Assembly: GCA_018673255.1 (NCBI GenBank)
Contig: JABHDC010000142.1
Location: 1-64,000, forward strand
Reading direction: 5' to 3'
DNA: 64,000 nucleotides
Source of the DNA: Gemmatimonadota bacterium
GTDB lineage: Bacteria > Latescibacterota > UBA2968 > UBA8231
Shown here one piece after another: positions 1 to 64,000 of this stretch. The translations under genes were made by a program, and so were the position numbers. Under the pieces are notes generated by a model. It searched no databases. It was not told the origin of the DNA and worked only from the letters and a program-made list of their open reading frames with translations. The number at the start of each line of letters is the position of its first letter. Positions within the stretch are counted from its first letter, which is position 1.

Positions 1-126
1 GATCCGCTCGTAGACCTTGTGCATTGCTTCTGTGTGATGAGCCAACGGGAACGACACGCCAGAGGGCGATGTCCCCCGCCATGCACAGGACCCCGACACC
101 CACGCCTCAGCTCGCACCGATGTCGG
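1..126. other. Left-edge sequence, possible start of a minus-strand gene
   Basis: On the minus strand an ATG at position 24 (or a GTG in the same frame further upstream) opens a frame that runs off the left edge and reads MHKVYERI. Eight codons are too few to identify a product and no strong ribosome binding site precedes it. The rest, up to the stop codon of the next gene, shows nothing I recognise. Confidence 0.25.
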
Positions 127-609
127 TCATTCGCCCACTTCGTCGGCCTCGCTCTGGCCGTCGCCCGGGGGCGTGAGGGTGAAGCCGAGCTGGGTCATGA
201 AGTCCAGGCTGTCCATGTAGCTACGGCGTTCGACGATCTTGCCCTCTTTCATGACGTAGGTGGTGAGCCCGGTGATGTTGACCGTCTTGCCTTCGCTGCC
301 GGCCATCTGGCTGGTGCCAGTGCCGCGCCACTCCAGCACGATCTTGTCGCCCTCGGCAACCATGTCGAGGATTTCGAGCCGGTAGTCGGGGAAGTTGACG
401 AAGAGCTGCTTGATGAAGGCCGTCTCCTCTTCCCACGCGAGATCTCTTCCGGAAAACTCCCGGATGTAGTCGAGATTGCGCTCCGTCCATACCTGCTCCA
501 CGATCTCGCGGAGGGTGGCCTTGTTGGCCTCCTCCACCGGGCCGGCCGTGGCCGTGCCGGCGCACAGGGCAACCAGAAATACGATCCACACGATTCGTTG
601 AGTCTTCAC
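127..609 (-). CDS. Secreted NTF2-like (SnoaL-type) protein
   Basis: A 160-residue protein with a clear signal peptide (hydrophobic core IVWIVFLVALCAGTATA) followed by an NTF2-like/SnoaL fold: helices with the NKATLREIVEQVWTERNLDY pattern, then strands ending in a short acidic tail. SnoaL-like proteins include ester cyclases and many uncharacterised small-ligand binders, so the reaction is unknown. The GTG at 609 is chosen because GGGAGGAAG precedes it at good spacing and it starts exactly at the signal peptide; the frame stays open to 660, but that extension has no such site. It stands alone, downstream of the drug/metabolite transporter on the same strand. Confidence 0.75.
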   Translation of the reverse strand: MKTQRIVWIVFLVALCAGTATAGPVEEANKATLREIVEQVWTERNLDYIREFSGRDLAWEEETAFIKQLFVNFPDYRLEILDMVAEGDKIVLEWRGTGTSQMAGSEGKTVNITGLTTYVMKEGKIVERRSYMDSLDFMTQLGFTLTPPGDGQSEADEVGE

Positions 610-727
610 GATTCTTCCTCCCGCCGGGTGAATCCACAGGCTCTCGGTATGGCGAAACAATAGGCCGCCCGTAGCCTGTCAGCTAATGCCGGATCCCGGA
701 GAAGATTGGCCGGCCAGGATCAGGCGG

Positions 728-1600
728 TCACCGTCTGACCCGCGTCATGCCAATGCCGCCAAGAATCGTCGCCAGGGCCAGGAAGTGCACCCATGTGACC
801 GGTTCCGACAGCAACCAGGCCCCGCAGAGAAATGCCACCACCGGAATGAGATAGTTGATCGTGGACAGGAAGGTGGGGCCAGCGCGATCGATGACGACGA
901 ACAGGATGATCGTTGCGATCCCGGTCGGGCCGATACCAAGCCAGATGACTGCGAACTTCGAATCCTGGATGATGGCATGGTCTTCCGGCGCCAGGACCAG
1001 CCAGAGGGGTAACAGCAACAGGCTCGCAACGATCAGCACACCGCAAGCGCTGACCATGGGGCTGTTACGCGGCAGGCGCTTGATCAGGATGACGTTGACC
1101 GCATAGCAGGTGGCAGCCGCAAGAATTGCCATGCCGCTGAAGACCGCGCGGCCACCGCCCTCGAAGACCGGGCCGAGAAGCAGCGTGACGCCGGTAATAC
1201 CGAGGGCAAAACCAAACAGCTTGTAACGATTGAGGGTTTCGCCAACGACGAAATAGTGGGCCAATACCATGGTCAACAGTGGCATGATGGCCATGATCAT
1301 TCCCGCCACGCCGGAAGGGACTCTCTGCTGTCCCCAGGTAATCAGGAAGAATGGCAAGGCGTTGCCGACGATGGCCATCACCGTGAAGCCACCCCAGCTG
1401 GCCCAATCCCGTGGCAGTGACTCGCCGCGCGCCAACACCACCAGCGACAGCACCGCGGCACCCAGTGTCAGGCGGTAGAACACCGTGGAAATGGGATCGA
1501 TGCTTTGCACCGCAATTGCGGTGGACATGAATGAGGTCCCCCACAGAGCGACCAGTACCATCAACAGGACCCAGTTGATCAAAACGAATCGCGGCGTCAA
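728..1600 (-). CDS. EamA-family (DMT superfamily) transporter
   Basis: About 290 residues with ten hydrophobic segments in two EamA halves, for example VLLMVLVALWGTSFMSTAIA at the start and the second-half segment near AAATCYAVNVILI. The family exports or imports small metabolites across the inner membrane; the substrate cannot be told. The start is uncertain: TTG at 1600 with GAGGG upstream gives the usual family length, and ATG at 1561 would cut into the first membrane segment. The open frame reaches 1969, but that extension is not hydrophobic and overlaps the divergent glycosidase. It is transcribed away from the GH2 operon, sharing a roughly 180-bp intergenic region. Confidence 0.8.
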   Translation of the reverse strand: MTPRFVLINWVLLMVLVALWGTSFMSTAIAVQSIDPISTVFYRLTLGAAVLSLVVLARGESLPRDWASWGGFTVMAIVGNALPFFLITWGQQRVPSGVAGMIMAIMPLLTMVLAHYFVVGETLNRYKLFGFALGITGVTLLLGPVFEGGGRAVFSGMAILAAATCYAVNVILIKRLPRNSPMVSACGVLIVASLLLLPLWLVLAPEDHAIIQDSKFAVIWLGIGPTGIATIILFVVIDRAGPTFLSTINYLIPVVAFLCGAWLLSEPVTWVHFLALATILGGIGMTRVRR

Positions 1601-1781
1601 CCCTCGGTCTTCAATCGCGGCCTTCCAGGTCCGGGAGCTTTGTGTCGTGACAGCGGGGTGCGAAAGGGTAGTTGGTCGAGACAAACCTGTCCATGGACTC
1701 GAGCACTGGCCTGGCCTGTTCAGATCGACGAGAATCTGCGACACCAACTGTTTGAACTGAACATCAGAGAAATTGCTACAG

Positions 1782-4097
1782 ATGAGACATATCGACCTGA
1801 ATGGGCAGTGGAAACTGCAATACGGGAAGCAGGAGATTCCAGCCATGGAGTTGGACTCTCCGCGGATTCCCGAGGACTTCACGATGGTTGATGCCCTTGT
1901 CCCGGGAAATGTTGAGCTGGACCTGATGCGGGCGGGGCATCTGCCCGCGCAGTTGGAGCGCGGCAACAATATCTATGATCTGCGCCCCCTCGAGAGTTAC
2001 CAGTGGTGGTACTCTCGAAGTTTCACAATCGCTGCACAGGATCGGGGTAGCGTCTTCGAGCTGGTCCTTGAGGGCGTCGACACCCTGGCCACGATCTGGC
2101 TGAATGGGCAACGCATTGCCACTCTCCAGAACATGCTCATCCCGCATCGCGTCTTGATGGATGACCTGCTGCAGGCCGGCGAGAATCATCTTGTCATCGG
2201 AATCGATTCAGTGATTCAAGCCGCCGCGAAACGACCGGTTGCTCCCGGTGAGTGGGCGATGGAAAACAACTGGGAGTCGCTGAATATCCGGAAGGCCGCC
2301 CACGGCTTCGGCTGGGATATCATGCCGCGAGTGATCTCCGCTGGCCTCTGGCGTGACGTCTACATCGAGGAGAAAGATCCGACCCGGTTCAGCAATGTCT
2401 ATCTGACCACGACCTCTGTGAATGTCACTGACAAGAAAGCCGGCTTGCTCGTTCGATGGGACCTGCAGGCAACACAGTACCCGATGGATGGTTGGACCGT
2501 CTGTCTCTCGGTGAAAGATCCAGCCACGGGAGGCAGCGTCTTCGAGAAATGCGTGCCCGTCCTGTCCTCGCATGGCCATGCCGCCGGCGAAGTCGAAGGC
2601 ATTGAGCTGTGGTGGCCGCGTGGATACGGGCGTCCTGCCCTCTACGACATCAGCCTCGAGGCTCGTGATGAAACCGGGGCCAGTTATGCCCGGTGGATGG
2701 GGCGCCATGGATTCCGAGTTGCGCGGCTGGAGAAGACCGCCACGACCAATGCCGCCGGCGATGGGAAGTTCGAGTTCATGGTGAATGGGCAGAGGGTCTT
2801 CGTGAAGGGTACCAACTGGGTACCCCTGGATGCCCTGCACAGTCGTGACACGCAGCACCTGGACGCGGCCCTCGACATGCTCGTTGACCTGAACTGCAAC
2901 ATGGTCCGCTGCTGGGGGGGCAATGTCTACGAGGGAGAGGACTTCTTCTCGAGGTGCGACGAGGAAGGCATCATGGTCTGGCAGGACTTCGCCTTCGGCT
3001 GTGCCCTCTATCCGCAGACGCCGAGTTTCCATGAGAAGGTCCAGCGCGAAGCGGAAACGATCATTCCCATGCTGCGCAACCATCCGTCCCTGGTTCTGTG
3101 GGCGGGCAACAACGAGATCGACGCCTTCTACACCTTCGCCAAACCAGAGTGCGATCCGAACGAAGACGACCGCATCTCGCGCGAGGTCCTGGCCGGGGCC
3201 TGCCGACGCCTCGATCCTTCACGGGACTACCTGCCCAGCTCTCCCTACTTCGCCCCCGAACTCTGGGCCATGGGGGCACCCCACGAGGCTCGGCCGGAGG
3301 ATCATCTGTGGGGCCCGCGAGACGATTTCAAGGGATCCTTCTACACATCCTCGAATGCCCACTTTGTCAGCGAGGCCGGGTACCATGGGTGCCCGAATCG
3401 CACTTCCCTCGAACGCATGATGAATCCGGACAAGCTCTGGCCATGGCAAGACAACGAGGAATGGCTAACCCACGCGGTGCGCCCGATGGAAGAAGGCACG
3501 GCCTACAACTTCCGCATCACCCTGATGGCCAATCAGATCAAGATCCTCTTCGGAACCGTCCCGGAAGAGCTGGACGATTTCGTCTTCGCCTCGCAGGTGT
3601 CACAGGCTGAAGCCCTCAAGTTCTTCATCGAACGCTTCCGCATGGATTCAGAGCGGCGCTCGGGGATCCTCTGGTGGAACCTTCGTGACGGGTGGCCGCA
3701 GATCTCCGATGCGGTCGTCGACTACTATGGGGCCCGCAAGCGCGCCTATGCCGTCATCAAGCGCATTCAGCAGGATGTCTGCGTCATGATCGGCGAAGCA
3801 GTGGATGACCTGCACCCGGTGGTCGCGGTAAACGACTCGCAGAAGCCGGTGACGATACGAGCCTCCGTGTGCCGCGATGGCGAGTGCCTCCTGGAGAAGG
3901 AGCGTCAGTTGCCAGCCAATGGATCAGTCAATCTGGGCCGGGTACCCGCAGCGACAGAGCCGGCATTCTACGAGATCAGCTGGCAGGGCGAGGTAAGTGG
4001 AGAGAACCACTATCTGGCTGGACCGCGTCCCTTCGACGTTGCCACCTGCCGCGACGGGTATGCGGCGATTTCCCGAGAGGTGGGTTCGGCGCGGTAG
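1782..4097 (+). CDS. Glycoside hydrolase family 2, beta-mannosidase-like
   Basis: A 771-residue GH2 enzyme: N-terminal jelly-roll sugar-binding domain (about residues 1-180), an immunoglobulin-like domain (about 185-310), a TIM barrel (about 310-620) and a C-terminal beta domain. The barrel shows LWAGNNEID, giving E445 as acid/base, and VSEAGYHG, giving E531 as nucleophile, both as in GH2 beta-mannosidases. There is no signal peptide, so it probably acts in the cytoplasm on imported mannosides or related beta-glycosides. ATG at 1782 is preferred over TTG at 1773; the ribosome binding site is weak. It leads a same-strand group with the secreted propeller, GH32 and enolase-superfamily genes. 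Exact substrate is inference. Confidence 0.88.
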   Translation: MRHIDLNGQWKLQYGKQEIPAMELDSPRIPEDFTMVDALVPGNVELDLMRAGHLPAQLERGNNIYDLRPLESYQWWYSRSFTIAAQDRGSVFELVLEGVDTLATIWLNGQRIATLQNMLIPHRVLMDDLLQAGENHLVIGIDSVIQAAAKRPVAPGEWAMENNWESLNIRKAAHGFGWDIMPRVISAGLWRDVYIEEKDPTRFSNVYLTTTSVNVTDKKAGLLVRWDLQATQYPMDGWTVCLSVKDPATGGSVFEKCVPVLSSHGHAAGEVEGIELWWPRGYGRPALYDISLEARDETGASYARWMGRHGFRVARLEKTATTNAAGDGKFEFMVNGQRVFVKGTNWVPLDALHSRDTQHLDAALDMLVDLNCNMVRCWGGNVYEGEDFFSRCDEEGIMVWQDFAFGCALYPQTPSFHEKVQREAETIIPMLRNHPSLVLWAGNNEIDAFYTFAKPECDPNEDDRISREVLAGACRRLDPSRDYLPSSPYFAPELWAMGAPHEARPEDHLWGPRDDFKGSFYTSSNAHFVSEAGYHGCPNRTSLERMMNPDKLWPWQDNEEWLTHAVRPMEEGTAYNFRITLMANQIKILFGTVPEELDDFVFASQVSQAEALKFFIERFRMDSERRSGILWWNLRDGWPQISDAVVDYYGARKRAYAVIKRIQQDVCVMIGEAVDDLHPVVAVNDSQKPVTIRASVCRDGECLLEKERQLPANGSVNLGRVPAATEPAFYEISWQGEVSGENHYLAGPRPFDVATCRDGYAAISREVGSAR

Positions 4098-4133
4098 CCG
4101 CTATCCACCCCCCTGCCTCTTGAAAGGAGCCTG

Positions 4134-6152
4134 ATGCACAACTCGGAGCAACAACTGGATGGTCATCCGCTGGATTCATATCTCACGATCGCATCCGCAT
4201 TCTGCGTTGCCGCTTTCGCAGTGTGCGCACTCGCATCCAATGCCCATTCACAACCCAATCCTGTACGCGAAACGGTCTCTGGAGATATTGCGATGAACCC
4301 CAAGCCATCCGAACACCTGGGTAACGGGTACTATGACCACGGTGTAGCCACGCCCATCAGCAACCACAGAGGCACTGTCGCCACCGTCGATGGTGATGGT
4401 CGGAACGTTGTCCTGCTGTGGCTCTACGACCACCGCGGGTGCTACGGCCTGTTGATGATCGATGTAGAAACGGGGAACACAGAGCAATTCGACACTCCCT
4501 ACGACTGGAGTGGCGATGGCCCATTCGCCTCGGTCCTGTCCAGCCGCAATCGGTTCTACTCACACTTCGGCAGCCATTTCCTCGAATTCGATCCGGTCAA
4601 GCGAGCCTTCGCTTTCCATCACGAGACTGTGCCGCAGATGGCGATGAGTATGACCGAGGCCGATGACGGCGTCATCTGGTCGGGCACCTATCCCAACAGC
4701 GCGGTTGCTTCCTACAACCCCGAAACCGGCGAGTTCCGTGACTACGGCAATCTCTACAGCCAGAACTGGCGTCAGTATCCCCGCAGCATCGCGACGGATG
4801 ACAAGGGCTGGGTCTACTTCGGTATCGGGAGCACCGCAGGCCAGATCATCGTCCTGAATCCAGAGACCGGTGAGGCTACGCCCGTCGTACCGGAATCGGA
4901 GCGAGGCAAGGGCCACTCTCCCCTATACCGTGACATGAACGGCAAGGTCTACGGCCAGAACGTTCCGGGAGAGCATGGCGACTGGTATGAACTCTACGAT
5001 GGAAAATGGCAGAAGCTTGAGGCCGCACCTGAACTCAACCGCAAAACCATCATCGCCAGCAGCCAGGGCCTGTTCCACAAGCAATTCCCTGATGGCAAGC
5101 GGCTGATCTCTGCAGACCTGGTGGAGCGCAAGGTCGTTACCGAGGATCCAGCAACCGGCGAGAGGACCCAGAGGTCGTTCGACTACACCAGCGAGGGCGC
5201 CCACATCATGGGCGTGGCCACAGCCCCGAACAACACGATCTCAGGCGGCACGGCCTTCCCGATGCGGTTCTTCAGCTACAATCCCGCGCAGGACAACTGG
5301 ACTCGTCACAACGCCCTGGGCCAATGGAACACCGTTGTGCGACAGAACGACAAGTTCTTCGTCGGGGCGTACACGCACGGTCTGCTGCAGGAGTGGGACC
5401 CGGCGAAGGAGTGGGTCGTCACCGAGCGCGACAAGGAAGGGTGTAACCCTGACCTGCTTTTCGAGAGCCACGCAGTCATCAACCGACCACACGACCTCCT
5501 GGCCCATCCGGACGGGAAAACAATCGTGATGGCCGGAACACCCGGATACGGTCACACCGGTGGTGGACTGCTCTTCTGGGACAGGCAGACGCGCGAATCC
5601 GTGCTTCTGGAACACACCGACATCCTGCCCGAACACTCAACGATGAGCCTGGCAGCGCTCCCTGACGGCAGGTTGCTCGGCGGCTCAACAACGGCGGCCG
5701 GAACCGGCGGCGAACAGATGGCAGAGCAGGCCGAACTCTACATCATGGATATGGCCAGCAAGAAGGTCGAGTGGCACGAGGTCGTGTTCCCCGGCGTCCA
5801 GGGCTACACGGACATGTGCCCCGGGCCGGATGGCCTCATCTACGGCTTTGCCGACCGGCGGATCTTCTTCGTCTTCGATCCCGCCACGCGAGACATCGTC
5901 CATCAGAAGGACTATCACGGCGAGTATGGCAGCACTACGTCGCAGCAGGGCCCGAGGGTGTTTGTCACCACCCCCGCGGGCGTGATCTACGTGCTGTTCA
6001 ACAAGGGAATCGCGCAGATCGATCAGTCCACCCACGAGATCACCATGATCTCACAGTCTCCGCTATCGATCAGCGGTGGCGGTGACTACCTGGACGGACG
6101 CGTCTACTTCTACCACGGCTCGCACGTCTACAGCTACCAGATTCCAGAGTAG
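4134..6152 (+). CDS. Secreted beta-propeller protein of unknown function
   Basis: A 672-residue protein preceded by AAAGGAG. The N-terminus has a basic/polar stretch, a hydrophobic segment (IASAFCVAAFAVCALAS) and a likely cleavage after AHS. The mature part is built of repeating beta-blade units with the recurrent phrase NPETGE or DPxT (for example SYNPETGEFRDYG, VLNPETGEATPV, FDPATRDIV), typical of seven- or eight-bladed propellers of the WD40/NHL/lyase type. No catalytic signature is evident. It lies 36 bp after the GH2 gene and 11 bp before GH32, so it probably binds or processes the same carbohydrate outside the cytoplasm. Function is inference; a polysaccharide lyase or sugar-binding role are alternatives. 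Confidence 0.72.
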   Translation: MHNSEQQLDGHPLDSYLTIASAFCVAAFAVCALASNAHSQPNPVRETVSGDIAMNPKPSEHLGNGYYDHGVATPISNHRGTVATVDGDGRNVVLLWLYDHRGCYGLLMIDVETGNTEQFDTPYDWSGDGPFASVLSSRNRFYSHFGSHFLEFDPVKRAFAFHHETVPQMAMSMTEADDGVIWSGTYPNSAVASYNPETGEFRDYGNLYSQNWRQYPRSIATDDKGWVYFGIGSTAGQIIVLNPETGEATPVVPESERGKGHSPLYRDMNGKVYGQNVPGEHGDWYELYDGKWQKLEAAPELNRKTIIASSQGLFHKQFPDGKRLISADLVERKVVTEDPATGERTQRSFDYTSEGAHIMGVATAPNNTISGGTAFPMRFFSYNPAQDNWTRHNALGQWNTVVRQNDKFFVGAYTHGLLQEWDPAKEWVVTERDKEGCNPDLLFESHAVINRPHDLLAHPDGKTIVMAGTPGYGHTGGGLLFWDRQTRESVLLEHTDILPEHSTMSLAALPDGRLLGGSTTAAGTGGEQMAEQAELYIMDMASKKVEWHEVVFPGVQGYTDMCPGPDGLIYGFADRRIFFVFDPATRDIVHQKDYHGEYGSTTSQQGPRVFVTTPAGVIYVLFNKGIAQIDQSTHEITMISQSPLSISGGGDYLDGRVYFYHGSHVYSYQIPE

Positions 6153-6163
6153 GGAGAAGCCCT

Positions 6164-7753
6164 GTGAAATCCGAGACACCACGTCAGCACTTCAGCAGCG
6201 ACCTCGCCATGCAGGAGCAGGAACTGCAGGACAATGTTCTGCTGAAGCGGTTTGCCAAATCCCGTGCGGCCAAGGAGGGCGATCGGTTTCGTCCGTTTTA
6301 TCACTTCAGCCCACCGGAGAATGGTCTCAACGACCCCAATGGTCTGTGCTACTGGCAGGGGAACTGGCATCTGTTCTACCAGGGATCTCCTGATGAGGGG
6401 CGCGTTCACTGGGGACATGCCATCAGCAAGGACCTCATCCACTGGCGCGACCTCCCCTATGCGATCTACCCCGACACGGAGCAGAACAGCTTCTCCGGCT
6501 CCTGCTTCGTCGAGGAAGATCGGGTGATTGCCGCCTACTACGGGCACCAGGGGCAGGCGGGCCTGATGGTCGCCGTGTCGGATGATCCCCTGCTGCTGAA
6601 TTGGGACCGGCTCACAGGCAAGGCGGTGATCCCGAATGTCGACTACGACGAGTTCGGGGCCCCCCATCAGATCTACGATCCCTGCATCTGGAAGGACGGC
6701 GACTTCTACTACGTACTCTGCGGCGGGTGGGCGGATGGTATCAGTCCGCTGGCGGAACCCCACGCGCACAACAAAGTGGGCAGTGCGAACGCAACGCCGT
6801 GTCGGCTCGTCGATCACCTGTATCGTTCGCCCGATCTCGAAAACTGGGTCTACATGGGCGAATTCATCGAGAACGACCTCTTCGGATTCTCCGGCGACGA
6901 TGGGTCGTGTCCGTACTTCTGGCCCATCGGTGACCGCCACATCCTGCTCACCTTCAGTCACGTTCACAGTGCGATGTATCTGCTCGGGGACTATGACCGG
7001 GGTCGACAGAAGTTCGTTGCCCGTAGAGGTGGATATCTCAATACGGGGCGTCAGGGCAGTGGCAGCATCCACGCGCCATCGGCTTATCCGGATGACAGTG
7101 GCGGCCTTAACTGCATCTACAACGTCAGCGAGGGACGACCTCAGGATGGGTGGTCACAGATCATGTCCCTGCCGCGCAACTACTCCACAGGTGAGGAGGA
7201 GCGGCTGCTCATGTCGCCCGCCGGTGATGTCGAATCGCTGCGGCAAGATGAGGTTGTGCTGGGCGACATCGAGCTACCAGCGAATCAGGAAATCGTGGTG
7301 GACGAGGTCAGAGGCAATGCCATGGAGATCATTGCCACGATCGATCCCATGGAGGCCAGGTACATCAGTGTGAACGTGTTGCGGTCGGCCGACCGGTCGG
7401 AGTACACAGCCGTGAACTTCCATCGTGACGCCGGCAAGGACTACGCCAATCGCAGCTGGGGCGTGCGCGACAGCATCGTAACCATCGATCCCACCTTCTC
7501 AACCACCGGTGGTGCGGCAGAGATCAACGAACCGCAGAGTTGCGCCTTCCACTATGAGGAGGGTGAGTTGCTCGAACTGCGGATCTTCGTGGATCGCTGC
7601 ATCGTGGAGGTCTTCGTGAACCAGCAGAGCGCCTGCCTGACGCGGGTCTACCCGGAGGGCCCGGACAGTGTCGGCTTCTCCATTCAGGCGCGCGGGCATT
7701 CGGCAGTCTGCAAGAAACTCCATGCCTGGACCATGGAGCGGATCTTCCTGTAG
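6164..7753 (+). CDS. Glycoside hydrolase family 32-like protein
   Basis: A 529-residue GH32-type protein: five-bladed propeller (about residues 40-360) and C-terminal beta-sandwich (about 370-529). The nucleophile motif LNDPNG is intact (D57). The second motif reads YDPCIW (D172) where classical enzymes have RDP, and the position of the EC acid/base motif reads DDGSCPYFW, with serine (S248) before the cysteine instead of glutamate. It therefore belongs to a divergent subgroup, and fructoside cleavage should not be assumed. No signal peptide. The GTG start follows GGGAGAAG and sits 11 bp after the propeller gene, implying one operon. Confidence 0.8.
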   Translation: MKSETPRQHFSSDLAMQEQELQDNVLLKRFAKSRAAKEGDRFRPFYHFSPPENGLNDPNGLCYWQGNWHLFYQGSPDEGRVHWGHAISKDLIHWRDLPYAIYPDTEQNSFSGSCFVEEDRVIAAYYGHQGQAGLMVAVSDDPLLLNWDRLTGKAVIPNVDYDEFGAPHQIYDPCIWKDGDFYYVLCGGWADGISPLAEPHAHNKVGSANATPCRLVDHLYRSPDLENWVYMGEFIENDLFGFSGDDGSCPYFWPIGDRHILLTFSHVHSAMYLLGDYDRGRQKFVARRGGYLNTGRQGSGSIHAPSAYPDDSGGLNCIYNVSEGRPQDGWSQIMSLPRNYSTGEEERLLMSPAGDVESLRQDEVVLGDIELPANQEIVVDEVRGNAMEIIATIDPMEARYISVNVLRSADRSEYTAVNFHRDAGKDYANRSWGVRDSIVTIDPTFSTTGGAAEINEPQSCAFHYEEGELLELRIFVDRCIVEVFVNQQSACLTRVYPEGPDSVGFSIQARGHSAVCKKLHAWTMERIFL

Positions 7754-7862
7754 GCCCGGTGGGTATTGTGGCAGGTTGCGATGAGTTGATCTGAGACAGC
7801 AGGGCTCGATTGGGTACGTTCAGTCCTGAAGAGTCGTTTTCCTACACGTGGAGGAGGAAGGG

Positions 7863-9116
7863 ATGATGAGCGAGGCACGGCAGCACCCGGCGCAAGGAAT
7901 AGAACGCCAGGACATCAGGATCACGGATATCCAGGTGACACCGCTCTCCTACACCCACGATGGGGAGTATCTGTGGCGTTGCGGTGGTCTCTATGTGTGG
8001 AAGGCGGATGCGGCCCTCGTGCAGATTTCCACTGACCAGGGCGTGGTGGGCATCGCCGAGGGCAGCCCGTACCGCGGACCCGATCGACTCAAACAATACA
8101 CCGATCGTTACATCAGGCCGCTGTTGTTGGGGGCGAACATTTTCGATGTGGATCTGCTGACCAACAACCAGGGTCACAACAGCACTGCCGAAGGCGCCTG
8201 GGCAGGCGTGAACAATGCGTTGTGGGATGCCATCGGCAAGGCGGTCGGCCAGCCCGTGTACAGGCTGCTGTCCGATGAAACGTCACCCTCGAATCAGGTG
8301 CGGATCTATGCCAGTGGGGGCGTCTGTCACGCTTGGTATGACAAGGGCGAAGAAGAACTGATCGAAGAGGCCCTGCGCTACAAGGCAGCCGGCTACGACA
8401 CCTTCAAGTTCCGCAATGGGACGAGCTGGAAGAGCTCAGGATTGACGATGGACCAATACATCGTCGTTCTCGAACACCTGCGCGAGGCGGTGGGGCCAGA
8501 TTTCAAACTGGTGCTGGAGAAGTTTCCCTGGCCCTACGAGCAGATCGTGAAGGAACTGTGCCCGGCCCTGGAGGCACTCAAGTTCTACTGGTTCGAGGAG
8601 CCCGTAGAACACACGGGGCCTGTGGCGCTCGAACAGCACCTGGCGATCAACGAGGCCATGCCTTCGGTCATGGTCTCAGGCGGTGAGAGCTGGTGGAACC
8701 GCTACCAGGTGGAGCCCTTCGTGGCGGCAGGAGCGATTAACATTATCCAGACCGACGCCAACCTGTCGGGGATCACGGAGGGGTGGCATATCGGCCAGAC
8801 CATCCACGAGCACGGTCAGATGTATTGCCCCCACAACTGGGTCGGCGGGCTGACGACGATCGCCAATATTCATCTGGTGGCTGGCGTGCCCTGCGGTCAT
8901 ATGTGCGAACTGAACCAGACCTACAATCCGCTGAAGTGGGAGATCTTCAAGGACCCCTACCCCATCGAGAATGGAGTGCTGACGATTCCCGACAGACCGG
9001 GTTATGGTGTCGAACTCATCGACGATCTCGAAGAACGATTCCCCTTTACGCCAGGATCGTATGCCAAGCCGAATCCGGTCTTCGAGGGGCAGGACGTACC
9101 GCTCTGGTGGAGCTGA
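7863..9116 (+). CDS. Mandelate racemase/muconate lactonizing enzyme family, likely acid-sugar dehydratase
   Basis: A 417-residue enolase-superfamily enzyme with an N-terminal capping domain and a C-terminal barrel. The barrel carries an FKFRNG segment where the family usually has its lysine motif, a WFEEPVEH metal-ligand segment (E245), a GGESWW segment, an IIQTDANLSG segment and a late HNWVGG histidine. Such enzymes dehydrate aldonic or aldaric acids, which fits its place after three carbohydrate genes. GGAGGAGG at 7849-7856 places the start at ATG 7863 (or 7866) rather than the GTG at 7848 that overlaps the ribosome binding site. Exact acid-sugar substrate is unknown. Confidence 0.85.
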   Translation: MMSEARQHPAQGIERQDIRITDIQVTPLSYTHDGEYLWRCGGLYVWKADAALVQISTDQGVVGIAEGSPYRGPDRLKQYTDRYIRPLLLGANIFDVDLLTNNQGHNSTAEGAWAGVNNALWDAIGKAVGQPVYRLLSDETSPSNQVRIYASGGVCHAWYDKGEEELIEEALRYKAAGYDTFKFRNGTSWKSSGLTMDQYIVVLEHLREAVGPDFKLVLEKFPWPYEQIVKELCPALEALKFYWFEEPVEHTGPVALEQHLAINEAMPSVMVSGGESWWNRYQVEPFVAAGAINIIQTDANLSGITEGWHIGQTIHEHGQMYCPHNWVGGLTTIANIHLVAGVPCGHMCELNQTYNPLKWEIFKDPYPIENGVLTIPDRPGYGVELIDDLEERFPFTPGSYAKPNPVFEGQDVPLWWS

Positions 9117-9168
9117 GGCTGAATACCTGGTTTTCGCACCTTCCACATATCAAGGTATCGCCACCTCT

Positions 9169-9211
9169 CCCGGGAAATGAGGAAGTCACGACATGGTGGC
9201 TATTTCCCGGG
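9169..9211. repeat. Inverted repeat after the dehydratase gene
   Basis: CCCGGGAAAT at 9169-9178 and its exact complement ATTTCCCGGG at 9202-9211 form a 10-bp stem with a 23-base loop, 53 bp after the stop codon of the dehydratase. There is no T-run, so it is either a Rho-type 3'-end hairpin or a protein-binding dyad. Confidence 0.5.
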
Positions 9212-9391
9212 TGTCACACCGCGGGTTGACCGGGTTCACCGAGCGGGTCGTGGTTGTGCGGGCGTTGGTGGGAACTGAGCGAACCTGGGGGGCGGTTATT
9301 CGTTACTTCCAGGTACTCTATTGTTATGCAACAGGCCACGATATTAGCCCTCGTGTACCTTAGGGTATCATTGAGCCCGTGAACCCTGAGT

Positions 9392-10267
9392 ATGGATCGA
9401 CCGATGAGGTCTGTAATGATGTACGTGATCGCGTTTGTTGCGTTCGGAACTGCTGGTGTCCTCACCCTGTACGTCACGAATCGATTCGGAGAGCAGTCCG
9501 ACGAGAAACAGTTGGCTGAGTTCGGAAAGCTACGTGACTCGCAGACGCGTGAACTTCTGACAGCGATGGCTGACGTCAACGAAATCTCCAAGCGAATCAC
9601 GCAGCTTGCCGAGTCAATGGAAGGTGGGGATACCGGACCGAATGCGGTCTCCAGACTACGTGATGAGGCGAGTCAGCTCGCGATGAGCCTCAGCGAATGG
9701 GTAGGCGAAGTCGAACGCCGGAAGCCGATAGTCCAGGCCCGTCTCGAAGTGGAGGGCCTCTCCGCGACTGCCAGGGCGGACAAATACAACGGCCTTGTCG
9801 GACCCTACTACGCTCGATTTCTGACATCACTCGACACTCATGTGAATGCCCTGATTGAGGAGGGATGGGAGGTGCAGGTCGACCGGAGAGTGAATCTGCC
9901 AGAGCGATTTGTGCACGCTCGAGAGCCCGTGATCTCGGGACATGCTGAGTTCCTCGTGCAGTACACCTTTCCTTCCGGACGAAAGTGGACAGCCATATTC
10001 ACATCTGGAGGGGCTAGCAACTCAAAGCTGTCTCTGCCGTATTTCCGCATCGCTCTTGCTACACTGGCGGAACACGACCATGGCCCGAACTACTTCGAAC
10101 TGCACATGCAAGACAAGCAGGACGCGGGAGTCGTGTTCAGCTTGCGCAGCAACTTCGAAAGCGTCCAAGATCGCTTCGGGATTGAGAATGGGCGGCTCGA
10201 GGAATTTGCGCATCACTTCGACGAGGCATTCCGAGTTCTCTTGGAGGAGGAACGAGCCCGAGAATAG
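9392..10267 (+). CDS. Membrane-anchored protein of unknown function
   Basis: A 291-residue protein with one N-terminal transmembrane segment (VMMYVIAFVAFGTAGVLTLYV), a predicted coiled coil (about residues 30-75, rich in heptad Leu/Ile/Met) and a soluble mixed domain with a WTAIFTSGG strand and charged C-terminus. No family is recognised. The start could be ATG 9392 or a nearby in-frame ATG (9404, 9419, 9422), all before the membrane segment; no strong ribosome binding site favours one. It is the first gene in a run of same-strand small genes, with an attC-like palindrome beginning 28 bp after its stop, as expected for an integron gene cassette. Confidence 0.6.
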   Translation: MDRPMRSVMMYVIAFVAFGTAGVLTLYVTNRFGEQSDEKQLAEFGKLRDSQTRELLTAMADVNEISKRITQLAESMEGGDTGPNAVSRLRDEASQLAMSLSEWVGEVERRKPIVQARLEVEGLSATARADKYNGLVGPYYARFLTSLDTHVNALIEEGWEVQVDRRVNLPERFVHAREPVISGHAEFLVQYTFPSGRKWTAIFTSGGASNSKLSLPYFRIALATLAEHDHGPNYFELHMQDKQDAGVVFSLRSNFESVQDRFGIENGRLEEFAHHFDEAFRVLLEEERARE

Positions 10268-10294
10268 GGCCTCATCGAGCAGAGACCGCGGTTC

Positions 10295-10418
10295 GCCTAA
10301 CATGGGTTGGAGCAGACGGCTCTACTGGTGATTCATTGTTGGATAGGTGATTCGCCGAGTTGGATCGGTTGTTCAACGCGAACGGTAAATCTGGCCGCAG
10401 CTCAACCCTGCGTTATGT
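10295..10418 (+). other. attC-like recombination site, best candidate
   Basis: The left end reads GCCTAAC then GGGTTGGAGC (10304-10313); the right end reads GCTCAACCC (400-408 of this kilobase) then CGTTATG. TAAC (10298-10301) is complementary to GTTA (10412-10415), and GGGTTGGAGC is complementary to GCTCAACCC except for one unpaired G. Paired simple sites, paired L boxes and an extrahelical base are the defining features of integron attC sites; the length of about 124 bp is in the known range. The variable central part is only partly self-complementary. The right simple site deviates from the GTTRRRY consensus. Confidence 0.55.
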
Positions 10419-10465
10419 GAAGTAGCCAAGATGATTCCTGGCAGACCGTGAGAGTAGAGGGTGAC

Positions 10466-10885
10466 GTGAAGAGACAACTCGAACAGGTGTTGGATTTCCA
10501 CCAGAAGTTCCTCTGTCACATCGAGAAAGATCCGACGGCCAATCCATCCCAGGATGTGACTGATGTCCGTGCTCGATTGATGCAAGAGGAACTCGATGAA
10601 TACCGTGAGGCAGTTGCACACGGCGATGTAGTCCGTGTCGCGGATGCTCTGTCTGATCTCATGTACGTTGTTCTCGGAACGTACGTGTCGCACGGGCTGC
10701 ATTGCCAAGCTGAGGATCTCTTCGACGAAGTTCATCGTAGCAATATGTCCAAGCTTGATGAACGCGGTCAGCCTATCCATCGTTCAGATGGAAAGGTGCT
10801 GAAATCCGATCGCTGGTCGCCGCCAGATTTGGCCCCAATACTTGATACCGGTGCACGGGCAGGTGCCAGGATGACAGATGGATGA
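10466..10885 (+). CDS. MazG-like nucleoside triphosphate pyrophosphohydrolase
   Basis: About 139 residues of the all-alpha NTP pyrophosphohydrolase superfamily (PRA-PH/MazG-like). The metal-binding pattern is visible as EELDEYREA in one helix and DALSDLMYVV in the next, followed by the family phrase HRSNMSKLDERG and DGKVLKSDRWSPPDL. Members hydrolyse (d)NTPs to monophosphates and are common in mobile cassettes and phages. GTG 10466 is preferred because AGAGGG precedes it by five bases; the frame extends to another GTG at 10448. It follows the first attC-like element directly, as a cassette gene would. Confidence 0.82.
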   Translation: MKRQLEQVLDFHQKFLCHIEKDPTANPSQDVTDVRARLMQEELDEYREAVAHGDVVRVADALSDLMYVVLGTYVSHGLHCQAEDLFDEVHRSNMSKLDERGQPIHRSDGKVLKSDRWSPPDLAPILDTGARAGARMTDG

Positions 10886-11005
10886 TCGATATCCGAAGCC
10901 TTCATCGATGACAGATATGTGGAGCATCGGAGTCTCTGAACCTGTACAATACTGTTACCTGCCGATGACGCATGGACCAGACCTGCAGCACAGGAGGAAC
11001 TGAGC

Positions 11006-11188
11006 GTGGAACTCAAAGAACAGATGCTCAAGGCAATCGATGAGCTCCCCGCTGACGCCAGCGTAGAGGATGCGATCGAGCGTCTCTATCTGATTCACAA
11101 GATCGAGAGAGGCACCAGGCAGGCTGACGACGGGGAATTGGTCAGCCAACAGGATGCTCGCACTCGCATGGCACAATGGCTGAAGTAA
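11006..11188 (+). CDS. Antitoxin of a ParE/RelE-type toxin-antitoxin pair
   Basis: A 60-residue, mostly helical protein with a central DASVEDAIERLYLIHKIERG helix pair and a polar C-terminal arm (DDGELVSQQDARTRMAQWLK), a form seen in small antitoxins that wrap their toxin. AGGAGG precedes the GTG start. It overlaps the downstream toxin by 13 bp, so the two are translationally coupled. Identification rests mainly on this overlap with a clear ParE-type toxin. Autoregulation of the pair is typical of such modules but no operator is evident. Confidence 0.75.
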   Translation: MELKEQMLKAIDELPADASVEDAIERLYLIHKIERGTRQADDGELVSQQDARTRMAQWLK

Positions 11189-11481
11189 GGTGGACACTTC
11201 AAGCTCTCGATGATGTGGAAGCGATCTGCCTGTTTATCGCCCGAGATGCACCTCGCGTCGCCTCCGTTTTCGCCGACCGAGCGTTCCTGGCCACTGATCG
11301 CCTTGTCGAGCACCCTCGCTTAGGACGGGTCGTGCCGGAGACGCAGGACTCCTCAGTTCGAGAGATCAGCGTATACAGTTACCGGATCATCTACCGCATT
11401 CGTAGGGATGAAGTGCAGGTGCTTACGGTTCATCATGGCGCCAGGCTACTCCATGAGGCTGATATCGAGGACGAGACGTAG
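11176..11481 (+). CDS. ParE/RelE-superfamily toxin
   Basis: A 101-residue toxin of the RelE/ParE fold: N-terminal helix pair (TLQALDDVEAICLFIARDAP), the HPRLGRVVPE turn, the strand VREISVYSYRIIYRI and the final VLTVHHGARLL strand are characteristic of ParE-like toxins. ParE members poison gyrase and RelE members cleave mRNA; the sequence suits ParE better because the RelE catalytic residues are not evident. It overlaps its antitoxin by 13 bp. Addiction modules are frequent and stabilising cargo of chromosomal integrons, consistent with the flanking attC-like elements. Confidence 0.85.
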   Translation: MAEVRWTLQALDDVEAICLFIARDAPRVASVFADRAFLATDRLVEHPRLGRVVPETQDSSVREISVYSYRIIYRIRRDEVQVLTVHHGARLLHEADIEDET

Positions 11482-11513
11482 ACAGCTCGAAGTCCCGCCA
11501 TCAGTCCAGAACC

Positions 11514-11648
11514 ACATAACAAGAGTATGTGCAGCAGGCGAGTCCCTGATGGTAGCTCAGCTAGTTGGACTAGTGAGGCGCCAGGCGACAACTGCAGGAG
11601 TTTCAGATCGAGCGGCAGGCCAGCCCGCTGCTGAACTCGGTGTTTTCG
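11514..11648 (+). other. Degenerate attC-like palindrome
   Basis: CATAACAAGAG followed by GTGCAGCAG at the left (from 11515) mirrors CTGCTGAACTC then GGTGTTTTCG at the right (to 11648), with two small unpaired insertions in the left arm. It starts 33 bp after the toxin stop. The right simple site (GTTTTC) is a poor match to the attC consensus, so this may be a decayed site. The remaining bases to 11777 hold no gene I can support. Confidence 0.35.
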
Positions 11649-11777
11649 TCCAAGGCCAGATTCCCCGACGGAACCCGGTAGCGAAGCGACTCGTCGCATG
11701 AGTAGACCGTGTCGTGAGTTCGACCCGGGGGTAGAGGATGTGACGAGGTCCGACGAACATACTGAAGGGGGAGCACA

Positions 11778-12467
11778 ATGCGCTTCGTGTTGATTGTCGC
11801 CAATCTACTGATTCATCTGGCCGCATCCGGTGCTGTCGCGGGTTCGCTTGCCGGGGAGTGGAGGGCCGATGGCGAGTCGGAACGTCGCCTCCTGTTGAGC
11901 GCTGATGGTTCGTTCGAGTTGAGCCTGACCGGTCAGTCACCTGAGGAAGAAACCTTTGTTGTCCACCTCGACATGACGCCGGAGGAGGGCTTCTTCGGCT
12001 ACGGTATTTCGGGGAATCCATCGTCAGCCAGCCAGCCAGCGGCACTTCCTCCACATGTGTACCAGATATCCGTACCGGTGGAGAGCCAACAATTGAGGAC
12101 GGGAGGAACATGGACAAGCACCGACTCTTCCCTGCTGTTGTCACTGAACGAGCTCGAAATCTCCCATGTAAATGACATGGCAATAGTGGACTACGTGACT
12201 AGCCTGGTACATCAAGAACTCGAACGTGAGGCCCTGGCCGATGAGGCGCGAACCGGTTACAGTGCGGCGCTCGAGAGAGTGAGTCCCATTCTGATCCAGC
12301 AGGACGAGCCTCTTGAGGAGATATCATGGGGGCTCTCCATCAACAACGGTGTAATGGCCATCTCCGATCCCAATGGGAAGTTCACTGGGAACTGGCACAA
12401 GGCCGCAGACGGCACTGCCGTTGAGGTCACGCGTTGGGCGAACGTCAAGATTGGTTCGAGTCCCTGA
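11778..12467 (+). CDS. Secreted protein of unknown function
   Basis: A 229-residue protein whose first 20 residues form a signal peptide (VLIVANLLIHLAASGAVAG). The mature part begins with a small beta domain (GEWRADGESERRLLLSADGS, resembling the opening of lipocalin-like or copper-resistance-like secreted domains), then a helical linker and a final strand pair around GKFTGNWHKAADG. I do not recognise a family. AGGGGGAG upstream supports the ATG start. Like its neighbours it is on the plus strand and followed by an attC-like element, consistent with a cassette gene. Confidence 0.6.
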   Translation: MRFVLIVANLLIHLAASGAVAGSLAGEWRADGESERRLLLSADGSFELSLTGQSPEEETFVVHLDMTPEEGFFGYGISGNPSSASQPAALPPHVYQISVPVESQQLRTGGTWTSTDSSLLLSLNELEISHVNDMAIVDYVTSLVHQELEREALADEARTGYSAALERVSPILIQQDEPLEEISWGLSINNGVMAISDPNGKFTGNWHKAADGTAVEVTRWANVKIGSSP

Positions 12468-12607
12468 ACTCCCTGCCGATTACAAGCCCTGATCTCCTCT
12501 GCAGCGACGTACCGAGAGACCGCTCAACATGTTGCATTGCCTCGATCTATGGCACCCCGTCATGTTTGGTTGTTGAGGGGCCAACATCGAGATGGCCGAG
12601 ATCCACC

Positions 12608-12686
12608 AAGTGATAAGAGTTGCAGCAGACGGTCTGTGATTCGAGTCGGCCAGTGGTTGGGCCCGCGGCTCAACACTTCGTTAGTA
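12608..12686 (+). other. attC-like recombination site
   Basis: The left end reads TGATAAG then AGTTGCAGCAGACGG (616-631 of this kilobase); the right end reads GGCTCAACACT then TCGTTAGT. AGAGTTGCAGC pairs with GCTCAACACT apart from one mismatch and one extrahelical C, the same layout as the element at 10295, and the left arm even shares the string AGCAGACGG with it. The right simple site GTTAGT is close to consensus; the left has TAAG where TAAC is expected. Length about 79 bp. Confidence 0.48.
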
Positions 12687-12748
12687 ATCGCGATGTGATA
12701 TCGATGGTGGAAAATGGAAGCAGTGAATCACAGATCCGCATTCAAGAA

Positions 12749-13387
12749 ATGACAGACTCTCAGACACCACGAATTCCCCCTCGCCTCGAAGATCAGAGCA
12801 GTTCACTGACACCCCTCACGGCCGAGGCAGGCTTCCTCAACTTCGAGGTAGAAGACGTAGACCTCGAAAGCGCCAGCGCGGAAGGAGTCTCATTTCAGGG
12901 CGGGTCCTTTGCCAGAGTCGTCTTCCGCCAAACCTGCCTACAACGTCTTGAATTACAGGATGTGAGACTGACGGACTGTGACTTGGCCAACGCCCAGTTT
13001 CCAGACGCTCGAGTCGTGCGAGCCACGATGACCAAATGCCGTCTGACTGGACTACAACTTGAAGAGAGTTTCCTACAGGACGTGCACTTCCGTAGTTGCA
13101 TCGGTCAGTTGTCTCAGTTCCGGTTCTCTCAACTCAAGTCTTGCTCTTTCGAAGACTGTGATCTCCGTGAGGCAAACTTCCAGGGTGCCAATCTCGCGGG
13201 CGTCGTCTTCGGAGGCTGTGATCTGCGCAACGCAGAACTTTCCCAGACCACCTTGACCGGCGCAGATCTCACCTCTTCCAATATCGAAGGCCTGCGCGTG
13301 AATCGAGAGGCCCTTCGAGGTGTAGTGTTGGCCCCGGACCAGGCTGCCTACGTAGCGGGATTGTTTGGCGTCACCGTGAAATGGTAA
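12749..13387 (+). CDS. Pentapeptide-repeat protein
   Basis: About 212 residues. From about residue 45 it is made of A(D/N)LXX-type pentapeptides (for example LTDCDLANAQFPDA, CDLREANFQGANLAG, CDLRNAELSQTTLTGADL), which coil into a right-handed quadrilateral beta-helix. Such proteins include DNA mimics that protect gyrase (Qnr/MfpA type) as well as scaffolds of unknown role. The C-terminus is QAAYVAGLFGVTVKW. The start is uncertain: ATG 12749 removes an unlikely N-terminal extension, but in-frame starts exist at 12620 and 12704, partly inside the attC-like element. Qnr-like proteins are known integron and chromosomal cassette cargo. It converges on the MocR gene, 29 bp away. Confidence 0.8.
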   Translation: MTDSQTPRIPPRLEDQSSSLTPLTAEAGFLNFEVEDVDLESASAEGVSFQGGSFARVVFRQTCLQRLELQDVRLTDCDLANAQFPDARVVRATMTKCRLTGLQLEESFLQDVHFRSCIGQLSQFRFSQLKSCSFEDCDLREANFQGANLAGVVFGGCDLRNAELSQTTLTGADLTSSNIEGLRVNREALRGVVLAPDQAAYVAGLFGVTVKW

Positions 13388-13416
13388 CTGGGCCTCTCTG
13401 GGAATCTTCGACGCCC

Positions 13417-14871
13417 TCAAGTTAGAGCTCTGCGCAGGAGCTTCACCCCCCGCTGCAACGAGCGCTCTCCCACCTCCGAGAATCCCAGCAACCCCCCCTC
13501 GGGGCCGGGCGCAGCTCGGTAACTCGACAACGGGAGCAACTCGAGCCCCTCTTCTGCCGCACGTGCGCACGCCTCTTCGCCGGTCATTCCATTGCGCAAC
13601 CAGCCCACCAGATGCATGCCCGTTTCGTCTGGATCCACGTGCAGAAGCCCGCCCAGCTCTGCCCTCACTGCGTCAACGAGCCAGCGCTGTCGCTGGGCGT
13701 AGGTTCGCCTCATGCGACGCAGGTGCCGTTGGTAGTGCCCTTCAGTCAGGAAACGCGCCACGACGGCTTGCTCCAGGACAGGCGGCGGCCCCCCTGCAGC
13801 TTGTCGGACAGCTTTGAAGATCGAGACCAGGTCGCTCGGCACCACGAGATACGCGAGCCGCAGACCTGAGAACAACGACTTGCTGAACGACCCCAGATAC
13901 AGAACTCGCTGATCAGGATCGATCCCCTGCAGTGCTGGCAGGGGCGCCCCTGCGTAGCGGAACTCACTGTCGTAGTCATCCTCCAGGATCCAGGCATCAG
14001 CAGATCTCGCCCACTCCAACAGATCGGCACGGCGCTGGAGCGGCATGGTCCTGCCCAGTGGGAACTGGTGTGTCGGTGTCACATGAACGAGCCTCGCCTG
14101 GGGGGCCAGCTCTCGTCCAGCGACCACACTGAGGCCCTGGTCGTCCACCGGCACTGGCACGACCCGTGCCCCCCAACCGACGAGGGCCGTGTGATTGCCG
14201 AAGTAACCTGGATCCTCCACCCAGACTGAGTCATCCGGTTCCAGTAGAACGCTCGCTGACAGGGCAATGCCCTGCTGACTGCCACTAACGAGTATCACCT
14301 GATCGGGACTGCAGCGGACACCCCTGGTGAGGCCGAGGTGCTCGGCGATCGTTTCCTTCAATGGCTCGTATTCTGAACGACCCAGCTGTCGAGCCCTGGC
14401 CATTGTATCCCAGCATTGTACCAGAAGCTTGCGCCAGACCCTGTCCGGATACAGGTCAGCAGGCGCCCCCAAGCCGAAGGCCTTACCCCGGTACTCTCCA
14501 GGCAAGTGGATTCTCTGGGGCCACCTCGCGTCCAGGGCCTGGATGGCGCGCCCCTGTCTTGAGAGGCTTCGGCGACCTCGCGGCGGGTCTGGCTCGGTTG
14601 CCCCACGCCTGAAGGGAGCACTGAGCGGCACATCTGCAACGAACGTGCCGTTGCCCTGCTTGCCTTCCAGCAGCCCCTCGAGAGTGAGTTGCTCAAACGC
14701 GGTGTGAACGGTGTTTCGCGACACGCCGAGCTCCCCCGCAAGGGACCTGGTCGAGGGCAGGCGAGTGCCCGCCCGGAACTGCCCGGCAAGGATTGCTTCC
14801 CGGAGGCCATCGTAGAGCTGCCTGGACAGAGCTCCGGCGGAGCGATCCAGGTTCAGGGGAGGCAGCTTCAC
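13417..14871 (-). CDS. MocR/PdxR-family transcriptional regulator (GntR HTH plus aminotransferase domain)
   Basis: A 484-residue protein with a GntR winged helix (about residues 10-80; LPSTRSLAGELGVSRNTVHT is the recognition helix region) joined to a class I aminotransferase-like domain. The PLP lysine lies in YLGSFSKSLFSGLRLAYL, and EDDYDSEFRY is the usual cofactor-binding segment. MocR proteins sense PLP or an amino compound and regulate vitamin B6, GABA or taurine genes. GTG at 14871 follows AAAGGA. It is divergent from purC across 175 bp, but no B6 gene is adjacent, so the regulon is unknown. Confidence 0.92.
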   Translation of the reverse strand: MKLPPLNLDRSAGALSRQLYDGLREAILAGQFRAGTRLPSTRSLAGELGVSRNTVHTAFEQLTLEGLLEGKQGNGTFVADVPLSAPFRRGATEPDPPRGRRSLSRQGRAIQALDARWPQRIHLPGEYRGKAFGLGAPADLYPDRVWRKLLVQCWDTMARARQLGRSEYEPLKETIAEHLGLTRGVRCSPDQVILVSGSQQGIALSASVLLEPDDSVWVEDPGYFGNHTALVGWGARVVPVPVDDQGLSVVAGRELAPQARLVHVTPTHQFPLGRTMPLQRRADLLEWARSADAWILEDDYDSEFRYAGAPLPALQGIDPDQRVLYLGSFSKSLFSGLRLAYLVVPSDLVSIFKAVRQAAGGPPPVLEQAVVARFLTEGHYQRHLRRMRRTYAQRQRWLVDAVRAELGGLLHVDPDETGMHLVGWLRNGMTGEEACARAAEEGLELLPLSSYRAAPGPEGGLLGFSEVGERSLQRGVKLLRRALT

Positions 14872-15046
14872 CTCAAGTGTCCTTTCAAATTATGATAAAT
14901 TGGCTCTTCTGGAGGGACATTTGTAGGCCTATTCTTGGCAACACACCAGTTCAGCGCAAGGGCCCAACACTGGATCTTCAGCTGACGCGTCACTGGAGAT
15001 CCTCGTGCTATGAGTCAGTGCACCTCACACCCACCAGGAGTCAGTG

Positions 15047-15835
15047 ATGTCTATTGCCGACCTGCCCACTCTTGCCGAAGGCAAGACGAAGATCGTCAAG
15101 GAGAATCCGAGTGATCCGGCGACTGTGTTCCTCTGCTTCAAGGACGACATCACGGCCGGAGATGGTGCGAAGCATGATGTTTTCGAAGGCAAGGCAGCCT
15201 TGGACTGGGCGGTCAGCCGGGACTGCTTCGAGTACCTGAATCGGCAGGGCGTTCGCACTCACTATCTCTCCAGCCCGCAGGAGCGGGCCATGCTGGTCAG
15301 GAAGCTCGACCGCAAGATCGAGCTTGAAGTCGTGAGCCGGCGGATCGCCACGGGCTCCCTGGTTCGCTGGAGCGATGTGACGGAGGGTACACGCTTCGCT
15401 TCCCTCGCCACCCAGTTCCACTATAAGGACGATCCCCTGCACGACCCGATGCTGGATGATCGCTACATCGCCTACATGGTCGAGGAGAAGGGAGCCTGGG
15501 AGTACGCGACAATGCGCGAGATGAACACGACGATCTTCGAGCTCCTCGAGGCCGCTTTCGCTCGGTTCGGTGTCCAGCTGGTGGACATGAAACTCGAGTA
15601 CGGCGTCATCGGTGGGCAGATGCATCTGATCGACGAAATCTCGGGCGGCTCCTTCCGGCTCTGGCCCTATCGGCACGATGCGCCGAATCTGGGTCAGGAG
15701 AACGTGCTGTCAGAGCTGGCCCCGGAGGAGCGGCTCGACAAGGACACCTACAGGATGGGCGAGGCGGCCGATATGGTTCTGTCGAAGTTCCGGGCTATCT
15801 CGGATATCACTGCCGGCTTCAGGGATCTTCCTTGA
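15047..15835 (+). CDS. purC: Phosphoribosylaminoimidazole-succinocarboxamide synthase
   Basis: SAICAR synthetase joins CAIR and aspartate using ATP, the eighth step of IMP biosynthesis. The 262-residue protein shows the N-terminal EGKTKIV nucleotide-binding loop, the KDDITAGDGAK segment, the RRIATGSLVRW segment with its substrate arginines, LIDEISGGSFRLWP near the end of the core, and LDKDTYR. AGGAG upstream supports ATG 15047 over the adjacent GTG. It is monocistronic, divergent from the MocR gene; no purine riboswitch is seen upstream. Confidence 0.95.
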   Translation: MSIADLPTLAEGKTKIVKENPSDPATVFLCFKDDITAGDGAKHDVFEGKAALDWAVSRDCFEYLNRQGVRTHYLSSPQERAMLVRKLDRKIELEVVSRRIATGSLVRWSDVTEGTRFASLATQFHYKDDPLHDPMLDDRYIAYMVEEKGAWEYATMREMNTTIFELLEAAFARFGVQLVDMKLEYGVIGGQMHLIDEISGGSFRLWPYRHDAPNLGQENVLSELAPEERLDKDTYRMGEAADMVLSKFRAISDITAGFRDLP

Positions 15836-16003
15836 GAGCCTGGGGTCCGGTGCCCGGAGTGCGCGCGCCGGACCCCATTGAGATGACCAAGTGAAGCCAT
15901 GATCTCTACCGTATTCGACGCGGCCGCAAGACCTCACCCAACCCGGCTGGGTGAGGGTGACAACAACCATCGGCGGCTCCGAGACGACACCGGACTCACA
16001 GCA

Positions 16004-17056
16004 CTACAGCTTCGCGTTTGCACTCGTTCCACCGCCACCGGCACTCAGGAACATCGCCTTGGTCTCGTCTGTCAGACGAATGTGCGGCGGGGACATGCCC
16101 GGCCGCAGCACGCTCGGGTCGCTCTCCACACGCGCCAGCGGATGGAGCTCTGTGAGCGCCGGATTCGCAGAGTAGTCTCTGTCCTCACGCGGCTCGTTAA
16201 GCCAGCACGGCGAGAACTCCAGGATGCGCTTCTGCCGTGCAGTGAGTTCGGGGTCGTTAGTATCGTACGCGACGTCGCCGTGGTGCATACCGAAAGGAAC
16301 ATATTTGTAGAAGAGCGTGCGGCGTTCACCGCTCCCCGCCCACGGAATGGTGCCATGTTTGAGCTTCTCGCTGAACAAGATGCAGTCTCCCGCCTTGGCC
16401 TCGATGCGGTGTACCTGCACGTCTTCATCCCAGTTCGGCAACTGCGACGTCCACTGGGTGTCGCACCAGTTCCACCGCCAGTCGCCCTCGATGTCCTTCA
16501 GCTTCTGCTCATTGGCCGGCTTGTGCGTGCCGACAACACACCCGAAGCCCCCGTCCTTGGGTCCGACTGTTTTTAGCTCATACACACAGGTGATATGAAA
16601 GGCGTCCGGGCCGCCGTGGAGTCCCCCGCCCTTGTCCGCGGCGTCTGTCGGAATCCGGCCAGGCTTGTAGTGCACATTGTCATGATCCAGCCGGAACAAG
16701 GGGCGAAGCTCTGCCGGCACGTGGGCTGGGATATGGCCCCACGACGGGTCGCCGAGGATCTCTTCTATCATAGGCAGCATGGTCTCGTTGTCGATCAGGT
16801 CCATATAGGCCTTGCTCCAGAACCTTCTCCCCATGTAGGTGTTGCCGTGCCGGTCCGTTGTCTCGCTCTTGTCGCGCCCGCCGATGTAGAAGCGGTTCTG
16901 ATTGTCGGTGCCGGCCGCGGGCAGCGTCTCCTCCCGCTCAAGGACGTGCTGGTCGTAGACTCGATTGAGCTCGTCCAACTGCTGTTGGTCTAGCACGTTG
17001 GGCACGACGATGTAGCCTTGTCGTGCGAACGCGGTGCGCATCGCGTCGTCCATCAT
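16004..17056 (-). CDS. Phytanoyl-CoA dioxygenase (PhyH)-family protein with HxG in place of HxD
   Basis: A 350-residue PhyH-type Fe(II)/2-oxoglutarate enzyme. The N-terminus (FARQGYIVVPNVLDQQQLDE) is the usual family opening. The core has VVGTHKPANEQ and EAKAGDCILFSEKLKHGT with the distal histidine H234 and a downstream ERRTLFYKY arginine for 2-oxoglutarate. Where most members have HxD, this one reads LHGGP (H147-G148-G149), so the iron-binding carboxylate appears replaced by glycine, as in Fe/2OG halogenases; some uncharacterised PhyH relatives may share this. AAGGTGA precedes the start. It is monocistronic. Confidence 0.85.
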   Translation of the reverse strand: MMDDAMRTAFARQGYIVVPNVLDQQQLDELNRVYDQHVLEREETLPAAGTDNQNRFYIGGRDKSETTDRHGNTYMGRRFWSKAYMDLIDNETMLPMIEEILGDPSWGHIPAHVPAELRPLFRLDHDNVHYKPGRIPTDAADKGGGLHGGPDAFHITCVYELKTVGPKDGGFGCVVGTHKPANEQKLKDIEGDWRWNWCDTQWTSQLPNWDEDVQVHRIEAKAGDCILFSEKLKHGTIPWAGSGERRTLFYKYVPFGMHHGDVAYDTNDPELTARQKRILEFSPCWLNEPREDRDYSANPALTELHPLARVESDPSVLRPGMSPPHIRLTDETKAMFLSAGGGGTSANAKL

Positions 17057-17233
17057 CGTATTTCACCTTCCGGGTATAAACTGGAAGAGGGATTATCGTG
17101 CGTCTGGCGTGCTCGATGCAAGCGATGTTGCGGTGATGGCATCAGGCGACCTCTTCGAATTCGAGATGGCGATCCAGTGGGGCCAGCGCGATGGGTGGGC
17201 CTCTGGCTGGCGGTTGGGTGCGGGAATTGTTAG

Positions 17234-19381
17234 ATGGATGAACAGGTAACGACCCGAACCTGTTCAGGTATTCCTTCAGACAAGGATTGTCGTCCCATGG
17301 CAGCCACTCCGAACCAGCCCAAGAGCGTCGCGGGCGACAACACCCGGCCTCACTCGCACCTGCGCGTCTCCAACTTCGAGACCTTCATGTGGGGCGCTAC
17401 CTACTATCCCGAACAGGGTGACTTCGCCACGCTCGATCTCGATGCGCAGCGCATGCGAGCGGCAGGGATGAACACCGTGCGCATGGCGGAGTTTGCCTGG
17501 GATCTCATGGAGCCCGAGGAGGATCGCTTCGATTTCTCGCTCTTCGACGAGGTCATCGAGCGACTCGGGGCACAGGGCATTCGCACCATCCTTTGCACCC
17601 CCACCGCCGCACCACCGCGCTGGCTCACGGTCAAACATCCCGAGATCCTGCGGGTCGATGACCAAGGCGTTGTGCAGGTCCACGGTTCCCGTCAGCACGC
17701 CAGCACGTGCAGCGACGTCTTCCGCGACTACTCACGGCGAATCACCCGTACCATGGCCGGGCATTTTCGCGACAACCCCCACGTGATCGGCTGGCAAACC
17801 GACAACGAGTTCAACTGCCATTTCTCCGAGGACTATTCCGTCGGAGCCAAGGCTGGGTGGGTAACCTTTCTCGATGAAAAATTCTCCGGTGACATCGACG
17901 CCCTCAACCGCTCCTGGGGCACCGTCTTCTGGGCCCAGACCTACACGCGTTTTTCCGATGTGCCACTACCGGTTCGCGCCGCGCCGACTCATCTCAATCC
18001 CGCCCATCATCTCGACTATTTCCGTTTCATCTCGTGGAGCGTGGCTCGCTTCCAACACGACCAGGTCGAGATCCTTCGCGCCACTCAGCCAAACTGGTGG
18101 ATCACCCACAACGGCATCTTCGACCTGATCGACTACCGCGGCCGGTTTGGACAGGACCTTGATGTACTCGGCTACGATGCCTACCCGATGTTCACCTTGG
18201 ATCACCGGCAACGCGCCGCCGACCAAGCCCGGAAACTCGATGAAGCCCGCGCCTGGACGGGCAACTTCATCATTCCCGAATTCCAGAGCGGACCGGGCGG
18301 GCAGACCAACTACCTGCACGACAACCCCGAGCCGGGTGAATTGCGGAGCATGTATTACACCGCTCTCGCCCACGGTGCCGACGGCATTTTGCTGTTTCGC
18401 TGGCGCAGCGTGCGTTTCGGCGCCGAGGAATACTGGTGCGGAGTGCTCGATCACGACAACGTGCCGCGCCGTCGCTACGAAGAAGTGGCCCAGTTCGGCG
18501 CCGAACTCTCGCGCGTCGGGCCTGCCCTGCTCGGCACCCACGTCGCCATCGACGTCGCCGTGGCCGCCACCGACTTTGACAACACCAACGGGCACACGGC
18601 GCTTCACTTCGGGCTGCCATCCCCCGACCAGGTGGCCGCCGAAGTACACGGCCATTTCTGGCGCGCCGGCTATCAGGTCGGCGTCGTCCATCCCAGCGAT
18701 GTGCTCGACGGACTGAAACTCTACATCGTACCCCACCTCGCCCTGCTCGACCCGGCCTGGGTCCCCCGCTTGGAAGCCTGGGTTCGCGCTGGCGGAGTGC
18801 TGGTCATCGGCGCCCGAACCGGCACGAAGGACTTGGACAACAACGTCGTCACCGACCTGCTACCCGGCGCACTGCGTCCCCTGGTCGGTGCCACGGTGAT
18901 TGAATACGGTCGGCAGAACACACCCGAACTACGGCCACTCAAATTGGAAATTGGCGACCAACCGGTGCTCTCCAGCGATTGGTATGAATTGCTCGAGCCC
19001 GACAAAAGCACCGAGGTCTGGGCACGCTGGACAACACGTCACCAGACGGGCTCAGCCGCCGTGACGCTGCACCACGTCGGCGAAGGTGCGGTCCTGTATG
19101 TCGGCACCTACCTCAACGGCGAAGTAGGCGAGGCGCTGGTCCCGGAACTGGCCCAGATCGCCGGGCTCACCCCCGCTCTGGCGAACACGCCAGCCGGCGT
19201 GGAAGTCGTCCGCCGTGAATCAGCGGACTGCGGCCTTTGGTTTGTGATCAATCACAACGAGGAGCCGAGCACCGTGACCGTCCCCGCCGGCCAGGACCTT
19301 GTCACGGATCGCGATGTCGCTGGCCCCCTCGAACTGCCCGCCCGCGGAGTCGCCGTCATCCTAACTACGCCCGCGTCGTAA
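17234..19381 (+). CDS. Glycoside hydrolase family 42 beta-galactosidase
   Basis: A 715-residue GH42 enzyme: barrel domain with the opening FMWGATYYPEQ, acid/base E192 in QTDNEFNCH and nucleophile E349 in IIPEFQSGPG, then a class-I-glutamine-amidotransferase-like trimerisation domain (from about residue 430) and a small C-terminal beta domain. GH42 enzymes release galactose from beta-galactosides, often inside the cell; no signal peptide is seen. The start is uncertain: ATG 17234 and ATG 17297 are both possible and neither has a strong ribosome binding site; homology to the family begins near residue 45. It stands alone between oppositely directed genes. Confidence 0.92.
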   Translation: MDEQVTTRTCSGIPSDKDCRPMAATPNQPKSVAGDNTRPHSHLRVSNFETFMWGATYYPEQGDFATLDLDAQRMRAAGMNTVRMAEFAWDLMEPEEDRFDFSLFDEVIERLGAQGIRTILCTPTAAPPRWLTVKHPEILRVDDQGVVQVHGSRQHASTCSDVFRDYSRRITRTMAGHFRDNPHVIGWQTDNEFNCHFSEDYSVGAKAGWVTFLDEKFSGDIDALNRSWGTVFWAQTYTRFSDVPLPVRAAPTHLNPAHHLDYFRFISWSVARFQHDQVEILRATQPNWWITHNGIFDLIDYRGRFGQDLDVLGYDAYPMFTLDHRQRAADQARKLDEARAWTGNFIIPEFQSGPGGQTNYLHDNPEPGELRSMYYTALAHGADGILLFRWRSVRFGAEEYWCGVLDHDNVPRRRYEEVAQFGAELSRVGPALLGTHVAIDVAVAATDFDNTNGHTALHFGLPSPDQVAAEVHGHFWRAGYQVGVVHPSDVLDGLKLYIVPHLALLDPAWVPRLEAWVRAGGVLVIGARTGTKDLDNNVVTDLLPGALRPLVGATVIEYGRQNTPELRPLKLEIGDQPVLSSDWYELLEPDKSTEVWARWTTRHQTGSAAVTLHHVGEGAVLYVGTYLNGEVGEALVPELAQIAGLTPALANTPAGVEVVRRESADCGLWFVINHNEEPSTVTVPAGQDLVTDRDVAGPLELPARGVAVILTTPAS

Positions 19382-19455
19382 TTGAATCGTTGGGAGCCTG
19401 TTCCTAGGTCGAACTGGCGGCACGAGGGTAGCCAGTTTGTATGAGGGGCCGGCTC

Positions 19456-20583
19456 CTATAGCGCCAGTCGTTCGAGCGCAGCCTTCAGGGTCGCGCGTGG
19501 GCATCCGAAGTTGAGTCGCACGAAACCGGAGCCATCGAAGTAGCGCCCATCTGACAGCACCAGTCCGCGATCGATAAAATGCTGATACGGGTCCTTGATG
19601 CCCGTCTCCCTGCAATCTATCCAGGCCAGGTAGGTGGCTTCAATGTGCTGACAGGAGAGGCCCGGAATGTCTCGAACGGCTTCATGCACCATGTCGCGAT
19701 TGCCACGCAGATAGATGCGCAAGGCGTCATGCCAGGGCTTGCCGGAGCGATAGGCGGCCTCGCAGGCCACCATACCGAGAATGTTGAGTTCCGTGACAAT
19801 GCCGCGGGCTGCGCGCCTGTAGCGTGCGCGCAGCTTCTCGTCCGGAATGATGGCAAAGGCACACTTCAGGCCTGCCAGATTGTAGGTCTTGCTCGGGGAC
19901 ATCAGTGTGATGGAGCGTGACGCCGCGTCAGCTGAGAGTGTCGCAAAGGGGATGTGTTTTCGATCTGCATCCAGAATCAGGTCGCAGTGTATCTCGTCAG
20001 AACAGATCAGCACGTCGTGCTTTTCGGCCAATTCGGCCAGCCTTGTCAAAGCGTCGCGGCTGTAGACGCGTCCGGACGGATTGTGTGGGTTTGACAGGAA
20101 AAAGGCGTTGCATTCAGGTGAGGCAAAGGCCGCCTCAATCGCCTCGAAATCCATGGCGTAGTGGTCTTCGGCCGTGAGCAGCGGAATCTTGAGCAACTTG
20201 CGCCCCGTATTGCCCTGCGCCAGAAGAAAGGGTGGATATATGGGCGTGACCGTGGCGATTCCTGCGCCCTCGGGCAAGGTGCGTGCAAAAAGGTTCAGTC
20301 CGACCACAAGTCCATTAAGCCAAACCAACCAGTCGGGATCTACATCCCAGTCGTGCTCGCGCGCCAGCATCTCGATCACGGCCTCCGTCAGCGAGACCTG
20401 TGGATCGGGGTAGCCAAAGACGCCGTGGTCCACGCGTGCATGGATGGCCTGGATGACTTCGTCGGGAGAGCGGAAATCCATGTCCGCCACCGGCAGGGGA
20501 ATGACATCGCGATCACGTGCGGGTTCCCATTTTGAGCTGTCTGTGGGGCGGCGATCGATGACGGTGTCGAAGTCAAATGGCAT
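19456..20583 (-). CDS. MalY/PatB-type PLP-dependent C-S lyase/aminotransferase
   Basis: A 375-residue fold-type I PLP enzyme. VADMDFRSPDEV near the start, NPHNPSGRVYS, CSDEIHCDL and the PLP lysine in SPSKTYNLAGLKCAF are the MalY/PatB signatures (cystathionine beta-lyase activity, also moonlighting as a regulator in E. coli). It probably cleaves cystathionine or other cysteine conjugates in the cytoplasm. ATG 20583 is chosen because GAGGA precedes it; the frame extends to 20673 without support. It lies 71 bp downstream of the sialidase-like start region on the same strand but after that gene in opposite order, so operon membership is unclear. Confidence 0.9.
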   Translation of the reverse strand: MPFDFDTVIDRRPTDSSKWEPARDRDVIPLPVADMDFRSPDEVIQAIHARVDHGVFGYPDPQVSLTEAVIEMLAREHDWDVDPDWLVWLNGLVVGLNLFARTLPEGAGIATVTPIYPPFLLAQGNTGRKLLKIPLLTAEDHYAMDFEAIEAAFASPECNAFFLSNPHNPSGRVYSRDALTRLAELAEKHDVLICSDEIHCDLILDADRKHIPFATLSADAASRSITLMSPSKTYNLAGLKCAFAIIPDEKLRARYRRAARGIVTELNILGMVACEAAYRSGKPWHDALRIYLRGNRDMVHEAVRDIPGLSCQHIEATYLAWIDCRETGIKDPYQHFIDRGLVLSDGRYFDGSGFVRLNFGCPRATLKAALERLAL

Positions 20584-20654
20584 GAAGATCCTCGCGTTGT
20601 GACACACATGTGAGCAGGAGGGCAAAGGCGGCCGGCTTCGTGCCTTCTCGTGGG

Positions 20655-21743
20655 TCAGTCTATCTCCAGCCACGTACCGCCAATGTAGCGCGTGCCCTCG
20701 TCATCATTGAAGTAGTACACCGCCAGGACCCGCCCATCGGCGGCCATACAGGCCCACGGATAGCCCCGATCGCGACCACCGCCATCGTCTCGCAGAACGA
20801 TCTCCTCGCCGGTGAAGTCCCTGCATTCCGGGTCCAATACACGGGCACGAATCCCATAGGGTTCGTGCCGGTATCCGTACACCACGAAAACGCGATCATC
20901 TGGCAGGCGCAGGGCGTGATACGGGTGCCCGATCACACCCATGTCTTCCCATGGCTCCCATGTGGCTCCCATGTCGTGCGACCGTACAACCACGCCGTGG
21001 TCGTCGAAGTCGGCCGTGCGCGCAAAGGCCACCAAGTCTCCGCCCGCCGTTTCGATCATCGAAGTCTCGTTGAACACCACCTTCTCGTCTTCGGCAATCC
21101 GCCCGGCCTGCTCCCACTCCTCGCCCCATGTATCTGACACCATCAGGTCCAGTACAGTCCTGCCCGGCTGTTGGCGGGGATTGGTGGCCACGGCCCAGTA
21201 CAGCCGCCCATCGCTGGCCTGCACCATGGCGCCACGATTCATGGCCGGAATGGGAATGTCGCCAAAGTAGGTGGTCTGATCGGCGGTCTGGGGCGGGAGA
21301 ATCGGCCCCTGCCACGTTGCCGCCCCATCGACGGAGCGCATCAGATACCCGCCCAGGAAGGTGAAGGGCCAACCGAAGACCGTGTGCATGGGCTGCTCCC
21401 CCTGGTTCACGGCCTCATCTGGTACCACCATCCACGCGTAACTGCTCACCAACAGCGAGCCGTCATCCAGTTCGACCATGCACGGGTCCTGGGAGCCTCC
21501 GAAGGGGTGGGCGTAGATCAGTTCCGGCTCTTCGGACCAGGTGCGCCCCATATCCCGTGACCTCACCAGCACCAGGTAGCTGTTCGGATCGCAGTGCGAG
21601 ACGCCTGAAGCCAGAAAGGGCCGCCGGTCCGGCGCCCGCCGAAAGGCCACGAGCAGTTCCCCATCGGGCCGCGACACGATCGACGGAAAAGCCGCGTAGA
21701 ACCGCTCGTCGCTATAGATGACGATATCCTCACACTTCTTCAT
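20655..21743 (-). CDS. Sialidase-like BNR-repeat protein
   Basis: A 362-residue six-bladed propeller of the sialidase/BNR type. Asp-box motifs are visible as SRDMGRTWSEEP and SHDMGATWEPWED, with degenerate ones at SVDGAATWQGP and VSDTWGEEWEQ. An N-terminal SIVSRPDGELLVAFRR segment and an arginine late in the protein fit the fold, but the full sialidase triad cannot be confirmed, and many such proteins in environmental bacteria are not sialidases. No signal peptide. Start at ATG 21743 because AAGGAG lies nine bases upstream. Located between the MalY-type gene and a URO-D-like gene, all on the minus strand. Confidence 0.82.
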   Translation of the reverse strand: MKKCEDIVIYSDERFYAAFPSIVSRPDGELLVAFRRAPDRRPFLASGVSHCDPNSYLVLVRSRDMGRTWSEEPELIYAHPFGGSQDPCMVELDDGSLLVSSYAWMVVPDEAVNQGEQPMHTVFGWPFTFLGGYLMRSVDGAATWQGPILPPQTADQTTYFGDIPIPAMNRGAMVQASDGRLYWAVATNPRQQPGRTVLDLMVSDTWGEEWEQAGRIAEDEKVVFNETSMIETAGGDLVAFARTADFDDHGVVVRSHDMGATWEPWEDMGVIGHPYHALRLPDDRVFVVYGYRHEPYGIRARVLDPECRDFTGEEIVLRDDGGGRDRGYPWACMAADGRVLAVYYFNDDEGTRYIGGTWLEID

Positions 21744-21902
21744 GTTCCCCATCTCCTTGGTGGCACCGCCCCTGCCGCGATGTGCCCGGTCTCCGTGCGA
21801 AGATCCATAGGTCATCTCCTTGGCGAGTGTTTCGTGAAGAATGCCCGATGGTGATGTCGTCCTCGGGCACTGCAAAGGTCTCTTACAGTCGCTGTCCCGC
21901 GC

Positions 21903-23015
21903 CTAGACCCTGGGGAAATATCCCAGGTCACTCCCGGCGATGGCATGAAGGCGTGTCATACACCGGCAGAGCGCCTCGTAGCCCACGTCTGGCTGCAGGG
22001 CGTGGTCGAACATGGGGAAGCACCCCCCCTGCTGCAGCAGTGCCGGCCACTTGGCCAGCTCTGCTTCGATCATGTCGTCATTCCCGGTATTGACCACCTC
22101 TTTCTCAATCCCCCCGGCCAGGATCATGTCGGGATGGTTCGCACGGTACTCCTGCAAGTCATTGCCACATACCTGCTCCAGAGGCCAGGTGCCATTCACC
22201 CCGAGTTCATCTGACAGATTGAGATACTCGCTGACCTGGCCGTCGGTGTCGACGATCACCAGCGGCACCCCTGCGTTTCGGCTCACCTCCACGACTCGCC
22301 TGTAGTACGGAGCGCAGAACTCTCGAAAGCTGTCCGGGCTGATCATCATGCCGTGGTTGTAACAGAAATCCTCCCACAGCATGACGATCTCCGGGCGCAG
22401 CCGGTCGATGAGGGGGGCCGTGTATAGATCAAACTGCTCAAGTTTGTACTGCATCATCTCATGAATGAGGTCCGGCTGGTCGTAGAGTGCGACCAGGGCC
22501 GCTTCCGGTCCCATCCAGCTTCTGAGATAACCCCAGGTGCCACCTCCGTGGACCGCGAGGGGCCGGCGTCTGTCACGGTAACTGTCTGCCAGGGCATCCA
22601 GCTGTTCGGTGGCTCGCGTCGTGGGCGTGATCAGGTCTCGGTAGACAATCCAGGACTCTCTGTCACGGACATCGTAGCGCTGGAAATCCGGCATCGAGTA
22701 CTTCCTGAGGTTGTCTATGTGGGTCCTGGTGATCGATCCGGTCTCAGCTTCCTCGATCTCGTATTCGCCCTCGATTCTACGGACCTTGCGGATGCCTGGC
22801 ACTCCGACGCCGATGCCCTCGATGCAATCGAAGGCCTGCTGCCCAAAGAACAGACACCAGGTGTCGAGATCGCGCACCTGCTCCGGCAGGCCCTGGGCGT
22901 GCAAGCTGTCGAGACCGGCTTGGTGTATATAACCCAATCCCCACACATTCATCAGTGGCCAGACATCGGGCTCCTCAAAACGAAGGACGGCGAGAAATCT
23001 CTCCAGTTGATTCAT
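21903..23015 (-). CDS. Uroporphyrinogen decarboxylase-fold protein, probable methyltransferase-like
   Basis: A 370-residue URO-D-fold barrel protein. The opening MNQLERFLAVLRFEEPDVWP and the late segments VIVDTDGQVSEYLN and DMILAGGIEKEVV match the MtaA/CmuA-type branch rather than HemE. The HxCG zinc motif of corrinoid methyltransferases is replaced by VDTDG, so demethylation through zinc-thiolate chemistry is not evident. It may act on a sugar acid, methoxylated compound or other unknown substrate. AGGAGA precedes the ATG. Three more paralogs are in this window, none beside a corrinoid protein. Confidence 0.82.
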   Translation of the reverse strand: MNQLERFLAVLRFEEPDVWPLMNVWGLGYIHQAGLDSLHAQGLPEQVRDLDTWCLFFGQQAFDCIEGIGVGVPGIRKVRRIEGEYEIEEAETGSITRTHIDNLRKYSMPDFQRYDVRDRESWIVYRDLITPTTRATEQLDALADSYRDRRRPLAVHGGGTWGYLRSWMGPEAALVALYDQPDLIHEMMQYKLEQFDLYTAPLIDRLRPEIVMLWEDFCYNHGMMISPDSFREFCAPYYRRVVEVSRNAGVPLVIVDTDGQVSEYLNLSDELGVNGTWPLEQVCGNDLQEYRANHPDMILAGGIEKEVVNTGNDDMIEAELAKWPALLQQGGCFPMFDHALQPDVGYEALCRCMTRLHAIAGSDLGYFPRV

Positions 23016-23066
23016 CGTTGTCTCCTGTCACTGTCATGGCTGCAGGCGACTTCTGGCGAGACGCCA

Positions 23067-23151
23067 CCTGAGGGTTCCTGGCTGACGACACGGCTCCCTC
23101 TCATGCCGGAGGCGACCTGGCGCTGCCCCATATCCCGCATCAATAGATCTG
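23067..23151 (+). repeat. 85-bp direct repeat, copy 1
   Basis: This intergenic stretch matches 24196-24280 over its whole length, with an identical 23-bp core and an identical first 14 bases; I count about a dozen differences, including one single-base gap. The pair brackets the MerR-VOC gene. The unit contains GAGGGTTCC and CCCTC arms that could form a hairpin. Confidence 0.8.
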
Positions 23152-23264
23152 TGGCCTCGAAGCGAGTGGCGGCGTTCAATGTTACCCCTTGACTTTGACG
23201 CTACGTCGCAGCTGATACTGAATGGTAGTCGCACAATCGGGATCAAATTCGGAGGAGAGCCATA

Positions 23265-24056
23265 GTGAGCCTAACAACCATCAGCGAAATCTCGAACGAA
23301 CTCTGCATCTCTACCCGGACGTTACGTTATTACGAGCAAATCGGGCTGATTCACAGCAGTAAGAAAGACGATTACGCCTATCGCGCGTATGACGAAGATA
23401 CAGTCACCCGACTTCGGCAGATCCTTGTATTGCGCAAACTGCGGATACCGCTGAAGCAGATCGACGTGATCTTGCAGAGCGAGAACACAGCGGAAATGAT
23501 TGACCTTTTTGAGCAGAATCTTGCCGAGGTAGACGACGAAATTTCCACTCTCTCAACCATCCGCGAGATCATCAGCAGTTTTGTCACTCGGCTGAACAAG
23601 AGCATACATCAGGACATCAAGCTGAACCTCTTGGACGATACTGACCTGCTGGAAGCCGCGGATGCGCTGACGGTCGCATCAAAGCACCCAAGGTTTTCCA
23701 TGAGCTTCGACATTGCCCACAACGATATAGAAATGATCGAGGTCTTTGCCTTCTACCAGAAGGCTTTCGGTGCGAATAAGATCGCCGAGTTCACACCGCC
23801 CGGGTCAGACAAAGACAATCTTCATATCATCATGAAGATTCATGACATCGACGTTCTGCTACACCCAGTGCACCCCGGAGACGAGAGAATACAGCCAGGT
23901 GGCCTCTGGGCATATGACAACGATGATGACTTGCGCAAGACCATTGATACACTATCGCAGGAGGCTCGGGAGATCACGATGCATACATGGCCGCACTGGC
24001 CGATATGTGCCATTGTGACGGACAGATACGGTATCGAATGGGTACTGCACAATTGA
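23265..24056 (+). CDS. MerR-family regulator fused to a VOC (PhnB-like) domain
   Basis: A 263-residue protein: MerR winged helix (residues 1-75; ISTRTLRYYEQIGLIHSS), a coiled-coil dimerisation helix (about 75-120) and a C-terminal vicinal-oxygen-chelate domain (about 140-263) of PhnB/glyoxalase type (FSMSFDIAHNDIEMIEVF, FYQKAFGANK, GIEWVLHN). The linker KLNLLDDTDLLEAADAL is typical of Firmicute-type MerR regulators. Codon and base use differ from neighbours: two sampled 60-base lines are each 28/60 GC. Together with the flanking 85-bp direct repeats this suggests horizontal gain. GGAGGAG precedes the GTG start. The VOC domain probably senses a small molecule; target genes are unknown. Confidence 0.88.
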   Translation: MSLTTISEISNELCISTRTLRYYEQIGLIHSSKKDDYAYRAYDEDTVTRLRQILVLRKLRIPLKQIDVILQSENTAEMIDLFEQNLAEVDDEISTLSTIREIISSFVTRLNKSIHQDIKLNLLDDTDLLEAADALTVASKHPRFSMSFDIAHNDIEMIEVFAFYQKAFGANKIAEFTPPGSDKDNLHIIMKIHDIDVLLHPVHPGDERIQPGGLWAYDNDDDLRKTIDTLSQEAREITMHTWPHWPICAIVTDRYGIEWVLHN

Positions 24057-24195
24057 CGGATTGTGCGTCATAGTCTCGGGAGAAGCTGCTGGACCAGGAC
24101 CTTCGGGCCGGCGCCTTAGGCCTTGGCCTGGATCTCTACCGGCGCTCACTGACCACGGGAGTTGAGCTGAATCCATCGACACCGGGTGTCCAGGG

Positions 24196-24280
24196 CCTGA
24201 GGGTTCCTGACCGACGCGTCGGCTCCCTCTCATGCCGGAGGCGACATGGCGCCGCCCATATCCCGCATCGGAGAGATCTG
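24196..24280 (+). repeat. 85-bp direct repeat, copy 2
   Basis: Second copy of the unit at 23067-23151, in the same orientation, beginning 139 bp after the MerR-VOC stop codon. Within it CCGACGCGTCGG (24211-24222) is a perfect palindrome that is not preserved in copy 1. Confidence 0.8.
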
Positions 24281-24288
24281 AGGACTCA

Positions 24289-24400
24289 GAGCCCCAGCGA
24301 AGCGGGGCTCGACAGCCCGCTGAACCAGTCTTGCAGCAGTGCCAGACTCAACAACCGAAGGCGCAAAGTCGCCGAAGGCATGGGAGGGAGCCGACACGCT
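24289..24400. repeat. Hairpin and inverted partial copy of the 85-bp repeat
   Basis: GAGCCCC (24289-24295) and GGGGCTC (24304-24310) form a 7-bp stem without a T-run. Further on, 24360-24400 is an imperfect reverse-complement copy (about 35 of 40 bases) of the core of the 85-bp repeat, giving copy 2 and this segment the look of terminal inverted repeats about 120 bp apart. The rest of the 24057-24410 gap holds no supported gene. Confidence 0.55.
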
Positions 24401-24410
24401 GCCGTAGACC

Positions 24411-25352
24411 TCAGCCCCCCCAGTCCTGAGCCAACTCCAAGGACCACACCTCACTGTTGAGCGGCTCGGCATGCCCCCCTGCGACCCAGATCTTGTCGTC
24501 GAAGACGTAAGCGGAGTGCTCGTGACGTTTCGTCCAGATCACATCCGCCGTCATCTGCGTCCAGTCCTTGCCATCCTTCGAATACCACACGTCCCCGAAA
24601 TTGCCATCCTCGCGATTCCAGCCACCCAGCACCCACAGGTGGTCGCGACAGACGACGAGGGAGAACCACATGCGCGCCGTCCACGGCGCCTCGGCAGTCA
24701 CCAGATCCCAATGGATGCCGTCAGCGGAAGACCACACATCGTTGCGCGGAATCGTCTCCGGCTTCCACGCACCACCTCCCATCAACCACAGCCGATCCTG
24801 GAAGACGACGACCTGTGCGTGGGTCCGCTTCGGCCAGGCGGCGTGCTCGATCTCGCAGGTCCACTCACGGCCATCACCTGTGGACCAGACATCGTTCTTG
24901 AGGGTGTCGTCATTGTCTTCGTAGAAATTCTCGGTGCCACCCATGATCCACATGCGATCGCGGAAGACCGCAAAGGAGGGTGACACGCGGGCGCACCAGC
25001 CGGGATCATCCGTCTCCAGCACCCAGTCGGCGCCATCGGCCGATGACCAGACGGTGTTCGTGTTCTCGGCGCCGGGCAGTTTGCGACCGCCCATGAGCCA
25101 CATGCGATCACGGAATGGCATCGTCGCCGGCAGATCGCCGTGCACCCAGGCCGCCTCGGGCGTCGTGCATGTCCAGTTCACACCATCTGATGACTTCCAG
25201 ACGTCGCGTGGATTGGGTGTCTGAGGCGTGAACCAGCCGCCGAAGATCCACATGTGGCCATCGAAGACCATTTCGCCCTGGGAGTCTCTTGCCTGCCAGG
25301 CGGCTTGTCTGTTGGCACAGGTCCAGTCGGGTCCGCGTTCCACTTCGGCCAT
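24411..25352 (-). CDS. Kelch-type beta-propeller protein
   Basis: A 313-residue protein made of six kelch-like blades, each with an aromatic-Gly-Gly turn (IFGGWF, LMGGRK, IMGGTE, LMGGGA, VLGGWN, VAGGHA) followed by a W-SxDG-xxW strand. There is no signal peptide or membrane segment, so it is probably cytoplasmic, although such propellers are often outside the cell. No catalytic residues are evident; a binding role is likely. ATG 25352 follows GGAGGCAGG; the open frame reaches 25451 without support. Confidence 0.82.
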   Translation of the reverse strand: MAEVERGPDWTCANRQAAWQARDSQGEMVFDGHMWIFGGWFTPQTPNPRDVWKSSDGVNWTCTTPEAAWVHGDLPATMPFRDRMWLMGGRKLPGAENTNTVWSSADGADWVLETDDPGWCARVSPSFAVFRDRMWIMGGTENFYEDNDDTLKNDVWSTGDGREWTCEIEHAAWPKRTHAQVVVFQDRLWLMGGGAWKPETIPRNDVWSSADGIHWDLVTAEAPWTARMWFSLVVCRDHLWVLGGWNREDGNFGDVWYSKDGKDWTQMTADVIWTKRHEHSAYVFDDKIWVAGGHAEPLNSEVWSLELAQDWGG

Positions 25353-25543
25353 GTCCTGCCTCCAACATTGTGTATGTAGTGGCTGATGGAGCTGTAACGC
25401 CCTCGTCGTCGAGTGCAACATGGTAGCTCTGAGGTCTCGGCGCCAACACATGGATCGCGACTTGACCGGGTCGATTGAACGGGTCTACGTACCCACTGGC
25501 TGTTCCTCGACCGGTTCAGGCCGGTCTGATCGGAGATCGAGTC

Positions 25544-26410
25544 ATGGTTCTCGATGCTCCCCAGGCGACACTCCTCGCCCTATTGGTGCTGCTGTCGGCC
25601 TCGCTGCTGCTACGGGGCAATCTGCGGCTTCCTTTCACTGTCGCCATCTACCTGCCCTACCTGTGGACACTCGCCCTCGCCTTCACACTGGCAGAGCTGG
25701 TGTCACCGGCCATCGCCCTCGGCGTGCTGGCCATCCTCTGCTTCACGACACTGCGCGAATACTTCACCCTGGCAGATCTGCGCATCCACGATCGCTGGGG
25801 CATGCTGATCGCCTATGTGACGATCCCCTTCATGTTCTACTACATCAGCATCGACTGGTATGGGATGTTTATCATCTCCGTGCCCGTGTGGGCCTTCCTC
25901 GTCGTCCCCTTCACGATCACCCTGGGTTCGCGCGATCCGCAAGGTTCGGTATTGTCGATCGGCGCCATCGACCTGGGTCTCTTCCTCCTCGTCTACTGCA
26001 TCGGCCATATCGGCTACCTGATGTTCTACTCGGTGTGGATGGCCGTCTATGTGGTGGTCGCCGTGACCTTGTGCGACCTGCTCGCTTATGTCCTCGGTTC
26101 GCGCGATCTGCCCCGCCGCACGGGGATCCCCCTGCAGCTGATCGGTCCCATCCCGGCAACGATTGCACTGGCGTTGTTGATGAGTCCATGGACCGGGATC
26201 CCATTCGCGCACTGCATCGGCCTTGCCTGCCTGATCCCCTTACTGGTGGCGATCGGCGCTCATACGGTGACCCATCTCGAGGCAGATCTCGGCATCGATC
26301 GATCACAGATTCCCGAAGGCGGTGGACGCGGGCTCAACAGCATCAAGTCTCTGACCTATGCGGCCCCGGTGGCCTTCCACTACCTGAGATTCTTCCTGGA
26401 CGACTTCTGA
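25544..26410 (+). CDS. Phosphatidate cytidylyltransferase (CdsA)-like membrane protein
   Basis: A 288-residue polytopic membrane protein with about eight hydrophobic segments. The region SIGAIDLGLFLLVYCIGHIG and the later DLLAYVLGSRDLPRR and SIKSLTYAAP segments resemble CTP-transferase family proteins of the CdsA type, though the canonical C-terminal signature is not complete. It would make CDP-activated lipid from phosphatidate or a related phospholipid. GGAG precedes ATG 25544. One base separates it from the acyltransferase-kinase gene, so the two are almost surely cotranscribed. Confidence 0.72.
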   Translation: MVLDAPQATLLALLVLLSASLLLRGNLRLPFTVAIYLPYLWTLALAFTLAELVSPAIALGVLAILCFTTLREYFTLADLRIHDRWGMLIAYVTIPFMFYYISIDWYGMFIISVPVWAFLVVPFTITLGSRDPQGSVLSIGAIDLGLFLLVYCIGHIGYLMFYSVWMAVYVVVAVTLCDLLAYVLGSRDLPRRTGIPLQLIGPIPATIALALLMSPWTGIPFAHCIGLACLIPLLVAIGAHTVTHLEADLGIDRSQIPEGGGRGLNSIKSLTYAAPVAFHYLRFFLDDF

Positions 26411-26411
26411 C

Positions 26412-27878
26412 ATGTCCCGGTGGCGATCCCTTCTCTGTCTGCGTGTTCTCATTCACCGGCTGATTCTGCGGCCCATGCTGCGCCTGATCTTCGGGGTCAG
26501 TGCCGACGGCCGTGAACACCTGGACGGCCTTGATCGCTTCATCCTGATCGCCAATCACAACAGCCATCTGGATGTCTTCCTCCTCTTCCAGCTATTGCGA
26601 TCCAACCAGTTGCTCAAGACGCACCCCGTGGCAGCCTACGAGTACTTCAGTCGGTCGAAGGCTCTGTTGTGGATCGTCACATTTCTCTTCCAGCCGGTCT
26701 GGGTTGATCGGGGGCAGAGTAACCGCAACCCGCTACAGGGGATGCGGGAACAGCTGGCCCGCGGCCACAACCTCATCCTCTTCCCGGAGGGTACGCGCGG
26801 AGAGACTGGCGAAATCGCCCACTTCAAAGCCGGGATCGGACAGCTGGCCACGGAGTTTCCCGACATCCCCGTCGTGCCCGTCTTCATGGCCGGACCGGAA
26901 CGCGCTTTGCCGAAGAGCCAGTCAGTACCCATCCCGTTGTGGAATCGACTGACCATCGCGCCGCCTTTGTTGTTCACGGGGACGCGCCAACAGATCACGG
27001 CGGCCCTCGAGAGCAGGCTCCGAGACCTGGCGGCATCGAGTGCGGCTTCACGCCATCGCCGTTCGACACCGGCTCGTGACGCGCCGGCAGTGGCCGTCGT
27101 CGGCATCGATGGATCCGGCAAGAGCACCCTCGCCCGGCATCTGGCCCAGCGGCTGTCACATGGTGGGCGTGTCTGCCTGATCACGGACGACATCGCTTTC
27201 TATTCCGACGGGCAGGCGGAGACGGTGCAGCTGTTGTTGAAGGAGCATCTGCGCGAGGCGATCGGCCGCCGCGCCAAGACCGCCGGATCTCTCAAGAGCT
27301 ACAAGATCCCCAAGCTGACCGAACTGCTTCTGCGCGATGCGGTCATCCGGGATATCAGACGATGGTATGCACCCGATCTCATCATCATGGACGGTGCGCC
27401 ACTGATCAACCTGACGGCATGGGCCGGTATCTATCGTGAGGCAGCCTTCGACGAGGACATCTGCGCCACCGCCCTGAAGGTGCTCACGGGACTGGCTGAG
27501 ATCGACCCGGCCGATCCCGTGTACACGGCCCTGCCGGAGCTAGAAACCCTCAAGCGCATTCACCTGGCGAGCCTCGAACTGCCTGCCGTCGTGCTCTTCG
27601 TCGATGTCGCCCCGGCTGTGTCCCTGGCGCGGATTGAGGCGCGTGGGGAGGATCGGCAGGTGCACGAGACAGCGGAGAAACTGTCCCGGCTGCGCGATGG
27701 CTACCAACTGGTCTGTCGTGTCGTGGAAGATCGACTCGACCGTCCGGTGAGCGTGATCGATGGACGCCAGCCTCTCGATGACGTCATCGCCTTTGCAGTA
27801 GGGCAGTTGCGAACCATGCTCGGTCCTCGCTTCCCCTGTGCCGAGCCGACGACCTCAAGACCGGAGACAGAATCATGA
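26412..27878 (+). CDS. Lysophospholipid acyltransferase (PlsC-type) fused to a P-loop kinase
   Basis: A 488-residue two-domain protein. Residues 1-215 are a PlsC/LPLAT acyltransferase with NHNSHLD (H49-x4-D54) and FPEGTRGE (E126). Residues 222-470 are a thymidylate-kinase-like P-loop domain with GIDGSGKST (231-239), a DD pair after strand two and a later LIIMDGAP Walker B-like segment. The fusion suggests one polypeptide that acylates a lipid and phosphorylates it or its precursor; the kinase substrate is unknown. It is one base after the CdsA-like gene and overlaps the next gene by ATGA. Confidence 0.85.
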   Translation: MSRWRSLLCLRVLIHRLILRPMLRLIFGVSADGREHLDGLDRFILIANHNSHLDVFLLFQLLRSNQLLKTHPVAAYEYFSRSKALLWIVTFLFQPVWVDRGQSNRNPLQGMREQLARGHNLILFPEGTRGETGEIAHFKAGIGQLATEFPDIPVVPVFMAGPERALPKSQSVPIPLWNRLTIAPPLLFTGTRQQITAALESRLRDLAASSAASRHRRSTPARDAPAVAVVGIDGSGKSTLARHLAQRLSHGGRVCLITDDIAFYSDGQAETVQLLLKEHLREAIGRRAKTAGSLKSYKIPKLTELLLRDAVIRDIRRWYAPDLIIMDGAPLINLTAWAGIYREAAFDEDICATALKVLTGLAEIDPADPVYTALPELETLKRIHLASLELPAVVLFVDVAPAVSLARIEARGEDRQVHETAEKLSRLRDGYQLVCRVVEDRLDRPVSVIDGRQPLDDVIAFAVGQLRTMLGPRFPCAEPTTSRPETES

Positions 27879-28906
27879 CCTGCTCTGACACGATCCAGGT
27901 CATCGCTACAACGATCTCGGGATCCGTCAGTGACTGGGCCAAAGTCGAGAAGATCGTCCCTCTCTTCCAGCAACACGGTCACAATGAGGTCGAGTTGCAG
28001 GTCGTGGACAGTCACATTCAGGCACGGGAGCGTAGCCGCGATCTGGTGCGTGCCGGGTGTCGACGTGTGATCTCGGCTGGGGGCTCAGGCACATTCAACA
28101 GCGTTCTGACCGGTTGCATCGATTCGGGCATTCCCCTGTCAGAGACGACCCTCGGATTCCTGCGCAAGGGTTCGGCCGATCTCATCGGCAAGGTGCTGCG
28201 AATGCCCGACCACATCGACGACGCCATTGCCATCTTCGCCACCTCGCTGGAAGGTGAGCACACTATCGGTTGTGATGTCATTCGCGTGACCAGTGAGACC
28301 GGCGACATCCCTGCGCGTCACTTTGTCGGCTACAGCGGCGCGGAGATCTTCGGCCGCGTGCCCCACTTCACCGAAAATCGCCTCACCAAATACTACAAGG
28401 GCATTCTGAGCCAGCTCTTCGGTGACCTGGGCCCCTTCTTTGTCGGTGCCTCACTGTCTGCCCTGGAACGGACCATCCACTTGCCCTTCTCAAGGCGTCG
28501 AAAGTGGTCGTTCTCCGTCGACGGCCAGCAGACCCCACCTCGACTCTGCAGCTCAATCATCATCGTCAATGGTGACCTGGGTCCGAATCTGCCCTTCGCC
28601 CGTGGGGTTCCGCTGGGCTCGGGAGATTTCCATGTCTTCGTGCTCCTGGACCGGGGCGCACGGCGTCTCCCCGGACAGTTCCAGCACGCCTTCGATGGCA
28701 CGATCCTCGATGATCCGGACCGCTGGGGCATGGAGCATCTGCGCGTCGAGGCGTCGCTCATTCTGTCGCCCGATGATGGGGCACCCTTCCCGATCAATGT
28801 CGATGGCTCGACGATGATGTGCCGCGGATCAGCGACATTCCGGATCGTGGACAGGATCCGGCTGATGGCGCATCCGGAGGCGAGCGAACAGTCGTCAATC
28901 GCTTGA
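27875..28906 (+). CDS. Diacylglycerol/lipid-kinase-like protein with altered GGDGT motif
   Basis: A 343-residue protein with the two-domain DAG-kinase/YegS layout: N-terminal alpha/beta domain with AGGSGTFNSVLTG (residues 69-73 GGSGT) and C-terminal beta-sandwich. The family motif is GGDGT, so the conserved aspartate is a serine here (S71), and the following LGFLRKGSADLIGK replaces the usual PLGTGNDLAR. It may be an inactive or repurposed lipid kinase. It overlaps the acyltransferase-kinase gene by four bases (ATGA), and the three genes form one operon. Confidence 0.75.
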   Translation: MTCSDTIQVIATTISGSVSDWAKVEKIVPLFQQHGHNEVELQVVDSHIQARERSRDLVRAGCRRVISAGGSGTFNSVLTGCIDSGIPLSETTLGFLRKGSADLIGKVLRMPDHIDDAIAIFATSLEGEHTIGCDVIRVTSETGDIPARHFVGYSGAEIFGRVPHFTENRLTKYYKGILSQLFGDLGPFFVGASLSALERTIHLPFSRRRKWSFSVDGQQTPPRLCSSIIIVNGDLGPNLPFARGVPLGSGDFHVFVLLDRGARRLPGQFQHAFDGTILDDPDRWGMEHLRVEASLILSPDDGAPFPINVDGSTMMCRGSATFRIVDRIRLMAHPEASEQSSIA

Positions 28907-28947
28907 GTCGTTGGCATCATCGGCCACAGTTGTGGTTGTTTGTCTGC

Positions 28948-30039
28948 ATGGATTCACGTGAACGTACATTTCTGACACTCGACCTCGAAGAGCCCGATCG
29001 CGTCCCGCGCGACATGTGGCTCTCAAGTGGTTTCGAGCGCAAGCTGAGCGCGGAGCGGGGTGAGACCAAGGCAACCTGGCTCGACACCTACGATATCGAT
29101 CTGCGCTACATCGACGGGCCGGCCTTCATCGGGCCCCCTCTCGCTACATACGCCGATGGTGGTGACGAGGACATCTGGGGCGTGCGCCGCAGACCGGTTC
29201 ACGTTGCCACGGAGGGTGGTGCCGAAGACTATCACGAGGTCGCCGCCTCTCCCCTGGCTACGGCTACCACAGTCGACGAGATCCAGGCGTACGACCACTG
29301 GCCATCGGCCGACTGGTTCGACTACTCACCGATCGAGGCACAATGCCAGGCAATCCGTGATTCGGGACGCGTCGCCGTCTTCATGGGTGACCGGCTCAAC
29401 CGGCTGGCACAGCTCAAACCGGCTATGTACCTGCGCGGTCTCGAGCAGATCTTCATGGACATGGTGGAGTCGCCCGAGATCGCTCACGCCATCTTCGGCC
29501 GAATCCAGTCGTTCTATCTTGAATACGCTCAGCGGATTTTCGACGCCGCCGCCGGCAAACTCGATATCGTGTTGACCGGTGATGACTTCGGCTCGCAGAA
29601 TGGTCCCCTCGTATCACCGACCATGTGGACCGAGTATCTACAGCAGGGATTCGGCGCCTATGCTGGCCTGGCCCGCAGCTATGGATGTTGTGTCATGCAT
29701 CACACCTGCGGATCCGTGCGCCCTCTGATTCCGCTGATGATCGATTCGGGTCTGGATGTCCTGCAATCCCTGCAGCCGGAAGCGGCTGACATGTCGCCAG
29801 CAGAATTGAAGACCGACTTCGGTGATCGACTCGCCTTCCACGGCGGCATCTCGATCCAGCAGACATTGCCATTCGGTACGCCTGAAGACGTGCGCAACGA
29901 GGTGCGGCAGCGGATCGCCGATCTGGCGTCGGGTGGCGGCTACATCATCAGCACATCCCACAACATCCAGGCAGATACGTCGATCGAGAATGCGACCGCC
30001 CTACTTCGGGCCTACGACGAATTCGGAAATTATCGATGA
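28948..30039 (+). CDS. Uroporphyrinogen decarboxylase-fold protein with HxCG motif
   Basis: A 363-residue URO-D-fold protein. MHHTCGSVRPLIP carries the HxCG zinc/corrinoid-methyltransferase motif of the MtaA branch, and LAFHGGISIQQTLPFG with the late ISTSHNIQADT segment are family hallmarks. It is the only one of the four paralogs here with this motif intact. The start is ATG 28948; no strong ribosome binding site precedes it. Its stop overlaps the start of the next paralog by ATGA, so the two are made together and may form a complex. Confidence 0.85.
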   Translation: MDSRERTFLTLDLEEPDRVPRDMWLSSGFERKLSAERGETKATWLDTYDIDLRYIDGPAFIGPPLATYADGGDEDIWGVRRRPVHVATEGGAEDYHEVAASPLATATTVDEIQAYDHWPSADWFDYSPIEAQCQAIRDSGRVAVFMGDRLNRLAQLKPAMYLRGLEQIFMDMVESPEIAHAIFGRIQSFYLEYAQRIFDAAAGKLDIVLTGDDFGSQNGPLVSPTMWTEYLQQGFGAYAGLARSYGCCVMHHTCGSVRPLIPLMIDSGLDVLQSLQPEAADMSPAELKTDFGDRLAFHGGISIQQTLPFGTPEDVRNEVRQRIADLASGGGYIISTSHNIQADTSIENATALLRAYDEFGNYR

Positions 30040-31163
30040 AACCACGGGATCGGGTCATCGCCGCTCTGCAGCACCGTGAGGCGGATCGTGTGCCCACGGG
30101 TGACAACCAGGTCGATCCCCGTCTTGTCGAGCACATCCTCGGGCGGCCGACCCTGGCCAGCACTGGTCGTCAGGAACTGGAAGCTCTGTGGAATGGCGAG
30201 CGTGAGCGGGTCGTCGCCGACTACTGCGCCGACCACGTCGAGTTACCCCTGGCGCTGGAATGGGACTACGTGCGCGTGCCTGTCGTGCCGGCCAATGTCG
30301 AGCATCCGCGTCTCGAGACGACGGGGCCCTTTTCCTGGATCGACGCACAAGGGTTCGAGGTCACGATGAATGCCGACGCCGGCAATATCGCCGTGCGAAG
30401 CCAGTTTCCGGACCTCTCCATCGATGATCTCCCAGATCCCGGCGCTCCCGTCGAAATCGACTCGTCCGAACTGGACGCGATCCGCCATGTGGTGGATCAG
30501 ATCGGCGACAGCTGTTTCATCGTCGCGCGCTCAAGCGTCGATGGCACCTTTCCATGGGGCGGCACCGTCGGCATGGACGAGTTCCTCGTGCGCATGATCA
30601 CGGACCCCGACTTCGTGCACAAGGCCGTGGATGTGTATGTGTCGCGGTCCCTGGCCTACATCGACGCCTTCTTCGATGCCGGCGTGGATGCCGTGATGAC
30701 AACGGATGATTACTCCGACAATCGGGGCCCCATCATGGGTGTGGATCGGTATCGGGAATTCATCCTGCCCGGTCTCGAGCGGCAGTGTGAGGCGATCCAC
30801 GCACGAGGCGGCTACTTCATCAAGCACACCGATGGCAATACCTGGCCAATCCTCGACAGCTTCGTCGAGATCGGCATCGATGGGTGGCACGGCATCCAAC
30901 CTGACATCGGCATGGATCTCAAACAGCTCAAGCAGCGCTATGGCGGGCAGCTCTGCTTCTTCGGCGGCGTCAATTGTCATTCGCTGATTGAGGGACCTGC
31001 GAGCAAGGTGCGCGAAGAAGTGCGCTATGCGATCGAGCATGCCGCGCCGGGCGGTGGGTTGGTTGTGGCCACGAGCAATGTCGTGCAACCGGGCACGACG
31101 GCTCAGAACTATGAAGCCATGCGGCAGGCCGTGCGTGACTACGGAGCGTATCCGCAGAGCTGA
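30036..31163 (+). CDS. Uroporphyrinogen decarboxylase-fold protein, second of a pair
   Basis: A 375-residue URO-D-fold protein (MKPRDRVIAALQHREADRVP opening; LCFFGGVNCHSLIEG; VATSNVVQPGT). The HxCG position reads KHTDGN, so metal binding differs from its operon partner. DDYSDNRGPIMG matches the DDxGxQ-type loop near the barrel mouth. Start and stop of the pair overlap. It ends immediately before the stop codon of the convergent transporter. Confidence 0.84.
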   Translation: MKPRDRVIAALQHREADRVPTGDNQVDPRLVEHILGRPTLASTGRQELEALWNGERERVVADYCADHVELPLALEWDYVRVPVVPANVEHPRLETTGPFSWIDAQGFEVTMNADAGNIAVRSQFPDLSIDDLPDPGAPVEIDSSELDAIRHVVDQIGDSCFIVARSSVDGTFPWGGTVGMDEFLVRMITDPDFVHKAVDVYVSRSLAYIDAFFDAGVDAVMTTDDYSDNRGPIMGVDRYREFILPGLERQCEAIHARGGYFIKHTDGNTWPILDSFVEIGIDGWHGIQPDIGMDLKQLKQRYGGQLCFFGGVNCHSLIEGPASKVREEVRYAIEHAAPGGGLVVATSNVVQPGTTAQNYEAMRQAVRDYGAYPQS

Positions 31164-32117
31164 TCAGTCTCCGGTGGGTCGCTGCTGATCGGTGGCCGGC
31201 TCTCGCGGGATGAAATAGATCCCCGCACAGATCACGACACCACCCAGAACCGCGAGCCCCAGGTGCGTCGGCAGTTGCAGCCCGAGTCCGGGCGCCACGG
31301 CATCGACACTGACCTGCAGCAGAATCGCCATGAAGCTGATACTGAGGAACAGGACCGAGCAGCGTGACGCGCCGATATACTGCATGGCCACGTTGTATGC
31401 AATCCACGAGATCGCCAACAGGATTCCTCGACCGAAGAGTACGGCAAGCACTACACCGCCGGCAGAACTCGTATCGGACCCGACGGAACCGTTGGTGAAG
31501 AAGATGCTCAGAATGAGAGCCCCCAGCATCATGCCATAACCCGTCACCAGCAGGCCATCCTGGCGATCCAGGACGGACTTGAGCAGGATGATGCCAACGG
31601 CAAAGGTGAGGGCCGAGACGACGGCGAGCAGTTCACCCCAACCCAGATCCAGCGTCCAGGCACCAGGGTCGAAATTCACCAGGGCCGTACCAGCCAGTGC
31701 CATCAGACCACCGAGCCAGTGACGCCGCGTCCAGGGCTCGCGCAGGAAGATCACGGCGAGCAGGACGATGAAGATCGTTTCGAGGCGCCCCAGCAGAGAT
31801 GCCTTGCTCGTGCCGATGAAGCCGATCGCCTCATACAACAGCAGAAATCCGGCCGCATAGGTCGCAGCCGCCCCCAGCAGCAAGCGGATCCAGTCGGCCC
31901 GTCCCCAACCAAACCAGCGACGCCCACCTCTGAATGCCGCCCACCCCAGCAACAGTGTTCCGGCCACGAGATTGGCCGAGATCGCCACGTGTATGACCCG
32001 GATCCCCATGGAACGCACGGCGATCTCCGTGGTCAGCAGACCCGCTGCCCCAGCCAGAGCGCTGAGCAGGACATAGAGTGAGTATTTCAGGTCCTTCGAC
32101 ATGGATTCTGCAACCAT
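31164..32117 (-). CDS. EamA-family (DMT superfamily) transporter
   Basis: About 317 residues, ten hydrophobic segments in two EamA halves (SLYVLLSALAGAAGLLTTEI, AAATYAAGFLLLYEAIGFIG, ELLAVVSALTFAVGIILL). It would move a small metabolite across the inner membrane. ATG 32117 or 32102 are both plausible starts; the frame extends to 32309 into the divergent hydrolase promoter without support. It converges on the URO-D-like pair with no gap. Confidence 0.83.
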   Translation of the reverse strand: MVAESMSKDLKYSLYVLLSALAGAAGLLTTEIAVRSMGIRVIHVAISANLVAGTLLLGWAAFRGGRRWFGWGRADWIRLLLGAAATYAAGFLLLYEAIGFIGTSKASLLGRLETIFIVLLAVIFLREPWTRRHWLGGLMALAGTALVNFDPGAWTLDLGWGELLAVVSALTFAVGIILLKSVLDRQDGLLVTGYGMMLGALILSIFFTNGSVGSDTSSAGGVVLAVLFGRGILLAISWIAYNVAMQYIGASRCSVLFLSISFMAILLQVSVDAVAPGLGLQLPTHLGLAVLGGVVICAGIYFIPREPATDQQRPTGD

Positions 32118-32243
32118 CCTGGTGAGTCGTTGCGGGCGCAACAGGGGCGATCCATTCAGCGATCGGCCTGAGCAATACTGGACGAGAGTGGCCGGTTGCG
32201 CCAAGCTTTCGAGCACTGAACCTATGGCACACGGGAGATCGCC

Positions 32244-33296
32244 ATGACCATCCGCAATCTGAGTCCGCAGCAGATGTTCGCCGACCTGGTCGCCGACCGC
32301 ACACCCCAACTCGCTTTTAGCGGTACCACGAAGCGGGATTTCAGCACCTGGAAACGCAAGACCCTGCCCAAGGTGCTGGACTGCCTGGGTGACTCACCAC
32401 GGCGCGTACCACTGAATCCGCAACTGCTGGCCGAATGGGAACATCGCGGCCTGCGTCGCCAGCGCTGGATCATCGATGTCCAGGAACATCTGTCGGCGAC
32501 GGTGCTGGTGAATCTGCCCACCGACATCAAGCGTGGTCAGCGCCGTCCGACCCTGCTGTGCTGCCACGGGCACGGGCCATTCGGCAAGGAGCCGATCATG
32601 GGCAACGACTCCAGCCCTGCACTGGCGGCCAATATCGATCAGCACCGCTACAACTACGGTGAAGAGATGGCGCAGCTCGGTTACGTGACCTATGCCATCG
32701 ACTGGATCGGCTTTGGTGAGCGCAATGATACGATGAAGCCGAACCACCATGCCGCACCGGGCGGGCGCGACTGGTGTAACATCTATTACCTGCACGCCAC
32801 CATGCTGGGCATGACTTCGATCTCCATCAATGTCACCCATGGCCAGGCGGCGACCGACTTCGTCACCTCACTGCCACAGGTCGATGGTGATCGTCTCGGC
32901 GTGATGGGCCTGAGTGGCGGCGGCACGATGACCCTGTGGATGTCGCTGTGTGATGAACGCTTCCGGGCTGCCGAGATCATGTGCTACAGCGATCTGTGGA
33001 GTGTCTTCGGGATCCGCGACAACAACTACTGCGGTATGCAGGTTGCACCCGGTCTGTTCAAGATCGTCGACCTGCCCGATTGCCAGGGCCTGATCGCACC
33101 TCGCCCACTGTTGATCGACATCGGCGCCAACGATACCTGCTTCAAGGTCGACACAGCGACGGCCTGTTTCCGCCAGGTGGAGAAGATCTACAAGGCGGCG
33201 GGTGTCAGTGATCTGCTCGAATTGGATCTGCATCCCGGAGAGCACGGCTGGGGCGGCAATCTGTCTGAGGGTTTCTTCGGCCGGCATCTGGCCTGA
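32244..33296 (+). CDS. Alpha/beta hydrolase (dienelactone hydrolase/acetyl esterase-like)
   Basis: A 350-residue alpha/beta hydrolase. The nucleophile elbow is GLSGGG (S224), the oxyanion region is CCHGHGPFGKE, the acid lies in IGANDTCF and the histidine in PGEHGWGG. No signal peptide, so it is cytoplasmic. Similar enzymes deacetylate sugars or hydrolyse lactones; the neighbours handle sugar acids, so a lactonase or deacetylase role is plausible. ACGGGAGA precedes the ATG. Confidence 0.82.
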   Translation: MTIRNLSPQQMFADLVADRTPQLAFSGTTKRDFSTWKRKTLPKVLDCLGDSPRRVPLNPQLLAEWEHRGLRRQRWIIDVQEHLSATVLVNLPTDIKRGQRRPTLLCCHGHGPFGKEPIMGNDSSPALAANIDQHRYNYGEEMAQLGYVTYAIDWIGFGERNDTMKPNHHAAPGGRDWCNIYYLHATMLGMTSISINVTHGQAATDFVTSLPQVDGDRLGVMGLSGGGTMTLWMSLCDERFRAAEIMCYSDLWSVFGIRDNNYCGMQVAPGLFKIVDLPDCQGLIAPRPLLIDIGANDTCFKVDTATACFRQVEKIYKAAGVSDLLELDLHPGEHGWGGNLSEGFFGRHLA

Positions 33297-33309
33297 TTCG
33301 CTCCGGTCC

Positions 33310-34485
33310 TCAGGCGAAACTCTCTCGCAGTCGTTCGGTGTAGTAGCACACCAGGTCCCACTCCGCGTCCAGGGCCAGCCGGTGATCGGGGCACGGGATA
33401 TAACCACCCATCTCGACCAGAGGTTTGAGACGCGCGATCTCTGCGTCCACGGCGGCGCGATCTCTGGAGAAGGCATTCTTGTTGGTGCCACCCACGCCTC
33501 GCAGGTCACGGCCATATTGCTGGCGCCAGGGCTCGATGCTGGCATCCCATGTACCAACCTCGATGGGGAACATCGTATTGACACCATTCTCGAACCAGAT
33601 GGGAATGAGGGCATCGATACAGCCATCACTGTCGACGGACACGATGTCGATGCCGTAGCTGGCCATCAGATCGGTGATCCGTCGGTAGTGGGGCCCCACC
33701 TTCTCCGCGAAGACTCGGGGTGAGATGAGCGGGCCATTCTTGAAAGAGATGTCCTCCCAGAAGTGGCCGAAGTCAAAGCGCGCACCCGCCTCGAGGATGA
33801 ACTTGGTCTTGCAGTAGGAAAGTTCGGCGACCGTATCGATGATCTCGTCGAAGAGGCCCTCGTCGTCCACCTGCAGATAGCAGGCGCCCTCCAGCCCGAG
33901 CAGATTGCGGATCTCCCCATACAGGCTGCCACAGTGGAGACCGTAGGGGGTATCCCATTCCGAGGCCTGCAGAATCTCCAGGCCACCCTGGTCCCATGGC
34001 ACACTGAGATCACCTCGCACAACGTGGGCAGACGTGATCCGCTCTTCCTGCCACTGCAGTCGATGTTTGTAGTGCTCTTCGTAGGAGGCGCGATCCTTGA
34101 GGAGATGATCGATCTCTGCTGGAATAGACCCAGCCTCGGGCTTCTGCACGAGGACGACACCGTTGCCATTGAGCACGTGTCGCGTGCCATCGGGGAATTC
34201 CTCAACGAGACGCGACTCAAAGCCCGGTGACAGAGACCCGGCGCCACCAAACATGCACTGCCAGTTGTAGTCGAAACCCAGCATCCCCCCCAACTCGGTA
34301 TCGGCTCCATTGCCATCGGCCCAGGCCTCGGCCAGGGAAAGGGAGATGTGGCCCTCGGCCGCCCATTTCTGCGGCGTCTGACCCGACCAGAATCCGAAGT
34401 GCACGATGGGCAGCCGGTCGTAAGGCTCATAGCGCAACAGGGCGAGGGTTCGCTCCCGGTGGGTCATCTCTTTGGTGGCGCTCAT
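33310..34485 (-). CDS. Uroporphyrinogen decarboxylase-fold protein
   Basis: A 391-residue URO-D-fold protein (RERTLALLRYEPYDRLPIVHF opening, GPLISPRVFAEKVGPHYRR loop). The HxCG position reads VDSDGC, so it lacks the corrinoid-methyltransferase zinc motif. Its ATG overlaps the stop codon of the amidase gene (ATGA), and both follow a uronate-dehydrogenase-like gene, making a three-gene operon transcribed leftward. Confidence 0.82.
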   Translation of the reverse strand: MSATKEMTHRERTLALLRYEPYDRLPIVHFGFWSGQTPQKWAAEGHISLSLAEAWADGNGADTELGGMLGFDYNWQCMFGGAGSLSPGFESRLVEEFPDGTRHVLNGNGVVLVQKPEAGSIPAEIDHLLKDRASYEEHYKHRLQWQEERITSAHVVRGDLSVPWDQGGLEILQASEWDTPYGLHCGSLYGEIRNLLGLEGACYLQVDDEGLFDEIIDTVAELSYCKTKFILEAGARFDFGHFWEDISFKNGPLISPRVFAEKVGPHYRRITDLMASYGIDIVSVDSDGCIDALIPIWFENGVNTMFPIEVGTWDASIEPWRQQYGRDLRGVGGTNKNAFSRDRAAVDAEIARLKPLVEMGGYIPCPDHRLALDAEWDLVCYYTERLRESFA

Positions 34486-35915
34486 ACCGGTGGTCCTTCG
34501 TCAGATATCGGGGCAGTGCAAGGCGGTTTGGTACCCGTCCACGGTGCAAGGTCTTCATAGGCGGCTGCGGCACGCAGCACGGTGGCATCATCGCGCCATC
34601 GACCAACCAGCTGCAGTCCAACGGGCAGTCCATCGCAGAAACCACAGGGCACGGATGCCGCCGGTTGCCCCGTCAGATTGAAAGGATAGGTGAAGGCCGT
34701 CCAACTCAGATAGGTCGTATCGCGCCCGGCGATCTGACCGGGGTAATCCTGGCCGGCTTCGAAGGCCGTCACGGGCAGGGTCGGTGTCAGCATCAGATCG
34801 TAGTCAGCCATGAACTGGCGCCAGCCATGGAAATACGCATCGCGCTGCATATAGGCTGCCGCCAGATCCGCTGCAGAGAAGCCGAGACCCGCTTCGATGA
34901 CACGCACCAGTCCCGGATCCATCTGATCTCTCACCTCAGCCAGTTGATCGCGGAAGGCGCCGGCAAAACCGCAGGACCAGACCTTGTGCACCGTCTCCCA
35001 CGGATCGGCGAGCGGTGGATGAGCCTCTTCCACGTGGCAACCCAGCTCTTCGAAACGACGCGCCGCTGATTCAGCGATCCGTACGACTCCCGGGTCGACG
35101 GCTGCATAGCCCAGATCAGGCGACCAGGCGATGCGCAACCCGCGGATGTCCCCTTCCATGGCGTCGAGCAAGCCGGGTGATGTAGGAAGTGAGAAGGAGT
35201 CGAGTGCATGCTGCCCCACCGTCGCATCCAGGAACAGCGCTGCATCGCGAACGGTGCGAGTGATCGGCCCCACATGCGACAGCAGGGGTACCACACTTGC
35301 AGGATACTGCGGTACGAGTCCCCACGACGGCTTGTGACCGAAGGTTCCGGTGAACCCCGAGGGAATCCGTATGGAGCCGGCCCCATCGGTGCCCTGAGCC
35401 AACGCGCCGATCCCCGCCGACACGGCAGCGGCGGCGCCTCCACTGGATCCACCGGCCGTTCGACCGTGACGCCACGGATTGTGCGTCGGGCCTGCCACGC
35501 GATTTCCCGAATCACCCTTCCAGCCCAATTCAGGCGTGTTGGTCTTGCCGAGCAGGACCCCACCGGCAGCCAGCATGCGTTCGGCCACGGGCGCGTCCTC
35601 TTCAGGGATCCAGTCTGCGTAGAGCAACGAGCCCCTGGCCGTACGGATCCCGCGTGTTGCTGTCAGGTCCTTCAGGGAGAAGGGAATGCCGGCCAGCAGG
35701 GACGGTTCTCCACCATCGGCGAAGGCCCGCTCAGCAATCGCCGCCTGCTCGAGGGCCAACTCGGCGGTGACGGTGACGAAGGCATTGAGGGCCGGCTCGA
35801 CCGCCTCGAGGCGGTCCAGGATCGCTCGAGTGACTTCCACCGGCGACAGGTCGCGGCTGGCATAGAGATCCCTCAGCTCCAGAGCCGAGAGAAAGCAGAT
35901 ATCGTCAGGTTGCAT
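34482..35915 (-). CDS. Amidase signature-family enzyme
   Basis: A 477-residue amidase with the Ser-cisSer-Lys triad: K82 in IPFSLKDLT, S157 in TAGGSSGG and nucleophile S181 in GTDGAGSIRIPS. The family includes GatA, acylamidases and nitrogen-heterocycle hydrolases. No gatB or gatC gene is near, so a catabolic amidase is more likely than tRNA amidation. It starts 17 bp after the uronate-dehydrogenase-like gene and overlaps the URO-D-like gene by four bases. Confidence 0.88.
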   Translation of the reverse strand: MQPDDICFLSALELRDLYASRDLSPVEVTRAILDRLEAVEPALNAFVTVTAELALEQAAIAERAFADGGEPSLLAGIPFSLKDLTATRGIRTARGSLLYADWIPEEDAPVAERMLAAGGVLLGKTNTPELGWKGDSGNRVAGPTHNPWRHGRTAGGSSGGAAAAVSAGIGALAQGTDGAGSIRIPSGFTGTFGHKPSWGLVPQYPASVVPLLSHVGPITRTVRDAALFLDATVGQHALDSFSLPTSPGLLDAMEGDIRGLRIAWSPDLGYAAVDPGVVRIAESAARRFEELGCHVEEAHPPLADPWETVHKVWSCGFAGAFRDQLAEVRDQMDPGLVRVIEAGLGFSAADLAAAYMQRDAYFHGWRQFMADYDLMLTPTLPVTAFEAGQDYPGQIAGRDTTYLSWTAFTYPFNLTGQPAASVPCGFCDGLPVGLQLVGRWRDDATVLRAAAAYEDLAPWTGTKPPCTAPISDEGPPV

Positions 35916-35932
35916 GCTGAGTCGTCGTCTGC

Positions 35933-36706
35933 TCAGACAATATCGAAGGCATTGTCTCGTGGATGAAAACCATAGGGATTGCTGGTCTCGAAGAGTGGCT
36001 TATCGTGATCGCCTCCCACATTGTCGGACACACCGAAAGTGACCCAGTAGTTCGGTGCATCTTCGCACTCGATGAATGCCGACAGCAGGCCTGCCAGATC
36101 GGGATGGCTGTACCAGAGTCGGGCGAAACTCGCCCGCGGCTCACCCTTGCTGTTCACGGCGCCGATCCGCACGACGAGAATCTTCTGCCCTTCAGCCAGC
36201 TTCGGGGCATAGAACTGGCCGGAGATTTCCATCCAGCGCTTGCTCACGCCATAGAGACTGCTGGGCGGTGTGCCGAAGGGATCCTGGCGCGTATCCGGGT
36301 GGATGGGAATCGGTTCGGATTCATCGAAGCCAGCTCCCATGAAATCGTAGGAGTGCACGGAGCTGGCCATGTAGATACGCGGCACATTCTCGGCAATCGC
36401 TGCCTGATACACACAGTCGACGGCGACGAGATTGAGAGGATCCAGACCACTCTTCCAGTTCTCATCACGCGTATTCCAACCCAGGTGTACGATGGCATCC
36501 TTGCCCCGGATCGCGGTCGTCAACTGATCCATCAACCGGTCGCGGAAGGTGTCGAGCTGCTCCTTCCACGTCGTCGGCGCTTCATCCTGCAGGACCGAGT
36601 CCATTCTCGTGATACTGAGCCCGGAGATATCGTAGGTTTCCTCCAGGTGTTTCTTCATCGCCTGTGCCACAGTGCCATTGATGCCAGTCAGCACCACACT
36701 CTTCAT
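35933..36706 (-). CDS. NAD-dependent epimerase/dehydratase-type enzyme, uronate-dehydrogenase-like
   Basis: A 257-residue short-chain dehydrogenase of the extended type. VVLTGINGTVA is the Rossmann glycine loop and YGVSK holds the catalytic Tyr-Lys. AIVHLGWNTRDE, YMASSVHSYDF and the ending SNPYGFHPRDNAFDI match uronate dehydrogenases, which oxidise glucuronate or galacturonate to aldarate lactones. GGGAGGGG precedes ATG 36706. It heads the operon with amidase and URO-D-like genes. Confidence 0.85.
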   Translation of the reverse strand: MKSVVLTGINGTVAQAMKKHLEETYDISGLSITRMDSVLQDEAPTTWKEQLDTFRDRLMDQLTTAIRGKDAIVHLGWNTRDENWKSGLDPLNLVAVDCVYQAAIAENVPRIYMASSVHSYDFMGAGFDESEPIPIHPDTRQDPFGTPPSSLYGVSKRWMEISGQFYAPKLAEGQKILVVRIGAVNSKGEPRASFARLWYSHPDLAGLLSAFIECEDAPNYWVTFGVSDNVGGDHDKPLFETSNPYGFHPRDNAFDIV

Positions 36707-36799
36707 CCCTGCCCCTCCCACCGGTCCATATCTGTTCCTGTTGATTGTGTTTGAGAAACAGCGTCGTTGGCCCGGGGAAGTCAAAAGAAACGAGGACTC

Positions 36800-37891
36800 G
36801 TGACCGAAGCTTATCTGCAGCCACCCCGCGTTATCACCAATCCCGGCCCTGAATACGCCGACGACACACGCCGCTTCCAGGGCATCCCCGGGATCGAGCG
36901 GGCAGCATCCGGACGCCTGTGGGCGACCTGGTATGGTGGTCACGGCGAATCGGAGGACAACTACAACTGCATTTTCCTCGCCTCCAGTACCGACGAGGGT
37001 CAAACGTGGTCTTCTCCCCTGCTCGTCATCGATCCGGATGGAGATGGACCCACGCGAGCCTACGATCCGTGTCTATGGCACGATCCCGATGGTCGCCTGT
37101 GGTTGTTCTGGGCTCAGGGCTACCAGCACCACACCGATGAGCGGGCCGGTGTGTGGGCGATCACCACGGATACATCCGATGCGGCCTCACCACGCTGGTC
37201 GGCGCCACGTCGTCTGTGCGATGGGATCATGATGAACAAACCCATCACCACGCAGCGGGGTCAGTGGCTGATCGCCGCGGCGCGGTGGAAACAGGAAGGT
37301 AGCTGTGTCGTGTGGGGATCCTGCGACATCGGCGCCAGCTGGCAGAAGCTGGGGGCGGCCAGTGTGCCGGAGGAACACCGGAGCTGCGACGAGCACATGA
37401 TCATCGAACGCACCGATGGATCGCTGTGGATGCTCGTGCGCACCAAATATGGCATCGGGCAGAGCGTCTCCGATGATGGTGGCTACACGTGGAGTGCAGT
37501 CGAGCCCTCACAATTGGCGCATCCCGAGACGCGCTTCTTCATCCGGAGACTGTGCTCCGGGCGGATGCTGCTGGTCAAGCACGGCCCGCTGGAAGAGCGG
37601 ACCGAACGCTCACATCTGACGGCATACCTGTCCCAGGACGAGGGCGTCAGCTGGCTCGGCGGCCTCCTGCTGGATGAGCGCACGGGGGTCTCCTATCCCG
37701 ATGGTGTCGAGGATGCTGGTGGCCGGCAATATCTCATCTATGACTACGATCGTCGCGGCGAGCGACAGATCCTGATGGCCACATTCACGGAGGCGGATAT
37801 CCTGAGCGCCGGTGGTGACTCAACGGCAGACTCGGACATCGAACCAGGTCTGAGGATGGTCGTGAATCAGGCAACCGATCGCCCGGCCTGA
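36800..37891 (+). CDS. Sialidase-like BNR-repeat protein
   Basis: A 363-residue six-bladed propeller with Asp boxes STDEGQTWSSP, SDDGGYTWSAV and SQDEGVSWLGG. IPGIERAASGRLWATWYGG is the typical first blade. The sialidase catalytic residues cannot be confirmed; the protein may be another exo-glycosidase or a binding propeller. No signal peptide. GTG 36800 follows GAGGA; it is divergent from the uronate-dehydrogenase-like operon and convergent with the GH29 gene. Confidence 0.8.
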   Translation: MTEAYLQPPRVITNPGPEYADDTRRFQGIPGIERAASGRLWATWYGGHGESEDNYNCIFLASSTDEGQTWSSPLLVIDPDGDGPTRAYDPCLWHDPDGRLWLFWAQGYQHHTDERAGVWAITTDTSDAASPRWSAPRRLCDGIMMNKPITTQRGQWLIAAARWKQEGSCVVWGSCDIGASWQKLGAASVPEEHRSCDEHMIIERTDGSLWMLVRTKYGIGQSVSDDGGYTWSAVEPSQLAHPETRFFIRRLCSGRMLLVKHGPLEERTERSHLTAYLSQDEGVSWLGGLLLDERTGVSYPDGVEDAGGRQYLIYDYDRRGERQILMATFTEADILSAGGDSTADSDIEPGLRMVVNQATDRPA

Positions 37892-37992
37892 ACAAACACC
37901 GCGATCCAGGATGACCTGAGGCCACCGTCGACGCCGACTCGCACCAACGAAGGGTCGACGAAGTGGCCGACCAGATCCGCGAGTAGAGACGG

Positions 37993-38029
37993 TTGAGGGC
38001 ACCAGCCCACAGGGTGCTGGTGCCCTCAA
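37993..38029. terminator. Bidirectional hairpin between convergent genes
   Basis: A perfect 14-bp stem, TTGAGGGCACCAGC (37993-38006) and its complement (38016-38029), with a 9-base loop. It lies between the BNR gene and the convergent GH29 gene. No T-run follows on either strand, so it may act as a 3'-end stabiliser or a weak terminator. Confidence 0.65.
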
Positions 38030-38064
38030 TGCTAAGTCAGGCAGCCGAGTGCCCTGTCAGGGCG

Positions 38065-39816
38065 CTACTCAGCAACCGGCACCATCTGCACCGCCCGCAG
38101 CTTGGGACCGATCCCCTTCTTCTTCACGATCTTCTCCATCTTGAGCGTGACCTCGACGAGGCCCGCCCGCTTCACCTCGATCTGCCCCAGGGGCGAGACC
38201 ACATCCTGGAGATAGCTGGTGGCACGGGGGTTGTCGCGCAGCTCCGTCTTCTTCGCAACCGCCGCAGCACTCTGACGACCTACACTCACCTTCATCCGGT
38301 GGCCGCCCTCCCACTTGCCGTCGGATTCGGTCTGCGTGAGAACGCAGACGTCGTAGATCCCAGGCTGGGCCACCTTCACCTGCCAGGTCACACGATTCCG
38401 ACTGCTGAGCCATTGCTCGATGGTACCCCACCGACCGCGCGTCATCGCCGCCGTACCGGCGGGTTGCTGAATCTGCCCGGTGAAGGCTTCGAGGGTGATG
38501 AGGCCGTCGCCGTCCTGAACAAGGGTCGGATCAACGATTGGCGAACCGGAGGTCTCGAGGACGACCACGGAGGCGCGCTTGTCCGGCGCCCGTGCCGGCA
38601 ACGTCAGCTGAAGTGTGTGCAGCCCCGCATCGCCGTCAGTGGTCTGCTCGAAGGCAAGGGGCTTCTTCTTGTCGTCGGCAAGCAGGTAGGCCTTGCGAAC
38701 CTTGCTCTCAAGTCCGTGCAGGATGAATTGTTTGCCCGGCCAGCGGAAGACGTGCAGGTAGAGTCGGTTCTTCTTCGCCGTCATACGACCCCAGCCCGGT
38801 TCGAAGGGATAGGGCGATGCCGTGGTTCCGTATATGGCCTCGCCATTCACCTTGAGCCAGTCTCCGACGCGCTGCAGACGAGTGACCGATGCCTTGGGAA
38901 TCACACCCTTGGCTGTGGGCCCCACATTGAGCAGGTAGTTGCCGCCCTTGCTGACGATGTCGACGAGGCGCTGGATGAGTCCATCGGCACTCTTCCAGTT
39001 CGTGTCGTAACTCTTGAAGCCCCACGTGTCGTTGAGCGTCGCCGGTGTTTCCCAATCGCCATCGACACGGCCTGGCGGGATGAGATTGTCTCCCATCGAC
39101 TCATAGTCACCGATGCCGTGGCCGGCGCGGCCATCGACGAGGCAGTTGGGCTGGGCATCGTAGACGGCCTCGACGAATTTCCTCGACTGAGCCTTCGTCA
39201 TGTCTTGCGGTGTGTCGAACCAGATCAGCCCGATCGGTCCATATTGCGTGAGGATCTCGCGGACCTGAGGTAGCCCCTTGTCGCGCATGTAGGTGTTGAA
39301 CTTCTGCTGGTCTTGATCAAAGTCCCAGTTGTTGCCCGAAGCCTCGGGGTGGTGCCAGTCCTGCTTCTGCGAATAGTAGAAGCACAGTCGGATGCCGGCC
39401 TTCTTGCAGGCCTTGGCCAGCTCGAGGCAGACATCACGACCAAAGGGCGTGGCATCGACGATGTTGTAGGGGCTGGCCTGTGACTTGAAGAGAGCGAAAC
39501 CGTCGTGGTGCTTGGAGGTGATGGTGAGATACTTCATGCCTGCGTCTTTGGCGATCTGCACCCACTCTTCGGCGTTGAAGTCGACGGGGTTGAAACGGGC
39601 GGCGAGTTGCTCGTATTCACGCACCGGAACACGAGCCCGCTGCTGGATCCACTCGCCGATACCGGCGATGCGCTTGCCCTTCCACGTGCCGGCGGGCAGG
39701 GCGTAGAGCCCCCAGTGGATGAAGAGGCCGAACTTGGCCTCGCGCCACCACTTCATGCGCTGATCCTGACTCTTGCCGCCGCTCTTGTCGCCGCTCTTGT
39801 CTTGCTTGCCTGCCAT
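38065..39816 (-). CDS. Glycoside hydrolase family 29 alpha-L-fucosidase
   Basis: A 583-residue GH29 enzyme: barrel domain (about residues 20-340) with FGLFIHWGLYA, KYLTITSKHHDGFALF and nucleophile D201 in LIWFDTP, then a C-terminal beta domain and a further lysine-rich carbohydrate-binding-like domain. It releases alpha-L-fucose. The N-terminus is lysine/serine-rich and has no signal peptide, so it is probably cytoplasmic. GGAAGC precedes the ATG weakly. Fucose would be taken up by transporters not in this window. Confidence 0.93.
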   Translation of the reverse strand: MAGKQDKSGDKSGGKSQDQRMKWWREAKFGLFIHWGLYALPAGTWKGKRIAGIGEWIQQRARVPVREYEQLAARFNPVDFNAEEWVQIAKDAGMKYLTITSKHHDGFALFKSQASPYNIVDATPFGRDVCLELAKACKKAGIRLCFYYSQKQDWHHPEASGNNWDFDQDQQKFNTYMRDKGLPQVREILTQYGPIGLIWFDTPQDMTKAQSRKFVEAVYDAQPNCLVDGRAGHGIGDYESMGDNLIPPGRVDGDWETPATLNDTWGFKSYDTNWKSADGLIQRLVDIVSKGGNYLLNVGPTAKGVIPKASVTRLQRVGDWLKVNGEAIYGTTASPYPFEPGWGRMTAKKNRLYLHVFRWPGKQFILHGLESKVRKAYLLADDKKKPLAFEQTTDGDAGLHTLQLTLPARAPDKRASVVVLETSGSPIVDPTLVQDGDGLITLEAFTGQIQQPAGTAAMTRGRWGTIEQWLSSRNRVTWQVKVAQPGIYDVCVLTQTESDGKWEGGHRMKVSVGRQSAAAVAKKTELRDNPRATSYLQDVVSPLGQIEVKRAGLVEVTLKMEKIVKKKGIGPKLRAVQMVPVAE

Positions 39817-40024
39817 TCGAGCTTCCTCTCAGCCTGTGGGAATCCTGTGGTCACCGTAGGTGTCGTCACGGTGGAGAAGGGTCTACAGGGCATTAACGCG
39901 AGTCTGACGCAATCGGCAAGACCTGCCGTGATCCGTCAGCAGCACACCCGGAGCCGATCTACCGCCCATACTTTGATCTTGCGATCGGCGACGGCCAAAG
40001 AGACTCAATCGGCGACGGTCTTGT

Positions 40025-40912
40025 TCAGGTCTCCAGAAAGGTCTCCGGCCACTTTGGTTCGTAGTCACTCTGGAAGAGCCAGTCGAAATCCTCGGGTATG
40101 ATGTGGGCACGATCCGGGCGAAGCTTCGCGCGCAGCTTCGGGAAGAAGTCCATCACACCATCGCGCTGGTTTCCGGGCAGGCCACAATTCACTCCCTGTG
40201 CAATCCACGCGGTGCCCATCGCCTTGCGAGGCACATCATCCTCGTTCTGCCAGGCTGAATGCAGCCCGGAACTGCACAGGATCAGAACCTGACCCCGGCG
40301 CGCAACAGCCGGAATCGGCTCATGCTCGATCCAGGGCACGTCGACGAGATCCGGCACATGCTCGGGATAGGCCGGCGCCCGCTCTGACACGGGGGGCGGG
40401 CGCAGCCCGTGCACGCGGGGCAGCATCTTCTTGTGTTCCGGTGTCAGGACGCGGGACCAGTATTCCATGATGGGACGATGACTTCCCGGCAGGATGCGCA
40501 TGGCGCCGCGATGCTCTGGCACGTCATTCAGCCAGAACCACAGTTCGGCCCGCATGCGGCGTGGCGTGGCCGTGAAATCCTGCCAGGTCGCCTGAATGTC
40601 GGTGTGGCAACCATTGGCCCACTGGGTCTTGCCATCGTCTCTCGGAGATGGTGTCGGGGCACGCTCGTGCGGCGCCAGCCCCCACCACAGATGCACCCCA
40701 TTGGCCCGCAACACCTGCCTGGCCAGCTCTTCGAAGAAGGGGTGCTGCATGACATCGACGTAGTCAGGGTCCTCATAGGGCGGTGTGCCATTCTGCCGGA
40801 TTCGATCCCATGCCGCCTCTGCCCTGTCCAGTTCGGCAGATGTAAAGGGCGTTTCGACTGTGACGGCGCCATCTGTCTCGTATTGGGCCAGCTGTTCGTC
40901 CGTAAGTGTCAC
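40025..40912 (-). CDS. Phytanoyl-CoA dioxygenase (PhyH)-family protein, canonical triad
   Basis: A 295-residue Fe(II)/2-oxoglutarate dioxygenase of the PhyH family. GCHTDIQ gives the HxD iron ligands (H103, D105), RILPGSHRP is the usual strand, and LHSAWQNEDDVPRKAMGTAW provides the distal histidine and 2-oxoglutarate arginine. Substrate unknown; such enzymes hydroxylate diverse small molecules. GTG 40912 is preferred because GGAGG precedes it; the frame runs on to 41080 but that stretch overlaps the divergent gene. Confidence 0.88.
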   Translation of the reverse strand: MTLTDEQLAQYETDGAVTVETPFTSAELDRAEAAWDRIRQNGTPPYEDPDYVDVMQHPFFEELARQVLRANGVHLWWGLAPHERAPTPSPRDDGKTQWANGCHTDIQATWQDFTATPRRMRAELWFWLNDVPEHRGAMRILPGSHRPIMEYWSRVLTPEHKKMLPRVHGLRPPPVSERAPAYPEHVPDLVDVPWIEHEPIPAVARRGQVLILCSSGLHSAWQNEDDVPRKAMGTAWIAQGVNCGLPGNQRDGVMDFFPKLRAKLRPDRAHIIPEDFDWLFQSDYEPKWPETFLET

Positions 40913-41097
40913 CGGGCATCCTCCGCTGCGGGGCTGGTGTGGGATTGTCCTTTGTCGGACGTCATTATCGTCAGTCATCCATGGGCCCAGCAAATCGTGT
41001 TCATGCTGGCCAATCCCGGCGATCGACACCATATTGGGAATCCCCCCCTGCTGTACCCGTTGTCGTCCCCAAAGAACCACTCCCCCCCGTTCAGCCT

Positions 41098-42903
41098 ATG
41101 ACCGTCATGAGTCGGTCGACGGCCCAGCGAATCGACGCGCCTTTGCGTGCCGAGCTGTGGCGTCGTATCGCTGTGCGTCTCGCCGATGGCGAGCCGCTGG
41201 CCACCCATGAGCAACTGCTCGCAGCACTCGAGGCAGCCTACCGTGAGTTCACCGGGCAGGCTCTGTCCGAGGAGTTGCGACGCCATCTTCGCCGGCACGT
41301 ACGGCAGGTGAACGACGAACAGCCTGAGGCCTACCTTGCCCGGGGCGTGCAGAATGCGGTCCAACAGGCCTTCACCCGCGGTGTCGAGAATCTGCGTTGG
41401 GAAGTCGGCCACGTGGAGCAGCATGGCACCGGGTCGATCAGGAGATTCCTGCGCCGCGAACGCATTCGCGATTTCCTGCTGGAGAGCCAGCTCGATCCCG
41501 GCCACATCGATGTGGCAGCCTGTGTGCGTCACGGCGTTGCCTGGGCACGGGCATACGCAGACCGAGTCTCCGGCGGGGCCCAGCCATCCCAGGATCACGC
41601 ACGTGTCGACCTGCAGACCGAAGATCTCGATGCTGCGCAGTTGCTCCTCACGATTCAGGCCGGTCTGGCGCCGGCCGAGGCGCGGCGCCGACTCACAGAG
41701 CTGGAGCGCCTGCGGCGGGAATTGCACGAGCGGATCGCCGAACAGCTGGCGAACACGATCGAGACCTATGTTGAGGATGGTGTCGTCTCAGCCGACGAAG
41801 CGGACAGATACCGAGTTCAGGCTGAGGCAGGCAATCGAACGATTGCCGAACCATCTGGCGCTGCAGTCGAATCAGATGCCCGTCTGCCAGATGCCGTGGC
41901 CGACACCGTCTCCTGCCTGCAGGTCTTCCGATCTCTGCAACGTATCGGCGATGATTTCGACGGTCTGTTCCGTACCCTGATTGAGCACAAGGAACTCGTC
42001 ATCGGTGGCGATGATGATGATCGCACGCATCTGATGACGGCCCTTCTGGGTAACCCGGGCTTTCTTGAGCTGGCCGTGTCGGTCATGGGCCGGCGTGATC
42101 CGGAATTACGCCTGTTGGCGGCTCGAGCGGCACCCTATGATCGTCTCCCACCTGACGCACCTGTGGAAGCCCCCACGATAGAGACCTCCTTTGTCGACGA
42201 TATGAGGTCACTGTGTCCTGAGGACTATGCCCTCAGGCTGTATTCGACGGATCGCACAACACGTACCCGGGCGCGAGGCGATCTCTACAACTTCATCCTG
42301 CTGCTGGATCGATTGATCGAAGCCACGCCATTCCGCCGGAAGATGCGTTTGCTGATCGCCAACCGGATCCTGACCGAGCACACGCCCGAGATCGAGGCGA
42401 TCTACCGGTCGGGCAAGGCATTGTCCGATTCGCGAGCCAGGGCCGAACACGTGCTCAATCAGCAGTTGCGCCTGGTCTTCGTGGAAGCCTCGCCCGAGGA
42501 GTCCAGAGCGATGCAACGCCGGCGTCAGGGACTGCTGATGACAATCGAGCAGAGATTGGGCGGCACCGCCAGTGAAGAGGCTGACCTGATCATGGCCCCC
42601 CTGCTGAACCCCGACCAGAACGAGGACGAGGCCGCTGCAACTGTCGAACCGCAGCAGCAGGTGGAAGAGCTCTCCGACGTCGAGAGGTCTCGCGGCGCCC
42701 TGCTGGCCGACGTCGAGATTCGTGTGGATGGCCAGCGCACGACCGTCCCCGGTGTCGTCATGCCGAGCCCCGAGGACTCGCAGCGGATGGTGCTGGTCGA
42801 GCGAGATGCGCAGACCGGCGAATTGGCACCGCAGATGCGACGCGGCCGTCCACGCTACGTCAATCGTCGACCCGACGGCAGCTGGCAGGCTCTGACCGGC
42901 TGA
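41098..42903 (+). CDS. Large cytoplasmic protein of unknown function
   Basis: A 601-residue, highly charged, mostly helical protein that I do not recognise. Residues about 1-130 include a basic helical block (RRHLRRHVRQVN); about 175-235 is a long coiled-coil candidate (AEARRRLTELERLRRELHER); about 300-310 has an acidic GGDDDDR turn; the C-terminus (RGRPRYVNRRPDGSWQALTG) looks like a small basic strand pair. No signal peptide or membrane segment. ATG 41098 or 41107 are possible starts; the earlier in-frame start at 40906 overlaps the PhyH gene. It is followed by a strong hairpin. Confidence 0.65.
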   Translation: MTVMSRSTAQRIDAPLRAELWRRIAVRLADGEPLATHEQLLAALEAAYREFTGQALSEELRRHLRRHVRQVNDEQPEAYLARGVQNAVQQAFTRGVENLRWEVGHVEQHGTGSIRRFLRRERIRDFLLESQLDPGHIDVAACVRHGVAWARAYADRVSGGAQPSQDHARVDLQTEDLDAAQLLLTIQAGLAPAEARRRLTELERLRRELHERIAEQLANTIETYVEDGVVSADEADRYRVQAEAGNRTIAEPSGAAVESDARLPDAVADTVSCLQVFRSLQRIGDDFDGLFRTLIEHKELVIGGDDDDRTHLMTALLGNPGFLELAVSVMGRRDPELRLLAARAAPYDRLPPDAPVEAPTIETSFVDDMRSLCPEDYALRLYSTDRTTRTRARGDLYNFILLLDRLIEATPFRRKMRLLIANRILTEHTPEIEAIYRSGKALSDSRARAEHVLNQQLRLVFVEASPEESRAMQRRRQGLLMTIEQRLGGTASEEADLIMAPLLNPDQNEDEAAATVEPQQQVEELSDVERSRGALLADVEIRVDGQRTTVPGVVMPSPEDSQRMVLVERDAQTGELAPQMRRGRPRYVNRRPDGSWQALTG

Positions 42904-42920
42904 GGTTCGGTGAAGACACA

Positions 42921-42953
42921 AAGAGGGTCCACGGCGGCGCTGCGGACCCTCTT
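42921..42953 (+). terminator. Hairpin after the large unknown gene
   Basis: AAGAGGGTCC (42921-42930) pairs perfectly with GGACCCTCTT (42944-42953) around a 13-base GC-rich loop, 18 bp after the stop codon and before a convergent gene. There is no long T-run after it, so termination efficiency is uncertain. Confidence 0.65.
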
Positions 42954-42997
42954 CGGTAAACCCTACTTCTTCACGAACCTGTTGTCCCAACAACAGG

Positions 42998-44926
42998 TTA
43001 TCTCAACAACAGAATCTTGTGTTGCCGGACCCCCTCCTCGGTCTGCAGACGGCAGAAATACGTGCCACTGGCAAGACCTTCTCCACGATCATCCGTACCA
43101 TCCCAGTGCAACAGATAGGACCCGGCCCTCCTGCGCCCGCTGGCGAGGGTGGCAACCCGCTGCCCGATCATATCGTAGAGCGTCAAATTCACGTCTGACT
43201 CTTGAGGGACCGAAAAATGGATCACGGTGCTGCTGTTGAAGGGATTCGGATAACTGCCCAGCAGGACAGTATAGGTCGGCTGTGATGCCGTCTTGGTTTC
43301 CATCACGACCGTAGGCGCAGAGGGCAGTTGCGGTGCCACCAGGCGCAGATCGTCGAGGTGGAATGTGCCATTCATGGCGCCATTGATCAGCAGTGTGGTC
43401 AGTGGTTCGCCCGCGGGGACGAAATCGCTGGTGGGAATCTCCACAATCTGCCATTCCTGCTTTGCCAGATCGACCAGTTCGCGGGCAAGCAGATCGACGG
43501 TCTGACCACCCTTCGAGGTCACCCGAAACCGGCCGCGACTTGGCAACACGGCATCACCTGGGTGGAAGGCAAATCGCAGTGTGTAACCATGGGTCCGGAT
43601 CGAATCTGCGGACTCGAAGGTCAGTCCCCAGTTACCTGATCTGCTGGTGACTGTGAACGACATGGCGCTGGCGCCCTGGCCGACGACGTCCGTCTGAGCA
43701 AAGGTGCTGGTTTCGAAGCCGAATTCCGTCACACTCCAGAATGAATCCAGATCGTCAGCGACGATATCAATCGGTTCGGTCGGCCACACATCGAGTGGGA
43801 GATTCGTGAGGACGAAGGACTCCTCCTCCTCGTTGCGAACCCGAACTGCGGTCGGAAAGTGCCCTGTGGACACGTAGTCCATCATGACGCTGCCTCGATA
43901 GTGTCCCGGACCGACGGGTGTCAGCGAGATGCTGGAATTCCCGTCGGCATTCACCTCCCAATCGATGGCTGTCTGCAGGCCCGACTCGTCCAGTGGACGC
44001 TCAAGTTGCAGATCCATCGACACCTCGGTCGGATGGCCGACCCCGACAGCTGCCGGTGTCAGCGTGGCCGATCGAATTCGCGGGTATTGCAAGGCTGCGT
44101 CGGCATCGCCCGCACAACGCAGCCCGGCGGCTCCGGCTCGGCTCGTCGGCACGCCAGAAGCTCGGACCGTTGCGCGCATGAGTAACTGGCCACTCACACT
44201 GCTGCCACCACGAGCCAGTCTTTCCTGGCCCGTTTCCGGTCCCGTGGGATTGAATTGGGGACCGGCGGTGTAGTAACCCTCGCCATACCAGTCCGACACA
44301 TATTCCCAGACGTTGCCACCCATGTCGTACAGACCGTGTGCAGACCGGCCTTCAGGAAAACTGCCGACAGGGGACATCTTGTCGAACCCGTCCGCATCGG
44401 AGTCTGCATTTGCCTTGTCGACATCGTAGGCATCACCCCATGGGAACAGGCGACCATCTGATCCCCTGGCAGCCATCTCCCATTCTGCCTCGGTCGGCAA
44501 TCGCATCCCCGCCCAGCTGCAGTAGTCGTCAGCGTCGTGCCAGCTGATGCCCGTGGCAGGATAGTTATCCAGTCCGGGTCTCGGATCCACACCGGCGACG
44601 GCAGCGTAAGCATTCCATTGCGCCACCGTCACCTCGTATTGACCCATGTAGTAGCTGTCGAGGAACACGTCGTGAGCCGACTCTTCGAGGATGCCGTGAT
44701 AGACCTCGCTCTCCGCTCCATCCATCTCCCACAGGCCCTGCACTTGCTCTTCAGTGAGGCCCATCGTGAAACGGCCCCCCGGTATGTGGACCAGCGTGTG
44801 GTCATCGCCCGCCGGTGATGAGATCGTGATCGTTTCCTGTCCCTTCGTCGGGGCCGCCCCGGACATCACGGTAGTCACCACGATCATCATCGTGACGATC
44901 TGCCCTCTTGTTCGCCTCAGCCGCAT
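42998..44926 (-). CDS. Secreted SUMF1-domain protein with T9SS-type C-terminal tail
   Basis: A 642-residue secreted protein. A signal peptide (VTMMIVVTTVMSGAAPTKG) is followed by a SUMF1/formylglycine-generating-enzyme-like domain (about residues 40-270; MGQYEVTVAQWNAY, ISWHDADDYCSWAG, LPTEAEWEMAARG, YDMGGNVWEYVSDW). The cysteines of true FGE are not evident, so it is probably a binding or structural version. Two beta domains follow, the second resembling a carbohydrate-binding module, and the end (YPNPFNSSTVIHFSVP, LYDMIGQRVATL, GTYFCRLQ) is a FlgD-like/T9SS type A sorting domain. It overlaps the STAS gene by 10 bp and is probably under sigma-54 control. Confidence 0.87.
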   Translation of the reverse strand: MRLRRTRGQIVTMMIVVTTVMSGAAPTKGQETITISSPAGDDHTLVHIPGGRFTMGLTEEQVQGLWEMDGAESEVYHGILEESAHDVFLDSYYMGQYEVTVAQWNAYAAVAGVDPRPGLDNYPATGISWHDADDYCSWAGMRLPTEAEWEMAARGSDGRLFPWGDAYDVDKANADSDADGFDKMSPVGSFPEGRSAHGLYDMGGNVWEYVSDWYGEGYYTAGPQFNPTGPETGQERLARGGSSVSGQLLMRATVRASGVPTSRAGAAGLRCAGDADAALQYPRIRSATLTPAAVGVGHPTEVSMDLQLERPLDESGLQTAIDWEVNADGNSSISLTPVGPGHYRGSVMMDYVSTGHFPTAVRVRNEEEESFVLTNLPLDVWPTEPIDIVADDLDSFWSVTEFGFETSTFAQTDVVGQGASAMSFTVTSRSGNWGLTFESADSIRTHGYTLRFAFHPGDAVLPSRGRFRVTSKGGQTVDLLARELVDLAKQEWQIVEIPTSDFVPAGEPLTTLLINGAMNGTFHLDDLRLVAPQLPSAPTVVMETKTASQPTYTVLLGSYPNPFNSSTVIHFSVPQESDVNLTLYDMIGQRVATLASGRRRAGSYLLHWDGTDDRGEGLASGTYFCRLQTEEGVRQHKILLLR

Positions 44927-45219
44927 CGGTCCTCTCCCTCGCCATTGGCGCTCTGGGTGCCCGGCCGATCAAGCAGGGCACGAATGAAGGGAGGGACATG
45001 CTGCAGCGTGACACGCTCACCCGACCAGTGTCGCAGGTGAGCAGCGCCAGCCTCGTCGAGGAATCGAACACCCTTGAGATCCAGGATCAGGTGTTGGGTC
45101 TGTTCCAGCAGGCGGACAATCTCTGTCTGCACCAGGGCACCCTGTGGCCCGGTGATCCAGCCGTCGATCTGCAGGACACTCTCCTCACAACTATGACAAG
45201 ACAACGTCAGTCTCAGCAT
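44917..45219 (-). CDS. STAS-domain protein
   Basis: A 100-residue STAS-fold protein: LQIDGWITGPQ strand, LILDLKGVRFLDEAGAAHL core and a final helix. In SpoIIAA-type antagonists the loop reads DSSG with a phosphorylatable serine; here it reads DEAG, so the site is a glutamate and cannot be phosphorylated. It may be a constitutive antagonist or a structural domain. GGGAGAG precedes the ATG. It overlaps the SUMF1/T9SS gene by 10 bp and lies downstream of the dyads and candidate sigma-54 promoter. Confidence 0.78.
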   Translation of the reverse strand: MLRLTLSCHSCEESVLQIDGWITGPQGALVQTEIVRLLEQTQHLILDLKGVRFLDEAGAAHLRHWSGERVTLQHVPPFIRALLDRPGTQSANGEGEDRCG

Positions 45220-45267
45220 GGGCTCTCCCGCTGATCACCCCATGCACGAACCGTACCGGGCTGGACA

Positions 45268-45282
45268 GCCGACCACCTGCCA
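45268..45282 (-). promoter_or_regulatory. Candidate sigma-54 (-24/-12) promoter
   Basis: The minus strand reads TGGCAGGTGGTCGGC, with the invariant GG and GC dinucleotides at the right 10-bp spacing and three mismatches to the TGGCACG-N4-TTGC consensus. It ends 49 bp before the STAS start codon, and the three upstream dyads lie about 85-185 bp further upstream, a normal enhancer distance. Confidence 0.4.
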
Positions 45283-45361
45283 GCACGCAACTGTTTGTTA
45301 TTGAAGGAATTATGGGCGGGGTTCCCGAATCGACTGTGATGCCACGCCCGATCGGAGCAAA

Positions 45362-45466
45362 GCGTCATATTTCACGCACACGGCGGGATAACACACTCTA
45401 ACTATATGATTATCCTATAGTTAGATGACGTGCGTGATATTTCACGTAACGCGTGACACCTCACGC
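45362..45466 (-). promoter_or_regulatory. Three 16-bp dyads, putative activator-binding (UAS) sites
   Basis: Three copies of GCGTGA-N4-TCACGC: 45362-45377 (one mismatch, left half), 45432-45447 (one mismatch, right half) and 45451-45466 (perfect). The first two share the ATATTTCACG core. Centre spacing is 70 and 19 bp. They begin 11 bp beyond the stop codon of the sigma-54 activator and lie upstream of the STAS/SUMF1 operon, so binding by the activator's C-terminal helix-turn-helix is the natural inference. Confidence 0.65.
45398..45424. repeat. AT-rich perfect inverted repeat
   Basis: CTAACTATA (45398-45406) and TATAGTTAG (45416-45424) form a perfect 9-bp inverted repeat around a 9-base spacer, placed between the first and second GCGTGA dyads. 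It is strikingly AT-rich for this GC-rich region and could bind a second regulator or a bending protein. Confidence 0.5.
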
Positions 45467-45476
45467 AGGCGGAGCC

Positions 45477-48400
45477 TCATCCACCCGGGCGTACGATCCC
45501 CAGACGCTTCATCTTGCTGCGCAAGGTCGCCTCGTGCAGACCCAGGATACGTGCCGCCCCATGGTCACCACGGATCACCCACTCCGTGTGGTTGAGCACG
45601 GCCTCAATGTGCTGCCGCTCATTCTGCTCGAGGCTTACATGGATCGCGTCGCGATCCCCACCGCCGGCAGGCGAGTGCAGTGAGAACTGCTCGGGCCCAA
45701 TATGGGGACCGGCACAGATGATGACGGCCCGCTGCACCGCGTGTTCGAGTTCGCGCACATTTCCAGGCCAGTCGTATTGCTCCAGGAGTTCACCTGCTTG
45801 TGGTGAGAGTCCTGCCATCTGCTTCCCGATATGGCCCGCCATGTTCTGCATGAAATAGAGAGCCAGCAGACGGATGTCACTGCGGCGCTCACGCAGCGGC
45901 GGCAGGCGCACAGGGAAGACACGAAGGCGGTAGAGTAGATCCTCCCGAAAGGTGTTCTCGCGCACCATCTGCGACAGGTCGCGATTGGTCGCCGCAATGA
46001 TGCGAACATCCGCCGTCAGCGTCCGGGTGCCGCCAACACGCTCGAAGGTGCGCTCTTCGAGCAATCGCAACAGCTTCACCTGGGCGGCAAGGGGCATGTC
46101 GCCGATCTCGTCGAGGAAGAGTGTGCCACCGTCGGCCAGTTCCGCCTTGCCCGCCTTGCGAGCGATCGCGCCGGTGAAGGCCCCCCGCTCGTGTCCGAAG
46201 AGTTCACTTTCCACCAGACTCTCAGGCAACGCGCCGCAGTGAACGTGGACCAGTGGACCCGAACTACGCTGACTCCACTCGTGCACGGCGCGTGCGGCCA
46301 GCCCTTTGCCTGTGCCAGTCTCCCCTTCGATCAGAACGGTGGCATCGGTGGGCGCAACTTCAGCCAGTTGCATCTGAACTCGTCTCAGAGGTTCGCTGTC
46401 ACCGACGAAATCGCTGGGGGTACCGCCAGCCAGGGTCTCGTGCAAGGCGGCGATGCGTGGATCCTCTTCCACGACCAACTCAACCCGGGCTGTTGTCGAT
46501 TCATTGAGGTCGGCATCCACTGCCCTGACCTGGAACACGTATTCCCCCAGAGGTAGATTCTGGAATTCAGCCCGTGAACCGGCCAGCATGTGCCAGTCCG
46601 ACTCATACCCTTCAAGACGGGCTCGATAGATCAGATGACCAACAGGTGTCGTATGGCTGCTGCCACTGATCTCGAAAGCCACCAGATTCGGCGGGCCGGC
46701 CAGACGAGCGGATGCCGTGGCCTCGTGGCGCTGGTTGGCCACCACAGCCGTCACGCACACGGACGGCGATTGCGCCAGCGGCTGGTAGCGACTCAAGCCT
46801 CCTTCGGTAGCGATCCACATCCGGCCCTGTCGATCCTGAAGGACCTGTTGGACCGCGTCGTGGATCAACCCCTCGCGACGGGAGAGACGCTGAAAAACGA
46901 CGCCATCATAGCGGAGAACACCATCGCCAAATGTGCTGAACCAGAGGTGTCCGCGATCGTCAGCCATGATGTGTGAGACGAAGCTGTCCGTGAACCCGTC
47001 TGCCGCCGTCAGATGCCGCCGCTGATCACCTCGCTCCGCGATCACACCACCCTCAGCCGTGCTGTACCAAAGGATGCCACCATCATCGACGAAGGGCGTC
47101 TTATTGACATCCAGAGACGATGCTGCGAACCATTCGCACGGCACCGCCTCAACGAAGTGACCGATGGCATCGTGAGTACGGATCCACATTGACCCATCCT
47201 CGACGGGCACGATGGCCAACACGGATATGTCCGGTATATGAGAAGAAAGGGCATCACCTTCAAGGCGGAACAGACCAAGGTCGGTGCCAAACCAGACACG
47301 GCCGGCCTTGTCCTTTGCCGAGCTGAGAACGGGTCGCCCTGGCCAACTCTCATCCTCGACTAGATCCACGCACACGTTGCCATCGAAGTGGCTCAGGCCG
47401 TGGGAGCCACCAATCCAGAGCCGGCCGTCATCGCCGAAAATGAGCGTCTGAATAATCCGGCCTCGCATCGGGGCCAGGTCGATCATCTGCCGACCATCAT
47501 GACACGACACGCCTGCCGTCGTCGCCAGCCAGAGTCTGCCGTCATCATCCTCGACCATGGCCAGGACACAGTCACTGGCCACGCCGTCCGCCACCGTGAA
47601 GTGGGCATGCTGCCCCGTGCTGCATCGAGTCAGACCACTGAGTGTGGCGATCCAGAGATCGCCGAGATGGTCCTCCTGTAGGTCCATTACCACGTTGTTG
47701 GCCAGGCCACGTTGCACATCGATGGCTTCGCACAGATCGGGGGACCGGCGGACACCGGCCCATGTTCCCGACCACAACTCCCCCTGCTGGTCCTGGTAGA
47801 CGGCGTGAATGTTGGCGGCCAGTGGATCCTCAGGCCGACTGACAAGGAGGAAATGCCCGTCGTCGTAGCGGCATAGACCCTCGGATGTACACGCCCACAG
47901 GCGATGTTGTCGGTCTTCATAGAAGGATCGGACGAGTTTTCCTCGCGTGGCTCCGTCTGGATCACCGGCGTGGAACCGACCGTCTCCGAACCGGGCGGCG
48001 CCATCGGCGGTGCCGACCCACACTTGCTGGCCCTGGGTCTCGTACAGACTCCAGATCTGCCCGTGAGGCAGTCCGTCTTCTACCGTGAATTGGGTCAGCT
48101 CATCCTGAGCAAATCGAGCCAGGCCGACGGGACTGCTCTTTGTAAACCCGCCACCGCCAACCCAGAGATCTCCATTCTGACAGATCAACAGTGAGCCCAC
48201 ACGCCGCGAGGCGAGCCTGTCACCCGGCTCGAATTGGTGAAACTGAACGCCATCGAATCGACAGAGCCCATCCTCACAGCCGATCCAGAGATCACCGGCC
48301 GCATCCTGTGCCAGTGCGTATACACAGTTGTGGGGCAAACCATCCTCGGTCGTGAAGACGACCAGATCGTGGCCTTCTATCCGACAGAGCCCCCCGAAGG

Positions 48401-48560
48401 TCCCAATCCAGAGACGCTGTTTGCTGTCAACGAAGAGACAATTGATGATGGCGTGTGGCAGACCGTCACGCGGGCCGAAGGTATGTAGCATACCTTGCCG
48501 GTATCCGGCGCCCAGGGGAACCCGTCGGCCGATGGTCGCAGTGGGCAGAGCGTCATCCAC
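45477..48560 (-). CDS. Propeller-sensor sigma-54-dependent transcriptional activator
   Basis: A 1027-residue one-component regulator. Residues about 25-610 are repeated two-component-regulator propeller blades (QRLWIGTFGGLCRIEG, GDLWIGCEDGLCRFDG and many more), about 625-690 a Y_Y_Y-type beta domain, 715-950 a sigma-54 AAA+ domain with Walker A GETGTGKG (746-753), sigma-54-contacting GAFTGA (793-798), LFLDEIGDMP and WPGNVRELEHAV, and the last 45 residues a Fis-type helix-turn-helix. No transmembrane segment separates sensor and AAA+ parts, unlike hybrid two-component propeller sensors, so sensing is probably cytoplasmic. GTG 48560 or ATG 48491 could be the start. Likely targets are the adjacent STAS/SUMF1 genes. 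Confidence 0.9.
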   Translation of the reverse strand: MDDALPTATIGRRVPLGAGYRQGMLHTFGPRDGLPHAIINCLFVDSKQRLWIGTFGGLCRIEGHDLVVFTTEDGLPHNCVYALAQDAAGDLWIGCEDGLCRFDGVQFHQFEPGDRLASRRVGSLLICQNGDLWVGGGGFTKSSPVGLARFAQDELTQFTVEDGLPHGQIWSLYETQGQQVWVGTADGAARFGDGRFHAGDPDGATRGKLVRSFYEDRQHRLWACTSEGLCRYDDGHFLLVSRPEDPLAANIHAVYQDQQGELWSGTWAGVRRSPDLCEAIDVQRGLANNVVMDLQEDHLGDLWIATLSGLTRCSTGQHAHFTVADGVASDCVLAMVEDDDGRLWLATTAGVSCHDGRQMIDLAPMRGRIIQTLIFGDDGRLWIGGSHGLSHFDGNVCVDLVEDESWPGRPVLSSAKDKAGRVWFGTDLGLFRLEGDALSSHIPDISVLAIVPVEDGSMWIRTHDAIGHFVEAVPCEWFAASSLDVNKTPFVDDGGILWYSTAEGGVIAERGDQRRHLTAADGFTDSFVSHIMADDRGHLWFSTFGDGVLRYDGVVFQRLSRREGLIHDAVQQVLQDRQGRMWIATEGGLSRYQPLAQSPSVCVTAVVANQRHEATASARLAGPPNLVAFEISGSSHTTPVGHLIYRARLEGYESDWHMLAGSRAEFQNLPLGEYVFQVRAVDADLNESTTARVELVVEEDPRIAALHETLAGGTPSDFVGDSEPLRRVQMQLAEVAPTDATVLIEGETGTGKGLAARAVHEWSQRSSGPLVHVHCGALPESLVESELFGHERGAFTGAIARKAGKAELADGGTLFLDEIGDMPLAAQVKLLRLLEERTFERVGGTRTLTADVRIIAATNRDLSQMVRENTFREDLLYRLRVFPVRLPPLRERRSDIRLLALYFMQNMAGHIGKQMAGLSPQAGELLEQYDWPGNVRELEHAVQRAVIICAGPHIGPEQFSLHSPAGGGDRDAIHVSLEQNERQHIEAVLNHTEWVIRGDHGAARILGLHEATLRSKMKRLGIVRPGG

Positions 48561-48811
48561 TCAAAGCCTGCTTCAACAGTGCTGCATCCTGGTATCGGTT
48601 GTCGTATCCCATCATGAATCCCTCTCCGTCTGGTAAAGGTGACCGGAAATGGGAGGGCACGGCAAGACCGGGTTCGGTGACGGTGGGCTGTTCCGATGCA
48701 GCCGCCATGACCAGACATATAGACCGCACCTCAACCGGGTCATACCTTCGGCGCCGGATCCCTCCGCATCCTGCGAGCAGGGACCATTCTTCTTTCCCTG
48801 GAGACCATGGC

Positions 48812-49681
48812 ATGAGTGGTGGCATGAGTGAGTCCCGTCACATTCAGCTTCTCGGGACCGGTGCCGGTGATGCGAATTTCGGTTTGCCGGATGCAGCGAA
48901 TCTGCCATTGAAGGATCAGCGTCGCTTTATCACCAATCACCTGACGCCGGATCTGCTCATCGACTTCAACCATCACACGCCCGGGGCGCTGGAGACATTC
49001 GGCATCGATCCAGCGACGATCCAGTATCTGCTCATCAGCCACGGCCACTTCGATCACTTCCAGCCCCTTGAGATCATCCGTTTCGCCGCATCCTTGCCGC
49101 ACCCGCTGAAGGTCTTCGGCAACAGCATGGTGATCGACACGCTCGAGTTGTGCAGGGACACGGTCTACAACGAGACGACCGGGCGATTCGCGGCCCGGCA
49201 GGAAGCGTGCAATTTCGAATCCACGAAGCTGGTCGTCGGATCGCCTCTTGATATCGGATCTGTGCACGTCACGCCGCTGCACGGCAATCACTCCATGAAC
49301 AAGAAGTATTGTATCATGGATGAGCAGGCCCTCAATTTCGTTGTCCGCGTGGGCGACAAGACGATCTTCTATGGTCTTGATTCATCCTACATGATGCCGG
49401 CAACGCTGGCACAGATGGCCGGTACCCATCTGGATCTGGCCATCATGGATGCCACCTTCGGACCCCGAGTGATCGATCCAGCCGTCTCCGGTCATCACAA
49501 CTGGGTCATGCTCGATGAAACCCTCGATGATCTGCGCGCCGGCGGATGTATCGACGAGCAGACGGTCATCGTCGCCGATCATCTCAGTTGCGGCAATGTC
49601 GGGCCGCATGAGCCAATGGCTCAGGAGCAGGCGCGCAAAGGGATCACGGTGGCGTACGACGGTCTGGTCCTGCCGCTGTGA
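48812..49681 (+). CDS. Metallo-beta-lactamase-fold hydrolase
   Basis: A 289-residue MBL-fold protein with the metal motif SHGHFDHF (H77, H79, D81, H82), later GNHSMNKK and VADHLSCGN histidines, and FYGLDSSYMMP with the bridging aspartate. The arrangement resembles PhnP/lactonase-type cytoplasmic phosphodiesterases. ATG 48812 has GGAG eight bases upstream; the open frame to 48455 overlaps the divergent regulator. It overlaps the next gene by four bases (GTGA), so they are coupled. Confidence 0.85.
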   Translation: MSGGMSESRHIQLLGTGAGDANFGLPDAANLPLKDQRRFITNHLTPDLLIDFNHHTPGALETFGIDPATIQYLLISHGHFDHFQPLEIIRFAASLPHPLKVFGNSMVIDTLELCRDTVYNETTGRFAARQEACNFESTKLVVGSPLDIGSVHVTPLHGNHSMNKKYCIMDEQALNFVVRVGDKTIFYGLDSSYMMPATLAQMAGTHLDLAIMDATFGPRVIDPAVSGHHNWVMLDETLDDLRAGGCIDEQTVIVADHLSCGNVGPHEPMAQEQARKGITVAYDGLVLPL

Positions 49682-51351
49682 CGAACCAGCCACGCCAGGA
49701 ACTCCTGATCTCCCACCTCGACGATCACGTCCTCTCGGGGCCGGTTGGCGCCGTCGCTCAGCCCGGGCACTGGCGGGCCATCCCTTATGAGGCCGAGGGC
49801 TTCGACGGCATGATGCTCGGTTGCGGTGAAGCGACATCTCCCGGCCCCATCCGTCTACGCCTGGGCGCCACAGGTGTGCATCGGGTCTGGCTCGGTCTGT
49901 ATGCGTGGCGAACGGGTACGATTCGTGTACGCCTCACCGATGACCTGTGCTGCACGCGCATGTCCACGCCGGCCCACGGCGTATTGGAACCAACCGTTCT
50001 GCACGAAGTCGAGTGGAAGACCTGTGATCTGGATGGTCAGGACTTGTGGCTGGAAGGGGCCTTCGATCGCCAGCCGCTGGCCGGTGCTCTGGCCTATGTA
50101 CGCCTCGAGCCACTGGATCAGAAGCCAGCCGATCTGCCCGCAGTCGGATCTGCCTCCGAAAGCTGGCGGGGCATGTGCATCACCAACGATGGCTGCGGTG
50201 TATTCCGGCAGGCCCCCCATCACCGCCCCGAAGACCTGCTTGAAACATTGGAGAGTATCCCGGACAGCAGTTGCATGCGTTCCCTGGTCTGGGGCAATGG
50301 CAATGCAGACAGCTGCAACTACCCCACCAAAGTCGGCAATCCTTTGTTCCTGCAGCAGTGGCAGGACCCACACGTGGCGGGTGACGGTGCCATTGGGCTA
50401 CCGAACGCACGTCAGTGGCAGGAGCCGGGTTGGGACAGTCTGCGTCTGGTAAGAGACTACACGCGGAAACGGGCGTGGGAATTGCACGTCTACATCCGCA
50501 TGGAGGCCTTCGCCGGTTCCTATCCGCACGAAGAACTGGTCTGGTCGCGGTTCTTCTACGATCATCCTCAGTGGTGGTGTCTGGATCGCAATGGACACCC
50601 GGTGAATCGACTCAGCTACGCCGTGCCCGAGGTGCAGGACCACATGCTGGATCTGATGGCTGAGATCAGCACCTACGATCCGGATGGCATCAGCCTGTGT
50701 CTCGTTCGGGGAATCCCCCTGGTTCTCTACGAACCGGTCATGGTAGCCGGTTTCCAGCAGCAGCACGGCGTGGATCCGCGGACCCTGGACGAACTCGACC
50801 CGCGTTGGCTCGACTATCAGGCTGAGATCTTCACCGCCTTCGTGCGCAGGGTTCGAGATCGGCTGCCCGAGCACCAGCGACTCTCCGTCATGGTGCCGGG
50901 CAACGAGGCCGAGTGTCGGCGCTGGGGACTGGATGTCGCGACGTGGGTCCGCGAGGGGCTGGTGGACGATCTGTATCCAGTGGGCCAGCGCTTCAACGTC
51001 ACCCATACGCACTACGACGCACCCGAGGCCGTGGACCTGAGCTACTTCCAGGCTCTGGAAGGACGTGGTTCGATACGGCTTATCCCGTGTTTCTACACGT
51101 GGACCCTCTACCGCGAGGATCCGGTCGCCTTCCGGCAACTGGTGCGGTCATTACTGGAGCAGGGCGCGGATCAGTACTGCATCTGGGACGGCGATGCGTC
51201 TTATGATGATGCGAAGGTCGGCGACATCGGGAATGAGAATTGGGATGGACCGGCGTATACCCCGGTGACGCCGCCGGCAGCTCGCACCGTGAATCTTTAT
51301 TCGCTCAATGGATTCCACATCCACGAATACGGTTCCTGCGAGGTGGTGTAG
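49678..51351 (+). CDS. TIM-barrel glycosidase-like protein of unknown specificity
   Basis: A 557-residue protein with an N-terminal beta domain (about residues 1-165; WLGLYAWRTGTIRVRL) and a barrel-like domain (about 170-540; ELHVYIRMEAFAG, GISLCLVRGIPLVLYEP, VMVPGNEAECRRWGLD, LIPCFYTWTLY, YCIWDGDASYDD) that resembles the GHL10-like hypothetical glycosidases. Catalytic carboxylates cannot be assigned with confidence. No signal peptide. It starts inside the stop codon of the metallo-hydrolase gene, suggesting a joint role. Confidence 0.68.
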   Translation: MTNQPRQELLISHLDDHVLSGPVGAVAQPGHWRAIPYEAEGFDGMMLGCGEATSPGPIRLRLGATGVHRVWLGLYAWRTGTIRVRLTDDLCCTRMSTPAHGVLEPTVLHEVEWKTCDLDGQDLWLEGAFDRQPLAGALAYVRLEPLDQKPADLPAVGSASESWRGMCITNDGCGVFRQAPHHRPEDLLETLESIPDSSCMRSLVWGNGNADSCNYPTKVGNPLFLQQWQDPHVAGDGAIGLPNARQWQEPGWDSLRLVRDYTRKRAWELHVYIRMEAFAGSYPHEELVWSRFFYDHPQWWCLDRNGHPVNRLSYAVPEVQDHMLDLMAEISTYDPDGISLCLVRGIPLVLYEPVMVAGFQQQHGVDPRTLDELDPRWLDYQAEIFTAFVRRVRDRLPEHQRLSVMVPGNEAECRRWGLDVATWVREGLVDDLYPVGQRFNVTHTHYDAPEAVDLSYFQALEGRGSIRLIPCFYTWTLYREDPVAFRQLVRSLLEQGADQYCIWDGDASYDDAKVGDIGNENWDGPAYTPVTPPAARTVNLYSLNGFHIHEYGSCEVV

Positions 51352-51414
51352 ATAGCCCGGCGCGCTACCGTAACCGTATCCCCCGACGCACCACTATCGC
51401 TGTGAGGAATCCAG

Positions 51415-52737
51415 GTGGAAGACGCCCTACTTTACCATCGCCTACAGTTCGCTTTCACGATCACTTTCCACTACCTGTTCCCGCAGCTGACGATGGGCCT
51501 GGCCGTGCTCATCGTCACCATGAAGTCCCTCGCGCTGCGTCGCAATGACGAAGGATATCACCGCGCCGCACGCCTGTGGATCCGGATCTTCGCCGTCAAC
51601 TTCGCCATGGGTGTGGTCACCGGCATTCCCATGGAGTTCCAGTTTGGCACGAACTGGGCCCGTTTCTCCGAACTGACGGGCAGCGTCATCGGGCAGACAC
51701 TGGCTCTGGAGGGAATGTTCTCCTTCTTCCTCGAGAGCTCCTTCATCGGACTCATGTTGTTCGGTGAAAAGAAGCTGGGACCACGCCTGCACTTTGGTTC
51801 GTGCATCCTCGTGCTTCTCGGTACCTGGCTCAGTGGCTTCTTCATCATCGCCACCCATGCTTGGATGCAGCATCCCGTCGGCTACGAAATCGACACCGCG
51901 GGGCGGATCACGCTGACCAGCATCGGTGCCCTGCTGAGCAACCCGTGGCTCTTCTGGGAATATGCGCACAACATGCTCGCCTCCATCGTCACCAGTGCCT
52001 TTGTCGTGGCCGGTGTGGGCGCCTTCTACCTGCTCTCGGGCCGACATGTGGAAGCGGGACAACGCTTCCTCCGTATTGCCGTCCCAGCGGGACTGATCGC
52101 CAGTGTGCTCGTCGCCTTCCCAACCGGTGATCAGCAGGCAGGCAATGTGGCACGTTATCAGCCGCCGACCCTGGCAGCGATGGAAGGGCTGTTTGAAACG
52201 CAATCCGGGGCCGGCATTGTGCTGATCGGCCAGCCCAACATGGCGCAGCGTCGGATCGACAATCCCCTGCACATCCCCTACATCCTCAGCCTCATCACCT
52301 ACAAACGCTTCGACGCCGAGGTGAGGGGCATGGACGCCTATCCGGCTGATGAATTGCCGACGAATGTGCCGCTGCTGTACTACAGCTTCCACACCATGGT
52401 TGGACTGGGCACCATCTTCATCGCCGTCATGAGTATGGCCGGGTTGTGGCTGTATAGAGGGAAACTCTTCGACGCTCCCCGACTGCTCTGGGTGCTGGTA
52501 GCGGCAGCTCCCTTCCCCTATGTGGCGACCACGGCAGGCTGGTGGACGGCGGAACTGGGGCGACAACCGTGGCTCGTCTACGGCCTGCTGCGCACCGCAG
52601 ACGGGGTGTCACCTTCAGTCTCTGCCGGCAATGCGCTGTTCACGCTGATCGGTTTTGTGGGGATCTACTTCGTTCTCGGCATCCTGTTCCTGGCCCTCGT
52701 GGGCCGCATCATCCACGCCGGACCGGAGAGAGACTGA
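51415..52737 (+). CDS. cydA: Cytochrome bd ubiquinol oxidase subunit I
   Basis: A 440-residue inner-membrane protein with nine hydrophobic segments. FTITFHYLFPQLTMG carries the heme-ligand H19, and GWWTAELGRQPWLVYG is the invariant GRQPW region. It is shorter than the E. coli subunit because the Q-loop is short, as in cyanide-insensitive-type oxidases. With CydB it reduces oxygen to water using quinol, with high oxygen affinity. GTG 51415 follows GAGGAATC. Four bases separate it from cydB. Confidence 0.96.
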   Translation: MEDALLYHRLQFAFTITFHYLFPQLTMGLAVLIVTMKSLALRRNDEGYHRAARLWIRIFAVNFAMGVVTGIPMEFQFGTNWARFSELTGSVIGQTLALEGMFSFFLESSFIGLMLFGEKKLGPRLHFGSCILVLLGTWLSGFFIIATHAWMQHPVGYEIDTAGRITLTSIGALLSNPWLFWEYAHNMLASIVTSAFVVAGVGAFYLLSGRHVEAGQRFLRIAVPAGLIASVLVAFPTGDQQAGNVARYQPPTLAAMEGLFETQSGAGIVLIGQPNMAQRRIDNPLHIPYILSLITYKRFDAEVRGMDAYPADELPTNVPLLYYSFHTMVGLGTIFIAVMSMAGLWLYRGKLFDAPRLLWVLVAAAPFPYVATTAGWWTAELGRQPWLVYGLLRTADGVSPSVSAGNALFTLIGFVGIYFVLGILFLALVGRIIHAGPERD

Positions 52738-52740
52738 GCC

Positions 52741-53820
52741 ATGGAAACGACCTGGTTGATCATTCTGGTCGGCATGCTGATCGCATATGTCATTCTCGAT
52801 GGCATGGACTTCGGCGCCGGCATCATCCATCTGTTCGTTGCGCGCGACAGGCACGAAGGTTCTCTGGTCCAGCGCGCGATCGGCCCATTCTGGGATGGCA
52901 ATGAGGTGTGGCTCATCGCCGCGGGCGGCGTGCTGTTCATGGCCTTCCCCACGCTGTATGCGTCGCTCTTCAGCGGTTTCTACCTGCCTTTCATGCTTGT
53001 GCTGTGGCTGTTCATTGGCCGTGGCCTGAGCATCGAGCTGCGGCATCAGCTCGACAACGATCTGTGGTATCGCTTCTGGGACGGGGCCTTCGGCGTCTGC
53101 AGTCTGCTCCTGGCCCTCCTCTTCGGCATCGCCTTCGGCAACATCCTGCGCGGGGTGAATCTGGGCGGCGTTGAAGCCGGTGCGACACTCTACGAACCCG
53201 TGTTCTTCTTCTCACCCCTGTGGACGGACTTCTTCCACCCGGGGAATCCGGGGGTCATCGACTGGTTCAGCCTGCTCATCGGCGTCATCGCGGTGCTCAC
53301 TCTTGCCATACACGGTGGCAACTGGATCATCCTGAAGATCGACAGTCGTTTTTCGCAGACCGTGCGACGCTTCAATCTGTGGATGACCGCTGTGCTGTTG
53401 CCCCTGATGATCCTGTCCCTGTTTGCCGTAGGCCATGTGAACGAGGCGATCAGGACTCGATTCACCCAGGACCTGTGGCTGGCACTGATCCCACTCATTG
53501 GGCTGTCCGCGTTGCTTCTGAGTCTGGTCTTTCTGGTTCGACGCCATGAGGCCGGGGCCTTTGCGGCGTCGAGTCTGTTCATTGCCGGCATGTTTGTCGC
53601 CGCCGTTGTGGGGATGTATCCGGTCGTGCTGCCGAGCACGAATGGGATTCATCCACCCCTGACGGTGTTCAGCACGGCGGCGCCGGCGTATTCGCTGCAC
53701 GTGGGAATACGCTGGTGGCTCCTGGCGATACTGCTCGTGGGCATCTACTCCGGCGTCATTCACTGGCTCCATCGAGGCAAGATCGCCAATGACGACGAGA
53801 GCTACACCGGGTATCACTGA
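52741..53820 (+). CDS. cydB: Cytochrome bd ubiquinol oxidase subunit II
   Basis: A 359-residue membrane protein with about eight segments and the CydB hallmarks ILDGMDFGAGIIHLF and IGPFWDGNEVWLIAAGG, then WFSLLIGVIAVLTLAIHGG. It forms the heterodimer with CydA. No cydX, cydCD or other assembly gene is evident nearby. The start is immediately after the cydA stop. Confidence 0.96.
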   Translation: METTWLIILVGMLIAYVILDGMDFGAGIIHLFVARDRHEGSLVQRAIGPFWDGNEVWLIAAGGVLFMAFPTLYASLFSGFYLPFMLVLWLFIGRGLSIELRHQLDNDLWYRFWDGAFGVCSLLLALLFGIAFGNILRGVNLGGVEAGATLYEPVFFFSPLWTDFFHPGNPGVIDWFSLLIGVIAVLTLAIHGGNWIILKIDSRFSQTVRRFNLWMTAVLLPLMILSLFAVGHVNEAIRTRFTQDLWLALIPLIGLSALLLSLVFLVRRHEAGAFAASSLFIAGMFVAAVVGMYPVVLPSTNGIHPPLTVFSTAAPAYSLHVGIRWWLLAILLVGIYSGVIHWLHRGKIANDDESYTGYH

Positions 53821-53835
53821 CGAAGGAGATCATCG

Positions 53836-54726
53836 ATGCAGGATCGAAGCAGAATTCTGGTCACCAGTTCACGGGACGCGACCCAGCAGCCCTCGTATCT
53901 GACCGTGCCGGAAGATCTGAAAGCGGACCGGCCGATGCCGCTCGTCGTCTCCCTGCATCCGTGGAGTTCAGACCTGGATGGCAGCCGAAATGTAGAACTC
54001 GAACGGCTCGTGGATGACCGCGGCTGGATCTACCTGTGGCCGAACTTCCGCGGTCGCAATGACACGCCCGAAGCGCTGGGATCAGAATTGGCCCAACAGG
54101 ATATTCTCGATGCCATCGACTGGGTCCGGGAACGGTATCCCGTTGACGACAACCAGATCTTCCTGACTGGTGAGTCCGGTGGAGGCCACATGACGATGCT
54201 CATGGCCGGACGGTATCCGGATCGATGGGCTGCAGCGGTGGCCTGGGTGGGGATCAGCGATCTGGCATCCTGGCACGAGACGCACAAGGATGGGAACTAC
54301 GGTGAGATGATCCGTCTCGCCGTCGGCGGCGCGCCAGGCGCGAGCCAGGCGATCGATGATGAACTGAAGGCTCGCTCACCGATCACACATCTGGCCAACG
54401 CGAAGGACGTCGCCCTTGAGATCGCCGCCGGCCGCCACGATGGCCACAAAGGATCGGTACCCATCCGGCACTCGCTCAACGCCTTCAACACCATCGCCAC
54501 AGCACGGGGTACCGACCTGATCACGGATGCCGAGATCGAGCAGATGAGCCGGGTCGATGGCCACCTGGATCAGCCACAGCCATCAGATCAGGTCACCGAC
54601 GCCTCATTCGGCACCGAGATCTTCCTTCGGCGACACGCCGGGCACGCAAGGGTGACAATCTTTGAGGGCGGGCACATGGGAATCGCGACGGCCACGATGG
54701 CGTGGTTTGAGGATCACACGCAGTAG
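53836..54726 (+). CDS. Alpha/beta hydrolase (prolyl oligopeptidase/esterase-like)
   Basis: A 296-residue alpha/beta hydrolase with LVVSLHPWSSD, nucleophile elbow GESGGGH (S114) and a final GGHMGIATA histidine region. Similar proteins are feruloyl/acetyl esterases or S9-type peptidases. No signal peptide. AGGAG precedes the ATG, 15 bp after cydB, so it may be cotranscribed with the oxidase and the nitrilase. Confidence 0.82.
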   Translation: MQDRSRILVTSSRDATQQPSYLTVPEDLKADRPMPLVVSLHPWSSDLDGSRNVELERLVDDRGWIYLWPNFRGRNDTPEALGSELAQQDILDAIDWVRERYPVDDNQIFLTGESGGGHMTMLMAGRYPDRWAAAVAWVGISDLASWHETHKDGNYGEMIRLAVGGAPGASQAIDDELKARSPITHLANAKDVALEIAAGRHDGHKGSVPIRHSLNAFNTIATARGTDLITDAEIEQMSRVDGHLDQPQPSDQVTDASFGTEIFLRRHAGHARVTIFEGGHMGIATATMAWFEDHTQ

Positions 54727-54753
54727 CCGACGAGCCTGAAGGAGGCCGCGAAC

Positions 54754-55572
54754 GTGAGAATCGCACTCGCTCAGATCTACTGTCCCTGGGGTGAAATCGA
54801 TGCCAGCCTGCGTCGTCACCACGGCCACATCCGGGATGCGGCACGGCACGGGGCCGAACTTGTCGCATTCCCAGAGACCTCAGTTCCCGGGATGTACAAG
54901 AATCACCTCATCCGCCTGTGTGCCGAGCCACTGGATGGGCCGACCGTCGAACGCATGTCCGCGTGGGCGCGTCGCTACGGCATCGCCGTCGCCTTCGGTA
55001 TCGCCGAGAAGACGGCGGGCAAACCCTATAACACCTACGTCCTGGTCGATCGCACCGGATCTCTGGTTGGCGCCTATCGCAAGAACTACGTGACGAATCT
55101 CGAGTTGGAATACTTCCGCAGGGACACGCGGCGTCCCGTATTCGAACTGCACGGTTACCGGGTCGCCGTGTCGATCTGCGCCGACCACTGCGCCCCCGAA
55201 CTGGCGAGCAGTTATGGCCGTCGCGGCGCGCAACTCGTCCTGTTCCCCCACGCCTGGGATGCAGACCCCGTGCTGAAGAATGGCAGGATCGCGGGATGGA
55301 AGAATGAGCAGGACATGGTCGATCACTACGACCGGGGACTCGTCGCTCGGTATCGGAACCACAATGAGATGCTTGCATACTTCCGTCCGCGGATCTCGGC
55401 CCTGGCTGAGGAGAATGGCTTCCACGGTGTCTTCGTGAACCAGACGGGCACCCCTCACCCGCTGATCCCCTTTGTGGGGCCCGCCTTTGCGGTGAATCCA
55501 CGGGGCCAATTGCTGGCCGCGACCCGTGGCAAGGGGGAGACATTGCTTATCACGGAGTGCGACCTGGAATAG
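54754..55572 (+). CDS. Carbon-nitrogen hydrolase (nitrilase superfamily)
   Basis: A 272-residue nitrilase-superfamily enzyme with the Glu-Lys-Cys triad: E41 in FPETSVPG, K110 in YRKNYV and C142 in SICADHCAPE. Family members hydrolyse amides, nitriles or N-carbamoyl compounds in the cytoplasm; the substrate is unknown. AAGGAGG precedes the GTG start, 27 bp after the hydrolase gene. Confidence 0.9.
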   Translation: MRIALAQIYCPWGEIDASLRRHHGHIRDAARHGAELVAFPETSVPGMYKNHLIRLCAEPLDGPTVERMSAWARRYGIAVAFGIAEKTAGKPYNTYVLVDRTGSLVGAYRKNYVTNLELEYFRRDTRRPVFELHGYRVAVSICADHCAPELASSYGRRGAQLVLFPHAWDADPVLKNGRIAGWKNEQDMVDHYDRGLVARYRNHNEMLAYFRPRISALAEENGFHGVFVNQTGTPHPLIPFVGPAFAVNPRGQLLAATRGKGETLLITECDLE

Positions 55573-55693
55573 GGCGGCCCATCACCTTCCAACGGTGGCA
55601 GGATTCTTTCGAGGCGTGTCGCTGCTGGGGGTCACTTCGTCACGACGAAGCTGGCCAAGCCGGTACTGGCTCTGCACGCGCGTTGACGTGCAG

Positions 55694-55729
55694 CACCTCT
55701 GTGAGGTGTCCCTGAACCGACCGGGTTCA
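55694..55729. terminator. Two tandem small hairpins between convergent genes
   Basis: CACCTC-TGT-GAGGTG (55694-55708) and TGAACC-GACCG-GGTTCA (55713-55729) are two short perfect hairpins between the nitrilase gene and the convergent GH20 gene. Neither has a T-run; together they could terminate or stabilise both transcripts. The rest of the gap shows nothing. Confidence 0.45.
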
Positions 55730-55736
55730 CAGGTGC

Positions 55737-57527
55737 CTACGACTCGGTCTCTGCCAGCAACTGACGCGCTCGGGTGACCAGCTCGTCGTCGGCCCCCAGA
55801 CGAGAGTTCACGACATCTGTCACGGTAGACATCTCGTACAGGGCCCCGAGTGCTTCGGCGAAGTCTTGCCGGTGACGCGCCAGGGATTCCTCGAATCCTT
55901 CCAGCCGCCGACGCACAAGCCCCATGCGGTAATCCGGCATGCTGCCCCCCAGGCGACCGTGATACATGCGCAGCGTGTCCAGCAACTCCTGACGAAGTGC
56001 ATCGTGCGTGGTCACCGCCGCAGCTGACCGGAACAGAGCGAAGCGCTCCAGTTGATCGCTGACCCTGACACCCTGGTGTGGCAGGTGTTCGGCCAGACCA
56101 CTGCGCAGATATGCCCCATATTCAACCTCCAGGTCCGTGCCGAAGAGGGCACGCGACGCACTGCCACAGGATTCGCTCAAACCACGTTCCTTCCCCGACC
56201 ACATGGATTCGGCCGCATAGAGCATGGTGAACCAGCACGTTTCCGGCGGCTCCGCGGGCGGATCGGCTGAGGCGATGCGCGTCCAGCCCGTGGCAACCAC
56301 ACCCTCCAGGTCGTTCTCCACTGCCGTCTTGGTCCAGGCGGCGATATTCAGCGCCCGTTCCGCCAGGGGCGGCACATTCTGTATCCAGCTCGGGCCACAG
56401 CCGGAGAAGCCACTGGCGCCCCACACCTTCATGCCCCGGGCCTGGTAGCGAGGCAGCAGGGGGAAGGTGTTCCCCGAACCACCGTATCCGTAAGCCCAGT
56501 ACATCAGCACGGCGTCTTTGCCCAACGCCCACGTGCTGTCGAGTTCATCCTCGCTCAGGTTGCCGTGCAGATTCCGCAGGATGTCTTCCCACAGGATGGG
56601 TACACGCCCGGCGGCGGTGATCACATCGATGCATTGCTGCACACGGTGGATGTAGGAGGACGCTTTGCTGTGCTGACTGCAGACGGGGCACTCCCCCAGG
56701 TTGCCCGTCTCATCGGCCCCGATATGGAAGTAGTTGTGACCTGGAAAACACGCCATGAGCTCTTCGGCCATGGCACGCCACAGAGCCATGCCCTCCTCAT
56801 TGCGAGGGCAATACTGGAACGGATGGCCATTCTCACGCAGGTGGGCGTAGCGTGGGTGCTTCAGCATGTAGTCGACGTGACCCAGGCACTGCAATTTGGG
56901 GATCACCTCGATGCCGATGGCCTCACAGAAACGACCCAATTCCTTGAACTGCGCCGGCGTGTACGCACCAGGCACACCGACCTGCGGCGTCCCGCTGTAA
57001 TCGAGCTTGTCCTCGACCTCCAGAAGGATCGTGTTGATACGATGACGCGACAGCAGATGGCAGGTCTCCAGCAGGCGCTCGAATCGTGGCTGATATCCCT
57101 TCAGATCCAGATGGATCCCCCGCCGACGGATGGCCGGCCAGTCACGCACTTCTCCGGCCGGGACCGACTCGCCATTGCGAGTGAGCAGTTGCACCACGCT
57201 CTGCACACCATACCACAGACCCACCCGGCCATTGGCAACGACCTCGATGCGATCATCTGACACCCGCAGCACGTAGGCCTCTCCTGGCCCTGCCACCGAC
57301 TCTGGCACGCGCACCTCGAGTTCGGGATCAGCCTCCAGGGCTCCGACACCGAATACGGCGCGAAACGCCGAGCCCTGGGACACCTGCAATTCCACCCCGC
57401 CCATGTCGTGGCGCAGCCTGTCCATGGCGAGTTCCGGCAGGCCGCTGATCTGTCCCCGCCGGATGGCTTTCACCTGACACCGGCCCTCGGCGTAGTTCAC
57501 TTCCTGGGGTTGGGGTAGAAAATTCAT
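55737..57527 (-). CDS. Glycoside hydrolase family 20 beta-N-acetylhexosaminidase
   Basis: A 596-residue GH20 enzyme: N-terminal beta/alpha domain (about residues 1-120) and barrel with RRRGIHLDLKGY, VIPKLQCLGHVDYM and the catalytic Asp-Glu pair D272-E273 in HIGADETGNLG. It removes terminal N-acetylglucosamine or N-acetylgalactosamine by the substrate-assisted mechanism. No signal peptide, so it acts on imported chito- or glycan oligosaccharides. ATG 57527 follows AGGA. It is divergent from the DAHP synthase leader. Confidence 0.93.
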   Translation of the reverse strand: MNFLPQPQEVNYAEGRCQVKAIRRGQISGLPELAMDRLRHDMGGVELQVSQGSAFRAVFGVGALEADPELEVRVPESVAGPGEAYVLRVSDDRIEVVANGRVGLWYGVQSVVQLLTRNGESVPAGEVRDWPAIRRRGIHLDLKGYQPRFERLLETCHLLSRHRINTILLEVEDKLDYSGTPQVGVPGAYTPAQFKELGRFCEAIGIEVIPKLQCLGHVDYMLKHPRYAHLRENGHPFQYCPRNEEGMALWRAMAEELMACFPGHNYFHIGADETGNLGECPVCSQHSKASSYIHRVQQCIDVITAAGRVPILWEDILRNLHGNLSEDELDSTWALGKDAVLMYWAYGYGGSGNTFPLLPRYQARGMKVWGASGFSGCGPSWIQNVPPLAERALNIAAWTKTAVENDLEGVVATGWTRIASADPPAEPPETCWFTMLYAAESMWSGKERGLSESCGSASRALFGTDLEVEYGAYLRSGLAEHLPHQGVRVSDQLERFALFRSAAAVTTHDALRQELLDTLRMYHGRLGGSMPDYRMGLVRRRLEGFEESLARHRQDFAEALGALYEMSTVTDVVNSRLGADDELVTRARQLLAETES

Positions 57528-57550
57528 GTCATTTCCTGTCTGATGTCTGG

Positions 57551-57580
57551 TTGACGAAACCAATTCCATCGGCCTACCTT
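57551..57580 (+). promoter_or_regulatory. Candidate sigma-70 promoter of the DAHP synthase leader
   Basis: TTGACG (57551-57556) and TACCTT (57575-57580) are spaced 18 bp apart, placing transcription start near 57587, about 57 bp before the leader peptide. The -35 box is a 5/6 match; the -10 box is weak. Confidence 0.4.
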
Positions 57581-57643
57581 GCAACCGCGCCAAGATAAGT
57601 CAGCCAGCAAACCAGACCAGCAACGGACATCGATACACAGATC

Positions 57644-57727
57644 ATGCAGATCGCTACGACCCGCTACTACTTTACAGACTCCTATTTTGTCGACCCACAT
57701 GCGGGAGTCGAAGGGATCGGATCGTAG
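57644..57727 (+). CDS. Leader peptide, Tyr/Phe-rich, of the DAHP synthase attenuator
   Basis: A 27-codon open frame, ATG at 57644 to TAG at 57725-57727, whose middle reads RYYFTDSYFVD: three Tyr and two Phe in eight residues, the end products that feed back on the pathway encoded by the next gene. Upstream no strong ribosome binding site is seen. Its Asp-Ser codons (57677-57682) form segment 1 and its later codons (57703-57710) segment 2 of the attenuator, so ribosome stalling at the Tyr/Phe codons would cover segment 1 and free segment 2. It is too short for routine gene calling. Confidence 0.75.
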   Translation: MQIATTRYYFTDSYFVDPHAGVEGIGS

Positions 57728-57768
57728 CTGCACAGTAGACTACACGACACGAAAAAGCCCCCGACTCC
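57677..57768 (+). promoter_or_regulatory. Anti-terminator and anti-antiterminator pairing segments
   Basis: Segment 1 GACTCC (57677-57682) pairs with GGAGTC (57704-57709); segment 2 GGAGTCG (57704-57710) can instead pair with segment 3 CGACTCC (57762-57768), which is the 5' arm of the terminator. The pairings 1:2 plus 3:4, or 2:3, are mutually exclusive, as in the trp and phe leader attenuators. Confidence 0.72.
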
Positions 57769-57790
57769 TGACGGAGCCGGGGGCTTTTTT
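57757..57790 (+). terminator. Intrinsic terminator of the DAHP synthase attenuator
   Basis: GCCCCCGACTCC (57757-57768) pairs with GGAGCCGGGGGC (57773-57784), one mismatch, four-base loop TGAC, followed by six T (57785-57790). It lies 37 bp before the DAHP synthase ATG, on the coding strand of that gene and ahead of it, so it acts on the leader transcript. A run of A before the stem could also let it terminate leftward transcription. Confidence 0.9.
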
Positions 57791-57827
57791 CATTTGCCCC
57801 TGAAGTGTTACCCGCGAGGAAGTCACC

Positions 57828-58898
57828 ATGTTGCAGACCCAGGATGTACACGTGACCGAGACGTCGCCACTGATATCACCCCGCCAGCTCAAGGACGATC
57901 TGGCCATGTCCGATGCGGCCAGTCGCACAGTGATCCGGAGTCGTGCCCGCATTGGCCGCATCCTTCGTGGTGAGGATGACAGACTGCTGGTGATCAGCGG
58001 GCCATGCTCGATCCATGACCCGCAGGCGGCACTCGAATACGCGACTCGCCTCCAAGCGTTGCGCGAGGAACTGGACGATCGGCTCTGCCTGGTCATGCGA
58101 GTCTATTTCGAGAAGCCCCGTACGACGGTGGGCTGGAAGGGACTGATCAATGACCCTCGTCTGGACGGCTCGGATGACATGAGCGAGGGACTTCGCGTTG
58201 CTCGCAAGCTCCTCCTCGAGATCACCGAAATGGGCCTGCCCGTGGCAACCGAAGCCCTGGATCCGATCACGCCGCAATACGTGTCGGATCTGATCAGTTG
58301 GTCGGCCATCGGCGCACGTACGACTGAATCGCAGACACATCGCGAGTTGGCCAGCGGCCTGTCCATGCCGGTAGGCTTCAAGAATTCCACCTTCGGCGAC
58401 CTGCAGGTCGCAGTGGATGCCATCGAATCAAGCCGCAGTGGACACAGCTTCCTCGGCATCGACACCGAAGGCCGCACATCGGTGATTCGCACCGCCGGCA
58501 ATCCACACGGTCACCTGGTCATGCGAGGCGGTGCCAATGGCCCCAACTATCACGCTGCAGATCTGGCGGCGGCGGCAGCTTTGCTGCGAGCCGGGACGGA
58601 TAAGCGCCCGGCCATCGTCGTGGACTGCAGTCACGCCAACTCCGGCAAGAAGCACAGCCATCAGGAGGCGGTGTGGGACAGCGTGATCCAGCAGCGCGTC
58701 GATGGCAACGACACCATCGTCGGATTGATGGTGGAGAGCCATCTGGAAGAAGGCAACCAGAAGATCGGCGACCAGGGCCTGACGGGACTGCAATACGGTG
58801 TCTCCGTCACCGACGAGTGTGTCGGCTGGGAGACCACCCAGCGCATGTTGCATGGTGCCTATGACGCCCTGGGTCCTGCGGAGGCCAAAGCCGCCTGA
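57828..58898 (+). CDS. 3-deoxy-7-phosphoheptulonate (DAHP) synthase, class I alpha
   Basis: A 356-residue enzyme joining PEP and erythrose 4-phosphate, the first step of aromatic amino acid synthesis. It aligns along its length with AroF/AroG/AroH: ISGPCSIHDPQAALEYA, RVYFEKPRTTVGWKGLINDP, SWSAIGARTTESQTHRELAS, DCSHANSGKKH and MVESHLEEGNQ. The metal ligands (Cys in GPCSIHD, His in DCSHAN, Glu in MVESH, Asp in TDEC) are present. Which feedback inhibitor acts on it cannot be read; the leader suggests Tyr and Phe control transcription. GAGGAAG precedes the ATG. No other aro gene is adjacent. Confidence 0.95.
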   Translation: MLQTQDVHVTETSPLISPRQLKDDLAMSDAASRTVIRSRARIGRILRGEDDRLLVISGPCSIHDPQAALEYATRLQALREELDDRLCLVMRVYFEKPRTTVGWKGLINDPRLDGSDDMSEGLRVARKLLLEITEMGLPVATEALDPITPQYVSDLISWSAIGARTTESQTHRELASGLSMPVGFKNSTFGDLQVAVDAIESSRSGHSFLGIDTEGRTSVIRTAGNPHGHLVMRGGANGPNYHAADLAAAAALLRAGTDKRPAIVVDCSHANSGKKHSHQEAVWDSVIQQRVDGNDTIVGLMVESHLEEGNQKIGDQGLTGLQYGVSVTDECVGWETTQRMLHGAYDALGPAEAKAA

Positions 58899-59104
58899 TT
58901 CTTCCGCGTGCCCTGCCCACACCAGACTGACGATACTGCCACCACAGCATCGATCCGAGGACATCGCTCTGATGCTGAGGTAGTTACCCGGGAGGCCAAT
59001 CCCCATCACACCCGGAGCAGATCCACCACTGTGTCTCCGTATCCGTGCACGGCGACGGCCCGAGGATCCTTGACGCGAGGCCGCTGAACGTCGGTTATCG
59101 AAGG

Positions 59105-60349
59105 ATGGTGCGTGACGTCCTTGCAGGCTTCGATCTGCGCGAATACAACTCGAGTGTACAGCGATTCTTTCTGTTCGCGATCCCGATCTTTTCGAGCCTG
59201 GCGCTGTATTCTCTGCTCTACAATCTGTATCTGGTGCGACTGAGCTATCAGGAGGATTTCATCGGCCACCTGGCCGGTCTGTTTCCCCTGGCTTCGGGTC
59301 TGGTCGCCATTCCTGCCGGTATTCTGAGCGATCGATTCGGTCGCAAGCCGCTGCTGATTCTCGCCTCTGTGATTCTCGGTATTTCACAACTGGGGCTGTG
59401 CTGGGTCACCGTCGATGCGTATCTGCTCGCCTTCTCATTCCTGGGCGGGATCGGTGGCGCCTTCGTCTTCGTGAACTTCATCCCCTTTCTGGCCGAGAAT
59501 GCTGACGCGAGTCGCCGGAGTCAGGCGATCGCCATCTGGATGTCGATTCAGGTGGTAACGCGCATGCTCGTCAGTCTCGTCGGTGGCGCACTTCCCGGCG
59601 CGATGGCCTGGCTGACCGGTCTGTCCACGGACATGCCCGAGCCCTTCAGATATGCTCTGATGTTGGGGGCTGGTCTGTCGCTGGTGGCGTTGATCCCCAT
59701 CGTGGGTGTCCCGTCGAAAGAAGCGGCACTCACTTCGGATGAGGAGGCGTCCGACGAGTCACCGAAATCGGCATCGACGCCCTGGAAACACCTCATCCTT
59801 TTTGGTTCGATCAGCGCCTGCCGGGGGCTGACGATGGGGCTCTCTTTTCCCTTTCTCAATGTGTTCTTTGAATCCGGCTATTCCGCCTCCACAGTGGCCA
59901 TCGGGACGATCTTCTTCGCCAGCATGGCCATCGGTCTGCCAAGCACGATCTGCGCACCGGCCCTGGGCCGTCGTTTCGGACCGGGACGTACCATCATTCC
60001 CCTGCGGCTGATCGGCGCCGTGGCGCTGGGCATGATGGGCTGGACGGGGAACTACGAGATGGCGATTGCACTGTTCCTGGTCAGCAGTGTCATGGAGGCG
60101 ATCACCGTGCCCACGGAGATGACCTTCGCCACCCATACACTGCCCCGAGCCTATTGGGCACGGATGCAGAGTCTGCGTGTCGCCGGCTTCCAGATTCTGT
60201 CCGGACTGGGGAGCTTCTGGGCTGGTGGCCTGATCATCGAATACGGCTACGATGTGCCCTTTGCGCTGGCCGGTGTGGCCCGCGTGGGAAGCAGCCTGCT
60301 CTTCCTGGCGGCCTTCGGATTCACCCGCCGCAGTGGTGGCACCGGCTAG
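59105..60349 (+). CDS. Major facilitator superfamily transporter
   Basis: About 414 residues with 12 hydrophobic segments. The loop 2-3 motif GILSDRFGRKPLLI is the MFS signature, and the second half begins after a charged loop (TSDEEASDESPKSAST). Substrate unknown. Start uncertain: ATG 59105 begins just before the soluble N-terminus, while the frame opens at 59045 without a ribosome binding site. Its stop codon overlaps the convergent methyltransferase gene by four bases. Confidence 0.88.
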   Translation: MVRDVLAGFDLREYNSSVQRFFLFAIPIFSSLALYSLLYNLYLVRLSYQEDFIGHLAGLFPLASGLVAIPAGILSDRFGRKPLLILASVILGISQLGLCWVTVDAYLLAFSFLGGIGGAFVFVNFIPFLAENADASRRSQAIAIWMSIQVVTRMLVSLVGGALPGAMAWLTGLSTDMPEPFRYALMLGAGLSLVALIPIVGVPSKEAALTSDEEASDESPKSASTPWKHLILFGSISACRGLTMGLSFPFLNVFFESGYSASTVAIGTIFFASMAIGLPSTICAPALGRRFGPGRTIIPLRLIGAVALGMMGWTGNYEMAIALFLVSSVMEAITVPTEMTFATHTLPRAYWARMQSLRVAGFQILSGLGSFWAGGLIIEYGYDVPFALAGVARVGSSLLFLAAFGFTRRSGGTG

Positions 60350-61026
60350 AACAGCCGGAGTTGCTCACGCTCGGCGGCGTTCGTCTTCTGCTGACGATCA
60401 GCCTCTCGTCGAAGCCGGTCGACCTCCGCGGCCGCTGCCTGGATGGCCCACTCACACGGATACAGAATCAGTTTCTCCTGCTCGACGTCGATGGTGGTCT
60501 CTTCGCGGTAGCCGCGAAGTTCATTGCTGATCCGACCCATCTTGTCTTCCAGGGCTACCTCGTCCTGCTGGCCGCCATACCCGACGGGCTTGAGATCGGC
60601 TCCCAGCACACGATGGCAGGGCACGATCGGATACAGGGGATTGGTGGCCATGGCTCGGCCCACAGGCCGTGCCTGGGACCTGGCCGCCTGAGCAACATGG
60701 CCATAGGTGGTCACGTAACCAATCGGGATCGCCGCAGCGACGTGAAGGATCGACCGCATGGGGGCTGACACGAATTCGGTAGATAAGGTGAAGTGTTTGC
60801 CCTCTTCATGACCGGCCTCCAGATCACCGAGCATCTGCACGATATCGGCGACGAAGGGCGGCACGTCACGCAAGGTCTGTGTCGGCACCGAGCGGCCGAC
60901 GCAGCCCAGGACGGCAGCCGTCGCAGCTTCTTGCGTCGGGCCGACGGCGGTGGCCACCAGGTCGTGACCAGACCAGGCAACACCATACCAGAGCTCTCCG
61001 GACTGTCCTGCCACTACGCTTACCAT
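60346..61026 (-). CDS. Methylated-DNA--protein-cysteine methyltransferase-like DNA repair protein
   Basis: A 226-residue protein with the Ogt/MGMT DNA-binding and active-site core (IPIGYVTTYGHVAQAAR, ARPVGRAMATNPLYPIVPCHRVLG), where the cysteine of PCHR accepts the alkyl group. The N-terminal half is a degenerate ribonuclease-H-like domain as in Ogt. A C-terminal charged extension (about 45 residues, EKLILYPCEWAIQAAAAEVD then Arg/Lys-rich) is longer than usual. It repairs O6-alkylguanine. It is convergent with the MFS gene. Confidence 0.88.
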   Translation of the reverse strand: MVSVVAGQSGELWYGVAWSGHDLVATAVGPTQEAATAAVLGCVGRSVPTQTLRDVPPFVADIVQMLGDLEAGHEEGKHFTLSTEFVSAPMRSILHVAAAIPIGYVTTYGHVAQAARSQARPVGRAMATNPLYPIVPCHRVLGADLKPVGYGGQQDEVALEDKMGRISNELRGYREETTIDVEQEKLILYPCEWAIQAAAAEVDRLRREADRQQKTNAAEREQLRLF

Positions 61027-61160
61027 GGTGACCGTCGCCTTTGTCGGGATTCTCCTAATGTAACTCGCCGGAGCCGTGACTCGGAGTTTCGCTTCCCTCG
61101 TGCCTTGTTACATTCTTTCGGTCAATAGAAACGCGCAATGACAACAACGATCGGGTATTC

Positions 61161-61262
61161 ATGAGTCGTGCACTTCGCAAGTTGCCCTACACAGTTGCAG
61201 TACTGGCCTTACTGCTCGGCAGCTCGGCAGCTCGCTACAGGCTCAGTTCAATCCCCCCGTCG
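61161..61262 (+). pseudogene. Frameshifted signal peptide of the first OmpA-domain gene
   Basis: ATG 61161 opens a frame starting MSRALRKLPYTVAVLALLLG, a good signal peptide, but it ends at a TGA at 61263-61265 before reaching the OmpA domain. The cause is a tandem duplication of CTCGGCAG (61215-61222 and 61223-61230). Deleting one unit joins the signal peptide in frame to GSSLQAQFNPPVVTKVV and the OmpA domain below, matching the layout of the intact paralog. It is a real mutation, a phase-variable switch or an assembly error. Confidence 0.8.
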
Positions 61263-61885
61263 TGACCAAGGTCGTCCCTGCGGCGGAAGGTCGTATCTAC
61301 TTCATCGACCGCGGCATAGACGCCAGCATCAAGGTGGGGGATGTGCTCAACGTCTTCAGGGACATCCAGGTGCGGAGCGCCGGCAGCCGCAAGTCGCTGC
61401 GTGTGCAGCTTGGGACCATGGCCATCGTCTCCTCGGAAACCGGTGTTTCCCTGGGGCGATTCATCCCGGCGGCAGGCCTCGACGAAGACCCGATGATCCG
61501 CATGAAGACCCCGGTGAAGAACGACCTCGTCATTCCGAAGCTGAAGATCGACGCCAGTGTGCTCTTCGATGCGGGTGCGGCCACATTGCAGGCACAGGTC
61601 GTGAAGGAAGAGTTGGATAAGGTGGTGGACTTCGTCCGGTCCTTCAGTCCGTCGAAATTGACGATCGAGGGGCATACCGACTCGGATGGTGACGAGGGTG
61701 CGAACCAGACATTGTCCGAACTGCGGGCTGAGATGATCATGAACTACCTGATCAACAACTACGAAGAGATCAGGCCCGCCATGATCACGGCCCGAGGTTA
61801 TGGAGAAACGCGGCCCATCGTCACGAATGACACACCAGAGAACAGAGCACTCAATCGTCGGATCGAGATTGTCGTCCTTGAGTAA
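61262..61885 (+). CDS. OmpA-family C-terminal domain protein (signal peptide out of frame)
   Basis: A 207-residue open frame from GTG 61262. Residues about 1-95 are a small beta domain (RIYFIDRGIDASIKVGDVLN), and about 96-207 an OmpA/MotB peptidoglycan-binding domain (LTIEGHTDSDGDEGANQTLS, RAEMIMNYL, GYGETRPIVTNDTPENRALN). As written it has no signal peptide; its upstream one is out of frame by an 8-bp duplication. Read with that corrected it would be a periplasmic cell-wall-anchoring protein. A paralog follows 30 bp downstream. Confidence 0.8.
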   Translation: MTKVVPAAEGRIYFIDRGIDASIKVGDVLNVFRDIQVRSAGSRKSLRVQLGTMAIVSSETGVSLGRFIPAAGLDEDPMIRMKTPVKNDLVIPKLKIDASVLFDAGAATLQAQVVKEELDKVVDFVRSFSPSKLTIEGHTDSDGDEGANQTLSELRAEMIMNYLINNYEEIRPAMITARGYGETRPIVTNDTPENRALNRRIEIVVLE

Positions 61886-61915
61886 ATCCCCGGACTCTTG
61901 CCGGAGATTGCCGTC

Positions 61916-62641
61916 ATGCGGGTAACCGGTCGCCGTCTCGCAATCCTGGCACTGGCGCTCGTGGTGTGCCCAGGCGTGAGCATCGCTCAGTTCGAGCCGC
62001 CCAGCATCCTCGTCGTCCTCAACCCTGACGATAGCGGCCGCACAAGTAACGCGGTTCGCACCTACTACATCGACAAGGGCCTCGGGGGCAACCTCGCCAA
62101 AGGGGACATTCTCCACGTCTATCGCGAGAAACGTGCGTCATCGGCGGACGCCGCAGTACGGTTCTTCCTGGGAACCATGAAAATCACGAGCTCCCGCAAC
62201 GACTACTCCTTCGGCCATTTCACACCCAATGAAGCGGCCATCGCCAGCCCGCTGATCCGCTACCGAACCGCCATGAAGACGGATCTGGTTCTGCCGGTTC
62301 ACATCATCAGCACAGACGACCTCTTCGACCAGGGCCTGATCTCACTGCGGCCGGCAGCGGATCAGGAATTTCAGCAGGTAGCGGATTTCGTCGGTCTCTA
62401 CTCGCCTGGTCGGCTCATCATCGAGGGGCACTCCGATTCGGATGGTACCGAGGAAGTCAACCAGGAGCTGTCACTGTCCCGTGCTGAAGCGGTGCGACAG
62501 TATCTGATTGAGAACTTCAACGCCATCACGCCTGCCATGGTCGAGTCGAGAGGTCTCGGCAGTCGACGGCCAGCCGTACCAAATGACTCTCCCGAGAACA
62601 AGCGCCTCAACCGTCGTATCGAGATCATCGTCTGGAACTGA
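61916..62641 (+). CDS. Secreted OmpA-family peptidoglycan-binding protein
   Basis: A 241-residue paralog of the preceding gene. Signal peptide (LAILALALVVCPGVSIAQ), an N-terminal beta domain (AVRTYYIDKGLGGNLAKGD) and OmpA-type domain (LIIEGHSDSDGTEEVNQELS, RAEAVRQYL, GLGSRRPAVPNDSPENKRLN). It anchors the outer membrane or another partner to peptidoglycan. ATG 61916 follows GGAG; the TTG at 61898 is less likely. It is cotranscribed with its frameshifted neighbour. Confidence 0.86.
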   Translation: MRVTGRRLAILALALVVCPGVSIAQFEPPSILVVLNPDDSGRTSNAVRTYYIDKGLGGNLAKGDILHVYREKRASSADAAVRFFLGTMKITSSRNDYSFGHFTPNEAAIASPLIRYRTAMKTDLVLPVHIISTDDLFDQGLISLRPAADQEFQQVADFVGLYSPGRLIIEGHSDSDGTEEVNQELSLSRAEAVRQYLIENFNAITPAMVESRGLGSRRPAVPNDSPENKRLNRRIEIIVWN

Positions 62642-62698
62642 GCCCAATCCGGGAGCGGCCCTTCGGCACACTCCCGGACCAGCGATGCAGATGCAGAC

Positions 62699-63760
62699 TC
62701 AGGCGTAGACTGCCTGAATCATGGCGTTGATGTAGCCGAAGCAGTAGGCGTAACCCTGGTAGTAACCCTTGGCGTCCTCATCGGTGCGAGGAATGTGATC
62801 AGGGTCGATACCGTAGCAGTAGCCCACGTCCTTGAGTGCCTTCAGGACCTGGACGAAGTCCATGTCTCCCTCATCCGGCAGCGCTTCACGGAAGCTGAAG
62901 CGCTTGCCCATGAGATTTCGGTAGTGAACGAGGAAGATCGAGTTCAGCTTGCCGAAGTGCTCGATGAATGGGTAGATCTCGGTCGCGGAATCTTCGCACA
63001 TTTCGGCGACTGAACCGACACAGAAATTCCAGCCGTGGTAAGGGCTGCGCTGGGTGTCGATGAAGCGCTTCATGCCCTCGAAGTCATTGAGGACCTTGTC
63101 GACGCCCTTGTACCCTGGAGGTGTGGGAGGATCTTCCTGGGAATTGCCCATCCGCACCTTGCACTCTTCAGCAACCGGAATCATGCGCTCGAGGAGATAC
63201 TCGATCCGCTCCCAGTGCATTTCAGCGGTGACACGCCCCGCGTCGGTCAATGTCGCCTGTTCCTCTGCAGAGATCTTGTCCAGGCGGAAGGCGGTGTGCA
63301 TGTAGCCGCCGCGACCCTCTTCCTGCTCGGTGCGGTCGATGGGCAGAATGCACGTATTGTAGCGCAGAGAGTCGACACCGGCGCGCGAAGCGGTACGGAT
63401 CATCTCGCAAGCCATATCGATCTCGCGATCACGCTCCGGACTCTTCCCATAGTAGATGATGTTGGGAAGTTTCTCGTAGATGGGCAGCGCACTCATATCC
63501 AGGGTCATGCCGAAGGCTTCGTGGCGCTCCTTCTCCTGGAGCAGATCATCCAGGTCCCAGCCGCGGCCCTCGTGGAATGGGAATCGGGCAGCCTTGTGGC
63601 GCACGCCGCATCGTTGCAGGAAGCGCAATTCCTCATCCGTCGACCCGAAGCCCTGGGTCCGTACATACATGCGCCCATTGTTCGCAGGGCCATCGGAGCT
63701 GGTGTTGGCGCCAGATGCTGCTGCCTCGCCGTCTGCGAGACCCTTCTCAAATTCCTTCAT
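62699..63760 (-). CDS. Mannonate dehydratase (UxuA)-like protein
   Basis: A 353-residue TIM-barrel protein of the mannonate dehydratase family, which converts D-mannonate to 2-dehydro-3-deoxygluconate. NFCVGSVAEM (Cys), FLVHYRNL (His) and YGIDPDH (Asp) match three metal ligands, but the segment normally reading HPDDPP is NSQEDPP, so the fourth ligand histidine is a serine. The first 30 residues are low-complexity (AAASGANTSSDG). GAAGG precedes the ATG. It may act on another sugar acid. Confidence 0.8.
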   Translation of the reverse strand: MKEFEKGLADGEAAASGANTSSDGPANNGRMYVRTQGFGSTDEELRFLQRCGVRHKAARFPFHEGRGWDLDDLLQEKERHEAFGMTLDMSALPIYEKLPNIIYYGKSPERDREIDMACEMIRTASRAGVDSLRYNTCILPIDRTEQEEGRGGYMHTAFRLDKISAEEQATLTDAGRVTAEMHWERIEYLLERMIPVAEECKVRMGNSQEDPPTPPGYKGVDKVLNDFEGMKRFIDTQRSPYHGWNFCVGSVAEMCEDSATEIYPFIEHFGKLNSIFLVHYRNLMGKRFSFREALPDEGDMDFVQVLKALKDVGYCYGIDPDHIPRTDEDAKGYYQGYAYCFGYINAMIQAVYA

Positions 63761-63892
63761 GTGATGCCTTCAGGTGGGTATGGTGGTGACGACTGAATTG
63801 GTGAGTCCAGATCCTCTGCGTCGAAGCAATCGCACAACGATAAAGCTCTGCGCGAGGGGGCGCGAACGCTGCAGAAGGCCACCCAGAAAATC

Positions 63893-64000
63893 TCAGTCGA
63901 TTGCTCGCGAGAGATGAGTGAGTTGCGCCGTGAAGACCTCGGGGATCAACCCATTCACGCCGATGGGCACATCCCAGGTCACCACGCCTCCCTTCTGGTT
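63893..64000 (-). CDS. C-terminal fragment of a gene running off the right edge
   Basis: The minus strand is open from the edge to a TGA at 63893-63895, giving 35 residues that include GGVVTWDVPIGVNGLIPEVF. The GGVVTWDV phrase followed by G-x-IP resembles the end of alpha-L-fucosidase-like glycosidases, but the match is from memory and the fragment is short. It is in frame at the very edge. Confidence 0.55.
   Translation of the reverse strand, partial: NQKGGVVTWDVPIGVNGLIPEVFTAQLTHLSRAID

Follow-up and report, generated by a model that had tools for sequence, protein, structure and literature searches.

The 300-nt gap ahead of a class I DAHP synthase gene described here very probably harbors a transcription attenuator in which a translating ribosome senses the supply of charged tRNA-Tyr and tRNA-Phe, as judged from the order and content of its sequence elements. 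The gap separates a GH20-like glycosidase gene on the minus strand from the DAHP synthase gene on the plus strand, within a stretch of 64,000 nucleotides that was analyzed as a whole (hereafter, the window; Table 1). A first-pass annotation had proposed a Tyr/Phe leader-peptide attenuator at this position. The proposal is well supported, entirely by computation: the anatomy of the element, its target gene and its aromatic codons are mutually consistent with such a device, the feature recurs at distant DAHP synthase loci far above background, and it occurs throughout one Chloroflexi family with covariation in the terminator.

Locus organization

The putatively regulated gene serves the synthesis of the amino acids that the leader would sense, its product being assigned to the class I DAHP synthases by both family models and solved relatives. 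Among solved structures, those of the Tyr-sensitive AroF rank first (6agl, the best match, and 6agm), and entries for the Phe-sensitive AroG come after them; this likeness to AroF fits the Tyr-rich leader and does not prove feedback specificity. Relatives of the DAHP synthase at 65-66% are titled Latescibacteria, Handelsmanbacteria and Entotheonellaceae, and further relatives reach 72-76%. A consensus scan of positions 57300-59200 recovered no sigma-70-like promoter.

Table 1. Features of the DAHP synthase locus, in window coordinates.
Feature	Position	Strand	Basis or remark
Divergent neighbour, GH20-like glycosidase	55737..57527	-	in-frame ATG 57527; ORF listed from TTG 57593
Possible promoter, TTGACG-18-TACCTT	57551..57580	+	by eye only
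Leader peptide frame MQIATTRYYFTDSYFVDPHAGVEGIGS, 27 codons, ATG 57644 to TAG 57725-57727	57644..57727	+	open frame in gap
Regulatory codon cluster CGC TAC TAC TTT ACA GAC TCC TAT TTT (R Y Y F T D S Y F)	57662..57688	+	
Segment 1, GACTCCT, can pair with 57703-57709	57677..57683	+	MFE fold; GACTCC recurs in terminator arm
Segment 2, CGGGAGTCG, antiterminator 5' strand, within leader frame	57702..57710	+	folding
Intrinsic terminator, one stem mismatch, U tract 57785-57790	57753..57790	+	terminator-like on minus strand too
Segment 3, CGACTCCTG, antiterminator 3' strand, overlapping terminator 5' arm	57762..57770	+	folding
GAGGA, Shine-Dalgarno-like site of DAHP synthase	57816..57820	+	sequence
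Class I DAHP synthase (aroFGH type), 356 aa	57828..58898	+	PRK12755.1, 515.6 bits; TIGR00034, 481.3 bits

Leader frame and terminator

The leader frame holds at the coordinates first assigned to it, including the stretch RYYFTDSYF. From Y8 to F15, five of the eight residues are Tyr or Phe (3 Tyr, 2 Phe). Mini-ORFs with five F/Y in nine residues are rare by chance, arising in 1 of 4000 dinucleotide shuffles of 57527-57827, and two mini-ORFs of 8-45 codons reach this density in the real 64 kb, both strands considered. The ribosome-binding site predicted at the leader start is weak, with an anti-SD duplex of -3.2 kcal/mol versus -5.9 kcal/mol for the 20 nt upstream of the DAHP synthase start; sites weaker than -3.5 also precede 12 of 24 other leaders.

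The terminator begins 25 nt past the leader stop codon and ends 37 nt before the DAHP synthase gene. Its core, 57757-57768 with 57773-57784, had been annotated correctly, together with the six T that follow: 11 of the 12 positions pair, the exception being one A.C mismatch, and A/U pairs extend the stem, for a folding energy of -29.2 kcal/mol. The terminator score is 29.8. Among 4000 dinucleotide shuffles of 57527-57827, none produced a score of at least 29, 13 produced any strict terminator at all, and none combined a mini-ORF of five F/Y in nine with a terminator in position. Also, a detector for a leader (four F/Y/W in nine) followed by a terminator fires once in the whole window, at this locus.

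The hairpin is terminator-like on both strands and its neighbours are divergent, features that would suit a constitutive bidirectional terminator insulating the two genes, with the promoter of DAHP synthase located within 57790-57827 and the aromatic frame present by chance. The promoter scan lends this explanation some room, given that it gave no site upstream of the leader either. However, merely 37 nt are left for a promoter beyond the hairpin, where the scan found none, and both the Tyr/Phe frame and the recurrence of the feature at other DAHP synthase genes would be left unexplained. Such an insulator is considered very unlikely. A strict terminator that ends 37 nt before a gene in a divergent gap, if the promoter lies upstream, makes sense mainly as a conditional stop, which is the role it would have in an attenuator.

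Alternative RNA structures

The antiterminator core annotated earlier, GGAGTCG at 57704-57710 with CGACTCC at 57762-57768 (7 bp), was recovered and lengthened by RNAfold to 9 bp (57702-57710 with 57762-57770, including one G.U pair). Pairing of this quality between segment 2 and the terminator arm was equalled by 22 of 1000 shuffles. Segment 1 sits on the codons D-S, between YYF and YF. The competing 1:2 hairpin that had been proposed (57677-57682 with 57704-57709) can form and appears in the MFE fold, but it is not above chance, as 559 of 4000 shuffles equalled it; the helix alone proves nothing.

The 157 nt from 57644 to 57800 fold at -59.6 kcal/mol (z = -5.36), a stability matched by none of 200 shuffles. 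A leader this structured could also be a riboswitch or T-box sensing the amino acid or the tRNA directly, without translation. Against this, no Rfam family, T-box included, reached its gathering score anywhere in the window, and such a device would have no need of a reading frame in which Tyr/Phe codons cluster. Both readings were dropped for want of an Rfam match at gathering score, and this is the least probable of the explanations considered in this work.

The RNA was also folded with a ribosome positioned at the five aromatic codons in turn, on the assumption that it covers the RNA to 10-16 nt past the codon in its A site. As long as segment 4 is unmade, the best fold contains the 57702-57710 with 57762-57770 helix for a ribosome at any of these codons, with energies from -27.5 to -30.8 kcal/mol (-27.5 to -29.4 in a first series, -28.8 and -30.8 in a second with the 3' end three bases longer). 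In these folds the antiterminator encloses an inner, interrupted stem. With the ribosome at the stop codon the antiterminator is absent, the free RNA preceding segment 4 is unstructured, and synthesis of segment 4 then lets the terminator form. When segment 4 is present, the terminator is found in the best fold in every case of the first series, so that the switch must be kinetic. The trp and phe attenuators are likewise kinetic switches.

Proposed mechanism

Under the attenuator model, in which promoter position, leader translation, stalling and readthrough are steps that we infer, RNA polymerase would start upstream of 57644 and a ribosome would trail it on the leader frame. With Tyr and Phe in ample supply, the ribosome would cross segment 2 and reach the stop codon at 57725, the terminator at 57753-57790 would fold, and transcription would stop short of DAHP synthase. 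Should Tyr or Phe run short, the ribosome would be expected to stall at Y8-Y9-F10 or Y14-F15 and mask segment 1, leaving 57702-57710 free to pair with 57762-57770. With the antiterminator paired, the terminator would not form in time and DAHP synthase would be transcribed.

Occurrence upstream of other DAHP synthase genes

For the occurrence of the feature elsewhere, an alignment of 26 DAHP synthases was used to scan named genomes, which yielded at least 80 loci at 53-61% identity, and further loci were taken from other genome collections and viral contigs. Searches for close relatives that started from G002, G003, G001, G008, G007 and G014 reached no more than 60% over the full length, apart from a single fragment at 62%; the plasmid and viral collections contained distant DAHP synthases only. 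A locus was scored positive when a mini-ORF with at least four (or at least five) F/Y/W in nine residues was followed by a strict terminator within 400 nt upstream of the gene.

The first count comprised 162 upstream regions, redundant ones included, and preceded any search aimed at positives. The feature was detected in 10 of them under the 4-of-9 setting and in 9 under the 5-of-9 setting. Across all 171 records (2.63 Mb, both strands), the stricter setting gave 9 DAHP synthase loci versus 3 matches elsewhere, and the looser one 10 versus 15. One of the three non-DAHP matches at 5-of-9 is MTRHSLFFVFFFFFPRWGGDWSCE, located on the minus strand of the Lonsdalea iberica locus L064 (about 3475-3550 of the reversed locus), which we take to be a pheL-type leader and thus an unplanned positive control.

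The second count comprised 187 loci after removal of redundancy, each at 44% identity or more and with no less than 200 nt of upstream sequence; 25 of them are from viral-contig records. Searches centred on positives are included, so that its rate is raised by choice: 26 loci were positive at 4-of-9 and 161 lacked the feature by the detector, while at 5-of-9 there were 24 positive loci against 3 matches in the other 2.69 Mb. Leaving out the loci brought solely by two family searches, the figures become 16 of 177 (4-of-9) and 14 of 177 (5-of-9). Any strict terminator upstream was found at 40 of the 187 loci.

The enrichment is strongest for Phe and Tyr. When leader-placed mini-ORFs were scored for every residue pair at five of nine, F+Y ranked first among all 190 pairs (21 of 187 loci), followed by G+Y with 13. 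F+W+Y was sixth among the 1140 residue triples, and the five above it all consist of F and Y plus another residue. The 24 clusters tabulated, out of 26 positive rows (L058 is absent from the table), contain 65 Tyr, 65 Phe and 13 Trp. Upstream of the DAHP synthase gene at L018, the cluster is YRYYYCYYY, in which seven of the nine residues are Tyr and Phe is absent; by its codons, this leader is perhaps a Tyr-only sensor.

Spacing from the leader stop to the terminator is 23-31 nt in 18 of 25 loci, as in the window, and 35-62 nt in the other seven; L167, judged weak, was excluded from this list and from the shuffle test of the antiterminator. In folds of the window and 16 other loci, a helix between the frame end and the terminator arm can be read in most. 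In a test restricted to contiguous helices, 10 of 25 loci beat 95% of their shuffles and 15 did not, the weakest being L181 (0.92), L184 (0.72), L038 (0.33) and L183 (0.23). A Fisher combination of these results was set aside because the loci are related.

Distribution among lineages and covariation

In the family of G008 (L058/L175, titled Dehalococcoidia), all eight genomes encode the DAHP synthase and all eight carry the leader and the terminator. The leaders themselves vary, with clusters such as RYFGYYFYRT, SFYFSTYAYFS, TYGYFGYFFYF and YGYFGYLFTS. This variation bears on whether the ribosome could instead be halted by the nascent chain together with a small ligand (an intermediate of the pathway, or Tyr or Phe in free form) and not by lack of charged tRNA. 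Terminator and antiterminator would operate alike with such an arrest peptide, and the data contain no direct discriminator. Arrest peptides normally keep specific residues, however, and the loci share aromatic codons and not peptide sequence, the cluster ranging within this one family from SFYFSTYAYF to YGYFGYFFYF. Arrest by the peptide is likewise considered very unlikely, about as much so as insulation by the hairpin, and sensing through the aromatic codons is the reading retained.

Covariation was assessed on an alignment of nine rows, formed by the G008 family and L038 (titled Chloroflexi). In the terminator, 100% of the cells are paired and 4 of 10 pairs have changed on both sides (a value reached by 11 of 500 shuffles). 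Its covariation score was reached by none of 500 shuffles; in its count of distinct pair types it does not stand out (285 of 500). The antiterminator has 85.2% of its cells paired, as opposed to 14-64% when slid, a comparison in which both structures are favoured by having been derived from the same aligned sequences. Two of its pairs have changed on both sides; its covariation score was reached by 106 of 500 shuffles and its paired percentage by 115. These values are consistent with conservation of the antiterminator among the nine rows and do not prove it.

Seven genomes represent the family of G071: the feature is present at all five near full-length genes, and of the other two genomes one has only a contig-end fragment and one only a remote match. 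Among 148 genomes in the phylum of G007 (L051, titled Desulfobacteraceae), 4 of 14 near full-length loci are positive (L051/L200, L197, L205 and L206) and 10 are not. The class of G008, with 119 genomes, has 17 near full-length loci (L171-L187), of which 4 are positive. The feature thus occurs in patches across the higher ranks but without exception at the near full-length loci of the two families examined.

Two further patterns were observed in the class of G008. At L179, a Tyr-rich frame, MNKNYYTYYYFRLAESF, containing YYTYYYF, lies upstream of DAHP synthase with no terminator by the detector, and may be a missed or a different switch. At L181, L183 and L184, the leader includes a Trp codon (GFWGYF in two, YGWGCEGYF in the third), the terminator follows the stop at 56-62 nt and the antiterminator is not evident; by sequence, these could perhaps form a second aromatic-leader subtype.

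On balance, attenuation through Tyr/Phe codons appears to be a widespread and under-described control of class I DAHP synthase in little-studied bacteria, a generalization held with somewhat more confidence than doubt. Besides the lineage of the window, those in which it would have arisen or been kept are Chloroflexi (Dehalococcoidia), genomes of Desulfobacterota type and the phylum to which MAG RI_301 belongs; across them the leaders share aromatic residues and not sequence, with a common geometry (a cluster, an antiterminator strand near the frame end and a terminator about 25 nt after the stop). If so, DAHP synthase would be under direct translational sensing in several distant lineages, making attenuation a common alternative outside the well-known leader-peptide groups. 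Regulation in uncultured bacteria would also become predictable from sequence alone, and the repeated attainment of one RNA geometry would become testable. It is this breadth of lineages, rather than the single locus of the window, that deserves follow-up.

Relation to known attenuators

The enzymes at the entry of the aromatic pathway are, in E. coli, a textbook case of control by protein repressors. The enterobacterial pheL-pheA and trpL-trpE systems, in turn, operate by a four-segment logic with clustered regulatory codons and a terminator before the first structural gene. The window shares the clustering of regulatory codons and the terminator before a structural gene, together with a proposed four-segment logic; its target is the common first step of the pathway and theirs is a branch enzyme. 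An aroR leader of the C. glutamicum aroF gene was reportedly described by Neshat et al. in 2014.

The C. glutamicum leader contains Phe-Tyr-Phe and ribosome stalling under Phe limitation raises aroF expression (PMC11802643, PMC4046766), Tyr availability being given as without effect (PMC11802643). In the window, as would be expected of an attenuator of the aroR-aroF type, an aromatic leader and a terminator precede a DAHP synthase gene. Compared by description, they differ in lineage and in codons, Phe-Tyr-Phe in aroR versus three Tyr and two Phe in the window cluster. In Acholeplasma, uORFC-13-1 upstream of aroF has been proposed as a Phe attenuator with an apparent terminator (PMC8632094), and so resembles the window in its upstream frame with Phe coding, its apparent terminator and its target. 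Peculiar to uORFC-13-1 are a frame rich in U that encodes one Phe or more, support for a further substructure of paired bases, and 24 representatives, with a range given as only Acholeplasma and environmental sequences of unknown organisms (PMC8632094). For E. coli aroF, too, the same source mentions an earlier hypothesis of attenuation (PMC8632094).

The attenuation circuit for DAHP synthase put forward by the first-pass annotation is supported but is not the first of its kind, since aroR-aroF and the proposed uORFC-13-1 precede it. The putative switch of the window would be a further case of a known attenuation type, DAHP synthase attenuators being already known (Corynebacterium) or proposed (Acholeplasma). 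As to other bacteria, E. coli aroF-tyrA is under TyrR and aroH under TrpR (PMC5343134), and among the elements of a Shewanella screen one at aroF is entered, on the strength of the literature, as 'Attenuator sensing tyr-tRNA' (PMC2659441). A 2010 survey states that demonstrated leader peptide systems had until then been confined to Proteobacteria and Actinobacteria, and adds Firmicutes (PMC2965389). Searches of the open-licence literature, in which Chloroflexi were queried by name and Desulfobacterota and Latescibacteria were not, found no DAHP synthase leader attenuators in other lineages, which is weak evidence of absence.

Other features of the window

The minus-strand terminators of score at least 18 in the window are the one at 42921-42953 and the reverse of 57753-57790, and no others. 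The protein encoded at 42998-44926 on the minus strand matches EgtB, SenA and PvdO models and ends in a T9SS sorting domain, a hint that the host belongs to the FCB group. CydA has a relative at 88%. Three uroporphyrinogen-decarboxylase-family genes, two of them in tandem, occur at 21903-23015 (minus strand) and 28819-31163 (plus strand).
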